Assembly: GCA_025200525.1 (NCBI GenBank)
Contig: CM045761.1
Location: 39,068,190 to 39,132,189, forward strand
DNA length: 64,000 bases
Direction of reading: 5' to 3'
Source of the DNA: Camellia lanceoleosa
Lineage: Eukaryota > Streptophyta > Magnoliopsida > Ericales > Theaceae
In this document: one piece after another, positions 1 through 64,000 of the stretch
Numbering within the stretch: position 1 is the first letter of the stretch
Layout of the letters: each line of letters opens with the position of its first letter
Notes under the pieces: model-generated
Told to the model about the DNA's origin: nothing
The model's database searches: none
Seen by the model: only the letters and a program-made list of their open reading frames with translations
Position numbers and translations under genes: made by a program

Positions 1-389
1 GGGGATTGATGAGGTTTGGGAAGAGCGGGAAGTCGTCCCCTCGATTTATTGGTCCTTTTGAGATGCTTGAGAGGATTGGCGAGGCTGCCTATCGTTTAGC
101 CTTGCCACCACAGTTATCCGGAGTTCATAACGTGTTTCATGTGAGTATGCTTCGGAAGTATGAGCCGGATCCATGACATGTGTTGGATTGGACCGACTTA
201 GAGGTTAACGAAGATGTCTCGTATGAGGAGAGACCGGTTCGGGTTTTGGATAGACGGGATCAAGTTTTGCGAGGCAAGACCATCCCTTTGGTAAAGGTTT
301 TGTGGAAACATCACGAGGTGGAGGAAGCCACTTGGGAACACGAGTTGAAAGTCTGCGAGAAATATCCGGATATGTTTGTTGATATGTAA
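1..389 (+). pseudogene. Ty3/gypsy polyprotein 3' end: integrase C-terminus and chromodomain
   Basis: The reading frame opens at base 3 and is cut by the window edge. It starts with the integrase C-terminal module (SPRFIGPFEMLERIG, then VHNVFHVSMLRKY), which precedes the chromodomain in plant chromoviruses. An in-frame TGA at 174-176 interrupts it. After that, 180-389 encodes a chromodomain-like segment (IPLVKVLWKHHEVEEATWE) ending in a natural stop. In this family the chromodomain steers integration toward particular chromatin. The frame is otherwise open, so the copy is only lightly decayed here. Gag, protease, RT and the integrase core must lie left of the window. Seen: motifs and stop. Known: domain order in chromoviruses. 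Confidence 0.85.
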
Positions 390-807
390 TCTTGTATTTA
401 GATTTCGTAATATTGTTGGACTTAAGAGCTTTATATATGTCTTAAGTTGTAAAACATTGAAAATGTTTTGGTTTAATGAAAGTATGTTTTGGACCTTGAC
501 TCAATATGGAAGTTGAATGTAACATTTATATATGTTGAATATAGTGTAGAATTGGGGTTATATCATGAAATTGAATATGATATGGAAACGGGAATCACGT
601 ATATGAAAACTGTTGAAATTGAAAGGAAATTGCATATTGATAATGCTGGTTGATATATATATATATATATATTGTGAAATGCCTCTTGATAAGAGATGAA
701 ATGACCAATATTGGGTCAATTGTTTATTATTGAATTGTCATATTGTTGGAATTTGAGAAAAACCTGTTTTTGAAAAAGTTATGCTTAATTTCGAGGACGA
801 AATTCTT
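390..807 (+). other. 3' untranslated interval of element G1
   Basis: This is AT-rich non-coding DNA between the chromodomain stop and the polypurine tract. It contains a short (TA)n run near 655-671 and no open frame of note. Confidence 0.6.
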
Positions 808-820
808 TAAGGGGGGGAGG
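808..820 (+). other. Polypurine tract of element G1
   Basis: A G-run in purine context (ttaagggggggagg) abuts the presumed LTR start. This is the position and composition expected for the plus-strand primer of an LTR retrotransposon. Confidence 0.7.
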
Positions 821-1009
821 TTATAGCGACCCCGGTCTTTCCCTAGTTGGCTGTTGTATCCGGACTTAGGTTCCGTGGATCCTATCATTGTATAATTGTT
901 GTTGTCGTCCTTTATCTTCTTTTTTTGAGTTATAGGATGTGTTGGCAGGTTTGTTACAGGTTGGTTGGGTTTGGAAACCAAGTGTTGCTGTCCAAAATTT
1001 TGGACCTTC

Positions 1010-1386
1010 GCTCGAACGAGTAGTTGGTCGCTCGAGCGAGCTTTTGTTTTTGGTTCTTCACTCGAGCGAGGGTTTGGTCGCTCGAGCGAGAGTAGAATTT
1101 TGTGTCTGGTGGCTCGAGCCAGGGTCTCTTCGCTTGAGCGAGCGATTGCGTCTAGTATAGACCTGAGAGCTACGTTTCTTGGCTCGATCGAGCTTTCCTT
1201 TGCTCGAGCGAGCGAGGTGTATGTTTTCGAGTTCTTCGCTTGAGCGAGCATTCTGTCACTCAAGCGGGCTTCTGGGTTGCAGACCTGAAGCTTCGAGTTT
1301 TGGGCTCGAGCGAGACTTCCTTCGCTCGAGCGAGACTTTCTTGTGTCTTGTCGCTCGAGCGACCAATCCTTCGCTCGAGCGAGCCT
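1010..1386. repeat. CGCTCGAGCG palindrome array in G1 LTR
   Basis: About fourteen copies or one-base variants of the palindromic motif cgctcgagcgag are spread over 375 bp. They are separated by 15-30 bp of unrelated sequence. The last copy ends just before tatataa at 1391-1397, so the array sits where U3 promoter elements would be. Open frames here on either strand are products of the repeat and not genes. Confidence 0.9.
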
Positions 1387-2144
1387 GTTTTATATAATCG
1401 AGTGTAGCAGTTTTTAAAGCACTTTTTCACATTCTTTTTGAGTCCAAAACCCTAGGTCCGTGTTCTCTCTCCCTCCACTCACCTTCTCTCTTAGGTTTCA
1501 TCTAGTTTTAGGGTGTTTCTATCCTAGGCTCTTTATTAAAAAGATAGAGGAACACGAGGGCTTTACTTTAATCTGAGAGTTTGGCGGTTTGGAGCACTTT
1601 GGGATTTTCGTCATCTTCTCCATTCAAGTTCTTCACTTCGAGGTAGGGATTTCCTACTCCATATTATAGGTTTTGTCCTAAGTTTTGGTATTTTTGATAT
1701 GTGGGTGCCAATTGGTAAATTTGGGAAATTAGGGTTTGAATTATAGTTTGAAAATGGGGTTTTTCATCTATTAAACAACATATGTATGTATGTTGAATTG
1801 AAATAACTGAACCTTAGGGTTGATTTTGAGAAAAGGGGGAAAAGCCCTAATTATTGTAATAAAATTAATTCGTATAATTAATTTTGGAAAAAGTGTGGAA
1901 TTTGGTTTAAATTCTTGGAATTGAGATTATGTTTATTGATACATTTATTTCCTGTTTAGAAATAACTGTTTTGGGCTATCGGTGGAGGATAGTCGTGATT
2001 TTTGTAGACATTGCATGTTGATTAGAGAAAACTGAAACTAATCATATTGAATGAGTCATTGAATTTGACAGTTGAATTAATACAGCAAATACGTGTGTTA
2101 ATTGAATTTTGTGTATGTCAAGTGTTTATTACATTGCATATGCA

Positions 2145-2249
2145 TATTGTTTGGGAGGAGATAGGGGATGTACTCCACGGTTTGGGAGGAGATAGGAGAT
2201 GGACTCCTAAACCGGATATTGTTTGGGAGGAGATAGGGGATGGACTCCA
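2145..2249. repeat. Tandem repeat, about 35-bp unit, in G1 LTR
   Basis: The unit tttgggaggagatagg, followed by rgatgkactcc, occurs three times with short differences between copies. Confidence 0.75.
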
Positions 2250-2993
2250 TTAGCACCACTAATACGTGTGCTTATTGATTTATGGAAGTGTTTTTACATG
2301 TTATTGGTACATCACTAAAATGTGTATAAACTGGAAAGTATGGAAGTGAATTTTGGTTGAGGTTGATACAACACCAACACGTGTGTCCATTATGATATAA
2401 GAAATATTTAACATGATTTGATATCCCCATTGAGTTGGAAATATTGTTAATGTGAGATGTAGTCTCACAGTTATAGTTTGGCCAGGTTCTGAGCCATATT
2501 GATAATAATGGAAAACGTGTCATAGACATTAGTGTCATGAAACTGTATGATGATGAAACTGATATTTTGTGTAGTCCATCTATTGAATGCTATTGCTTTA
2601 TTCAATGCTTATATTTGGTTTAGTATATTTCTACTGGGCTATGGCTCACCCTATACGGGAACATCATTTTCAGGTCCAGGTGATGTGCTACCTCCAAGGA
2701 ATTAGCTTGGAAGGATTTAGAGTTGAAGAATCTGTTTAGATTAGTTGTTATTTCAGTTTATTTGATATTACATGTAAACTCAAGCCAAGGGCTGAATTTG
2801 TAGTTGAGTTAGTACTCGCGTTTTTGTGCCCAAGTGTTAAGCTTGGAAAGATGTAAGCCCATAGGGCATTTATTTTGATGTTACATGTGATATCCTTCAA
2901 TAATGATACTCTGATGAATGAGATAATGATTGGTTTTCTTTTATCAATGCATGCTACTGTTATATATTATGGGTTTATTTTGAGGGTGTTACA

Positions 2994-4866
2994 GATTGTA
3001 AACGTCAAAAGAATTCTTAGATGTTTTGAGGTAATGTCAGGGTTAAAGATTAATTTTCGTAAAAGTGTGGTGTGTGGAGTTGGAGTTAGTGATACTGTGG
3101 TCCATGATTTTGCTTTAACACTGCGCTGCTTATGCCAAAAGCTATCTCTAAAGTATCTGGGATTGTCACTGGGTGTGAATCCATGAAGAAATAAGACTTG
3201 GCAACCTATGGTGGATAAGGTTAAGTCAAGGTTAGCTATGTAGAAAAGGAAGCTATTGTCATTTGCTAGAAGGCTAACTCTGGTGAAATCAGTTTTGGAC
3301 AGTGTTCCTGGTTACTATGTTTCTTTATTCAAATTACCCATTGGTCTTGCTAAGGAAATTGATAAGTTGAAGGCATCTTTCTTATGGGGCAATTCAAAGT
3401 TGAGAAGAAAGATACATATGGTACAATGGAAGGATGTAACATTGAGTAAGGACCAAGGAGGGCAAGGTATCAGGAAGGCAAGGAATACTAATGTTTGTAT
3501 GTTATTAAAGTGGTGGTAGAGGTATGGGGTGGATGATCATTCACTGTGGAAAAAGGTTCTTCTTAGGAAGTATGGGTTTGCAGGTGACAGATGGTTAACA
3601 CTACAAGATGGGGAGGGTAAGGAATCGATTTTGTGGAGTGATGTTTGAGTATGGAAAGATCTAATCCAAAGCTTTTTCAGTTCTTTGTGTCTCAGGGCAA
3701 GATTGTGGTTGGGAATGGGTGTAAGATTCAGTTTTGGCTTGATAGATGGTTCATGGATTTACAGTTGAAGGAGGAGTTTCCTAGATTGTTTAGGCTCTAT
3801 ATGGATAAAGACAGACTGCTAAGTTCCTTTATGCAGAGGAGGGACAGTGAGGGTGATTAAAGGCTTCAATTTAGAAGGTCATTATTTGCTTGGGAGGAAG
3901 AGGAGGTAAGGAAGCTGCAATTGTTGACAAAGGGCATCCCTAGGCTGAATATGGATATGCAAGATGTGGTAAGGTGGACTACATCCCCTTCTGGTGTGTT
4001 TACAGTGGTGTCTGTGAGAAAATAGCTTCTGTTAAGGTCTGGCCTGAGGTTACTTGTTCCTAGAATGATTTGGATTAATGAAGCACCACCCAAAGCACAA
4101 TTTATAAGTTGGTTGGCTTGGAGAGGTAGGATCAAAACATCTGTTGTTTTGTAGAGATTTGGAGTGTTAGGGAATATTGTTGTAACTGATTGCCCTTTTT
4201 GTTCACCTGCTGTAGAATCTCTGGATCATCTTTTTGTGCAGTGCTTTCAGATTTGGAAGGTTTGGGGATGTTTGCTACAGTGGTGGAATCTCTGGTGGAT
4301 ATCCCCTGCTTCTATGGATGGAGTGTTGTCTTGGTGGATAGGAACCAAGCATAAAAAATCTGTTAAGAAAATCTAGTTGCTGGTACTTGTAGCAACGTTG
4401 TGGTCCACTTGGAGGCTAAGAAATGAGGTTGTGTTTAATGGCAAGCAACCAGATATGAATGAGATGAGTGAGGTAGCGAAAGTGAGAGTTGCGCTGTGGG
4501 TTAAGTCTACATACCTTCTGTCTAGTACTCTCTGTGCATCAGATTGTGGAAAATTTGAGTCAAGTAAGGCTCTGTATTTGTGATGGCTAGGTGTTGGTGG
4601 TTGATATGCCTAGTCATTGATTATGGGTGGGCTGTTAGTGTTGTTGTCTGGTTTCTATTCTCTTTTTGGTTGGTTTCTCACTAGCCTAGGGTGGCACTGT
4701 CAGATGATTGTGTCTACTTCTGGGTGCCAACCTAGTTGGGATTTGGAGTGTAAACTATGATGATGTTTACGCCATCTTTCTCTTCCTTTATTGATGTATT
4801 GCTCATTTACTTTGTATTGACTGTTTCATCAATAAAGGTTTTCTTTTGATTGATCCAAAAAAAAAA
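2994..4866 (+). mobile_element. L1-type LINE, 3' part of ORF2 and tail (decayed)
   Basis: Translation gives the end of a plant L1 reverse transcriptase: RILRCFEVMSGLKINF, then LSLKYLGL, then FARRLTLVKSVLDSVPGYY. A zf-RVT-like module follows (CPFCSPAVESLDHLFVQC near 4190-4250), then TLWSTWRLRNEVVFNG. Stops at 3184, 3241, 3517, 3858, 4023, 4153 and 4374 and a frameshift near 3640 show it is dead. It ends with aataaaggttttc, gattgatcc and a short A run (4857-4866). The 5' part is missing because element G1 interrupts it at 2993/2994. Confidence 0.85.
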
Positions 4867-5610
4867 TTTAAGAGTCAATTTTCCCACCAACCAAAAAAAA
4901 GTAGCAATTGCCAAAATATATCCACACCAACCCCCACACCAAACCCCATCCCCCCTAAAAAAATAAGTCACTCAAAAATCAATACCGGACTCTACGATGA
5001 CTCAAGCTGAATATACTAAACTTCTTAATTTTTGGAAGTATCTCACCCAAAAATCCATTAGTTTCATATATATTTATAGAAAAATGCTATGTGTTTTTGT
5101 ATGCCTATGCTATCACTTAATGGGTGACAAGTTGAACTATTTGATGAGTTTAGCTAAGCACAAGCAGTTATGAATTTGAAAAACTTCAATGTTGCCTTGA
5201 GTTAAAATCAATGGCCTAATTTTACTATTTTATATATATATATATATATCTTCTATTGTAGCAAATGTTTCGAGGTTTTTTTTTTTTTTTTTGGCATACG
5301 AAAGTTTCCATTTTGAAGATGTACAGGATGAAAAGGGCTATGCATTTTTTCTGCCTAATTTACTAGTCAACCAATTTACCAAATGACCCTTGAAACCCTA
5401 ATCCCATTCTCAACCCAGATAGTCATCAACCATGCCATTTAGCTTAGTGATTGTGTATCACCATTTGTGATATGAGGTCTCAAGTTCAACTCTTATAGAG
5501 AGGAGTTTGATACCTATTGTGTTTGTTATTGATTTATGTATTCCCCCCTCTCTCCCCATTTCCCCATTATGGGAGTGGTATGTGATTAGTAGTGATTGTT
5601 AGGCTTGACT
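4867..5610. repeat. Duplicated segment, copy L, left piece
   Basis: The sequence is closely similar to 55880-57969, apart from a 1.3-kb insertion in the right copy. Shared landmarks include agagtcaatttt, tctcacccaaaaatcca, tgggtgacaagttga and aggcttgact. No gene is visible. The segment stops at 5610, where a CACTA element begins, and resumes at 31572. Confidence 0.85.
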
Positions 5611-5638
5611 CACTACAAGAAATTAGTGATTTAGAGAC

Positions 5639-6229
5639 TGATGATGTAGTTAATATATAACGGGTACCTAGCAGAGCGGATCGGACTGATCCACGCTTCT
5701 CGCACCAATATCCGGGTGATCAAACCCACCAATGAACCTGCGGATAAGTTCAACGGGGAACAGGGAGTCCCCTAGTGAACCCTTCGACGAATAAGTTAGA
5801 AAGAGAAGTAGAGTGTAGAGAGAGATTGGAGATAGAAAAGCTTAACCTTCTTCTTGTCTTCAACGTTTGCTTATATCCTTTGGTCATCATTTCGCTGTCC
5901 CTTCCGACCTGCCATCTTGGCCGAAAGTCTATGCTGTAGCTTACCTTGTTCAGGGTAAGGGGGTGCTGTTCCGACGGAGAGGTGTTGTCGTAATAAATGT
6001 TGTGATGGGCTACATTAATGGTGATGTGTAGTGGCAATAACTTTGCAGATCTTTGTCTATTGATGTGGCTTGTCCTTTACCTGCCGTATGTCTGAATGTC
6101 ATTGGCTCTTTATGCCACGTTGGATTCCAACTGTTCTGGACTTCACCAGCTAGGTTATGTATTGGGCTCCAAGTGATGGGCTTAGGTTGTTCATAGTGGG
6201 CTATGGCCTTTATGGGCTTACCTATGTCA
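5639..6229 (-). repeat. 3' LTR of element G2
   Basis: It is 591 bp and aligns along its full length with 25479-26059. It starts tgatgatgtagtt and ends cctatgtca in plus orientation. Confidence 0.9.
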
Positions 6230-6245
6230 GTAGTCCCTCATTCCC
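6230..6245 (-). other. Polypurine tract of element G2
   Basis: Read on the minus strand this is gggaatgagggactac directly before the LTR, a purine-rich primer for plus-strand DNA synthesis. Confidence 0.65.
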
Positions 6246-6299
6246 GAGTGCAGCTTTAGTCCAACAAAGGGAATACTAGTGAAGAGAATGAGGGTGTTA

Positions 6300-6545
6300 G
6301 AGATTGGCAAGATGGAGGTCGACCAGCAGGGGTGACCGAGTGGGTGGACCAACTGCGAGGTGGACCGACCGTGAGGTGGACCGAGTGAAAGGGAGGACAT
6401 GAGGTGGATTGACCGCGAATCGTGGCCGAGTGGAAGGGCCGACCGCGAAGGTTGGCCGAGTGGGAGGGCCGACCACGAGGAGGGTTGAACGCGAAGGTTG
6501 GCCGAGTGGAAGGGCTGACCATAGGGAGGGCCGACCGCGAAGGGT
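6300..6545. repeat. GC-rich degenerate tandem repeat in G2 3' region
   Basis: Units like gaccgcgaaggttggccg plus agtggaagggcc recur about eight times with variation. It is much more GC-rich than the window average. Open frames across it on both strands are low-complexity products. Confidence 0.7.
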
Positions 6546-6952
6546 AAGGTGGAGGGGCGCGGGGCTCAAGAGGCGGTGCGTCACGTGGTGATTTGAAGTG
6601 AAAAAGACAGGGTAAGGGGAGGAGACAGTGGATCGTGGTCGTACACGTTGCAACATCTCGTGGGGGGGGAGATTAGGCGTTGGATCAGAAATGAAACTAT
6701 AGGTCATTATGGGTGTTGAAAAGACAGTTTTGGCGGATGTTTTGAAAAGTTTTCAAACTGGCGCAAATTAATTGCGACCCTTGGAATACGGGCAAGCCTT
6801 GGGCTTTTGGTATTATTCGATTTACCTACTTCTTTGCGAAAAATCAAAACATCCCAAGTGTTAACTCCTTTGTTGCTAATGATACACCTCTACAACATTT
6901 TTTCAATTTCCTTGCACCTGCATCCGAAGCGATTCACAGACATACCATAGGA

Positions 6953-9441
6953 ATGGCCCAAGAAGAAGTTGTGAATGTCATGGTGGATCCGCTTGGTGAT
7001 GACGATACAGTGGAGTTAGCAGAGCAGTATAGGACAGAGAGGCAAATGGAGAGGGTGGGGGAACCGGTAGTACAATCTCATGCTTCCACCATGATAGCAG
7101 CTCCGAAGTCAATCAGCCAGGTGGAACCAGATCACTGCACACGAAGGCTGACAAATCAATGGTTACCGCGGTGGAGTTGGAGGCTATTTGCGAAAAATAC
7201 CAGGTGCCTGCTGAAATAGAGTTATTGTTGCCGACGTCAATGGAAAGGCCATCCGACGCAAGGCCGTGGGAGTTTACCATTTACGAGGAAGCATTGAAGA
7301 GAGGACTGGGGCTGCCACTACCGCAAGTGGTGGTAGATGTCCTGAACCGTTTGGAGGTGGCACCGGGCCAACTAATACTCAGTGCGTGGAAGATTGTACT
7401 GGCCTATGCAAGCGCGTGGCCGCAAGCGAACGAAGGGGCAGCCATGACAGTAGACGAATTCTTCGCATGTTATAAGGCCTCAGCACAACAAGAGACTTGG
7501 GTGACGTTGTAGGCAGTGGCAGGGAGGGGTCTAGTGGCGGGGCTGCCGTCATCAATTAAAGGTTGGAGGCCACGGTGGTTCTATGTGTCTGTGAATGGAG
7601 GGGCTGGGGTGCGCACGGTGTGGAGAGTGCCCACCAAATCTGTAGAGACAAAACTGGGAGCAGCAGCAGAGAAGAGAATAAAGAAGGTGAAGGCATGGCG
7701 GGAGAAGGACGGGGTCAGGTGGGACGAACTTGTTCAACCCTCAGCCTTGTTTGGAGTGGAGTTGGATCCTCAGTCGAGCGGTGGAGATCTGGGGCAAGCT
7801 GAATTGGAGGCGAGGAGGAAAGCGCAAGAGGCTGAGGATATGGCCATCCTTGCCAAAGCCAGTAAGTTCAAAGAGTCCCAGGAAGGCCGATCGCCAAAGC
7901 CGATTGCGAGGGAGAGGATCTGACCTCGCCCCAAACCCTTGGGGAAAAAAGACTTAAGTGGATTTGTGCCCCGACCGCCCCCAGTAGATCCTTTGAAGGA
8001 GAGGGCTTTAAAGAGATGGAGGTGGATGGTGTGGTAAAGAAGAAGAGGAGAGTGAAGAGGAGTGAAGAAGAGCCTGCTGTGAAGAGGAGAAGGGAAGTGA
8101 TGGCAGAAGAGACCAGCATGGCCAAGGAGGCAGAGAATGAGGGAATGAAGGAGACCCCATAAGGAGTGGGCGTCCTAGAAGTGGTGGAGATTGCCTCGGA
8201 GAGAGTGGAGGTCGTCCCAATAATGGTGGAGATCGCCTCAGATGTGGCGAGGGTCGCCCTCGAAGTGCAAGTAGAAGGTAGGGCAACTGGCCCTGAGCCA
8301 AGGAGAGGAGAACAGCCCTAGGGGGGTCCTACGCCCCAAGGAGGGGGTGTTAGGCTGACAACTGGGATCTATCACGCTCACGCAGCTAAGGGTTGGAGAG
8401 AGAGAAGAAGGCCCGGCCAGTGGTCTGATTCGCCTTGTGGGGATCGTGGATGAGGCAGCCGTGCACTCGTGAGCGATTCAATGAAATTTGAGTTCTTTGA
8501 GGGTTATGCTCTGCTCAAATGGAGGTAACCACCTTAGCAGAAGCTCTGCTGAGAAAGGCGGCAACTGCAAAGATGAAGGCAGACGAGGCCAAGGCCCAAC
8601 TTGCAAGTTTGAAGGAGGAGCGTGCAGGCTGGGAGAGTGCCCATGCTGAGCTGCGAGCGGTCAAGTTGGAGCTAGAGAACGAACGCCGCAAGGTTGTGTA
8701 GCTCGAGTTCCAACTGGCAGGCGAGTAGAAGAAGCTGCGGGATGCTTAAAAGGATTGCGTGGTCTCCATCGAACGATTTGAAGAGGCTATGACCAGCAAT
8801 GAAAATCTGCGTGCCCAACAGATCAAGGAAAAAGAAGACGCAGACCTGGAGATTGCTGGGCTGCAGAAGGAGCTGGAAGATGAGCGTGTTAAGGCAATGG
8901 AGGGAAGGGAGAACCTACAGAAGGAGTTGCAGGAAGAGAGGGCCAAGGCGGCTGCTAAAAGGGCGACCCTACAGAAGGAGTTGCAGGAAGAGAGGGCTAA
9001 GGCGGCCTCTGAAAGGGCGACCCTGCAAAAGGAGTTGGAGGAGGAGAGGGCCAAGGCAGCCTCTAAAAGGGTGGCATACCTCGATCTGTGTGTTGCAGCA
9101 ATGGATCAGTTCAAGGGGTCTGCTGAATTTCAGATGGCAGTTGATGCCGCGATTGCCAGCAGCTTGGCGAAGGAGAAGTCTGGGGGGGCGAGCCCATCGA
9201 GGACGACCGTTGGGGGGCAGGACTGAGGCAGAAGTTATTGAGAGCTCCCAGCGGTCCAACTTCTATAAACACGAAATGACTGAGTTCTGGGATAGTGGTT
9301 GGAAGATGTTCAAGCGTAAAGCTAAGGAGCTGTTCCCAAACTTAGACCTTAGTAGTGTAAAAATTGACGACGACGATGTGGCCTAGACCCCCCTGGATGA
9401 GGGTATTGAAGAAGAAGACCTCGTGTCCAGTGAGGAGGAGT
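6953..9441 (+). pseudogene. Antisense ORF of the Tat element: Transposase_28-like protein with coiled coil (broken)
   Basis: This frame runs opposite to gag-pol, between the integrase end and the 3' LTR. Its N-terminal half (7159-7680) resembles the plant 'putative gypsy type transposon' family (PF04195-like): ELEAICEKYQVP, LGLPLPQVVVDVLNRL, LILSAWKIVL, then GLPSSIKGWRPRWFYVSVNG. A basic Lys/Arg-rich stretch follows near 8030-8100. A Glu/Lys/Ala coiled coil (8519-9076) ends in four 18-residue repeats. An acidic tail follows (IDDDDVA, then EEEDLVSSEEE near 9420). It is broken by frameshifts near 7140, 8010 and 9185 and stops at 7510, 7921, 8699, 8726 and 8747. Several stops look like CAG to TAG changes. 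Its function is unknown. The family match is by eye and the start at 6953 is tentative. Confidence 0.6.
8861..9076 (+). repeat. 54-bp (18-residue) coding tandem repeat, four units
   Basis: Four units share the pattern LQKELQEERAKAASERAT with substitutions. The first is most diverged. Unit length is a multiple of three, so the frame is kept. Confidence 0.9.
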
Positions 9442-9444
9442 AAT

Positions 9445-9474
9445 TGAAGAAGAAGAAGAAGAAGAAGAAGAAGA
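9445..9474. repeat. (GAA)n microsatellite
   Basis: About ten gaa triplets at the acidic C-terminal end of the antisense frame. Confidence 0.9.
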
Positions 9475-9649
9475 CCTTGTACTTAGAGTTGTTTTTGTGT
9501 GTTTGTTTTTGTTTTTGAATTACTGTAATGAACTTATATACAAATTTGTGAATAAATAAAATTTCAGTTGTGTTCTCATTCGATTGTCTGTGCTTGTGCA
9601 TCTGAAATGAATGAGAATGGTGGCTTGTGTGCGTCTACAAAGTGGAGGT

Positions 9650-9835
9650 AAAGTTGTAATAAAAACTAAATTTAAGAACTCCTCAATGTAGAGTAAAAGT
9701 GAATCTGTAATAAAAACTCAATGTAGAGTAAAGTTAAAGGCTCCTCAATGCAGGGTGAAATTGAACTTGTAATAAAAACTCAATGCAGAGTAAAGTTAAG
9801 AACTCCTCAATGTAGAGTGGAATTTAAAATGTGAT
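9650..9835. repeat. Tandem repeat, about 60-bp unit
   Basis: The blocks ctcctcaatgtagagt and gtaataaaaactcaatg alternate three times. The rest of 9476-10140 is AT-rich non-coding DNA of the Tat 3' region. Confidence 0.8.
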
Positions 9836-10139
9836 AAAATTATGAGTTTGTGTTTGCCACACTGCTGAAGTAGATGAGAGTGGTTTGCTAGAGTTAGGCT
9901 TGACTAGTAAGGAAAGAGGTTGACTTATAAAAGTTGATGGAGAAGAAAATAATCTGACTAGTAAAGGAAACATGTAAGAACGACGTTGGAATTTGACTAA
10001 GTGAAAAGTGGTGTAAAAACTTTGACCTGGAATTGTGACTAAGTGTGTCTACTAATGCCACAAGTATGCGTGCTCAATTGGGGCTAAGCTGTGATTTACT
10101 GATGTTGCAAGTAACTCAGTTTGGACCTGGAATTGTGGC

Positions 10140-10350
10140 GCTTAGTTTGGCTGAGACTTGTTATGCTTGGTCTGGCTAAGGCTTGGTCTAGCTGAATGCT
10201 TCATGCTCAGTCTGACTGAGGCTTTTAAAGCTCGGGCTGGCTGAGGCTTATGGTGCTCAGTCTGGCTGAGGCTGTTGGCACTCGGTCTGGCCGAGGCTTT
10301 TGGTGCTCAGTCTGGCTGAGACTGTTGCCGCTCGGTCTGGCCGAGGCTTT
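10140..10350. repeat. Tandem repeat, about 30-bp unit, just 3' of Tat integrase
   Basis: Repeats of gctcggtctggccgaggc with a short ttttggt linker occur at least six times and degrade toward the left. Confidence 0.85.
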
Positions 10351-10539
10351 TTAATAAGTGCTGCAATAAAAATGTTATTGATACAACACATAGATAGCTG
10401 AGATATAAAATTGTTGTCATGGAAATTGTGATCCAGTTGATCAAAATTTACATTATGCCAGGGGAGAACAAGTATGTTCATGTGTGTAAATTCGTCAAAA
10501 ATAAAATACAATAACTGAGCAATAAAAAGTAGGAGTTTA

Positions 10540-10566
10540 TTAAAAGTAACGCTTCAAGTGCTCGGC
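10540..10566 (-). pseudogene. Last codons of Tat (G2) integrase, severed by element G3
   Basis: Read on the minus strand this is EHLKRYF followed by a TAA stop at 10540-10542. It is the end of the integrase frame whose main part stops at 19983, on the other side of element G3. Confidence 0.75.
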
Positions 10567-11109
10567 TGTCATGACCCCAAACCTGCCCCTATGGGTTAAG
10601 GACATAACCGGCCAGCAATCTTGTGATTACCTACGGCCTCAAACCAAAACAGACATAACTCATCAGAGTAAAGGGGCCAAACGGAAGCAAAAACTAAAAA
10701 TTTTGTCCATAGAGCCGTGCTTATATGCACATTCAAACGAACCATGCACATATACGTTAATAACCCACAACAAGTACAGTATCACAAAATCCTTTACAGA
10801 CAGAATCATCCAAGTAAGTCAACCCATGATAGACTATTTACAAATATACATAAAGTCCTTGCCAGCAAGACAAAATATAGTTACATAACAAAATGGCAAG
10901 GGTAGGTCTCGTAAGTAAGACACAAGGCTGCCTTTCTCAAAACTCATGTTGTTCTTGGCAGACTTCACCGGGGCTGGGTTTGGACTTTCCTCGGCTCACC
11001 TACAAACACATGAATGAACATGAGCGATAGCCCAGTGAATAATATCAAATATAGAAGTCATATAAACAATATGTAGAACAACATACTCCAAATGGCCTTG
11101 GGCCCAATT

Positions 11110-11300
11110 CATATTTCCATTCATGTCAAAACGGCCTTCGGCCCATTCATTTATGTCAAAACGGCCTTCGGCCCATACATTCGTATCAAAACAGCCTTCA
11201 GCCCACTCATCCGTATCAAAATGGCCTTCGGCCCATACATTCGTACCAAAACGACCTTCAGCCCACTCATTCGTATCAAAACGACCTTAGGTCCATTTGT
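11110..11300. repeat. 30-bp minisatellite in G3 3' LTR
   Basis: The units are cggccttcggcccatacatt followed by cgtatcaaaa. There are about six, and the internal palindrome ggccttcggcc recurs in each. The 5' LTR has one more unit. Confidence 0.9.
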
Positions 11301-11689
11301 TCATTCATGTCAAACTTTGGTCCACAATCCCAATTAGCAACTCATAAGGCTTATGAGGGAATAAACAATTGGACATTCATAGGCATTCAAATATCGATAT
11401 TACTCACAGTGATCGGCTTGTGGATTTGCCCTGGAGCTTGACCCTACACATTTCATGAACACAAACGGGTCACTAACAGTTCAATCCGTTCTTTGATTCA
11501 CATATTCCTTTTTAGGCATTATTCCTATCTCATTAACTCATTTACAATGCTTAACATATGCCTAAGAGTGCTTACAAGTGAAAGAGAACGGAAAACGAAG
11601 CACAGAACGAGCATACAAAATTTCAGAGAACAGGGGTCCCTTTCGGCGTAAACTTCCTACTCGGCGGACCCTTAGGCTGCAAAAAATCT

Positions 11690-11840
11690 TGGTTGCATGA
11701 AAATACGCTCGAGCGGGGAATAGGGCGCTCGAGCGGAAGGCCTGTCCACAAAACTCCCCGCTCGAGTGTGAGATATCCCTCGGCGGATACTAATCGTAAA
11801 AAGTCTTTGGGAGCACGATTTTCCCGCTAGAGCGGACATA
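11690..11840. repeat. CTCGAG motif array in G3 3' LTR (partly lost)
   Basis: Three or four gctcgagcgg-like motifs remain. Compared with 18733-18960 of the 5' LTR, several copies are deleted or mutated. Confidence 0.75.
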
Positions 11841-12858
11841 AAAAATCTGGGTTTTCCAAATTGAGTTCTTGAGCTCCAATTTGAATTGCAACCAACAAAA
11901 TGTGCATGCAATGGCTCAAATTACACATTTACACATGTTAACATGCTACCAATACAAGATTACAACATTGGGAAGCCCAATTTCAAGAATTACACACTTG
12001 CATGTTTCAAATTGACATCAACTTCAACTCTATCATACATATTCATGCATTTCAAGCCCCTATCTTTTCAAATTATACATGCATGTGATGAATTAGCCAC
12101 ATTCTCAACTTAGGTAACACAAGGGTGATCAAGACATGAGTTTCCTTTAACATTTCACATGGATTATACACATTTATGCTCAAACATGCAATATCAAGGT
12201 GATTTCCTACATGCATGCACATATTAGGCTTCAATTCAACAAATACAACCCAATCTCATTTCAATCTTACTCTTAATCACCAAATTAACTTGAACACACA
12301 AAATCACAAACCATAATCCAAGAATCACTCACCTAGAAGCTTTGATCTCCTAAGCTCTAGTTAATTCTTGGGCTAAATCTCCAAGATTCCCAGGCTTTAG
12401 GCCAAATTTGCACAATTCTCTCATCTCTCACTCTAACAGCCGGCCTTGCCTCTCTCTAGAGAGTTGATCAGCCCCAAATGAAGTTGAAGGAAGGGAATTG
12501 AGTGTAAAATGCCTTTACATAAATCCCCACTCACAATATAATAATAATACTAATGCAATTTGGCACTATTCATCAATTTAATCGATTTAATCTAATCCGA
12601 ATAAATTTTCAATTAAATTTCACCGTAGGCTCTAAAAATTATGCCAATCACGATGGCGTAATCAATTTCGGGTTTTGTGACCAATAAAGCCCTCAATTTA
12701 ATTTCCGAAGCGGATTATTCAAACAGATATGCCTACGGTGAACAGATAAAACTTCAAAATCACATATATTCACATGATGGCACATAAAATCATGCTAAAC
12801 ACATAATCATATTCAAATTAAGGACCAATTTAGCATATTATGGAATAGGGGTATCACA

Positions 12859-12873
12859 GTCTTTCTCCCTTAG
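12859..12873 (-). other. Polypurine tract of element G3
   Basis: On the minus strand, aagggagaaagac directly precedes the LTR start TGTGATACC. Confidence 0.75.
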
Positions 12874-15608
12874 GAAGTTTGGTCCTCCAAACTTAATTTA
12901 CCTTCATCGAGAAACAAATGTGGATAGCATAGTCGCATTTCCTCCTCTTTTTCCCATGTAGCATCTGTCCCATAGTATTCTTTCCATTCCACTTTCATCA
13001 ATGGGATGGATTTGCTTCTCAATTGTTTCACTTGCCGATCAAGAATCCATTCCGGCCATTCAGCATATTCCATATTTTCATCAATAGCAACCCAGTGATA
13101 ATCAATCATATGAAACGGGTCTTGGAGGTAACTCCTCAACATCTACACGTGAAACACATTATGGATTTGCTCAAATCCTGGTGGCAAGGCAACTCTATAG
13201 ACAACTGGACCAAGCCTTTCCAAAATTTGAAACGGCCCAATGTAGCGAGGTGACAACTTGCCCTTTTTTCCAAATCTGACTTGGCCTTTCATCGGAGAAA
13301 CACGGATGAACACATGGTCACCAACCTCATACTCGAAAGGTCTTCTCCAAACGTCTACATAATTCTTCTGTCGGTCTTGAGCTGTTTTGAGCCTTTGCCG
13401 AATGGTTTTGATCTTTTTAGAAGTGTCTTGCACAATTTCTGGCCCAAGTAAAGCTCTATCCCCGACCTCTGTCCAACAAATAGGTGATCTACACCTCCTA
13501 CCATACAAAGCCTCGTATGGTGCCATACTAATGCTGGAGTGGAAGCTGTTATTATAAGCAAATTCTACAAGTGGCAAATAATCTTCCCAACTCCCTTGAA
13601 AATCCAAAGCACACATGTGAAGCATATTTTTCAAAGTTTGTATCGTTCGTTCTGACTGCCCATCTGTCTGTGGGTGGAATGCAGTACTGAATCTTAGTTC
13701 TGTTCCTAAAGCTTCCTGCAAACTCTTCCACAATCTAGATACAAATTTCGAATCTCTATCCGATACAATAGATACCGGAACTTCGTGTAAACGAACAATT
13801 TCATCAACATAAATAGTAGCCAATCTATAAGCAGTAAATGTAGTTTTGACAGGCAGAAAATGTGCAGATTTAGTTAGCCTATCAATTACAACCCAAACAG
13901 AATCCATACCTCGAGAAGTGCGAGGTAGGCCAACAACGAAATCCATAGTCACATGTTCCCACTTCCATTCAGGAATAGGGAGAGGTTGAAGTAGACCGCC
14001 TGGTTTCTGATGTTCAGCCTTAACTTGCTGACACTGAAGACACTTGGACACATATTCTGCAATCTCTTTCTTCATTTTAGGCCACCAATAGGTCTGTTTC
14101 AAATCCCGATACATTTTGTTGTTACCCAGATGCATAGCAAATACGGACCTGTAGGCTTCATCTAAAACCCTCTTTTTCAGTTCCGAGACATCAAGGACAC
14201 ATATTCGGTTTCGGAATTTCAACATTTCATTTCCAATGCTAAATTCTGCTTTTGGACTTGTCTCAAACTCATCAATCACCTTTCTGAGGAACTCATCCTC
14301 TTTCTGTTTCTGTTTCTGCTTGATTTCATCAACAATTGCCAGCTCGGCTGTAATAGCGGCTATCAGAATGCCCCGTTCACCTACTACTACTTCAATTTCA
14401 GACTTCTCAAAGTCTTGCAAAATCTCCCTTTGTTCGGTAAGCAAACAAGCCACACCCCCTGTTGATTTTCTGCTCAAGGCATCAGCCACTGTATTAGCTT
14501 TCCCGGGGTGATACTGAATTTCTAAATCGTAATCTTTTATCAATTCCAGCCATCTTCTCTGATGCATATTCAACTCTTTCTGCGTGAAAAAGTATTTTAG
14601 GCTCTTATGATTTGTGTAGACTTCACATTTTGCCCCATACAAATAATGCCGCCAGATTTTCAAAGCAAAAACAACTTCGGCCAGTTCTAGGTCATGTGTT
14701 GGATAATTCTTCTCGTGTGGCCTCAATTGTCGAGAGGCATAAGCAATAACCTTCCCGTTCTGCATTAACACACAACCCAAACCTTTGTAAGATGCATCAC
14801 TGAAAATCACAAAATTCTCCGTACCTGAAGGTAATGTCAAAATTGGTGCAGTAGTCAATCTTGTTTTCAATTCATGAAAGGCTGATTCTCTTTCTTCGTT
14901 CCACTCAAATGGTTGCCCTTTATGTGTCAATTGGGTAAGAGGCACAGCTAATTTCGAAAAGTCCTTCACAAACCTCCTATAGTACCCGGCTAAACCCATA
15001 AAGTTGCAAACTTCTGTTACATTGGTCGGTGTAGGCCAATTCATGATTGCCTCTATTTTTTGCGGGTCCACTGAAATTCCTTCCTTGTTGATCACATGCC
15101 CTAAGAAAACAACTTTATCCAACCAAAACTCACATTTCTTTAGCTTAGCAAATAATTTCCTTTCCCGAAGTATTTGTAAAACAGTTCTCAAGTGATGTTC
15201 ATGTTCAAGTCTATCTTTAGAGTATATCAAAATGTCATCGATGAAGACTACAACAAACTCATCAAGGTAGGTTTTAAAAATTCTATTCATTAGGTCCATA
15301 AATACTGCCGGACCATTAGTCACTCCAAACGGCTTAACAAGAAACTCAAAATGACCATACCTTGTTCTGAATGCGGTTTTCTCAACATCCTCTGCCTTAA
15401 CTTTCAGTTGATGATACCCGGATCTCAAATCAATCTTAGAAAACACCTGTGATCCCTGTAACTGGTCAAATAAATCATCAATACGGGGTAGGGGGTATTT
15501 GTTCTTTATTATTACCTTATTCAATTCCCGATAGTTGATGCACAGGCGCAAAGTACCATCCTTCTTTTTCACAAATAGCACTGGCGCACCCCAAGGCGAA
15601 GTGCTGGG
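12870..15608 (-). pseudogene. G3 pol: reverse transcriptase, RNase H, integrase, chromodomain
   Basis: The frame reads through from gag-protease and is interrupted only by TGA at 15609-15611 and TAG at 13140-13142. The N-terminal RT has the catalytic [10 protein letters not shown]. RNase H shows [10 protein letters not shown]. The integrase zinc region ends CLQCQ. The integrase core has its aspartates in DFVVGLP and SDRDSKF and its glutamate in GQSERT. The C-terminus ends [17 protein letters not shown]-like. After the second stop, 12870-13139 encodes a chromodomain (IPLMKVEWKEYYGTDATWE). The first stop looks like a CGA to TGA change; the second is not a simple transition. Length and domain order are normal for a chromovirus. 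The copy cannot make the whole polyprotein. Confidence 0.9.
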
Positions 15609-17297
15609 TCAGATAAACCCCTTATCAAGCAGGTCCTGCAACTGTTCTTTCAATTCCTTCATTTCAGCGATAGCCATTCTGTAGGGAGTTTTAGAAATAG
15701 GCTGGGTGCCTGGCACAGTCTCAATAGTAAACTCTATCTCCCTGTCTACTAATTCCCCTGGTAATTCATTCGGAAATACATCCGAAAATTCTCTAACAAT
15801 GGGAATATTATTCAATTCAACATTCTCAGATTGTTCAGACAACACATAGCACAAATAACCTTGGCACCCTTTCCTGATCAGTTTACATGCTTTTATTGTA
15901 GATATCAAATATGGTGGAGGCACTACCCCATTGCCCACAAACACAATCTCTTTCTGTTCCGGTGGTTTAAACACAACCCTCTTTGTCACACAATCTATTG
16001 TGGCACAATATTTGGTCAACCAATCCACGCCCAAAATTACATCGAAATGTCTAAAGTTCAAGGGCAACAAATCTACATATGGGGTAACATCCTCAATATG
16101 CATAACACAAAACCGATATATATAGTCACATAACATAGATTCCCCCGATGGAGCAGACACACATAACAAATATGGCAATAACTCTAGGGGTCTATTCAGT
16201 CTAGATGCAAATGTATATGTCACAAACAAGTGGGTTGATCCAGAGTCAATTAATACAAAGGCATCCTGATTACATATTGAAATAGTACCTAAGACAACGA
16301 CATTGGCATTCCGTGTATCGCCCGGAACAAGTGCAAAAACACTTCCCTGTCTCACTGTATCCCCAGCAGTAGCAGATCTCAAGGTATTTCCCGGCTGTGG
16401 AACTGATGCAGTTGAACTAGCTACTATCCTTCCACCGTTCTGATTACACTCTCGGGCTATATACCCTTGTTTCCCACACCTGAAACAGGCTCCTGATGCA
16501 CGGTAACAGACTCCACGGTGCCTTTTGCTACAAATGTTGCACATGGGAGCTGTGTCTCGGGAAGAACTTGAAGTAGTTGAGGAGCCCGTGTTTTGCTTTT
16601 TCGGAAATTTCTTCTTCAAAAAGAAGCCTTGTCTTTTGTTGCCTTTCCATTCTGCTGTTGGCCTAGCTTGTCTAGCTATGTTAGCCTCTAATATGATGGC
16701 CCTGTCAAGTACCCCAATGTAGGTTCCCAACTTCAGGACATTCACTCTCTCTAGGATGTCACTTCGGAGCCCACCTTCAAAATGTCTTACCTTCTTATAA
16801 TCAGTGTCAATTACGTGTGGTGCAAACCTAGCCAACTCAGTAAATTTGGCCTCATACTCAACTACAGTCATGCTGTCTTGCTTGGGTTCCATGAACTCTG
16901 CCACTTTCCTGTCCCGGACACACTGCGGGAAGTACTTGTCATAGAAGATTTCTAAAAATTTCGCCCAGTCAACATCTTTGTGGTTTTCTCGCATCAACAT
17001 CCACCATCTCCTTGCTTTGTCTTCTAGCATAAAAGTGGCCAGAAGAACTTTCTGAGTCTCTGAACAGGGGAACACTTCAAATAATTTCTCAATACCAAGG
17101 ACCCACGCTTCGGCTTTCAACGGATCTAATCCCCCGTGGAGCTGTGGTGGTTTCATTTTCTTGAATTCCTTGGTGAGAGCTATTATTCGGTCATCATTTT
17201 GATGATCTGGCATGGGTGGTGCCGGAGGTGGAGGTGGCGGTTGTGGTTGCTGCCACTATTGTTGCCACTCCTGTTGCTGTCTCAAAGCTTCTGCCAT
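15609..17297 (-). pseudogene. G3 gag-protease
   Basis: The likely original start is the ATG at 17295-17297 (MAEALRQQQ). A TAG at 17256-17258, apparently from CAG, breaks it after 13 codons, so the longest open stretch starts at 17213. The retrotransposon gag domain includes ARRWWMLMRENHKDVDW and FPQCVRDRKVAEF. A zinc knuckle follows, CFRCGKQGYIARECN, where the usual histidine is tyrosine. The protease active site is FVLIDSGSTHLFV. It is in the same frame as pol, separated by one stop. A gag lacking the knuckle histidine would be expected to package RNA poorly. Confidence 0.9.
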
Positions 17298-17616
17298 TTC
17301 CTATTAGTTTTTCCGTTCTGTCCATTCTGGCAGTTGAGGATTCTTCTATTTCATCTCCTCTGGTTCTCACCATCTGATTAAACTTGCATTATACTTTATA
17401 CAGGATATACACAAGTATACATGTAACAAAAAGCATACATATTCAAGTAATTTGCAATGCAAGTAATTCACAACTTGCAACAAATAATTGTTCATATCAA
17501 AGCATTTAAGCATATAATCAATACTTCCAAATTCATATTTATCACATGAATGCATCCTAGATCTTATCTAGACGCTTATTGCTCTTTTTGGACAAGTGTG
17601 TGAGTTATTAACTCGT

Positions 17617-17628
17617 GCTCTGATACCA
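17617..17628 (-). other. Primer binding site of G3 (initiator Met-tRNA)
   Basis: On the minus strand, TGGTATCAGAGC lies 3 bp inside the 5' LTR. It complements the 3' end of plant initiator methionine tRNA, the usual primer of chromoviruses. Confidence 0.92.
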
Positions 17629-18179
17629 CTCTGTCATGACCCCAAACCCGCCCCTATGGGTTAAGGACATAACCGGCCAGCAATTCTGTGATTACCTACG
17701 GCCTCAAACCAAAACAGACATAACTCATCAGAGTAAAGAGGCCAAACGGAAGCAAAAACTAAAAATTTTGTCCATAGAGCCGTGCTTATATACACATTCA
17801 AACGAACCATGCACATATACATTAATAACCCACAACAAGTATAGTATCACAAAATCCTTTACAGACAGAATCATCCAAGTAAGTCAACCCATGACAGACT
17901 ATTTACAAATATACATAAAGTCCTTGCTAGCAAGACAAAATATAGTTACATAACAAAATGGAAAGGGTAGGTCTCGTGAGTGAGACACAAGGTTGACTTT
18001 CTCAAAACTCATGTTGTTCCAGGCAGACTTTACTGGGGCTGGGTTTGGACTTTCCTCGGCTCACCTACAAACACATGAATGAGCGTGAACAATAGCCCAG
18101 TGAATAATATCAAATACAGAAGTCATATAAACAATATGTAGAACAACATACTCTAAACGGCCTTGGGCCCAATTCATAT

Positions 18180-18385
18180 TTCCATTCATGTCAAAACGGC
18201 CTTCGGCCCATTCATTTGTGTCAAAACGGCCTTCGGCCCATACATTCGTATCAAAACGGCCTTCGGCCCACTCATTCGTATCAAAACGGCCTTCGGCCCA
18301 CTCATTCGTATCAAAACAGCCTTCGGCCCATACATTCGTATCAAAACGGCCTTCGGCCCACTCATTCATATCAAAACGACTTTAG
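18180..18385. repeat. 30-bp minisatellite in G3 5' LTR
   Basis: About seven units of cggccttcggcccactcatt plus cgtatcaaaa. A minus-strand open frame repeating NEWAEGRFDT is only the translation of this array. Confidence 0.9.
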
Positions 18386-18732
18386 GTCCATTCGTTCATT
18401 CATGTCAAACTTTGGTCCACAATCCCAATTAGCAACTCATAAAGCTTATGAGGAATAAACAATTGGACATTCATAAGCATTCAAATATCGATATTACTCA
18501 CAATGATCGGCTTGTGGATTTGCCTTGGAGCTTGACCCTACACATTTCATGAACACAAATGGGTCACTAACAGTTTAATCCGTTCTTTGATTCACATATT
18601 CCTCTTTAGGTTTTATTTTTATCTCATTAACTCATTTACAATGCTTAACATATGCCTAAGAGTGCTTACAAGTGAAAGAGAACGGAAAACGAAACACAGA
18701 ACGAGCATACAAAATTTCAGAGAACAGGGTCC

Positions 18733-18960
18733 CCGCTCGAGCGTAAACTTCCCCGCTCGAACGGACCCTTAAGGCCTGCAAAAGTACTGGTTGCATGAAA
18801 AATATGCTCGAGCGTGGAATAGAGCGCTCGAGCGGAAGGCCTGTCCACAAAACTCCCCGCTCGAGTGTGAGATATCCCGCTCGAGCGGATACCCAATTCT
18901 GTAAAAAGTGCTGGGAGCACGATTTTCCCACTCGAACGGTCATTTCCCCGCTCGAGCGGA
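18733..18960. repeat. CTCGAG motif array in G3 5' LTR
   Basis: About eight motifs of type ccccgctcgagcgg. They are spread over about 230 bp. Confidence 0.9.
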
Positions 18961-19982
18961 CATAAAAAATCTGGGTTTTCCAAATTGAGTTCTTGAGCTC
19001 CAATTTGAATTGCAACCAACAAAATGTGCATGCAATGGCTAAAATTACACATTTACACATGTTAACATGTTACCAATACAAGATTACAACATTAGGAAGC
19101 CTAATTTCAAGAATTACACACTTGCATGTTTCAAATTGACATCAACTTCAACTCTATCATACATATTCATGCATTTCAAGCTCCTATCTTTTCAAATTGT
19201 ACATGCATGTGATGAATTAGCCACATTCTCAACTTAGGTAACACAACGGTGATCAAGACATGAGTTTCCTTTAACATTTCACATGAATTATACACATTTG
19301 TACTCAAACATGCAATATCAAGGTGATTTCCTACATGCATGCACATATTAGGCTTCAATTCAACAAATACAACCCAATCTCATTTCAATCTTACTCTTGA
19401 TCACCAAATTAACTTGAACACACAAAATCACAAGCCATAATCCAAGAATCACTCACCTAGAAGCTTTGATCTCCTAAGCTCTAGTCAATTCTTGGGCTAA
19501 ATCTCCAAGATTCCCAAGCTTTAGGCCAAATTTGCACAATTCTTTCATCTCTCACTCTAACAGTCGGCCTTGCCTCTCTCTAGAGGGTTGATCAGCCCCA
19601 AATGAAGTTAAAGGAAGGGAATTGAGTGTAAAATGCCTTTATATAAATCCCCACTCACAATATAATAATAATACGAATGCAATTTGGCACTATTCATCAA
19701 TTTAATCGATTTAATCTAACCCGAATAAATTTTCAATTAAATTTCACCGTAGGCTCTAAAAATTATGCCAATCACGATGGCGTAATCAATTTCGGGTTTT
19801 GTGACCAATAAGGCACTCAATTTAATTTCCGAAGTGGATTATTCAAACAGATATGCCTACAGTAAACGGATAAAACTTCAAAATCACATATATTCGCATG
19901 ATGGCACATAAAATCATGCTAAACACATAATCATATTCAAATTAAGGACCAATTTAGCATATTACGGAACAGGGGTATCACA

Positions 19983-20884
19983 TCGACATTCCACGGGTGG
20001 GGGAGATCTCGATCTTCCATATCTTGATGTTGGTAAGTGCCTGGCCGTGGTCGGGCTTTCACAACGTAAGGTCCCTCCTACTTGGCTGCCAATTTGCCTT
20101 TAATCGGTTTTTGGTGGCAAAGGTTACTTCACGCAAGACAAGGTCCCCCACAGCGAACTCGCTTGATCGGACTTTGCGGTTGTAGTGTGTTCTCATTTTC
20201 TGTTAGTATGAGGCCAGTCTGATAGCAGTGGTTTCTCTGAGCTCTTCGATTAGGTCAAGGTCTGCCCGACGGAGTTCTTCGGTTAGTTCGGGATTCAGAT
20301 GTAAAACCCTGAGGGTAGGCAGACTGACTTCCACTGGGATGACTGCCTCAGCGCCGTATGTTAGGCAAAAGGGGGTCTCCCCAATGGGAGTCCGAGCGGT
20401 AGTACGGTAAGCCCAGAGTACATTTGGTAATTCCTCAGCCCAAAGTCCCTTAGCAGCTTCCAACTTAGTCTTGATGATCTTCAGAGTGGAACGATTGGTA
20501 ACCTCGACTTGGCCATTGGCTTGGGGATGACCTGGGGAGGAGAAACATGGTTAGATTTGGAGGTCTACACAGAACTTCCTATACTTGGCATTGTCGAATT
20601 GTTTGCCATTGTCGGAAACAATGGCTTGAGGGATGCCACATCTGCATACGAGTGATTGCTAGATGAATTTGGTTGTGTTCCGCTCGGTAATGGTAGCAAG
20701 GGGTTCTGCCTCTACCCACTTGGTGAAGTAATCAATGGCGACTATCGCGAACTTAGTCTGGCCTTGGCCAGTGGGAAGTGGACCAACTAAGTCGATCCCC
20801 CATTTGGCAAACGGATAAGGACTACAAAGTGTGATCAACTCTGTAGGAGGAGCATGGGAGATGTTGGCAAAATGCTGACACTTA
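19983..20884 (-). pseudogene. Tat (G2) integrase
   Basis: The minus strand reads the integrase zinc region (LKCDKCQHFA) and core (KWGIDLVGPLPTGQG, VSDNGKQFD, QANGQVEV), with the catalytic D, D, E residues in place. The tail AVGDLVLREV and DLPHPWN follows, at the usual C-terminus. Stops occur at 20659 and about 20551 in the core and at 20203 near the end. A frameshift near 20900 joins it to the RNase H part. The last codons are cut off by element G3 and lie at 10540-10566. Confidence 0.85.
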
Positions 20885-22203
20885 TCACATTTGAGCACGA
20901 AAGTCAGTTGCATCTTGATTGAGAGTGGGCCAAAAATAACCAGTGCGAAGTATTTTGTGGGCTAGGGACCTGTCACCCGAATGATTACCACAAATGCCCT
21001 CATGGATTTCCTGCATCACATAGGTTGCTTGAGTTGGATTGAGGCATCTGAGGTATGGGTGTGAAAAGCCCCTCTTGTACAAAAGACTATTGACAAGGAT
21101 GTAATTGGATGACCGGGCCCTGACTTTGGTGGCCTGCTGTTTGTCCTCTGGTAATTCTCCCATTTTCAAAAATAGAAAGATGTCAGATGCCCAGAGGATT
21201 GGTTCATTTTGGAGGAAGTGGACTGCTTGTTGGTCGGGGGAGATGGAAGGGTGGGTCAGGTATTCGAGGCGAACACCGTGGTGGAGATCTGACTGATCTG
21301 CAGAGGCTAATTGAGCCATCTCATCGGCCTGGGAGTTTTCCGCCCGAGGGATGTGTTTGATGTGGAAGGTATTGAAGAGGCGAACAAGAGGAAGGGCTAT
21401 ATCCCTATAAGCCCGCATTTTGTCCTCCTTGGCATCGAATTCCCCCGTAATTTGTCCGACAATGAGCTGTGAGTCACTGAACACCAGGATGTGGCTGACA
21501 CCAATGTCCCTGGCTAAGCGGAGACCTGCTATCAATGCCTCGTATTCGGCCTCATTGTTACTGGCCTCGAACAAGAAACAGAGAGCACATTTGAAATAGC
21601 CACCCTCAGGAGCGGTGAAGATGAGACCGGCCCCGCTGCCTTCCCTGTGGGATAATCCGTCGACGTTGAGAGTCCAAGAATGGGGCTCTTCTGGCTTGGG
21701 AAGGGTTGGTAGGGGTGGAGGGGCCGTGGTTGGAGTAGGATTAGTGAATTCCAGGATGAAATCAGCGACAGCCTGCCTCTTTATTACTGTTCGAGATCGG
21801 TAGGAGATGTCAAACTGGCTGAGTTCTATTGACCACTGCATGAGTCTGCCAGAAAGTTTTGGTTGCTGCATGACTTTCTTCAAAAGTTGGTCGATGAGGA
21901 CCACTATGGAATGGGCTTGGAAATAAGGACAGAGTCGTCTGGAGGCAGTGACCAAGGCCAAAGATAATTTTTCTAACGATGGGTAATTCTGCTCCGCTCC
22001 CCTGAGTGCCCGACTGATGTAGTAGATCGGTCGTTGGACAGAGGCGTCTTTCCTGATAAGAGCTGCACTGACTGCGGTGTGTGACACGGCTAAATATAGA
22101 AAGAGAGGCTCGCCCATGATTGCCTATAAAAGGATGGGGGGTTGGCCATGCACTGTTTCAACTGCTGAAAAGCCTCTTCAGATTCAGCTGTCCATTCAAA
22201 AGT
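20885..22203 (-). pseudogene. Tat (G2) RNase H plus second, archaeal-type RNase H
   Basis: The first RNase H has MGEPLFLYLAVSHTAVSAAL, RGAEQNYPSLEKL and a C-terminal DFILEF. A linker of Pro/Ala/Thr follows. The second has WTLNVDGLSHREGSGAGL, NNEAEYEALIAGLRLA and FSDSQLIVGQ, typical of the archaeal-type RNase H found in the Tat lineage. It is separated from RT by a frameshift in a C run near 22133 and a stop near 22123. The zinc-binding start of integrase (HEGICGNHSG) follows in the same frame. Confidence 0.85.
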
Positions 22204-23565
22204 TTACCGAAGAACTTTGAAGAAGGAGAGGCACTTGTTCGTCGTACGGGAAATGAAGCGGTTGAGGGCGGCAACTCGGCCAGTGAGTCTCTGAACCTCC
22301 TTGACTATTCTGGGTGACTGCATCTTAATCAAGGCCTTGATCTTTTTAGGGTTAGCTTCAATGCTTCGCTGACTGACCATGAAACCCAAAAACTTTCCAG
22401 ATCCTACACCGAAGGCGCACTTCTCCAGGTTGAGCTTCATTTAGTACTTACATAGGGTGGCGAAGGTTTCTCGTAGGTTGGTCAGATGATCGGCGGAGAG
22501 TTTGCTCTTGACTAGCATGTCATCGACATATACTTCCATATTTCGACCAATTTGATGATGGAAAACGGCATTAACCAACCGTTGGTAGATGGCCTCAGCA
22601 TTTTTCAGTCTAAACGGCATCACACAGTAATGGTAGGTGCCTCGGTTGGTAATGAAGGAGGTGTGCTCATGATCAAATGCATGCATTAGAATTTGGTTGT
22701 ACCCAGAGAAGACATCTATGAAGCTGAGCATTTGATAACCAGACGTGGCGTCAACCAGCAGATCTATGCGGGGGAGAGGATAGCTGTCTTTAGGGCAAGC
22801 TCGGTTGAGATCGGAGTAGTCAACATAGAGTCGCCATTTACCATTGTTCTTACGGACCAGGATGACGTTTGACAACCATCTAGGGTAGTCCACGTTCCTG
22901 ATGAATTGTGCTTCAAGAAGCTTGTCGACTTCCGCGGCAATGAGAGTGTTGCGCTCCAGATGAAAAATGCGCTGCTTCTGGCAGTAAGATCGAAAATGGG
23001 GTTCAATGCTGAGGCGATGGGTTATGAATGAGGGGTCAATACTCGGCATGTCTGAGTGGGTCCAGGCAAATACATCGTTGTGCTCGATCAGAAGGGCGGT
23101 AAGGTCAGCTTTTGCTTGAGGGGATAGTTGGCTGCCGATTTTGGCAGTTTTTGCTGGGTTGGTGAGATTGATGGAGACTTCAATAAGTTCTTCAACTGGT
23201 TCCCCCCTAACCAGTTCGTCTTCGTCTCTGACATCGAGTCCTTCGATGATCATAGCCTCTTTCAACTTGACTTCTTTGAGTGAGGCGACATAACATTCCC
23301 CGATCCCAAGATCAATGGGGAACTTGATAGCTAGGTGATAAGTTGATGTAATAGCTTGGAAAGCATTTAGGACGGTACGACCAAGGATGATGTTATAGGC
23401 AGAGGGGCAGTCGACAACAAGGAAGATGAGCAGCTTGGTGGTCTGGCGCGGGTGCTCGCCAATTGTGATGGGGAGGTCAATGGAGCCAATGGAGGTCACC
23501 CGGTCACCAGTGAAACCGACCAATGGGGTTTGGAGAGGGGACAGACTTTCTTCCCCGATTTTGAG
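22204..23565 (-). pseudogene. Tat (G2) reverse transcriptase
   Basis: Recognisable blocks are [52 protein letters not shown] and the catalytic [10 protein letters not shown]. The connection KFLGFMVSQRSIEANPKK follows. TAA at 22441-22443 and TAA at 22204-22206 interrupt an otherwise single frame. A frameshift follows. Confidence 0.88.
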
Positions 23566-24250
23566 CTAGCAGAAGCAATTGAGAAAAATGATGTCTGAAG
23601 AGCTACCATTGTCTATGAGAACCCGTCTAACCTTATAGTTGGAGAGGAGAGCCGAAATGACTAAAGGGTAATCATGGGGATAACGAATGCCTGTGCAGTC
23701 GGCGTCTGTGAAGGTAATAGGCTCGGTCCATTGCCTGGGCTGTTTGGAAGGTCGGTCCAATGTGTCAACCTTTTTGTCTGAGCCTTGCCTTATTTTTCTG
23801 AGTTCTGCCCGCTGAGCCGAGCGGGATGGTCCTCCACAAGCAAACCGGCCGGAAATAACTCTGATTTCTCCAACAGGTAGGGCAGGATTAGCTTGTGCCC
23901 GAGATTGCTGTGGAAGGCGATCGTGGCCTTGATTTGGTTGAAATTTGGCTGCAGAAGTCTTGTGGGCTGTTCTTTGTCTCTGCTGGGGGCGGGTGTCTGT
24001 GAACTGGCTAAGACGTCCTTGACGTATTAAGGTCTTGACCTGATCCTTGAGGTTAACACACTCATCGATATTATGGCCGTGGTCCTGGTGAAAACGGCAG
24101 TATTTGGATTGGTCCTTCTGATTGGAAGGGGTTCTCGATGGTTGGGGCCATTTGAGGGGGTAGTCTCGCTGGATCTGGTTGAGGACTTGTTCCATAGGGG
24201 AGTTAAGGGGTGTGTATCGCTCGAACCGTAGGCGGTCAGACGGTATCGAT
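23566..24250 (-). pseudogene. Tat (G2) gag C-terminal zinc motif and protease
   Basis: The Cys/His motif YCRFHQDHGHNIDEC is the variant knuckle common in Tat gags. A Gln/Arg-rich spacer follows, then the aspartic protease core VLIDNGSSSDIIF. A TAG at 23566-23568 separates it from RT. The frame extends upstream of the first methionine (FERYTPLNSP). Confidence 0.85.
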
Positions 24251-25376
24251 GCTAACCGAGGTCGGTCGATATAATGTGGTGTTTGGGTATTATCGGGTTT
24301 GTCCGCTTCCGAGTCTTTTTGTTTTCTCGAAGTGGGTGTTTTGCTGTACGGTCTTGGCGGGCGGCTAGGGAATCTTCGGCGTTCATGTATTTTTGGGCTT
24401 TGGAGAGTAAGGCTGCCATTGAGGTGGGGGGGTTTTTGGAGAGGGAGAAGAGGAAGTCAGACAATCGTAGTCCTGCCATGAAAGTTGTGAGGATGACCTT
24501 ATCGTCGTTTTCCGCCACCTGCAGGGCTTCGGTGTTGAAGCGGGTAACGAAACTGCGCAGGGACTCCTCCTCGGTCTGGCGGATGTTAAGGAGTTGGGTT
24601 GCCGGACGGCGTTGGCGCTGGCCTCCAATAAAGTGACTGAGGAAAGAGTCACTGAGATACTGGAAAGTGGAGACGGAGTCTGCTGGTAATTGGCTTAACC
24701 ATAGTCGAGCTGATCCCTTCAGTGTCACGGGGAAAGCTCGACACATGATCTCGTCAGGGAAGTCATGGAGGATCATGAGGGTTCGGTAGGTCTCCAGATG
24801 GTCAACTGGGTCTATTGTACCATCAAAAGAGTCAATGGTGGGCATTTTGAACTTGGGGGGTAGGGGTTTGTCCCGGATGGAGGCAACAAATAGTGAGTTG
24901 GCCGTGGTAGAGGGTTTATGCTGGATGTTCTGCATGACCCCTTGGAGTTAGAACTTCATGGCTCGGAGTTCTGCGTCCCAGAGAGGGATGTGGTCACCAC
25001 CGGAGGGCAGTGGGGGCTGGACACTACTGGCTTCTCCTTCAGGGGTTGGTGCCAAGATCGACAGGTGCGGGGGTGGAGGTGGTGGATTTATGTATGGGGG
25101 TGGAGATTGCAAGCATTCCAAGTTGGGTGGATAAGGCTGCGGGATAGTATGGCTCGGGGCTCGTTCTTGGTTAGGGGGAATATCAGGAGGTGGTGGAGGA
25201 GGCATAGAAAGGTTTCTCTGGAGTAAAGCATTTATTAGGGCTTGGTTTTGCTTGGCCATGCGGTTAATGCTGTTGGTAAGCTCGATGAAATACTGTGGTG
25301 GATTGTTTGGATTGGGAGGGTCGGTTTGATGGTCGACAGTATTATGGTGAGAAGCCATGGATCTAGTCGTGACCAT
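24251..25376 (-). pseudogene. Tat (G2) gag N-terminal part
   Basis: The likely start is ATG at 25374-25376 (MVTTRSM), downstream of the primer site. A proline-rich leader is followed by TAA at 24948-24950. Then comes the gag domain: DSFDGTIDPVDHLETYR, GSARLWLSQLP and SLRSFVTRFN. A single-base frameshift near 24300-24340 displaces the C-terminal part. Confidence 0.82.
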
Positions 25377-25461
25377 ACACTTTGATTGGTAGTAGGAAAA
25401 AGTTGTTGGGACAGGGTCTCCGGCGACAATGAGCACAACTGGCACACGGAGCAAAGCTTTT

Positions 25462-25476
25462 CCACAAACGGCACCA
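25462..25476 (-). other. Primer binding site of G2
   Basis: On the minus strand, TGGTGCCGTTTGTGG starts 2 bp inside the 5' LTR. TGG at its start complements a tRNA CCA end. The first ten bases differ at one position from an Asp-tRNA-type site (TGGCGCCGTT), but the tRNA is not certain. Confidence 0.65.
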
Positions 25477-25478
25477 AC

Positions 25479-26059
25479 TGATGATGCAGTTAATATACAA
25501 CGGGTATCTGGCAGAGCGGGTCGGACTAATCTACGTTTCTCGCACCAATATCCAGGTGATCAAACCCACCAATGAACCTGCAGATAAGTTCAACGGGAAA
25601 CGGGGAGTCCCCTAGTGAACCCTCCAACGAATAAGTTAGAAAGAGAAATAGAGTGTAGAGAGAGATTAGAGATAGAAAAGCTTAACCTTCTTCTTGTCTT
25701 CAACGTTTGCTTATATCCTTTGGTCATCATTTCGCTGTCCCTTCTGACCTACCATCTTGGCCGAAAGTCTATGCTGTAGCTTACCTTGTTCAGGGTAAGG
25801 GGGTGATGTTCCGACGGAGAGGTATTGTCGTAATAAATGCTGTGATGGGCTGCATTAATGGTGATGTGCAGTGGCAATAATTTTGCAGATCTTTGTCTGC
25901 CGATGTGGCTTGTCCTTTACCTACCGTATGTCTGAATGTCATTGGCTCTTTATGCCACGTTGAATTCTAGCTGTTCTGGACTTCACCAGTTAGGTTATGT
26001 ATTAGACTCCAAGTGATAGGCTTGGATTATTCATAGTGAGTTATGGTCTACCCACGTCA
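25479..26059 (-). repeat. 5' LTR of element G2
   Basis: It is 581 bp and aligns along its full length with 5639-6229. It ends ctacccacgtca in plus view, followed by TSD gggac. Confidence 0.9.
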
Positions 26060-26179
26060 GGGACTAATACTTAGAGACCAATTGAATTTAGGGAACGAAA
26101 AAAAAATCAACGCATATGTTCATTTGAGCAGTTGATCCGCGTGTGTGAGATAGGTAAAAGCTGGACACCAATTCATTTA

Positions 26180-26329
26180 GGCCAAGTTTGGAAAGTTTAG
26201 AATAAGTGCATTTTTTGACTTTTCTTGTATTATGTGTAGAAAAAATAGAGAGGAGATATTGATTGATGTGACTCAAAAAAGATAAAAAGATAAAATAAGT
26301 GCACTTATATTGGGATGTCAAACTTGGCC
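26180..26329. mobile_element. Tourist-like MITE, 150 bp
   Basis: Inverted ends GGCCAAGTTTGG and CAAACTTGGCC are flanked by tta on both sides (26177-26179, 26330-26332). It sits inside the CACTA element. Confidence 0.8.
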
Positions 26330-26399
26330 TTAGTTGCTAGAGGTTGAACAGACCAAATAAAATCATCCTCTTGCGTGTGTCAATTACGCGCTCGGTAAA

Positions 26400-26745
26400 A
26401 TTATCTTCAGCTGAATAAAATCATCTTCAGCTTCGATCGATGTTGAGCTTCAATCCGGATCAATCCTTGTGCTGCCTCATACCATAATCGATTTTCACCT
26501 CATATCAGAATTGATCTTTGTACTGATCTTCAGCTTCAATCGACCTTCACCTTTCAGAATCGATCAATCTCTGTACTGAACCCAACCAGACCTTCACCTT
26601 TCAGAATCGACCTTCACCTTTCAGAATCGATCGACCTCATACCAGGCTCCTCTTGCCCTAACTTGTCAACTCTGTTCTCTCCTCCTCTTGCCCTAACTTG
26701 TCATGATCGATCTCATTTTCATGGCTCCAATCCGAAGGTAAATCA
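26400..26745. repeat. Degenerate repeats in CACTA interior
   Basis: Phrases such as cttcacctttcagaatcga and ctcttgccctaacttgtc recur two to four times. Beyond them, 26746-27221 is AT-rich with a CA/TA microsatellite near 26825-26864. No gene is supported there. Confidence 0.6.
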
Positions 26746-27221
26746 ATGATTTTCATGGCTACTGAGATCTTCATCTCCACACACAATTTTTTGAGATTTT
26801 CTATCAATTTTTTGGCTTCGCACAAACACACACGCACACACACATATATATATATACACACATATTCTGAGATCTTCAATCATTTATTCTTCGTCTTCTT
26901 CAATTTTTTTGCAGATATATATAAGTTTGAGACAAATTTTTTGCAGCTCTACAATCTGATTTTATGGAATTTAGAGCTGGAAGTATCTACAACACATGCA
27001 GGTTTATAGAAGGTACTTGCATTGATCAACTGAGACAAATTCATTCGAACAATAAGCAATGTGTTTTCAATCTCTCTTTCTCTCTCTCTTCACATACATA
27101 TACATATACATGTACAAGTACATATATATATATACTCCTTTGTATTCATCTGTATTCATTCAAATTGCTTTTGATAGTTACTTGTTTAATACTCATTTGA
27201 CAATAAAAAAAGGGTAATGCT

Positions 27222-27455
27222 ATAGTGTGCAACTTACACCTTACACCTTTTTGTGTTCACTTACACCTTACACTTACACCTATTTTACCTTGCACTTACA
27301 TCTTTTGTGTAAGTGGCACATGGTGTGCAACTTATACATTTCATTTATACCTTCCACTTACACTTACACCTTACACTTACACCTTACACTTACACCTTTT
27401 GTGTGAGTGGCACATGGTGTGCAACCCACTTACACTTTTTGTGGGTTGCACACCT
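27222..27455. repeat. cttacacc-type tandem array ending in a hairpin
   Basis: Short units ttacaccttacac repeat irregularly. The array ends in a perfect 12-bp inverted repeat: gtgtgcaaccca (27417-27428) and tgggttgcacac (27442-27453), with a 13-base loop. Confidence 0.8.
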
Positions 27456-27981
27456 AAGAAAACTCCATAAAAAAAACATAAAAATAAAAAACTGTGGGCT
27501 TGTTGGCCTCTCATATTGTAGTCAGATGATTTCTTTTTTCCTTTTTGTGATGCAAAATTATTCTTTAACAAACTTCTGTAATTTAGTTTTTCTAATGTGT
27601 CATTTTCATTCGATAAAATGGCTAATCTACTAAATCTTTTTTTGTGACATAGTTGAGGTGACACAAAGATAAACGCGTTGAGGAGATAAATGCCCTACTT
27701 GCAAGGAGCCTAGTTACAAATTTCATAAAGGTAAAGGTTAAAAGATCCCTAATGAGGATACTAGCTTTGAGGCATGTTCAATGTTAGTAAGATGTCACAT
27801 TTATGAACTGTATTATATGTTCCTATACGAATCTTAATTTTGTTTATGAATAGACGGTGATACATCCCATGGGACAACTCCTCCGGTAATTGCCTCCTGT
27901 GATATAATCACCAAAGTAGTGGGATGATCATGTGAAAAAAGTCTTGGGACTTAGGCATGTGTGATATGCCAATGTGCCTAG

Positions 27982-28886
27982 CTAAGAAGCACGGACACGT
28001 CTCTGAAGGGAGCGTATGGGTGTCTGACACGCGTCGGACACGGACACGCGTCGGACACGCGGTAGACACGTGTCCGACACTCGACCTAACGTGTCCCTTT
28101 TTTTTTTTGAATTTTTGTAGGTGGACACTCTTTCAGACACGCTTGACACGTCGTGTGGACACGTTGGAAACAGAAACAAACCCTAATCAGGAGACAGAGA
28201 AACCCTAATCCATTGAAGATAGAGAGAAAGAGAAAGAGAGAGGAAGAACCTGTTGAAGCCTAGATCGAGTGCTCTTCGTCTCTGATCGAGGTATTTCTTT
28301 CGCGTCTCTGCTCTTCTCCTCTCTCTGTGTTCGTCTCTCATCGTCATCTCCTGTCTCTGTTCTCGCCTCTCGCTTGCTCTCGTCTCTGTTCGTCTGTCAT
28401 CGTCTCTGTCCGTCTCTCTCGTCTCGCTTGCTCGCCTCTGTTCTCTCATCGTGTTTGACTCTTCACTTTCTCTTCCCTCCCCCTTTATTACCGTGTCACT
28501 CCCTCCCAAGTCTTTTTATTCTTTTTTTCTTTTTTATACAGTTTTTTTTGTAAATAAATAATATAAATAAATACAAATAATATATTTATTTTTTAAATAT
28601 TATTTATTTATTAAATAAATACAAAATATTATTTATTTTTTAATTTTACATATAATAAATAAAATAAATAAATAAAATTAGTATATATTTTTTAATTTTG
28701 CATATAATAAATAAAAATAAATACAAATAGTATATATTTTTAAATTTTATATATAATACATAAATAAAATTATATATATTAAACGTGTCCCTAGCGTGTC
28801 GTGTCCCCCGTTTTTTGAAAAATTACGTGTCTGCGTGTCTGTGTCGTGTCCGTGTCGTATCTCGTATCCGTGTCCGTGCTACTTAG
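27982..28886. mobile_element. hAT-like non-autonomous transposon, 905 bp
   Basis: Terminal inverted repeats CTAAGAAGCACGGACACG and its near-complement are flanked by a perfect 8-bp duplication gtgcctag (27974-27981, 28887-28894). The subterminal regions are dense in gacacg/cgtgtc motifs. The middle has an aaaccctaatcc leader-like stretch, a TCTCTC-rich stretch and then very AT-rich DNA (28550-28790). No transposase is visible. Confidence 0.88.
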
Positions 28887-29030
28887 GTGCCTAGTGCCCT
28901 TTCATGTGGTCCAATAAACATCGGACTCGTTGACCTTACACGTGGACGTGCAAGTTACCAACACTGCCTTTGTGTTCAGAATTATTATCTATTCAGACCA
29001 CCTTAGTTTTAGTTTGCATAACTTTTCAAG

Positions 29031-29800
29031 TTTGCACATACCAATCCCCTGCATATGGATGTGTTCCAGAGTGTTGCTTGGTATGAAGCAGAAGTGGTTG
29101 CGATGACAGTTGCGCTACTTGGAGGTAAAGAAGAAGCTTCCAGAGGCCAGATATGTGGAAACATGACATCTGGAGGAACTGGAAGTATATTGTTAGAAGT
29201 GAAATCATCACGTGACTTTATGAAAGCTAAAAAAGGCCAGAAATGTACGTTAATTTTTGGTTAGGTGCCTTTTGTTTTGCCACTAATTTATTTATGATCT
29301 GATATTCAATTGTATAAATGATTTTCTTTCTAAGCATAGGATAATACCTGAATCTGCGCACTCAGCATATGACAAAGAAGCACAATAATTCAAAATCAAG
29401 TTGCAGCGTGTCCCCGTAAACAATGAATTTCTGGCAAATGCCAGAGATAGTAAACGATGTATAAACAAAAATACCATATTGGTATGCATTTTTAGACTAG
29501 GCTTGCTGATTTTACACCATTTGCCTTTCATTTTTCTCCTAGATTCTGTGATGGTGAATTTAAATTCAAATGAATTTTCAGATTGTTGGATCAGCACCTG
29601 GGTTCCCACATGGGATCATTGACCCTATTGAGGTATGTGACACTGAATTTTGGTTATATGAAGATCTGTAATTCTCATTGGTTCTTGCTTATCACTTTGA
29701 AATTTGTAGGAGCTTGCCGAACTAGCTTTTGGTTCTGGGGTTGTTTCCATGTTGACCTGTGTCTTGGAGGTTTTGTATTGCCTTTCGCTCGTAAACTTGT
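29031..29800 (+). pseudogene. DPL1: Sphingosine-1-phosphate lyase fragment (four exons) captured by the CACTA element
   Basis: The family encodes a PLP-dependent ER-membrane enzyme that cleaves phosphorylated long-chain sphingoid bases. Exons, by homology to plant lyases, are 29031-29244 (HMDVFQSV, EVVAMTVALLGG, GQICGNMTSGGT), 29340-29481 (IIPESAHSAYDK), 29582-29632 (IVGSAPGFPHGIIDPIE) and 29710-29800 (HVDLCLGGFVLPFARKL). Each is bounded by GT/AG signals with matching phases, so this is a genomic copy and not a retrocopy. It lacks the N-terminus and the PLP-lysine exon. It has a frame-disrupting deletion just before the first donor, a TAA in exon 2 near 29387 and a frameshift in exon 4. It is a non-functional fragment, carried between the CACTA ends. 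Confidence 0.88.
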
Positions 29801-31189
29801 GTATGTCTGGTTTGATTTTTTCATTGACTAATAAGGTGTTGCTTTGTGATGAAACTATATTGTGGCTATTTTTTATTTCAAGGCATTTTTGCTTATTGTT
29901 TTGCAGTTTCTCTTAATATTACTCTACAGGATTGTGCTATTGTTGTATTCCCACCTTAATCTCTTCTAAGGTTTTTTGCAACCATGCATCGCTATAGATA
30001 TTCTATTTTACCTATTTGTTCTGTCTGGGGAGTGTGTTTTTTTGTTGTTACATGTCAATGAGAGTTGGAATTACTTGTGGTGTCATCAAGTTAGAGTGAA
30101 GTGGTAGACATTTAATCTTCCATTATGGGAGTTGCAGAAATAGCACTTTACATGTGTATTATCCTGAAGTTGAATCAATTTTTTTGTTTGATAAGTTAAA
30201 GCTTAAGTATGATGAATTGAAAAGTTTTATGCTGATTATAAGTGGGCAGCATACCAGTTAAAAGATTAAATTTTTCTCATGAACTTTCTTTTCTGAAGTA
30301 CTTTTTTAAAGAGGAATGCTGCTTCTTTGTTATCCACAATTAAGATGAGCCATTGAACATGAGTACCAGATAGCCCATCTTGCTATTGTTAGTTATAGTC
30401 AATGATATCCATCTAAAGATAGTAGTTTTAGCCAACATGTTCCCCATCTTGTTGGTTATTGGGCAATTCTTGTAAAATTCTATAAAAAAATTCACAAGAG
30501 CCTCTTGGCATCTCCTATATAGGTAGAACTAATTGCTCTTTTCAGATTTGACATTATGACTCGGGCACAAGTTTTCAGTAAAAACTGCTTTTGATACCTA
30601 AGAACTGTTGGCAATTCCAAAGTTTTAAAAGGCTTGACTTGGGCACAAAACTCTTTTATTGAGAGTGTCTACCCGTCTGAAATTTTCAGTAGGGTTTGAA
30701 TTGCTAGGGAAGAAAGCTTCTTTATTACAATCTAAGAGGAGTATTTAGGCAAGGTTCCCTGTTCTTAAACAGAGTAAATAAAAAATGAGTTTCTTAATTA
30801 GGTGAATGATCTTTGTATATTTAAAAAGTTTAGAATGTGACAATGTGAACTGGTGTAATCTTCTAATGGTTATCTTGTTCTACAAGTCCTTGAAAAATAT
30901 GTGAAGAATTGGATATCAATTGCTACGCCGTTTCAGGATAAGTGATGACATACCAGTTGACAAGGATACTAGCTTGGAGATTGCAACTTGATATGTCAAT
31001 TTTTGGAAACTTTGAATTTGGAAACTTTTTAAAAGCATTTTGAAAACTTTGAGTTTGGAAAATTTGAATATACTCAGAGCTATATACTAATTATGATATG
31101 GGAATAGAGTGTCTTTGATGTGTGGATGCCAAATTTTTTCTTTTTTTTTTTTCTTTTTATGATTGGATGACATTGAATTTTTGTGTATT
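29801..31189. other. AT-rich CACTA interior, probably captured intron sequence
   Basis: It follows the last lyase exon and starts with a good donor (gtatgt at 29801). No further lyase exon could be recognised. The next expected exon, with the PLP lysine, is absent. Confidence 0.5.
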
Positions 31190-31571
31190 TTTAGTTATTC
31201 CAACTTTGAATTTTTAGCGATGAAAATGTGTTATAGATAAAGTTATTTGTCTTTTAGCGACTAAATATCATTGTCATTAAAAATGTCATTATTTTGTTTT
31301 TCGCAATCAAATTGGGACATTTTGTGATGAAGTATTAGTGACCAAATGTTTAGTTTTGTAAAATTAGACATTTTATGACAATATAAAATTGGTCGCTAAT
31401 TGTCATTTTCAGCTACATTTTTAAAAATTCGTCGCAAAAGACTTTTTTAGACACATTTTTAGTGACTTTCTTCGTGACGAATTTAATTTTGTCACAAAAA
31501 TCATTTAGAGACCAAAATAATGGTCTTAGGGACAAAATAATTGTTCACCAAACATCTTATATGTTGTAGTG
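31190..31571. repeat. Right subterminal repeats of the CACTA element
   Basis: Direct and inverted copies of ttagcgac, gtcgcta and agagacca-like motifs crowd the last 380 bp before TTGTAGTG. This density is typical of transposase-binding subterminal regions. Confidence 0.75.
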
Positions 31572-32138
31572 ACTTGTGAGCTGATAGATTGGTTGGTAGA
31601 ATTTGTTCGCTTTCTAGTTATTGTGAGTTAGTAATCTGTTATATTATATAAATATTTCTCTTAATGTAATTACTGTTCTATTAAAAGAAAAAGAAAAAAA
31701 AAAAAAGATATTTGTTCAATTCTCTAAGGATTTGGTTGATTGGTTGGATTACGGTATAAAATTAGAAATATTAATCTATATGACTCACATTTCGTTGTTT
31801 AGTTACAATTTTTGTTATCCAAATTAAATTTTGATGGACATTTTATTCAACAAAATTAGCTAAATTTTTGATCTTACAAGTAATAATATAAAAACAAACA
31901 TATAACTGAAATTATATATTTTTATAATCATTGCAAAATAAACATAGATAAGAGTGAATTATTTTTCTTACTAATCCAGTTGGATAATAAATTCTACACT
32001 AATTTCATAAATTATAATCCTCTCATTATTAATCATATTAATCAAACAACACCTAAAAATAGTATGAAAAAATTGTACTTTGGATGGTATGCTTATGAAA
32101 ATTAGCTGAGATTGTATCCTATATACTATTTAAGCTAA

Positions 32139-32441
32139 GGCCTATTTTGGGAAGGTGATAAAAATCAGTTTTTTTGTTTTTAACCAAGATTTTTTAGAGT
32201 GGTTTGGGAAGTTGGTAAAAAGTTACTTTTAACCAAACTTTTTGGAAGTGATTTGACTAAAATACCCTCACTCAACTTAAAAAATTTACATTTTATCCAA
32301 ACTTACAAAATATAAATATTGAGGGTAGATATGTAATTTTTCAACTTACTTTTTACACTTGTCAAATGACAACAAAAACGCCAGCTGCATTTTGCTCAAA
32401 AAACGCAAACCTTGTGTTTTTCTGTGTTTCCAAAAGAGCCC
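32139..32441. mobile_element. Tourist-like MITE, 303 bp
   Basis: Termini GGCCTATTTTGGGAA and TTTCCAAAAGAGCCC form inverted repeats flanked by taa (32136-32138, 32442-32444). Copy R has the empty site at 58541-58550 (gctaagtttg). Confidence 0.85.
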
Positions 32442-32454
32442 TAAGTTTGGTTGG

Positions 32455-32577
32455 GGAGCTTCTATATGCACACATCATATCCCCTCTTCCCACACACTTA
32501 ATGAGAGAGTGTGTTGAGAAGTTGTGTGTAAAGAATGTATATAGAGAGAGAGTGGTGTGTGTAAATAGATACTCCCG
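32455..32577. mobile_element. Mutator-like MITE, 123 bp
   Basis: A perfect 9-bp duplication tttggttgg flanks it (32446-32454, 32578-32586). Short inverted ends are GGAGCTTCTAT and its near-complement. The empty site is at 58547-58555. Confidence 0.8.
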
Positions 32578-32784
32578 TTTGGTTGGTTAGAAGTAGTGTG
32601 AAACCCATGGGATTGCCAATCCAGTCCCTAGCCCATGGAGTAAAACAAACATGGGCTGAAAAAAACGCTTCAATTGATTCCTTCTAAAGCCGAGTATTAT
32701 TATTGTTGTTGTTATTGTTTTTTTTTTTTTATTGTTTTTTTTTAATGTTAAAAAAATATATTGGTATCACTAACACGTGATAAT

Positions 32785-33172
32785 TACTACAAAAAATTAA
32801 TGTTTTAGAAACTAAAATTTAAGGATAAAATTATTTTTTAGGGATCAAATATTTTTGTTGCGAAAAGTGTCATTTTTATATTTTTAGCAACGAAAATTGG
32901 ACATTAGTGATGAATTATTATTTTTTTGGGACTAAATTTTGTGTGTTAAAAAATAAACTATTTTGAGGCCAAATTATTTTATCCTTAAAAATCTATTTAT
33001 TAGTGATATTTTTAAAATTTTGTCCCTAAAAGCTTGGTTTTTGACTTTTCGGGATGACTTTTTTGTGACTATTCTCATGATGATGAAAATTGGTCCCTAA
33101 ATATCTTTTATAACAAAATTTTTACTTTTAGAGACAAACATTTGGTCTTTAAAATTTTTATATGTTGTAATG
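32785..33172. mobile_element. Small CACTA-like element, 388 bp
   Basis: The ends are TACTACAA and TTGTAATG, each one transition away from CACTACAA/TTGTAGTG. A 3-bp aat duplication flanks it (32782-32784, 33173-33175). The interior shares gggac/gagac motifs with the large CACTA element. Copies R and M lack it. Confidence 0.75.
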
Positions 33173-33849
33173 AATGTTGCATGAATGTGATTATAGAAGT
33201 CTCGGACATAAACCAAAATTTTATTCCAAGAAAGCAATACATTTAGTGTCAAGTATAAATAATCAGAAATCAAGATTTTAAGATTAAAAAAATAATAATA
33301 AAAGTGAAAGACACAAAAAGAAACTTAATGAGCTTTTGCTTCATTATTGGCCAAAGGATGTATATATAATGTTTAATTAAAATAAAATGGTCTTTGTGAT
33401 TTCATTAATATCACGAGGGAAATGTTATATCTACCACCCTTGTTTTTACTACATCTATCAATTTTAATTAAACTAGAAGGCTATTTACTAAGCAAAATAT
33501 AATGTAGTTATAAAATTTTAAAACCACGTTAGTTTGTAAAATAAATTTATAAATTTTATCTATTTGTATAACATTAATCTAAGAAAAATATCAATGCCAT
33601 TCAGCTTACAAAGGAATTTATTCAAGTTGAAGGATATCTATTTCCACCAAAATATACATTTTTTTATTATTTTAAATCTGAAAAGATCCTGCAAATGTCA
33701 TCCAAAACGCAAGCTACCTAATTTTAGTTTCTTTGATCTTTCAAGTACAAATAATAGCTCAAAAGTAAAGGAAATGACAAAAAATAAAGATGAGATGGAC
33801 CAAAATTAGACAACAAGTTTCACTACCTGGAGTAAAATCTATTAAATCT

Positions 33850-34320
33850 CAAAATTCATATCACTGGCCGTAGGACTTTCCCTATCATACGAAGGCCTAC
33901 TGGTGTTATATACTCCATGAAATATTTGGTTTTCAGAAATATGAATTCCCTGAATTATAGATTCTAGCGGTGGTTCATTAGGTGGTCTAAAAGGCATAGT
34001 AAGATAGATTCTGGAAGTTCTGAAGTAGATTGTCTGGAAGAGTAAGGTAAATCTACCCTATATGATGGCGTAAACCTAGAGCTAGGTCTAGACAAACTTT
34101 AAGTCAAAGGACGACGAAATTGGAGATACACATTTCCTCCTTGTCTCTGGATGACCTGGTCGAGACTTAGATGTACAACAGGTCTTGCTGGAACAGCATT
34201 TGGAATTTTCCATTTTTTTGGAAAGGTAATATCATGCCAAGGTATCATTCTGGGGACTGCTACCTAAGAGTTAAACCTCCAGGATACCACTAAGTATCCA
34301 TAGATTACAGTTAAACCAAA
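33850..34320 (-). pseudogene. Pararetrovirus-like movement-protein-region fragment, copy L (inverted)
   Basis: The minus strand has a coherent frame including IPWHDITFPKKWKIPNA and VVHLSLDQVIQRQGG. It is interrupted by a TAG near 34268, a TAA near 34098 and another stop farther on. It resembles the end of the movement-protein region in caulimovirid-like plant polyproteins. That assignment is from the general look of the frame and is not certain. It points away from the plus-strand frame at 34322-35608, so the two halves are head to head. Confidence 0.55.
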
Positions 34321-34321
34321 C

Positions 34322-35608
34322 GGCCAATCTAGTAAAACTCCTCAGGGAGAATCTAGTACTATGAAAGAAGCACTTCTTTCTAATCCAAAAAACACTTTTC
34401 TACCAACACCCCTTACCGAAAAAACAATACTCATTATTGAGAAACATGATGAACAATGGATGAGGGAACAATGGGAAATTAAGAGGCGGTATCTTACCAC
34501 TCAAGCTTTTCCACCTCATTTTGACCAGTATCGCTATGTCTATGAGCAAATTCTCATTGACACTACTTCCATTCAATTTACCTATACCCTTGTGGAACCA
34601 CACCGGACAAATAGCCCTCTTCGATTTAGTAAGGCTGTCATTAGAAATATCATGTCTATTTCTGCTTGGGGGATACATCCTTATACTACCAGACAACTCA
34701 GTATTAAATTTAGAGAACAGAAATTCGGTTATTAGGATTATATTGATGGTTTTTCTAAAGCATTTTATTATCAGAATTTAGTTAACAATCATTCTTAATT
34801 TTTCAAAATCTACCAAGATGTGTTAAAATCTAGGATACCTAATTGGTTCTGTCTCTGGTGGAATAAATTTGGTCCACCCATGGATATCTTACCAGAAATA
34901 CTTCGACCATAATTTAGTGAATGGCAGGTAGCCTATTCTCATAATCCAGGCAACCGAGAAATTACCATGTCCAAAACTTGGGTCATTTTTGTTATTAATT
35001 TTGGAATCCCTTGGATTTGGAAATGGGATTTTCAGTGCGATTATTTGCAAACCAATATTCCCCGCTTGAAAAAAGTGTTTTATGCTAAGTGATGGGGTAA
35101 AGCTATGGATCCCCACCAGGATGAACTTATCAAGAAAATCAAAGTTAACACTAAAGCTTGTTGGGATATGGCACCCAAGGCCATTCCCCCTTCAGTATCA
35201 TCCAGCAATCCATTCTTGGATATCCAAGAAGCTCTTTGTAAACAATTTCCAAATATCTCATAAACAGAATTAATTGTCAAAAGTATGGATTACATGAAGG
35301 AGAAATTTCTTCAGACCATTACCAACCAATCCCAATCTAGAGATGATAAATCTATACACATTGTGTCAACACGTAGTGATGAAAATGAAGAAGAAGCAGT
35401 AACAGTACTAGTTGCTCGATCTATGTGTAGTAGCGAAGACCCAGTCTTAGCTGGAGAATCACAAAATTCAGATGACGACATCATTGTTACAGAAAACATT
35501 GGAGATTTTTGGGATTCTCTCACAGGCATGATATCTGATGCCTTAGCAAAAGTCAAGAAGGGAAAGGCAAAGCTTGATTTTTCGTTACCAGCCCTTCTTT
35601 CCAGATAA
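34322..35608 (+). pseudogene. Pararetrovirus-like polyprotein fragment downstream of the movement region, copy L
   Basis: The frame can be read from about 34322, and its first ATG is at 34361. Features are TTQAFPPHFDQYRYVYEQIL, the Trp-rich FCLWWNKFGPPMDILPEILR and IPWIWKWDFQCDYLQ. An acidic C-terminal part follows (SDENEEEAVTVL, SDDDIIVTENIGDFWDSL). Stops occur at 34733, about 34796, 34911 and about 35092, with small frame changes near 35260. Similar segments are common in plant genomes beside movement-protein, zinc-knuckle and RT regions. Protease and RT are absent here. It is better preserved than the copy at 59881-61082. Not functional. Confidence 0.55.
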
Positions 35609-35821
35609 GCGTTAGCACAAAGTGACAACCACCAGTAAAAACAAATAATGCAACTTTCAGAAAAGAAGCTTCTTTGCATCCAAAAAAGGAGTTCTCAACT
35701 TTCTTGCTCCATGACAAAAAGGATAAGATTTGCTTTCGACTGAAGATAAGAATGATCTACTCCAATCCATCTAGGACACGCACCCTGTTTTCACCATTAT
35801 CTCTTTTGATTTTAAAATTTG

Positions 35822-35941
35822 TCTATAAAAGGGAACGCTTCACCCTTGTTGAAGCACACACAATTTCAATCTTTCTTTTGGCATCTCTCCCTCTTTTCCT
35901 TGTAATATCAAGCAGTTGTATTACTGGTTTGAACGAATAAA
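35822..35941 (+). promoter_or_regulatory. Promoter-like TATA box with nearby poly(A) signal, copy L
   Basis: gtctataaaaggg (TATA at 35823-35830) is followed about 110 bp later by aataaa (35936-35941). A TATA box with a poly(A) signal shortly after the start site is the layout of a pregenomic-RNA promoter in pararetroviruses and of LTRs. The same pair is at 61331-61453. Activity is not implied. Confidence 0.5.
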
Positions 35942-36449
35942 AGTATTTTGTAAGTATTGCTCTTATGTATGCCTGTCAGATTACTAGCTTTTTTACGTGA
36001 TATATTATAATTTCATAAGCATCAACGTTCTTTGTATTTAAATTTATTATCGGATAATTATTTACGACAATCTATAATACCAGTACTTGAAGAACTTGAT
36101 CACCAGATAGCTCTAATAGAACAACATATCCAAGAAGAGATCTACTATTTGGCGGCCTTTCTTAGGCTTCCTTCCCAACAGTAGAATAGTTAATGAGACC
36201 ATATACTGCATAATTTGAGTTCAGTATAGTCATAATATGGGTCGTAATATTCCTGGGTTTGTGCTAATTAGGGACTGATCAAATTGAGGGTAAGTGGGAC
36301 GTCACCCAAGTCGTGTATGGCGTTTTAGCGCCATTGTTGCAATAATTGCATTTAAGGCCTGGTTCCCAGTAAGTCCGTGACAGACGTGCTTATGTTGTAA
36401 CCCAACTTTAAATTTCTTTATTTTGTTATCTCTTTGAGGTTAGCTTTAT
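35942..36449. other. Leader-like non-coding stretch after the promoter, copy L
   Basis: This 0.5-kb stretch is shared with 61454-61966. It has only short frames. A block near 36260-36390 (gggactgatcaaattgagg, then gtaacccaactttaaat) is well conserved between copies. Confidence 0.5.
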
Positions 36450-37220
36450 TCATTTTTTTTTATCAACCAAAAAGAATAAATTTTATTAATAAAATCAAAA
36501 TACAGTATATATGAAATTACATCAATAAAGTAGAGGCAAGAGCAGAAAGCATCATAGTATAACTTCCTAATCCCAATTGGGTTAGTACCAAGAAGAATAC
36601 CCAATCATATGCTAGCTCAAGCCAAAAAAGTTGGTGAGAACCAGTAGAAAAGGAAAAGAGCAAGACAAACAAGTTCTCAACACAACAATACAATAACTAG
36701 CAGTCATCAAAACCAACAGCGACCATTGTAGCATAGAAAGGCACAGCAGCAACCACCTTTGAATCTCCTCTGTTCCTCCTCTACAGCATAGCTCTCAGAT
36801 GCACTTCCTCAGCTGCTGAATGCTTAGCATGATTTCATTTACAGAATAGAAGCAACCTAGATCATGTGATTTTATCCAAAGAGCCACTCTTACTTTGATT
36901 AGGTCACATAATTCTTCTATATTTGGTTGAGTATTAGTAAAAATGCACTCATTTCTATATTTCCACACAGACCAAATCACTGCTATAGGGACAGCTCTCC
37001 ATACTTGCCTTTCCTTCTTCCTGAATTTCCAGCTCAGCCACCATTGCATCAAAATTTCAATTGACCCTGGTACTACCCAGCACAATCCCCACCACTCAAA
37101 TGATGCTTGACCAAACTTGCCACACAAAGGGGCAGAAAAGTAGGATATGGTTCATGGATTCCAACTTATATTTACACAACACACAGGATTAAAACTTGGC
37201 TTTATTCATCTTCCACTTTC
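36450..37220 (-). mobile_element. L1-type LINE 3' end, copy L
   Basis: The poly(T) at 36449-36459 is its tail on the minus strand. The coding remnant 36795-37220 reads a zf-RVT-like CVLCKYKLESMNHILLFC, then FEWWGLCWVVPGSIE and AVIWSVWKYRNECIF. One stop precedes the zinc motif. It matches 63476-63705 and, in pieces, 39565-41505. Confidence 0.8.
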
Positions 37221-37549
37221 TAACGCATCTGCTCCAATTGTTTGGTTAGAACTGCATAACTATAAGACTTCAGAACTAGGAGCAAAATGAGTAGGATATG
37301 AGTGTTTTTGTTTGTTTGTTCGTTTTTTCTTTTCTTTTTTTTTTTTATGTATAGTTTTTTATTTAGAGATTCACACGAGGTCGGTTTAGAAGTTATACTT
37401 TCTGCCAAATCCAATGGTGACATTTCTCAAACATTAATGTTTGGTCGAGGGATTTGAAAAAAGTAGGTGAAATATGAATAAAATATATTTACATTTCACC
37501 TAATTTCACACACTGTTTCTTTTTCCTATTAATGGAATAACTATGCACT

Positions 37550-38260
37550 TTAAGCATTAATTCATCAAAACTAAAATGAAAAAATTGTACTTTGTACAAT
37601 ATGCTTATGCAAATTAGCTGAGATCGTATCCTATATGCCATTTGTGCTAAGTTCGGTTGGTTAGAAGTGTGTGAGACCAATGGGATCGCCAATTCAAGCT
37701 AAGGTAAGCTTCAATTGATTCCCCTTTAAAGCTAAGCTACATTGTTGTCGTTGTTTTTTTTAACATTTTTTTTTTAATTTATTTTTTTAATGATAAAAAA
37801 TGTATTGGTCTGGCCAACACATGACAACCCACCTTGAACGTGACAGAAATCATGATTTTAATTCCAAGGAAGCAATACATTTTATGCTGTGTTTGGTTGG
37901 GCGATTTGGGGAGGAATTTGGAAAGGGAAAGAAAAAATGTGTATAAAACTAGGTGAAATATAGGTATATTTTATTCATATTTCACCTACCTTTTTCATTT
38001 CCCTTTTCAAATCCCTTCTCAAATCCCTCAATCAAACACAGCATTAGTGTCAAGTATAGATGATCAAAAATTAGGATTTTAAGATGAAGATGAAAAAAAT
38101 AAAAATAAAAGTGAGAACAAAAAGAAACTTAATGAGTTGCTTCATTATTAGCAAAAGGATGTAGGTTGTCTAACTAGAATATGATGGAAATGTTACATCC
38201 ACCACCTTTTTTTTTACTACATCTATCAATTTTAATTAAACTATAAAGGTATCATTTTAA
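37550..38260. repeat. Third, partial copy (M) of the duplicated segment
   Basis: Shared phrases with L and R include gaaaaaattgtactttg, ttagctgagat, ggttggttagaagtgtg, aagcaatacat and tctatcaattttaattaaac. It stops where L and R continue into the 33260-33840 part. It carries its own MITE at 37885-38043. The 37430-37500 stretch contains an inverted partial copy of the same MITE family. Confidence 0.8.
37885..38043. mobile_element. Tourist-like MITE, 159 bp
   Basis: Inverted ends TGCTGTGTTTGGTTG and CAATCAAACACAGCA are flanked by tta (37882-37884, 38044-38046). Copy L shows the empty site at 33236-33246 (atacatttagtg). Confidence 0.88.
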
Positions 38261-38558
38261 AAATTTGCCTAGGCAAGATATCCCACTTGTCGTTTAACAA
38301 TGATTGACCCTTTAACTTTTTAATTGAGAGTGTATAAAAGTAACCAACTAAGTTAGTCTAATAAATTAATTAATTTATGAAAAATAATTTATAAGTAGAT
38401 TTTTTTTAAACAAAAAAATTATCGAGAATGATATGACAATGACAATGACAGTGACATTTTTAAAGTTACAATTAATAAGGGTTGGTGTTTTGATATGAAA
38501 TGTAATGAAATAACTACATTATTGTGTATGAATATTTTATGCCAAAATTTTATTTGTA

Positions 38559-38622
<64 letters not shown>
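38559..38622. repeat. (TTA)n microsatellite
   Basis: About twenty-one att/tta triplets without interruption. The surrounding 38261-38907 is AT-rich and has no gene. Confidence 0.95.
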
Positions 38623-38625
<3 letters not shown>

Positions 38626-38907
38626 TTATTCATTTTGACACCCAAATAATGTACAAAAATACTATAGTGATAAACATCCGTAGTCCTACAAACAAGGACA
38701 AAATCAATCTTCTAATTGTCAAAAACTAAGAGCAAGCACACATAATTTGATCAATTGGGGTACACTTCTACTTATGAGATTAGGAGATCTTTGGTTTGCA
38801 TTTCTATTTTTTTTTTCATTTTTTTATCATTTAATTTTTATTTTTTTGAAAAAATTAGAAAAATTAAAAAATAGTATTCTAAGGTCCCCCTCTTTAGAAT
38901 AATACTA

Positions 38908-39137
38908 AGGCCTCATTTGGAAATATGTTTTTTTAGTAACTTTTTAGTTTTTTAGTTAAAATATGACATAAAAAAAATTAGTATGTTTGGAATGAATTTT
39001 TAGTTTTTTACGAAAAAATATGCAAAAAGTAAAGAGAAAATGAAATTTATGACTTTTGGTATTGATTGTTGGCTTTTTGATTTTTTTTAGTGACTTTTTG
39101 ACTTTTAAACTAAAAAGTAATGTTGTCAAACGAGGCC
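38908..39137. mobile_element. Tourist-like MITE, 230 bp, family A
   Basis: Ends GGCCTCATTTGGAAA and CAAACGAGGCC are flanked by taa (38905-38907, 39138-39140). It shares its internal sequence with 40352-40580. Confidence 0.88.
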
Positions 39138-39226
39138 TAAGTCTCCCAATCTCCTATAGAGGGTGGGTCTCCCTCTTTCTCTTTAGACTAGGTTGGTTAT
39201 ATTATTATTATTTTATTTTATTTTAT

Positions 39227-39693
39227 TTTTTTTTTTTTTGGATCAACCAAAAGAAGACATTTATTAATAAATCAACCGATACAAAGAACAGTGTGAAAAG
39301 TCTAATTATCAACCGATATAAATCAATCTCCTAACTTTGTGTTATTCTACTTAAATACTGAAAAGTCTTCTACATCCTATATTATTAATTGAGTGATGAT
39401 AGAGTAGAGTTGGAGCTCTAATGCCAACTCTAGTGATTTGGCAATACATAAAAAAAAAAAAAAAATGTAACATCACAAGCCCAAATATATCAAATCATAA
39501 GATGAGATCCACTTTTAGAGCTTCTCATTTAGAGGTCTCAAACATTTTTAATTATTAATTATACTCAAATGATGCTTGGCCAAACTTGCCACACAAAGGG
39601 GCAGAAAAGTAGGATATAGTTCAAGGATTCCAACTCAGATTTACACAACACACAGGATTACAACTTAGCTTTATTCATCTTCCATTTTTTAAT
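39227..39693 (-). mobile_element. L1-type LINE 3' end fragment
   Basis: The minus-strand tail (poly(T) at 39229-39239, then ggatcaaccaaaagaagac) resembles the tail of the LINE at 2994-4866. 39565-39693 matches the zf-RVT part of the LINE at 37103-37230. It is interrupted at 39694 by a hAT element and continues in pieces at 40602-40731 and 41432-41505. Confidence 0.7.
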
Positions 39694-40593
39694 TAGGGGT
39701 GAACATGGTCCGGATTGATCCGAATTGGGATAAAATTAGAACCAACCCGTTATCTACAGTTCTTAAAAAATTGGAACACATCCAATCCATTTAAATCGTG
39801 GAACAAATCCTCCGAACCAATCCATTTAAATATAGATTGGATTGGTTTAGGATTACGGATTCATATAATTAAATTAACCAAAAAAAAAAAAAAAGAGAAC
39901 ATTTTAATTTCATAAAAAATATAAACATAGTATCATATTAATTCCACAATAGCAATATGTCTTTCCATAATAGTGACTTACTATTCTAGAATTTAAACAA
40001 TCATAAGAAAATTGGTTCCACTATAAGTATTTAGACCATTACAAATCAACACTAAAAACCAACAAACAAAAGCAATAAAAGAAAATACTATGCAGCTTTA
40101 GGTTTAGATTTAGGTTTTATATGGAATAAGAGAAGATACTATGTGAGATAGTGCATAATATAAATATAGGCTATTTGTATACGGTCCAGATCAGTTCCAA
40201 TCCAGTACCGTGGGGTTCAATCCAGAACTGATCCATGGACTACGGATTTTTAATTTTTCAATCTGGAACCGAACTACAGATTCAAAAAATCAATCCAAAT
40301 CTACTGGATTGGACTGGACTAGATCGAATTACGAATTTGATAGATTCCTTAGGCCTCGTTTGGGAACATGCTAATTTAGTAACTTTTTGGCTATTTGGCT
40401 AAAATGTGATGTAAAAAAAACTAGTATGTTTGGGATGACTTTTTGACTTTTTACGAAAAGATGTGCAAAAAGTAGAGAGAAAAGGAAATCTTTGACTTTT
40501 TTATACGAGTTGTTGGCTTTTTGACTTTTTTAGTAACTTTTTGACTTTTTGGCTAAAATAGCCTCTTGCCAAACGAAGCCTTATTCAGCCCTA
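39694..40593. mobile_element. hAT-like non-autonomous element, 900 bp, with nested MITE
   Basis: Ends TAGGGGTGAAC and TTCAGCCCTA are flanked by 8-bp duplications tttttaat and tttctaat (39686-39693, 40594-40601, one mismatch). The interior repeats accaatccattta and gattggattgg phrases. The empty site is visible at 37220-37232. Confidence 0.78.
40352..40580. mobile_element. Tourist-like MITE, 229 bp, family A
   Basis: Ends GGCCTCGTTTGGGAA and CCAAACGAAGCC are flanked by tta (40349-40351, 40581-40583). It is nested in the hAT-like element, close to its right end. Confidence 0.88.
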
Positions 40594-40740
40594 TTTCTAA
40601 TGCATCTGCTCCAATTGTTTGGTTAGAACTGCATAAATATAAGACTTCAAAACTAGGAACAAAATGAGTAGGATATGATTTTTTTATTTTTTTATTTTTA
40701 TTTATTTATTTATTTTATTTTTTATATATAGTTTTTTATT

Positions 40741-41422
40741 AGGGTATTTATATACAAGTCCTAATTTATGAACTTATACTCCATTAAATCCTAACTAAGA
40801 TTTTTTAGACTTTTAAGTCCCATTAATTTTTAATAGTCAGAATTATCCTTGTTTATCATTTATAATTATCTATATAGGAACATGATGGTTTGACATTTAT
40901 TTTGATTTTGAAAACTTTAAAATATCAACTTTCAAATTGAAAAAACTAAAAAAAATTATGTGCAATTTTTTTTTTTTGAAAATTTTGAATTATTTTTTTG
41001 TGCAAAACTAAAAATTTTCTATCTATAAAAAAGCATGGTGATTGAACATTGATGTGCAAAATTGAAAAGAAAAGAAAAAAAAAATTGAAAATGAAAAAAC
41101 TAATAATATTCTTAGTTTTGAAACTGAAAAAAAATCTGTTAATATTCTCGGTTTTATAAGATAGTTGAATCAAACCAATAAATAGAAGGGCAAAAATATT
41201 TAATCTCATGCTTTTTTTTTTTTTAAATCAATTAGTGAAACAATGATCTGGAACATTACTGTGCAAAATTAATAATGTTTTTAATTTTAAAAATTAGAAA
41301 AAACTGATAATATTCTCAGTTTTATTAAATAGGACTTATTGGTTCAAAAAATCTTAAATAGGACATAAGCTACCATAATATTTATAAATAGGATTTTTAT
41401 GTAATTTATTCTTTTTTTTTTC
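40741..41422. mobile_element. Probable Mutator-like element, about 680 bp
   Basis: Flanks ttttttatt match over 9 bp (40732-40740, 41423-41431), and the uninterrupted target is at 37354-37364. The left end agggtatttatatacaagtc resembles that of the 52082-53923 element. Terminal repeats are weak and the flank is low-complexity, so the boundaries are approximate. Confidence 0.5.
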
Positions 41423-41431
41423 TTTTTTATT

Positions 41432-42231
41432 TAGAGATTCACACGAGGTTGGTTTAGAGGTTCTACTTTCTGCCAAATCCAATGGTGACATTTCTCAAAC
41501 ATTAAGAAACTTCAAAGTAATTTGTTGGTTTGGTGACTCAGTAGTGATTGTTAAGTCATATGCTATTATTAATGTTCTTTAGTCTGATGAATAACCTAGA
41601 AGACAGTGGTAGCTACTTTTCATTGCTTGACCACACTCCACATACAGCTACAGGGCACTTCAAATGAGCAAGAACCACCAACATGCACTGATTGATTATT
41701 TATTTATTTACTTATTAGCTTTTGTTTCTGTTTATTTTTGGATTAGAGATGTGAACCTGATAAGTAGGAGTATCTGAAGGGGTGAGCGAGGGGGCCAGGG
41801 GGTTATGAAAATACCTCCTCCCTAGCCCGTAGTCTCATAGGACCACAGGAAGGCAACTGAAGGGAACGCAAGGAGTGATCTAACAAAGCGTCAAAAGGTC
41901 AGAGGGAATGAACCTCACACCATGGTGCTTCCTTATACACCACTAAGACCAACGTGAAAAAATGACTAAACATAAAAGACATCGCTAATTTTTATTTTTT
42001 TTAAAATCTAAATTTATTAGGGAAAATTGCAAAAAATAAAATAAAAATGACACCAACTCAAAATAATTGTAATGTTGTGGAAGTACAAGCAATTTATGCA
42101 TTAGATTGTGCAATTAAGTCTTATATTTTCATCTTTTTTAAAATTATTGAGTTTATACCATTTTATTACAACTGTCCCAACTCATTATCCAAACACAACT
42201 GAGTGATCTCAAAAAAGTATCCCTAACTTCT
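41432..42231. other. Upstream region of the carbonic anhydrase gene
   Basis: It begins with a LINE-related remnant (to about 41505) and continues as unique AT-rich DNA. A phrase at 41737-41766 (gattagagatgtgaacctga) recurs at 63716-63735. No other gene is visible. Confidence 0.6.
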
Positions 42232-42239
42232 TATAAATA
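42232..42239 (+). promoter_or_regulatory. TATA box of the carbonic anhydrase gene
   Basis: tataaata lies 60 bp upstream of the start codon, in a normal position for a plant promoter with a short leader. Confidence 0.75.
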
Positions 42240-42298
42240 GCAGTAGCAGTGGAAGATATTAGACATGCAATTGAATTCTAAACAGAATTGCACCTTCA

Positions 42299-45200
42299 AT
42301 GGCTGCCCTACTCACCTTCTTGGTCATTATAGCCACTGCATTCTTCTTTGTCGAGACCTTTGCCATTCCTACAGCCATACAGCTAGAGGAGGGTATGCTC
42401 TCTCTCTCTCTCTCTCTTATATATATATATATATGTATATGCTGTGCTTCTCCTCTATATGAAGTTGGAACCTAGACTAATATAAATCGTTTGATTACAT
42501 GGATTTTTATGGATTTGGATTACATCTTACAAATTCAATTAAAATTAAATTTAAAAGGGTTGAATATGAATATCCATTTAAATTCGTTTAAACAAGTTTC
42601 TAGGTAGGATTAGATAAGACCTACCACCACAACCACGATGCTACTGCTTCCACCACCATCACTACTCCACCTATACCACCTTCGCATTTTTCATCAACAT
42701 CACCCCCGCCGATCGCTAGGAGGAGAAAATGTTTTCATAATCCAACTAACAATGATTAATTTTTTGTTTTTGTGGCTTTTCCAGAGCTTGAAACAACTGC
42801 TGCGTTTAGCTACTCTGGCGACACCGGCCCTGACAAATGGGGAAGCTTGAGCCCTGATTATAAGGCATGCTCGAACGGAAAATCACAGTCTCCAATTAAC
42901 ATTGTGGAGGACAAAGCTGTTCCTAATAAAACCTTGAAGCCCTTAAGAAGACAATATTACCCTGTAAATACTACGTTGGTTAACACTGGCTACTATGTTG
43001 AGGTATATGTTATTTCAGGAAAACATAAAAGATTTATTTATTATCCTCCAACGTTTGAGGTTTGAGTTGTCCAATTTGTAACGGAATTTTTGAAGTTAAT
43101 TAGATGGAAATGTTATATTTCTCTATTTTTTATATGAATTTATAGCAAATTCACGTATTTGACGGTTCATTTTCTTCATTTATTTACATTCTTGCCAATT
43201 ATATATATTGGGTGGCTCATTTGCAAGCACAATAGGTAAATGGTTAAAAAAAAAAAAAAAAAAAAAAATAGAGCGTGCGAGGAAGTGACAAACTGTAACT
43301 TTGCCTTTGAATTAGTTAAGGGTTATTTATATGACGATTCCTCAAATTATTGAAAAATATTATTTTGATTTCTTAAATTATAAAAATATATAAATAGATC
43401 GTATAAATTATTAAAAAATATCACTTTGACTCTCTAAACTATAAAATAGTACAAACCCCCTAAATAACAATTTTTTTACTCTTTTAGATATACGTTACTT
43501 AGATGTATCTAAAAAGTAAAATATTTTTAATTTTTTTAAAAATCAATAAATATACAAGAATACAAAAAAAAATATATATTGAATTCTTCTTCTTTCTTTT
43601 TTTTTTTTTTTTGTATTTTTTGTATTTAGTAAATTTTTTAAAGATTTTTTTTTTTCACAAATATTAAACTTTCTAAGTATATTTATTAATTTTTTAAGGG
43701 GGTAAACCAATACTTCTCAATAATTTTATAGATTCATTTGTATGTTTTTATAGTTCAGAGGGTAAAAATAACATTTTTCAATAATTTAGAAGTCCCCATG
43801 TAAATATAGGCTTATGAGGTTTTCACGAGATCTCTTGCACCTTAGTTTATTTATATAAATGAAAACATCAAGTTTCTAGGTAGGATTAGATAAGACCTCT
43901 CAAAAATGGGGAATCTCTACTAATCGCAATGGTTAAAAAAATGGATTTTGTGGCATTAAAAATTGTATGTTATTGCTCAATGAAGAATTTTTGCGTGTAG
44001 ATGGAATTTGGAAATGCAGGAGTGTTGATTGGAAATGGAAAAAACTACACCTTGCAGGAAATGCACTGGCATACTCGTTCTGAGCACACAATTAATAATG
44101 CCTCGTATGTCTTCTCTCTTTTGAGTTTTGTATAAGTCCCATAATTGTTACAATTACCTTATTGTGTTTTTATCCATGTGCGGATTACCCCTGTGCTTTT
44201 GTTCATGTGCGGATTATCCCATTGTAGTTTGTGCATTAAAGTGTATCATCAAATATTCCATCCAATTTAACAGTAAGTGTGAAACACGTGACAGATATAA
44301 GGGGGTTATATGCTCATTTTAAAATTTTAAGGGGATAAATTGCATATGGAATAAAGCACAAAAGGTTAAGGCGCACTTCGCCTTCCAAACAAATGATGAA
44401 AATATACGTAATTTATACACTTAAGTTACTTATATACAGGGGTATTTTAGTTTTTTTATTAAATCATTAACGGGCCTAACAGTGCACTTTAATCCACAAA
44501 CCACAAAAGGGCTATGTGGTTATTTACAAAAATAAAAGGGATAATACCACATAGACTAAACCACAAGCGGGTAAAGTGAAATTTCCTTAGATATTTTCTA
44601 CTAGTTACGCTTCTAAAATTTTTGGAATCAAAAAAGCTTATTGCTAAATTTTGATAATTACAGATTCGATGCAGAGCTTCATCTAGTCCACAAGGCTAGC
44701 GATGCCAGCATCTCAGTTATAGCCATCCTTTATGAACTTGGCAAACCTGATCCGATTCTTACCAAGGTAGAATATGTCTTGCATTTCATCATATTTTATC
44801 CATCACAACTAGGGATGGAAGTGAAGACGGGTTTGTAGTGCCCGCCGCCGCCTCTAATCATATTTTGGATGGGAGGAGGGCAGGGCAAATCAGGGAGGTG
44901 GCAGAGGAGCGGTAGGCAGAATAATTTTACAGCTTTAGAAATGACACTACTAATAAAAATGAAAGATGATGTAATATATTATGGATAATAATTGTTAAAG
45001 CGATGAGAATTATATATTAGAGATAAAGGAATAAAAATGAACGTTGAGTGTAATATTTTGGGAGAATTTTATCATACACACCCCTCATACTATATGCATT
45101 TTTAATTACGTCATTTTATTATTTAGTTATGACATTATTTTGAAATATTTGGTTGACTTTTTTGTATTTTGGTTATAAGTTATTTATTAATTTATTTATG

Positions 45201-48200
45201 ACTTAGATGAATGTATGGAGTTATGTCATTTTTGTAATTATAAGGTATATACGATACACATTTTGAGGAGTGAAAAATCTAGAAATCCCCTAGATGTTGA
45301 TTTGTGATTATATATCAATTTTGAGCAGTATATAACAATCTCAATCAATCAATCAAGACAAATCGACACAACGATTTTACGTGAAAAAATCACAATTGGA
45401 CACCTCTAATTGTGATAAAAAATCACGGGCAAAAGCCATAAAACAATCCACTAAAAAAATATAAAGGAATTACATAGGTATACTCTCAATTACCTAGCGA
45501 ATCCACGTCCGAATTGAACCAACCTCTATGTGTCTCTTCCAACCCCGTCTTCACCTCGGAATTGTCTTGACGATGAGCCACTCCAGAATCCACCAAAGCT
45601 TCAGGCTCGAATTCTTCAGAATCCACCGAAGAACAACTTTCTCTTTTATGCAGAACAAACAAATAATCATTTGATGTATACTCTTTAAACCATGAGTTGA
45701 ATACTCAATCAAAACATCAAAGAAAACTAGCAAAATATCCCTAGATATAATCCTTAATATCCAAAAAGAAGATCTGGAGAAGTAAGTCAAGCTTTGGGAG
45801 AAAACCAACTACTTATAGAAATCCAAAGTAATCCTAGTTTTGGAAGAAAACCAATTCCTTATAGAAATCCGGATTTTGAAGCTCGCTCGAGCGAAGCTTC
45901 TCTCGCTCGAGCGAGAACCTTAACTCGCATGATTTCTACTAGTGCCTTCGCTCGAGCCACGAAGTCTTCGCTCGAGCGAGGAATAAACTCTTTCAAGTTT
46001 TTATGCAGACGCAGTTCTTCGCTCGAGCCACTAATGCTTTGCTCGAGCGCACAATGACCTCTTTCAGGTTTTAAGCCAGACGCAGTCCTTCGCTCAAGCG
46101 AGGATTTCTTCGCTCGAGCGAGCAAGGGCCGACAGTCAACTTTGAATGCAATTTTGCATTTTGCTTTAGGCGCGAGCTAACTGAGCAACTCGACCGCCAT
46201 CATAATCAACGAAGTGGCAATCTTGAAAGTATTAACATTACAAACTTCTCTGCAAGACTCGATTCGGGTTGGATTCGCATCTAATAAACGCATAGCCTCA
46301 CTGTAATAAAAGTGCGAAAATAAATACAACTGAAAGGAGTTTTGTGAAACGGGATTGCCAAGAATAAAAACCTAACAATCTCTCCCTTTGGCAATGCCGT
46401 GACAAAACACACCTAACAAATAAAGTCCTAAACACCGCAACCCATTACAGCCAACAAAAGCCAACTTCTTTCTCAAGGTCATGATTTGCAAAACAGTTAT
46501 TAGTGTCATAATCTCCAAAACAAATATTAGTCCCACAAGAGTATATGAAAAAACAATAAACATATGGCTAGACTATCTTGAAGCATTTGAAGCATGAGAT
46601 GGAAAACATGAATAGATGTGACTTGGAGATTTTAAGAACATGTAGCATGAAAACCTGAAAACTAAGACATATGTACCCGACACATGACATGAATACATGA
46701 AATCCTAAGACACATGAAAAACAACTTTCTCCCCTTTTTTGTCACGAATTTACAAAGGAAGCTCAAACAACAAAAGCAAGATCATAAACCACACAAGCAA
46801 TGACATAATAACGATTAACCGAACTCCCCCTCACTAAAAGCAACCACAAACACTGAAAACAGTGAACAAGAAGAAAACGACAAAAATAATATGGTGGAGC
46901 AAGCAAGGAATTTTAGAGATGTACTTTAAAACACACAAGATTATCCAAGAAGTACAATTACTTGAAAACACAATGTGCACAGCCTGTAGAAGATTCCTCA
47001 TAAAAGAAAGTGATGCATTATGTGAAAAGCATAGATCCCATAAGAAAAGTGTGTGTGTGACTCTTGGAGTTCGACAAACACTAGATTCAATCCTAGTAGT
47101 GATCTGAAAGTTGGACCTTCGACAAGAGAATCTAAGCACAACTAAGGAAAGTCAAACCACTAGGAATCAAGGGGTATTTGTTGAGTAAAAACAGAGGCTC
47201 CCCCTCAATCAATGAATCCTTTTTTTTTTCTTTCTTTTTCACATTTTTTTTTCTTTTGCACACTCATTGGTGGCTGACACACTCAAGAGTATGGAAACCG
47301 AACCAGAGAAGTATGGATATAATAAGGATGGCCTGGTTGGTGACTCTGAGGTAACCTTTTCCTTATGGCTGGACTACAAAGAACAGAGGGGAAAGCCGTG
47401 GAGATGCAAAAAGATGGAAGGTGGTTAAGAGACTCAACATCACTCAAGATATGCTAGTATCGGTCAATTCCGCTAGAAAAACAAAAGATACCATGCCAGA
47501 AGTCCATAGAGAAAAATGATCACTGAGGCGGAAGACACCAATATTTGCTAATCCAAGAGTGTGTACAGAATGAGACATACCAATCAAAGAACACACACTC
47601 CGAAATGAGTAATAACCACAGAAAGCACACACATATTAACATGTAATGGATATTTTTATCAATTCCAATATATACCAAGGATCACTCAAAAATTTCAAGC
47701 TTGCAAAACTATACTACGAAAATCTTTTTGGATTTTTTTTTTTCAACAATAAAGCAAGACAAAAAAACGAACAAGCACACATTTTTTTTCTCATTAAAAC
47801 AACACACAGAAACCCAAAACCTAAAACAAATAAATAAATTAACACAAGTCAAGTTTTATCACCCAAACTGCTTTAGTATAAACAAAGTTGTGAGCATTGC
47901 GGTTCTTGGGTCGTGTCTTGACGTTGTGGTTCCCTTTGCTTTCAATGGGAACCCGTCTCGACTTGGTTTCCAACTTCCTACTTTTAGATCTAGGCAAATA
48001 CACTCTCCCATGCAACTTATAACAATAAGGGCGAATATGACCATGCATACCACAATGATGACAAATAAAAACAGGGTGTACAGGGTGTACCTTCTTTTCT
48101 TTTACCTTATCAATTCTAGGAAGTTTGAGAAGTCCATCCTTATATTGAATTTTTTGTTCTCCCTTTCCTTGAGTTCTTGTATCATGAGATGTGGAAGCAC

Positions 48201-51200
48201 TCTGTTTTTGCTCTTTCTTACCACCAAACCCAATGCCACTCTTGTCAGAACAAATTTGTTGAGACCCAATGATATTGTCCAAAGTCTTCTATCCTTTGTT
48301 CCAAAGACCAATGGTAGCCATAGCACACTTGAGTTCTTCATCTTTCTTGATCATTAGTTCTTCCAAAGCAACTTGAGACATCTCAAGAGTTTCAATCTTT
48401 TCTTCATATGTTGCATAGATTTGCTGTAGCTCATTCCTTTCTGTCTCACAAGTCAAGAGTTTCGCACAAAGAGCTTGTCGATCATTAGAAATCTTGATGG
48501 CATCAATCCTAGCCTCGGAAATCTCTTTCTTTAATTTGACATTCTCACTTTCGCATGCTTTGAGTTTCATAGTGAGTTTGTCATTCAATTTGGATAAGTT
48601 AAGAGATTCCTTATACAACTTTTCATAAGCTTGCTCAAGCTCTTCATCATCACTCTCTGAGGATTCATCATCAATGGCTTTCTCAACCGATCTCTTCGGA
48701 TACTCTGTTCGTCTGTCAGTTTCGGAAGCCGCCATGAAAGCAAGGAATTGTTTATGTCCCTCTTCGTCTTGATCTTCGTTGTCACTTTCATCTTCATCAG
48801 ATTTTGATTCATCATCCCAAGTGATGGCAAGGGCTTTTTTTTTCTTCAAACGAGTGGGGCATTCTGAAGCAAAGTAGCCAAATCCTTAGCATTCATAACA
48901 TTGGACTCTTTCGGAGTTCCCTTGTATCTTTCTTTTTTCCTTCTTGGCTATAGAATTAATTTTGAGTTTATCTTTGCCTTTAGATTTATGAGTATGAGTA
49001 GATTCCAAAATATTAGGATTCTTTTTCAAAAAAGATTTTTTAAAATTGTTTAACAAAAGCAGCTGTAATCTTGGAATCTATCTTACAATCCTCATCAAAA
49101 TCCTCTTCAACTCTATGAGCACTACTAAAAGCAATAGCATCTTTTTGTTTCTTTTTGAAATTCCTATGTGCCTCATAAGTTTGGAGATTTCCAACAAAGT
49201 GATCCAGCTTGAGGTTGTCAACATCTTAAGCCTCCTCAATAGCCGTAACTTTTGATTGGAACCGATCGGGCAAGGATCTCAAAATTTTTCCCACAACTTT
49301 GGATTCTGGTATTTTTTCACCTAAATTGAAGCTGGAATTTACAATATCACTCAACTTCACATAAAATTCATCAAAGGTCTCACTATCTTTCATGGAAAGG
49401 TTTTCGAAACTAGACGTGAGCCTTTGAAGTTTTGAGCATTTAACAGAAGGAGTGCCATCATGAATAGTTTGTAAGATATCCCAAGCCTCTTTTGCAACTT
49501 CACAATTGCAAATATGACTAAACTCTTCAATGTGTGACAGCGCAAAAAAGAGAATTGATAGCTTTACTATTCCAGCTACTATTTTGGTAATCAATTGTGT
49601 CCCACTTATCAATTGGTTTGGGAAAAGTTACTCCATCAACGGTAATCGTTAGTTCGGTCCACCCATACATGACAGATTGCCAAACTTTTTCATCAATAGA
49701 TTTTAAAAACGATCTCAACCGAGCTTTCCAAAAAGAATAATTGGATCTGTCAAGTAGGGGTGGTCGAACCGTAGAATTTCCCTCACGAATTGTATCCATT
49801 ATCACAAATCAAACAAGATCCCGCTCTAATAGATTTGTAAAAAAAAAAAAAAAAAGATAGAGCGACCCGCTCTGATACCAATTTTAAAATCTAGAAATCC
49901 CCTAGATGTTGATTTGTGATTATGTATCAATTTTAAGTAGTATATAACAATCACAATCAATCAATCAAGACAAATCGACACAACGATTTTACGTGGAAAA
50001 ACCACAATTGGACAACTCCAATTGTGATAAAAAAATCACGAGCAAAAGCCACAAAACAATCCACTAAGAAGATATAAAGGAATTACACAGGTATACTCTC
50101 AATTACCTAGCGAATCCACGCCCAAATTGAATCAACCTCTATGTGTCTCTTCCAACCCCGTCTTCACCTCAGAATTATCTTGATGATGAGCCACTCCAGA
50201 ATCCACCAAAACTTTAGGCTCGAATTCTTTAGAATCCACCGAAGAACAACTCTCTCTTTTATGTAGAACAAACAAATAATCCTTTGATGTATACTCTTTA
50301 AACCATGAGTTGAATACTCAATCAAAACATCAAAGAAAACTAGCAAAATATCCCCAGATATAATCCTTAATATCCAAAAAGAAGATCTGGAGAAGTAAGT
50401 CAAGCTTTGGGAGAAAACCAACTACTTATAGAAATCAAAAATAATCCTAGTTTTGGAAGAAAACCAATTCCTAATAAAAATTTGAATTTTGAAGCTTGCT
50501 CGAGTGAAGCTTCTCTTGCTCGAGCGAGAACCTTAACTCGCATGATTTCTACTAGTGCCTTCGCTCGAGCCACAAAATCTTCGCTCGAGCGAGGAATAAA
50601 CTCTTTCAGGTTTTTATGCAAACGCAGTTCTTCGCTCGAGCCACCAATGCTTTGCTCGAGCGCACAATGACCTCTTTCAGGTTTTAAGCCAGATGCAGTC
50701 CTTCGCTCGAGCGAGCAAGGGCGGACAGCCAACTTTGAATGCAATTTTGCATTTTGCTTCGGGCGCGAGTTGACCAGGCAGCTTGACCCCCGTCATAATC
50801 AGCGAAGTGGCAAACTTGAAAGCATTAACATTACAAACTTCTCTGCAAGGCTCGATTTGGGTTGGATTCGCATCTAATAAACTCATAGCCTCACTGAAAT
50901 AAAAGTGCGAAAATAAATACAATTGAAAGGAGTTTTGTCAAACGGGATTACCAAGAATAAAAACCTAACAAGGAGTACGAACCATATTCTTTTCCAATAT
51001 TTTGATATTTTAATCCTATATTTTAGAAAATCAGAGTGGAGGCAGGGTAGAATGGAGTTGGGAAGAAAGGAGTAAGATCCCCTCCAGTCCAGATTTTGGA
51101 TTGGAGGGCACTGTTTGGGTCGGTGAGACCCACCATGGGTCCCGTTTCTATGATCTGAACTGTTCATTTTGTTGGGCACTTCGTATATTTCATTCATAAA

Positions 51201-53404
51201 AGAAACTAGGTCGATCCCATAGGTGTAACATGTTTAATTTTTCACTAAAAAAATAGATAACAATTGTGTTTTTAAAAATAAACTATACATTTTTTTTAGT
51301 GACAAATGCAATAAATTAAACAAGTTACAGTTATCGGATTGACCTAATTTTTTGTGTGAATGAAATAGACGAAATGTCTGACAAAATGAACAACAGGACC
51401 CGTGGTGGGTCTTACGGGTCCAAACAACGCCCTCCAATTCAAATCTGGATTGGAGGGGATCCTAATCCGAGAAGAAAAATCAATCCTTGCCTTAATAAGA
51501 CTTATGAGGGATGGATTGAGTAGAGAGAAATTCACATCCCTAATCACAGTTTGATTATAGTATTAGAGCCAAAAATAGAAATGACTACGAGAAAACTTCA
51601 TATTGAATTTGTTATATGGTTTTCAAATAAATGAAAGAGTTTGACAAGTTGCTAATTTGTGGTGCTTCATGGTTGCAGATAAAAAAAAAATTAGATACGT
51701 TGGCAAGTAATGGAACAACGGAAATTGATATTGGGACCTTTAACACCTCGCAATTGTGGAAAAAGACTCACAAGTATTATAGATATGTTGGTTCTCTCAC
51801 CACTCCTCCATGCACTGAGATAATGTTATCTGGCATGTCTTGGGCGAGGTACTAGCTAGTACATTTCATCAACAAAATTTTCATTTGCTTCTTCTAGAAT
51901 AATTAGAATGTTCCCTTTTCTTAAAAAGAACGAAAGAAATACTAGTATAATAATATAGTTACTCCTAATATATAAAATAATATTATTATAACTATCCAAG
52001 TAAATTTTTAGATCTTATTTTGTTGGGACTGTACGTACTTTTTTAGAATGTTTTACACTTGTATTTAATTTAATAAAATTAGGGAAAATTATTTAAAAGT
52101 CCTATTAGGGGGACTTGTGCTACATTTGGTCCCACAAAAAAACTTATGTTCCCATAAGTTCTATGGGCAGTTTCTTGACATATTTACCCTCAATATTAAT
52201 TGTTAATATCATAATTAATAAGAAAACCATATATAGGGAAATTGATATAAACGTAACGTAACGTGACACCTACATGAACGTAACGTGACACCTATACATA
52301 ACGTGACATCGACATAAACGTAACGTGACACCTACATAAACGTAACGTGACATCTATATAAACGTAACGTGACATATCTAACGTGACATATCTACATAAA
52401 CGTAACGTAATGTGACACCAAATATGAACGTAACGTGACACCTACATAAACGTAACGTGACACCTATATAAACGTAACGTGACATATCTACATAAACTTA
52501 ACGTAACGTGACACCTATATAAACGTGGCGTGAGACCAATATGAGCGTGGCGTGACACCTACATAAACGTAACGTAACGTGACACCTAGATAAACGTAAT
52601 GTGACACCAATATGAACGTAACGTGACACCTACAGAAACGTAACGTAACGTGACACCTATATAAACGTAATGTGACATTTACATAAACGTAACGTAATGT
52701 GTCACGTTACGTTTCGCAAACTTAATAAGCTTTTATTTTTTTAATCCGTTTGTTTTGAAATAGATATATAATCTTAATATATTTTTATTTTGTATTATTA
52801 ATTGTAAAATTTAAAAAATTATTAATAATATATGTGAAGAATATCGTCAAATCATGTGTGCATGAGAGAGAGAGAGAGAGAGAGAGAGATTCTATAAATT
52901 GGATCTAAACAATGAGTTCAAATCAAACAATAATAGGCATTTCCACTGATCATAGGCAAAATTTCAACACAACCCTGCCATCCATCTTCAAAAAAACTAT
53001 CGACAGTTCAAAAACCCCATTATAACAATACACAGAGTAACACCTGAGGCTTGTTATCTTCTCTATACTCTTTTTTTTTTCCTTTTTCATCTTTTTTCTT
53101 TAATTTTCCAAACATCAACAAAAATCACCTGAAAAAACATTTATATTTCCATCTTTCACAATGCCCAAATCCATTTCGATAAAATCACAATGTTGAAATT
53201 CATTCGCAGAAATCAAGACAAGTAGTTAAATAAGATGTCACAATAGATTTCCAAAAATTCGCAGTTATATCATTTTTTCAAGAACATTCAAAGGAATAAC
53301 AAAGACAAGCTGCAACAACAGAGCAAAAATGTAGGATTTGGAAAAGGAAAAATCTGGTATTAAATATAATAAAGAACAAAAATTTAGAACACAATAGTAA
53401 ATTT

Positions 53405-53439
<35 letters not shown>

Positions 53440-54425
53440 AGATCATGGTCGATCGAGAGTGGAGTTGTATGATCGAACACTAGTGCTCGGAGTCGCAGAT
53501 GAGTACCGATCGAAGAGATGGAGAGTCTCTCTCAGGGATCGCACTTCACGATGAGGAGGAGACACAAATTGACTGCTATTTTTCCCTAATTTGGGTAACA
53601 GAGGGGCGGTGAGCAGAGCAAGAAGAGGGGGAAAATCGTTTAACACCATTCGATCACCAGTCACAGACATCGATTTCTCACCGGAGCTTTGTCGTCGTCA
53701 ATCGATGGTGCTCATATTGTCTTGGCATATGGCGGGAGGGGGCAGTGGTCGCTAGTGGGAGCGGAAGGGAGTGGGCATTTTGGGAAGGTGTGAAAATGGG
53801 GTAAAAAGATTAGGATCTTATGGAATACTTTCTTATGAAAATAGGACTTGAGACTCTATAAGAAATTACACAGGACTTAACCTAGCATAAAGTTCTGAAA
53901 AAGGACTTATAAATAAGTCTCCCATAAAATTAAGTTATTAGACAATACTTAATAATCTTTTATATGGATGACTATATAAATCACAATGTGTTTAATTAAG
54001 GGGCAATTACACCTCTGTGGATTTTTCAACAAATAATTATATATTAATGACAAATATTATAATTATAATTATTTATAAAATTTGTAATTATTTTTTGATA
54101 ATACTACTTATTTGATATTTCCCCTTTAATTAATCAATTATTAGATTTTTACACATTTTGATAGATTTCAAATCTGTTTCCAAACATTTTAATGTATTTT
54201 TGAGTTCTTTTTTATTACTTCTAAAACATTTACGAAACATTCCATGCTATTCGAATCAACACACTGAAATGAAAATCTTGATCCTTGTACGAAATTCAGG
54301 AGAGATCAATATCTCAAGCCCAAATAGATGCTTTGAAGGCTCCATTGCTACCGACAAATAAGAATAATTACAGACCCGTGCAACCATTATATGGGCGACA
54401 AGTTGCGTTATTCGATGATCAATAA
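42299..54425 (+). CDS. Alpha-type carbonic anhydrase, six exons, 269 aa
   Basis: Catalyses reversible CO2 hydration. Exons: 42299-42392, 42785-43002, 44001-44104, 44664-44766, 51679-51848 and 54305-54425. They total 810 nt with no internal stop, and all junctions have GT/AG and matching phase. The last acceptor (AG at 54303-54304) was chosen to keep the frame. An N-terminal hydrophobic signal peptide (MAALLTFLVIIATAFFF) implies secretion. Zinc ligands are His126, His128 (MHWHTRSEH) and His145 (ELHLVH). The gate pair is Glu132 and Thr214 (SLTTPPC). Cys60 and Cys218 can form the conserved disulfide. Oddities: Tyr101 replaces the proton-shuttle histidine (NTGYY), and the stretch after CTE (IMLSGMSWARSIS) is unusual near the exon 5/6 join. 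Intron 4 is 6.9 kb (copia insert) and intron 5 is 2.5 kb (MULE). Family is certain; paralogue and expression are not known. Confidence 0.88.
42398..42437. repeat. (CT)n(TA)n microsatellite in intron 1
   Basis: A CT run is followed directly by a TA run, just after the exon 1 donor site. Confidence 0.9.
43003..44000 (+). other. Intron 2 of the carbonic anhydrase gene
   Basis: It is 998 bp, AT-rich, with an A run at 43244-43268. The stretch 43320-43810 has loosely inverted ends (ttcctcaaattattgaaaaa versus tttttcaataatttagaag), so it may be an old palindromic MITE. Confidence 0.7.
44105..44663 (+). other. Intron 3 of the carbonic anhydrase gene
   Basis: It is 559 bp, AT-rich. tgcggatta phrases recur near 44177 and 44207. 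No element boundary was identified. Confidence 0.7.
45271..46377 (-). repeat. 3' LTR of the copia element
   Basis: It is 1107 bp and matches 49883-50970 closely. On the minus strand it starts TGTTAGG and ends TTTTTCA. Confidence 0.9.
45876..46115. repeat. CTCGAG motif array in copia 3' LTR
   Basis: Eight motifs of type cgctcgagcgag or cgctcgagccac occur in 240 bp, spaced by 20-40 bp. Confidence 0.9.
46378..46392 (-). other. Polypurine tract of the copia element
   Basis: On the minus strand, gccaaagggagagat directly precedes TGTTAGG, the arrangement usual in copia elements. Confidence 0.8.
46393..47838 (-). other. Non-coding interior of the copia element where pol would lie
   Basis: This 1.45-kb stretch has no integrase, RT or RNase H motif in any frame that I can find. 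Short frames here are not credible genes. Confidence 0.6.
47839..49805 (-). pseudogene. Copia-type gag with zinc knuckles
   Basis: Starting at 49805 or just below, the frame pieces are PPLLDRSNYSFWKARLRSFL, then the UBN2-like SHIEEFSHICNCEVAKEAWD and SSFENLSMKDSETFDEFYVK. A first knuckle near 48855-48900 has a stop inside it and Tyr where His is expected (GFGYFASEC). An acidic coiled-coil part follows (48289-48849). A second, intact knuckle is HHCGMHGHIRPYC (near 48030-48070). The frame ends at 47839 (AVWVIKLDLC). Frame changes near 49560, 49230-48900 and 48285 break it into four parts. Protease motifs do not follow. Confidence 0.8.
49869..49880 (-). other. Primer binding site of the copia element (initiator Met-tRNA)
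   Basis: TGGTATCAGAGC on the minus strand lies 2 bp inside the 5' LTR. Confidence 0.9.
49883..50970 (-). repeat. 5' LTR of the copia element
   Basis: It is 1088 bp. The inner terminus is degraded (TT instead of TG in plus view). The outer terminus ctaaca is intact, next to TSD aggag. Confidence 0.9.
50490..50718. repeat. CTCGAG motif array in copia 5' LTR
   Basis: Seven motifs correspond to those in the other LTR. One unit near the right end has been lost. Confidence 0.88.
51076..51462. mobile_element. Long-inverted-repeat (foldback/MULE-like) MITE, about 390 bp
   Basis: Arms of more than 100 bp mirror each other: gatcccctccagtcc and ggattggaggggatcc at the ends, cccaccatgggtcc and ggacccgtggtggg further in. 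It sits in intron 4, just right of the copia element. Target duplication is unclear. Confidence 0.7.
52245..52715. repeat. 22-bp minisatellite (acgtaacgtgacaccta type)
   Basis: About twenty units of the type ataaacgtaacgtgacacct occur with variants such as acgtgacatcta and acgtaacgtaac. The array ends with an inverted unit (gtcacgttacgtt near 52702-52714), so it could fold back. Confidence 0.92.
53404..53442. repeat. (GT)n(GA)n microsatellite
   Basis: A GT run leads into a GA run. Another GA run lies at 52864-52890. Confidence 0.9.
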
Positions 54426-54491
54426 TTTACACAAGTATTGATGAAGACAAGTCACTAAGTAAAAAATGCTTCAAAATAGTATTGAGGCTTA

Positions 54492-54497
54492 AATAAA
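54492..54497 (+). terminator. Poly(A) signal of the carbonic anhydrase gene
   Basis: aataaa starts 67 bp after the TAA stop (54423-54425). Confidence 0.6.
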
Positions 54498-54796
54498 GAG
54501 CAATCTTGGCTTTGTTTATCTCATGAATGATCTTTGATTGGCTTCTCCTTGAGTCATCCTCAATGCATGCTCAATTAGTCTCAATTTCTCTATAGTCTTT
54601 AAATGCTTAAGAGCTTATCAAGCAAAGTATGATGGAACTTACTTGTTTATTTTATGAACAATCTAGACTAAAGCTCGAATTGACAATATTTATAGTTTGT
54701 TATTTTTCATTTATAGAAAATAAGAAACATATTTGTATTTATTTTTGTTGAATGTAAATAAGAACAAGTTAGTCATTTGACTCATGCCTTTAAAAA

Positions 54797-55183
54797 AAGG
54801 ACTCAGATTCTCTCTAGTCCATTGTTTAGGCCCATCGGGCTTATCATGACTCTTGTTTCGATGATCCAAATCGTTTAATATGTAGAACTTGTCAAGTATT
54901 TCATTTTTGTTAAAAAGCACGTTGATTGGATATTGATAACTATTTGATCGGATTAAATTTCTGTCAACAATTTATTTTAAAAATCATATTTACCGTTAAC
55001 AGAAATATGATTTGATCAAGTAGATATCGATATCTGATTAATGTGATTTTTTGCAAGTATGAAATACTAGACGAGTTCTACACATTACACGATTCAGATT
55101 ATCGAAACAGGACCTGTGGTGAGACCCCACGGGTCCAATAGTACGCTCCAGTTCAATCTTGGACTAGAGAGAACCTGACCCTT
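54797..55183. mobile_element. Long-inverted-repeat MITE, about 390 bp, related to 51076-51462
   Basis: Ends ctctctagtcc and ggactagagag with long imperfect arms. The inner ggcccatcgggc and ccccacgggtcc parts resemble the other copy, so both belong to one family. Confidence 0.68.
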
Positions 55184-55874
55184 AAAAAAAATGCTTTACA
55201 AAATAGAGAATTTTTTCTTTAAAAAAATGCTCAGAATGTAATATTGACAAAAGTTATAGTCATTCCGGTGTAATGTGAGCCCATACAAGATGAATGCAAT
55301 ATTGTCAATATTATATTAATTGTACTTTAAATTTAAAAATAAAATAAAATTTGTGTTTGTATATTGTTGTCTTAAACAAAATGAAGAGTTGCACACATCA
55401 ACTCAGTAAATTACAAATATTAATTAACTTTATTAAAATATTGATTATGATCCATGACTTGAGTTTTGAGGGGAGCCAAAGTTTAACAATCAAACAATTG
55501 ACCAAGTCATACGAAATTATAAACACCACCATCACACCACCAATGAAAAAACACAATTAATGAATTGAAAAACAGTGAAATTGCTTGATTGCTTGGAAAT
55601 GGATTCACATCTAAATTTCAATATTCAATACAACAACATTCGTTTATACAAATGAAGGTTTTGTTATAAAAACAAGTTAACTAATTCTCAAACTCTCAAA
55701 TCCACCATGCATTGATATAATTCAGTCTTTTGTACTATAAAGAAATTCGGTAGAATATGGTTAAGCTCAAATCTATATTATTATCACATATTTCTATTGG
55801 GGATCAGTTAAAAAAAATCATTTTTTCTAGTTAAATAAGCCAAAAATAAAAAGCAACTTTAAAGAAAAAATAAA
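55184..55874. other. AT-rich intergenic DNA
   Basis: No gene, RNA or element boundary is visible in this 690-bp stretch. Confidence 0.6.
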
Positions 55875-56150
55875 ATAAATTAAAGAGTCAATTTTCCACT
55901 TGTAGCAATTGCCAAAATACATCCACACCAACACCAACACCACCACCACCACCCCACCCCCCAAAAAAAAAAGAAAAAAAAAAGAAGTCACTCAAAAATC
56001 AAAACCAAGCTCTACGATGACTCAAACTGAATATACTAACTACATTTACTTCTTAATTTTTTTAAGTATCTCACCCAAAAATCCATTAGTTTCATATATA
56101 TATATATAGAAAAATGCTATGTGTTTCTAAATGCCGGTGCTATCACTTAA

Positions 56151-57464
56151 TTTTTATTTTTATTTTTTTGATCGGCAAAGAAAAATTTCATTTAACAGCA
56201 TAAAATTAAAAGTACAGGAAGATGAGATGCATCGAGAGAGATTCGGAAGTATAAAAATACCCCTACTACTGCTACTCGCATCCATACAACCAACCCCTAA
56301 GCCTCTCGATTTTTAAATAAAAAAGTTAAGAAGAACTTAACTATAAAAATAAAAATACATGAGTCCACTCATAATCAACCCACCAAAACACCCAAAACAA
56401 ACTAAAACTAAAACTAAAACAAAACCATAACACCCAAAGCAGCCAAAACCAAACCAGAACTACATCTAATCAACGAACCCCCTCTGCCAAACCCACACCC
56501 CTGCAGCACCAACTCCCAAAGCCCCCACACCTAGCTGCACCAACTCCCAAGGCCCCACACCTCTCCTGCCACAACCACTCCTGAGCTGCTGACCACGCCA
56601 CCCCTAGCTCCTGCAACTCCCACCTCCCAAAGCCCAACCGGCCCAGAACACTCCATGCCACCACCGGGAAAACCGATGGAGGCAGAAACAACACCCACCG
56701 AACACTCCATGCCACCACCGGCCAAGAACACTCCTGCAACTCCCCTGCTGGAGGCAGAAACAACACCCACTGATCAACTCCCATCAGGTCTACTACTTGC
56801 ACACACCCGATATACTCACACCCAAAACCTCGCCTAAGCCTCAGCTGCTGCCAAAACTCCAAACCAACACCTGAAAACCAAAAACCAAACTGCTGCAACT
56901 CCGACCCCTGATAACATCCAAACGGTTGAGGCTAAAAGAATGCCTTTGGACAGAACTTCGAACTCACACCAAGGAACCACACGCCCACCGCACAGCGACC
57001 ACCCACAGGGACACTCACCCCTCAAACTCACCCGCGAAGAGAAGCGCTCGAGTAACACCCGGACAGAACTGGAGCACCTACGCCACCCTTGTTACCGCCC
57101 AAACAGGGCATCAAAACTCCTCCACCAAACTGATCCAGAGAGCACCCCTCAAGCTCCTACCTCGCCCGAAAGCGCTCGAATGAAAGTCCTGGACGACCCT
57201 GATGCATCAGCAGTAACGGCATGGTTAAAACACAAACCCGACGGCCCCAGAACGACCCCCGCAGCAACAAGAACACGCCTAGGTGGGGAAAATGAGGGAC
57301 TCAATTTTATTGAACAACAACAAACACCGAAAAAGAGCTAGGCCAGCCGACCGCCATAGCCAAAGGCGGCCGGCCAGCCCAAACAGAGGCGAGGGAAGGA
57401 GGTTTTAGAGAGAGAGAGAGGTTTTAGAGAGAGAGAAAAAAGAAATGGTCTGAGTTAATGGGTG
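56151..57464 (-). mobile_element. Retroposon-like insertion with poly(A) tail on the minus strand, 1.3 kb
   Basis: Copy L is uninterrupted here (ctatcacttaatgggtgac), so this is an insertion. cacttaa flanks both sides. The left end is T-rich and followed by gatcggcaaagaaa, like a LINE tail on the minus strand. The right end has gttttagagagagagag twice. The body (56470-57340) is far more GC-rich than its surroundings and contains a duplicated block (actccatgccaccaccgg and ggaggcagaaacaacaccca). No known protein is recognised, and the long frames on both strands look compositional. Confidence 0.55.
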
Positions 57465-59369
57465 ACACTTAATGGGTGACAAGTTGAGCTATTTGACGAG
57501 TTTTGCTAAGCACATGCAGTTATGAATTTGAAATTTTTCAATGTCGCCTTGAGTTAAAATCAATGGCTTAATTTTACTAATTTATATACATATATCTTCT
57601 ATTGTAGCAAATGTTTTGAGGCATTTTTTTTCTTTCTTTCTTTTTTCTTTTTTGCATATGAAAGTTTCCATTTTGAGGGTGTACAGGATGAAAAGGGCTA
57701 TGCATGTTTTTTTGTCTAATTTACTGGTCAACCAATTTACCAAATGACCCTTGAAACCCTAATCCCATTCTCAACCTAGTATTTATCAACCATGACATTT
57801 GGCTTAGTGATTGTGTAGCATCATTTTTGATGTGAGGTCTCAGGTTCAACTCTTATGGAGAGGAGTTTGATACCTGTTGTAATAGTTATTGATTTATTTC
57901 TTTCCCCCTCCCTCCCCCTCCCCCATTATGAGAGTTGTATGTGATTAGTAGTGATTGCTAGGCTTGACTTGTGTGCTGGTAGATTAGTTGGTAGAATTTG
58001 TTAATCTGTTAGACTATATAAATATTTCTCTTAATGTAATTACTGTTCTATCAAGAACAACAACAACAACAACAAAAAACAAAAAAAAAAAAAAACAAAA
58101 AACAAAAACAAACAGATATTCATCCAATTCTCTAAGGACCTGGTTGATTGGTTGGATTATGGTATAAAATTAGAAATATTAATCTATAAGACTCACATTC
58201 CATTGTATAGTTACAATTTTTGTTATCCAAATTAAATTTCAATGGACATTTTATTCAACAAAATTAATGAAATTTTTTATCTTACAAGTAATAATATAAA
58301 AACAAAATATAACTAAAATTACATATTTTATAATCATTGCAGAATAAACATGGACAAGAGTGAATTATTTTTCTTACTAATTCAGTTGGATAGTAAATTC
58401 TACACTAATATCATAAATTATAATCCCCTCACTATTAATTATGTTAATCAAACAACCCCTAAAAAATAGTATGAAAAAATTGTACTTTGGATGGTATGCT
58501 TATGAAAATTAGCTGAGATTGTATACTATATGCTATTCAAGCTAAGTTTGGTTGGTTAGAAGTGTGAAACCCATGGGATTGCCAATCCAGTCCCTAGCCC
58601 ATGGAGTAAAACAAGCATGGGCTGAAAAAAATGCTTCAATTGATTCCCTTTAAAAGCCGAGCTATTATTGTTGTTTTTGTTGTTATTGCTTTAATGTGAT
58701 TATAGAAGCCTTAGACAGAAACCAAGATTTTATTCCTAGAAAGCAATACATTTAGTGTCAAGTATAAATAATCAAAAATTAAGATTCTAAGATTAAAAAG
58801 AAATAATAAAAGTGAAAAACACAAAAAGAAACTTAATGAGCTATTGCTTCATGATTGGCCAAAGGATGTATATAGGATGTTTAATTAAAATAAAATGGTC
58901 TTTGTGATTTCTCTAATATCATGAGGGAAATGTTATATCTACCACCCTTGCTTTTACTACGTCTATCAATTTTAATTAAACTAGAAGGCTATTTACTAAG
59001 CAAAAATATAATGTAGTTATAAAATTTTAAAACCATGTTAGTTTGTAAAATAAATTTATAAATTTTATCTATATGTATAACGTTAATCTCATAAAAATAT
59101 CAATGCCATTAAGCTTACAAAGGAATTTATTCAAGTTGAAGGATATCTATTTCCACCAAAATATACATTTTTTTTTTATTATTTTAAATCTGAAAAGATC
59201 CTGCAAATGTCGTCCAAAACGCAAGCTACCTAATTTTAGTTTCTTTGATCTTTCAAGTACAAATAATAGCTCAAAAGAAACAGGAAATGACAAAAAATAA
59301 AAAATAAATATGAGATGGACCAAAATTAGACAATGAGTTTCACTACCTGGAGTAAAATCCATTAAATCT

Positions 59370-59820
59370 CAAAATTCATATCACTGGCCGTAGGGTTTTC
59401 CCTATCATACGAAGGCCAACTGGTGTTATACACTCCATGAAGTATTTGGTTTTCAAAATTATGAATTCCCTAAATTATAGATTCTAGTGGTGGTTCACTT
59501 GGTGGTCTGGAAGGCCATACCTTGTAAGATAGATTCTGGAGGTTTGGAAGTAGATTGTCTAGAAGTGTCAGGTAAATATACCCTATATGATGGTGTAAAC
59601 CTGGACCTAGGTCTAGACATACTTTTAGTCAAAGGACGAATTGGTGATACACGTTTCCTCCTTGTGTCTGGATGACTTGGTCGAGAGTTAGACGTACAAT
59701 AGGTCTTGCTGGAACAACCTTTGGTATTTTCCATTTTTTTGAAAGGTAATATCATGCCAAGGTATCATTCTGGGGACTGCTACTTGAGAGTTAAACCTCT
59801 AGGATACCACTAAGTATCCA
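59370..59820 (-). pseudogene. Pararetrovirus-like movement-protein-region fragment, copy R
   Basis: This is the counterpart of 33850-34320. A one-base loss in a C/A run near 59738 shifts the frame relative to copy L. Otherwise the same segments are recognisable. Confidence 0.5.
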
Positions 59821-59880
59821 TGGATTACAGTTAAACCAAAAGGCCCATCTAGTAAAACTCCTCAGGAAGAATCCAGTACT

Positions 59881-61082
59881 ATGAAAGAAGCACTTCTTTC
59901 TAATCTATAAAACACTTTTCCACCGACACCTCTTACAGAAGAAACAATATCCATTATTGAGAAACATGATGAACAATGAGAAATTAAGAGGTAGTATCTT
60001 ACCACTCAAGTTTTTCCACCTCATTTTGACCAGTATCACTATGTCTATGAGCAAATTCTCATTGGCATTGCTTTCGTTGAATTTAGCCACACCCTTGTGG
60101 AACCAGACCGGACAAATAGCCCTCTTCGATTTCGTAAGGCTATCATCAGAAATATCATGTCTATTTCTACTTGGAGGATACATCCTCATACTACCAGACA
60201 ACTCAGTATTAAATCCAGAGAACATAAATTCGGTTATTGGGATAATATTGATGCTTTTTCTAAAGCATTTTATTATCAGAATTCAGTTAACAATCATTCT
60301 TGATTTTTCAAAATTTACCAAGATGTGTTAAAATCTAGCATACCTAATTGTTCTATCTTTGGTGGAATAAATTTGGTCCACCCATGGATATCTTACCAGA
60401 AATACTTCGACCAAAATTTAGTGAATGGCAAGTAGCCTATTCTCATAGTCCAGGCAACCGAGAAATTACCATGTCCAAATCTTCGATCATTTTTGTTATT
60501 AATTTTGGAATTCCTTGGATTTGGAAATGGGATTTTCAGTGCGATTATTTGCAAACCAATATTCCCACTCGAAAAGAGTGTTTTATGCCAAGTGATGGAG
60601 TAAAGGTATGGATCCCCACCAAGATGAACTTATCCAAAAAATAAAAACTAACACTAAAGCTTGTTGGGATATGGCACCCAAGGCCATTCCTCCTTTAGTA
60701 TCATCCAACAATCGATTCTTGGATATCCAAGAAGCTCTTCGTAAACAATTTCCAGATATCTCATAAACAGAATTAATTGTCAAAATGAATGGATTACATG
60801 AAGGAGAAATTTCTTCAGACCATTACCAGCCAATCCCGATCTAGAGATGATACATCCATACACATTGTGTCAGCACATAGTGATGAAAATGAAGATGAAA
60901 CAGCAATAGTACTAGCCACTCAAGCTCTATGTAGCAATGAAGGCCCAGTCTTAGCTAGAGAATCACAAAATCCATATGATCACATCATTGCAACAGAAAA
61001 CATTGGAGATTTTTGGGATTCTTTCACAGGCATGATATCTGATGCCTTACCAAAAGACAAAAAGGGAAAAGGAAAAACCTAA
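59881..61082 (+). pseudogene. Pararetrovirus-like polyprotein fragment, copy R
   Basis: This is the counterpart of 34361-35608, more decayed. Stops occur near 59908, 59978 and 59992, and a 15-base gap follows EKHDEQ. A frameshift lies near 60350 and stops near 60594. It keeps FPPHFDQYHYVYEQIL and IGDFWDSFTGMISDAL. At 60237-60239 it has Trp where copy L has a stop, so some stops arose after the duplication. Confidence 0.52.
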
Positions 61083-61330
61083 TTTCTCGCTACCAGAACT
61101 TCTTTCCAAATAAGCATCAACACAAAGCGACAACCACCAGTAAAAACAAATAATGCAACTTCCAGAAAAGCAAATTCTTTGTCTGCCATCTAGAAAAAGA
61201 GTTCACAACTTTCCTGCTCCTCGACAAAAAGGATAAGATTTGCTTTCGACAGAAGACATAGATGATCGACTCCAATCCATCAAGGACACGCAACCTGTCT
61301 TCACCATTATCTTTTTTTATTTTAAAATTT

Positions 61331-61453
61331 GTCTATAAAAGGAAAGGTTTCACACTTGTTGAAACACGCACAATTTTAATCTTTCTTTTGGCATCTCTTC
61401 CTCTATTCCTTGTAATATATCAAGTAGTTGTATTGCCGGTTTGAACGAATAAA
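61331..61453 (+). promoter_or_regulatory. Promoter-like TATA box and poly(A) signal, copy R
   Basis: gtctataaaagg (61331 on) and aataaa (61448-61453) have the same spacing as in copy L. Confidence 0.48.
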
Positions 61454-61966
61454 AGTATTTAGTAAGTATTTCTTTTATGTATGCCTGTTAGATTACTTGC
61501 TTTTTTATGTGAAATAATATAATTTCATAAGCATCGACATTCTTTGTATTTAAATTTATTATCAGATAATTATTTATGACCATCTATAATACCAGTACTT
61601 GAAGAACTTGATCCCCAGATAGCTGTAATAAAACAGAAGATCCAAGAAGAGATCTAATATTTGGTGGCCTTTTTTAGGCTTCCTTCCCAATAGTAGAATA
61701 GTTAATAAGACCATATATGGCATAATTTGAGTTCAGTATAGTCATAATATGGGTCGTAGTATTCTTGGGTTTGTGCTAATTAGGGACTGATCAGATTAAG
61801 GATAAGTGGGATGTCACCCAAGTCTTGTATGGGCTTTTACGGTCGTTTTTGCAATAATCGCTTTTAAGACCCTGGTTCCCAATAAGTCGGTGACAAACGT
61901 GCTTATGTTGTAACCCAACTTTAAATTGCTTTATTATGTTATCTCTTTGAGGTTAGCTTTATTCAT
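61454..61966. other. Leader-like non-coding stretch, copy R
   Basis: It matches 35942-36449 with scattered differences. No coding potential is seen. Confidence 0.5.
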
Positions 61967-61978
61967 TTTTTTTATCAA

Positions 61979-62018
<40 letters not shown>

Positions 62019-63705
62019 TTACATATGAAATTACATCAATAAAGTAGAGCACTACAACAAAAAGCGCTTTTGGCGACTAAAACTTCAATTTTCGTCGCTG
62101 AAACTAGAAGAAATGGCGACTAAAATGGAATTAGTCGCCAAAATTGATAACTTTTCCCGACTAAAACAGTGTAGTCGCCAAATGTAAGTGTTTTAGCGAC
62201 TAAAAGGCAGTTTAGTCGCCGAATGTAGGCTTTTTAGCGACTAAAGGTTGTTTAGTAGCCAAAACTCATAGTTTTTCGCGACTAAAATGATTTAGTAGCC
62301 AAATGTGACGGATTTGGCGACTAAATCTGAATTTCATCGCCGATTACAGGTGTTTTGCCGACTAAAAACTGTTTCGTCTCCCAAAGATCAAGAATTGGCG
62401 ACTAAAATTTAGTTTCGTCGCCAAAGTAGAGGTTTTGGCGACTAAAATTTAGTTTAGTTGCCAAAAGTGCTATCCTTAGGCGGAATTGAATTCTTTTAGC
62501 GACAGAAAACAAATTAGTAGCCAAAAAATGAAGAATTGGCGACTAAAATTCAGATTTAGTCACCGAAAGTACTATCATATTTTTTTTAGTAACTAATTTA
62601 TTTTTTACATAAATAATATTAAATAAAAATAATTATTTATATATATATATATAATTTTCTATTAATACCAGTAAAAATAGTATATAAATAATATATGTTG
62701 CAATAATAATCATGTGATATGGTAGTGGCGTAGTGGGGGACGAAGTGTTGGTACAGTTCAAGGTGTTGGGACTGGACGCTGGGTTAGGTTCGATACTTGG
62801 GAGCAGAGGCAATTCTTTTTTTCTTTTTTTTTGAAAAATGGTTTTGGCGACTAAAGAGTTTAGTCGCCGAAAGGTATGCGTTTTGGCGACGAAAAGTTTA
62901 GTCACGGAAAGGTGTAAATAATAAATAAAAAAAAATCACTATTGGCGACTAAAAGTTTAGTCGCTAAATGTAAAGTTTCCAAAAATGGAATTGCATTTGG
63001 CGACAAATTGTTTCGTCGCTGAAGACATATATATTGGCGACTAACAGTTTTTTAGTCGCCAAAGGCATCCGCGACCATATATTGGCGACAAGACGGGTGA
63101 CTAAAATTTTTAGTCGGGAAAAGTGAAATTTCGACATTTGGCGACTAAAATAGGACCTTTGGCGACTAAAAATTTGGTCGCCAAAGGTGTTTTTTTTTTG
63201 TAGCGGAGGCAAGGGCAGAAAACATCATAGTATAACTTCCTAATCCCAATTGGGTTAGTACCAAGAAGAACACCCAATCATATGCTAGCTCAAGCCAAAA
63301 AAGTTGGTGACAACCAATAGAAAAGGAAAAGAACAAGACAAACAATCACAGTTCTCAACACAATAATACAACAAATTTAGCAAATATCAAAACCAAAGAC
63401 CACCATCGCAAAGATATAAAGACACAGCAGCAGGCACCTCTGAATCTCCTATGTTCCTTCTCTGCAGCATAGCTCTCAGATGCACTTTCTCACCTGCTGA
63501 ATGCTTAACACAATTTCATTTATAGAATAGAAACAACCTAGATCATGTGATTTCATCCAAAGGGCCACTCTTACTTTGATTAGGTTACATAATTCTTCTA
63601 GATTTGGTTGAGTATCAGCAAAAGTGCACCTATTTCTATATTTCCACACAGACCAAATCACTGCTATAGGGATAGCTCTCCATACTTGCCTTTCATTCTT
63701 CCTAT
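61967..63705 (-). mobile_element. L1-type LINE 3' end, copy R, split by a CACTA element
   Basis: The tail is at 61967-62040, with an A run (61979-62016). The coding remnant at 63476-63705 reads IWSVWKYRNRCTFADTQPN and LIKVRVALWMKSHDL, matching 36795-37020. The 5' boundary at about 63705 abuts a phrase also present at 41737-41766. Confidence 0.78.
62050..63205. mobile_element. Non-autonomous CACTA element, 1156 bp, with dense GGCGACTAAA repeats
   Basis: The ends are CACTACAACAAAAA and TTTTTGTAGCG (last copy one transition from GTAGTG). A 3-bp duplication gag flanks it (62047-62049, 63206-63208). The empty site is in copy L at 36533-36535. Throughout, ggcgactaaa and tttagtcgcc alternate in both orientations, leaving only a short unique centre (62580-62830). 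No transposase. Confidence 0.87.
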
Positions 63706-64000
63706 TTATTTTAGGATTAGAGATGTGAACCTGATAAGTAGGTATCTTTGTGTCTACTTTTTTGGTTTATCTTTTTGTTTTCGGGTTTGGTGGTGTGGAC
63801 TCTCCTTTTTCCTCGCTGCGCCTTTCGGAAAGGGTTTGAAATAAAAGGCCTCACAGTTTGGACTCCCGCGGTTTTGAATCTAGTCTCACAAGTGCAATGT
63901 GAAACTGATAAACACCAAAGAGTCCAAATCCGACAAACCTTTTGGAAAATTGATTTTAAATCAAATAATGCCAAAATTGAACTGTTTTGCCAGATACAGA
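63706..64000. other. Right-edge sequence, unassigned
   Basis: A phrase shared with 41737-41766 is followed by mixed sequence with no recognised gene. It includes a GC-richer patch (cgctgcgcctttcgg near 63815). Confidence 0.4.

Follow-up and report, generated by a model that had tools for sequence, protein, structure and literature searches.

Paired palindrome arrays in gypsy and copia LTRs of Camellia lanceoleosa as a candidate U3 module common to two retroelement superfamilies

Retroelements and palindrome arrays in the window

The window analyzed here is a stretch of 64,000 bp from Camellia lanceoleosa (contig CM045761.1, positions 39,068,190 to 39,132,189 of the forward strand), in which two gypsy elements and one copia element carry arrays of a short palindrome in their LTRs. 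The first gypsy element, G1, lies on the plus strand and is represented by the end of its integrase region (3..386), where matches to SH3_Tf2-1 (1.6e-23) and Chromo (0.0017, under Pfam's cut-off) are found with a stop codon between them. G1 has in this way the C-terminal SH3/chromodomain feature by which chromovirus gypsy integrases are recognized. A polypurine tract (809-820) sets the start of its 3' LTR, whose U3 part extends over 821..1390, and the start indicated by self-repeat in a related element is consistent with this position. The array within U3 (1009..1381) comprises 14 sites, which form seven pairs at a pitch of 20 bp (1009/1029, 1059/1079, 1111/1131, 1181/1201, 1237/1257, 1303/1323 and 1352/1372). 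A TATA-like box, TATATAA (1391..1397), follows 10 bp past the last site, in line with the initial annotation of this DNA, which had described the G1 array as ending directly before such a box.

The second gypsy element, G3, is encoded on the minus strand, and its coding frames (13146..17255) consist of a gag-protease frame (15612-17255) and an RT-RNaseH-integrase frame (13146-15608). Its 5' LTR holds eight sites (18734..18958) in four pairs at 20 bp, with gaps of 51, 33 and 51 bp between the pairs. The array in the other G3 LTR (11706..11834, minus strand) is decayed, with four sites left and one alignment gap of exactly 20 bp. When this decayed LTR (11640-11800) is compared with its partner (18725-18900), three separate sites now read TCGGCG, as if the central A had been lost each time; such a threefold change in one LTR copy would be odd if the decay were independent. 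The single-base-deletion form TCGCCGAGCGA was found five times in a 250-kb sample, against 52 exact 12-mers, and because of this scarcity the TCGGCG form was not adopted as a second functional motif. Both G3 LTRs also hold a second tandem array (11118-11297 and 18183-18397), built of a 30-bp unit with GGCCTTCGGCC; read in the element's sense, it lies downstream of the palindrome array. Beside G3, at 10204-10351, lies a 25/50-bp tandem array with the inverted repeat core CTCGGTCTGGCCGAG.

The copia element is likewise read from the minus strand. Its LTR a contains eight sites (45884..46120), arranged as four pairs at 20 bp with pair gaps of 45, 51 and 51 bp and including a 71-bp tandem unit. 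The TATA-like box CTATAAGG (45857..45864, minus strand) stands 20 bp past this array in the element's sense. In LTR b the box is not intact, and the array (50497..50713, minus strand) has seven sites, one pair having lost a site through a gap of exactly 20 bp. A polypurine tract (46378..46391, minus strand), which we take to be SIRE-like in form, adjoins the start of the 3' LTR (TGTTAGG). Copia-type gag frames occupy 49226..49808 on the minus strand (PF14223, E 2.3e-17 for 49226-49627). Seven of 21 listed frames in the 3.5-kb internal part, chosen as the likeliest among those with 63 aa or more, were scanned and yielded no pol domain, and the pol of an autonomous relative was not found in one 4.5-kb stretch of contig C13. 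The window copy (46386-49880) looks gag-only, and five other LTR pairs are also spaced about 4.6-4.8 kb apart. The family is numerous, with 6,675 first-look candidates for the R-U5 part, 40 of which were scored. These data suggest a large, non-autonomous, gag-only copia family.

Several other repeats are present in the window. GC- and CpG-rich tandem repeats, GACCGCGAAG...GGCCGAGTGG, form another CpG peak at 6343-6545. An irregular array of AACGTAACGTGACACC units with periods of 22 and 49 bp is located at 52255-52695, and GGCGACTAAA / TTTAGTCGCC motifs are arrayed with alternating orientation at 62068-62571.

Paired sites and the families that carry them

The site unit is a palindrome of 10-12 bp, (T/C)CGCTCGAGCG(A/G), with flanks that differ by family, T...A being found in G1 and copia and C...G in G3. 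For the window counts, array sites were defined by at most two mismatches to CGCTCGAGCG, and overlapping shifted matches were removed. GCTCGAGC has 28 matches in the window, compared with a mean of 0.13 and a largest value of 2 in 100 dinucleotide shuffles. The decamer with at most one mismatch has 36 matches against 0.11 expected, all 36 of them within the five arrays, and no other perfect palindromic decamer of the window is as frequent as CGCTCGAGCG, which has 17 copies against 3 for the runner-up. In a genome scan (3.0 Gb, 790 contigs), exact TCGCTCGAGCGA occurred 75,578 times and its reversed control 45 times. The shuffles and the reversed-pattern control rule out chance or base composition as the source of the arrays. 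The initial annotation had reported palindrome arrays in the G1, G3 and copia LTRs; they are present where it placed them, far above chance, and its approximate copy numbers of 14, 8 and 8 correspond to the sites counted in G1, the better-kept G3 LTR and copia LTR a. The paired 12-mer gave no match in viral contigs. Judged by title, the papers listed for the decamer seem incidental, and those listed for a named CTCGAG motif include no plant factor.

The fixed pairing of the sites had been overlooked earlier and was found here. Pairs with a pitch of exactly 20 bp number seven in G1 and four each in the better-kept G3 LTR and copia LTR a, and random placement produced seven pairs in 0 of 200,000 trials for G1 and four pairs in 3 of 200,000 for G3 and copia. 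The same spacing was followed in further loci with L numbers (L005 etc.), which are fetched genomic stretches chosen for holding sites, arrays or a copia LTR. The pairing sample consisted of stretches around 50 exact TCGCTCGAGCGA sites among the matches listed (contig C1, 0.47-3.46 Mb). The resulting set comprised 31 arrays of at least three sites each, 26 from C1 and five from the window, with smaller groups dropped and a cut-off of 8/10 letters. In this set, 20-bp pairs take in 200 of the 250 sites, the other 50 being unpaired at 20 bp. A distance of 20 bp was recorded 100 times, 19 bp once and 21 bp three times, and the distances next in frequency after 20 bp were 51 and 31 bp. Twelve copia-LTR loci were also measured, counting the two LTRs of the window itself and L029, where a gypsy-like array is present as well; the 20-bp distance occurred 42 times in them, and distances of 19 or 21 bp did not occur. 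Lone sites accounted for 4 of 151 at 9/10 letters in L005-L024, stretches that had been chosen for holding sites. The second, gypsy-like array of L029 (2520-2939) has pair gaps of 25 bp and lies at most 1.1 kb from the copia array.

No triplet at 20-bp pitch was found in the 31 arrays at 8/10 letters or better, indicating that the pair is the unit and not a plain 20-bp tandem repeat; an origin of the arrays as such a repeat by slippage was rejected on this ground. At the lax cut-off of 7/10 letters, the copia copy L030 has sites at 20, 20 and 20 bp. Slippage is a route of site loss, as shown by the exact 20-bp alignment gaps.

Clustering of 28 arrays by their flanks yielded 15 of G1 type, seven of a group termed F2, two of G3, two of copia and two singles. 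Against the G3 pol protein, the principal pol stretches flanking G1-type arrays reach about 52-64% identity and those flanking F2 arrays 63-83%; pieces flanking L020 range from 32 to 60%. Since these stretches can be aligned to G3 pol, the gypsy carriers form one related set, and the array-bearing gypsy LTRs are associated with Ty3-type gag/RT/integrase domains. The pol similarity shows G1 and G3, both gypsy elements of chromovirus type, to be related to each other. The initial annotation had counted three families; the sharing between gypsy and copia stands, but the relationship of G1 and G3 reduces the carriers to two groups. Class assignment is uncertain for L018 and L023. The L023 array (4794-4964) has a flank 79% identical to the window copia linker (47081-47533); it may be a linker array and not an LTR one, an arrangement reported for env-bearing Sireviruses. 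Some array-bearing LTRs are close to host genes: at a distance of about 4 kb, one array (L018:8979-9533) neighbors an adenylosuccinate synthetase frame and another (L022:8729-9832) a B3/AP2 transcription factor frame.

By simple patterns, a TATA-like box occurs within 25 bp past the array in 5 of the 28 (L005, L007, L010_4847, window G1 and copia LTR a), and none was seen within this distance after F2 or G3 arrays. Several further G1-type arrays show, by eye, TATATC-like strings at the place of the box. The sharing of the motif by gypsy and copia and the TATA-like box after the G1 array point to a regulatory target.

Site conservation, shared spacers and competing explanations

The sites are better conserved than the sequence between them. 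Across six G1-type arrays, identity is 96.5% at non-CpG site positions, 78.6% at CpG positions and 76.6% in spacers, and the respective values for four F2 arrays are 92.6%, 85.8% and 76.3%; the sites compared were chosen by motif similarity, which somewhat favors higher site identity. Within G1-type sites, the letters C3, T4 and A7 are kept in 172 of 172 and G8 in 86%. In 100 pairs, 173 deviations from the consensus site were counted, 113 of them CpG transitions; this predominance is the mark expected of copies methylated after insertion. It fits decaying, methylated copies of source elements that kept the site.

Comparison of whole arrays between gypsy and copia was largely negative. In masked local alignment, the best copia z was 3.2 (with L018) and the others were at most 2.1, L005 being left out, and four same-sense 8-mers were shared between copia and G1-type arrays against 4.03 expected. 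Antisense 7-mers were in excess, both between copia and G1-type arrays (29 vs 16.6, p 0.003) and between copia and F2/G3 arrays (22 vs 10.5, p 0.017). Among the gypsies, F2 and G3 arrays align (z 7.3-12.4), and most G1-type arrays align weakly or not at all with F2/G3 (z up to 4.9; L007 vs G3, 10.1). Window G1 failed to align with L017_4234 of the same flank group (z 1.4). Because arrays of one group can fail to align, alignment failure was not strong evidence of independent origin here.

At the level of single spacers, the 51-bp spacers of copia have their best match in the 50/51-bp spacer located after the third pair in G1-type arrays. The match covers about 35 bp; sense and register agree, as do length and geometry. 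This G1-type spacer in the same sense takes the top three of 198 spacer-orientations (99 spacers in two orientations) and an F2 spacer in antisense the fourth, in a ranking based on 14 copia-locus spacers, four of which come from the window's own LTRs. For window copia unit 1, a score as high was reached against all targets in 0 of 5,000 mononucleotide and 1 of 5,000 dinucleotide shuffles. For two other copia copies 8-13 of 5,000 shuffles were as good, and unit 2 was weaker (36 and 80 of 5,000). The copia 45-bp spacer has no gypsy match (p 0.13). The earlier description of the spacers as unrelated holds only in part.

The matching spacer belongs to a composite block, pair-TGCGTCT-N7/8-ACCTGA-pair, whose order, sense and geometry are equal in gypsy and copia. 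It is located at 1111..1210 on the plus strand in G1 (TGCGTCT at 1147, then N7) and at 46020..46120 on the minus strand in copia (TGCGTCT at 46084). The string TGCGTCT-N4-9-ACCTGA, which was chosen from the alignment before counting and searched in loci fetched for array content, occurs 16 times in 307 kb on both strands. Fifteen occurrences are distinct, since L025 is the window's own LTR, and of these five are gypsy and ten copia, including L041. Every string is flanked by sites, one at -15/-16 and a second at +26 to +35, and both flanking pairs are complete around 9 of the 15. L041, a further copia LTR from the C1 sample, keeps the spacer block though it is only 67-75% identical to the window copia; the block might therefore be a second binding site under co-selection and not a trace of descent. 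A spacer word, CTGCAAAARTACTRG, recurs across families (L007, L018, L023 and window 18776-18800) and may be a second shared element.

Given the composite block and the alignable copia and gypsy spacers, together with the kinship of G1 and G3, the initial view that common descent is unlikely finds no support. Alignable spacers, which had been named as a sign of one homologous insertion, are in part present in the form of this block. The interpretation that we favor, as somewhat probable, is a U3 cis-regulatory module that is recognized by a dimer-of-dimers factor and has been exchanged between superfamilies. The working unit would be a palindrome pair with centers 20 bp apart, about two helical turns, and one sequence-specific protein would contact it as two dimers on nearly the same DNA face. 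Each palindrome would be bound by a dimer, and dimers 20 bp apart would bind together. Such units, four to seven in the better-kept window arrays, may act upstream of the promoter as an enhancer, or alternatively as a landing platform that shields against silencing. Chromovirus-type gypsy LTRs and the copia family would use one module, of which at least one block may have moved by sequence exchange, e.g. template switching or ectopic conversion, as the alignment suggests. Later spread would have involved tandem duplication (the 71-bp copia unit) and copy-number growth. The data show the enrichment, the pairing, the position in the G1 and copia LTRs of the window, the stronger conservation of sites and the spacer similarity, and from there we infer the bound protein, the activation, and the route and direction of exchange. 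Our confidence is slightly lower because the TATA-like box follows only part of the arrays and because the antisense 7-mer excess is left unexplained, which weakens the proposal. Among the options raised earlier, a module moving among LTRs fits better than pure convergence, given the shared block. The main alternative to exchange is that the spacer contains a second binding site kept by co-selection.

Pure convergence on one host factor would let the protein set the 20-bp pitch and leave the spacers unrelated except for further binding sites. It is consistent with the better conservation of sites than of spacers, with the family-specific flanks and pair gaps, and with the chance-level result for copia in the masked alignment and the same-sense 8-mers. 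We nevertheless consider it rather unlikely, as it does not account for a spacer match in the same sense and register with equal length and geometry, and the alignment of F2 with G3 arrays indicates that descent operates among the gypsies. Tentatively, and also as an unlikely possibility, a selfish composite enhancer of about 100 bp might be passing between Gypsy and Copia within one plant lineage, served by one host- or TE-encoded dimer-of-dimers factor and co-switching the elements that carry it, with sites at tens of thousands of places.

Self-complementary sites could also pair into a stem as RNA or single strand, the U3 RNA then feeding small-RNA silencing or packaging, a view that has been argued for the palindromes of maize Sireviruses. 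Three arrays do fold as RNA better than their shuffles (z -6.84, -6.64 and -6.45), and small RNAs are drawn to maize Sirevirus palindromes according to the available text of PMC10760457. Compensating changes, however, numbered 10 in the partner site against 12.5 +/- 4.6 expected (100 pairs) and 12 within the site against 12.1 expected. Without a compensating excess, the sequence rather than base pairing appears to be kept, and hairpin coupling of the sites was rejected. Moreover, any stem-former would suffice, yet the letters are fixed, and loops need no exact 20-bp pitch, making this explanation quite improbable; the structure may be a by-product.

A role of the arrays as a CpG-rich element by which the LTR escapes methylation, or as a passive CpG island, is in keeping with a CpG observed/expected ratio of 1.21-1.43 in the five window arrays versus 0.60 in the window, but it is very improbable and protection from methylation was rejected, since the excess of CpG transitions at paired sites makes the copies appear methylated and CpG positions of G1-type arrays are kept barely above spacers and far below non-CpG positions, which also weakens the earlier suggestion of a CpG element for escape from silencing.

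Relation to known systems and implications

Palindrome arrays upstream of a TATA box are already known in Sireviruses. As described in the available text of Bousios et al. (2010, PMC2829016), the repeated motif (RM) boxes of these elements are CpG-rich, comprise at least eight palindromic copies located in the LTR's upper half and start 200-400 bp past the PPT/LTR junction. The same text has them forming CpG islands shortly before a conserved TATA box of SIRE-type copia elements, describes them as Sirevirus-specific, and gives a CGG-CCG core for 12 of 13 published RMs, Tnd-1 being without it (PMC2829016). The copia array of the window resembles them in copy number, with eight sites in LTR a (LTR b has seven), and in place, as about 257 bp separate the LTR start (46377) from the array (46120), past which CTATAAGG follows 20 bp on. 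A single position in each half-site separates the Vitis RM, CGGTCGACCG (PMC2829016), from CGCTCGAGCG. In contrast to the published boxes, the core here is CGCTCGAGCG instead of CGG-CCG, the same motif is found in gypsy LTRs and not in Sireviruses alone, and the sites are paired at a fixed 20 bp, whereas no such pairing is reported for RM boxes in the available text of PMC2829016.

A maize Sirevirus palindrome, CACCGGACNNNGTCCGGTG, is also common in Helitrons, as far as the available text of PMC10760457 describes it. The likeness lies in one palindrome that occurs across TE superfamilies and is clustered in the LTR cis-region; unlike the motif described here, the maize palindrome has another sequence, its sharing is between copia and Helitrons, and it was studied there as RNA structure. 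For gypsy elements, the LTRs of Del/Tekay can have CpG islands and a variable, CpG-rich 5' part, while the eudicot Del group studied is without a CpG island and the string 'palindrom' is absent from the main text (PMC4029996). Del/Tekay probably represents the same broad gypsy lineage type as G1 and G3, and the likeness consists in the CpG-rich 5' part of the LTR.

As far as the literature search goes, the sharing of a motif by gypsy and copia, the strict 20-bp pairing and the composite block are new here. No report of gypsy-copia sharing of this motif was recognized among the papers listed, which does not prove absence. Short repeated cis-motifs acting in TE transcription or anti-silencing include the U3 boxes of Tnt1/Tto1, the heat elements of ONSEN and the VANC-bound arrays of VANDAL, each in a single family and with motifs other than this one. 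To our knowledge, fixed palindrome pairs common to superfamilies are not known in any of these systems.

Sirevirus-type palindrome arrays are extended to gypsy elements, and the exact pitch, together with many natural variants, renders the binding rule directly testable. If the module has been exchanged between superfamilies, LTR promoters would evolve as a shared pool instead of family by family, and a single factor, from the host or from an element, could switch on together a large share of the retrotransposons of this 3-Gb genome.
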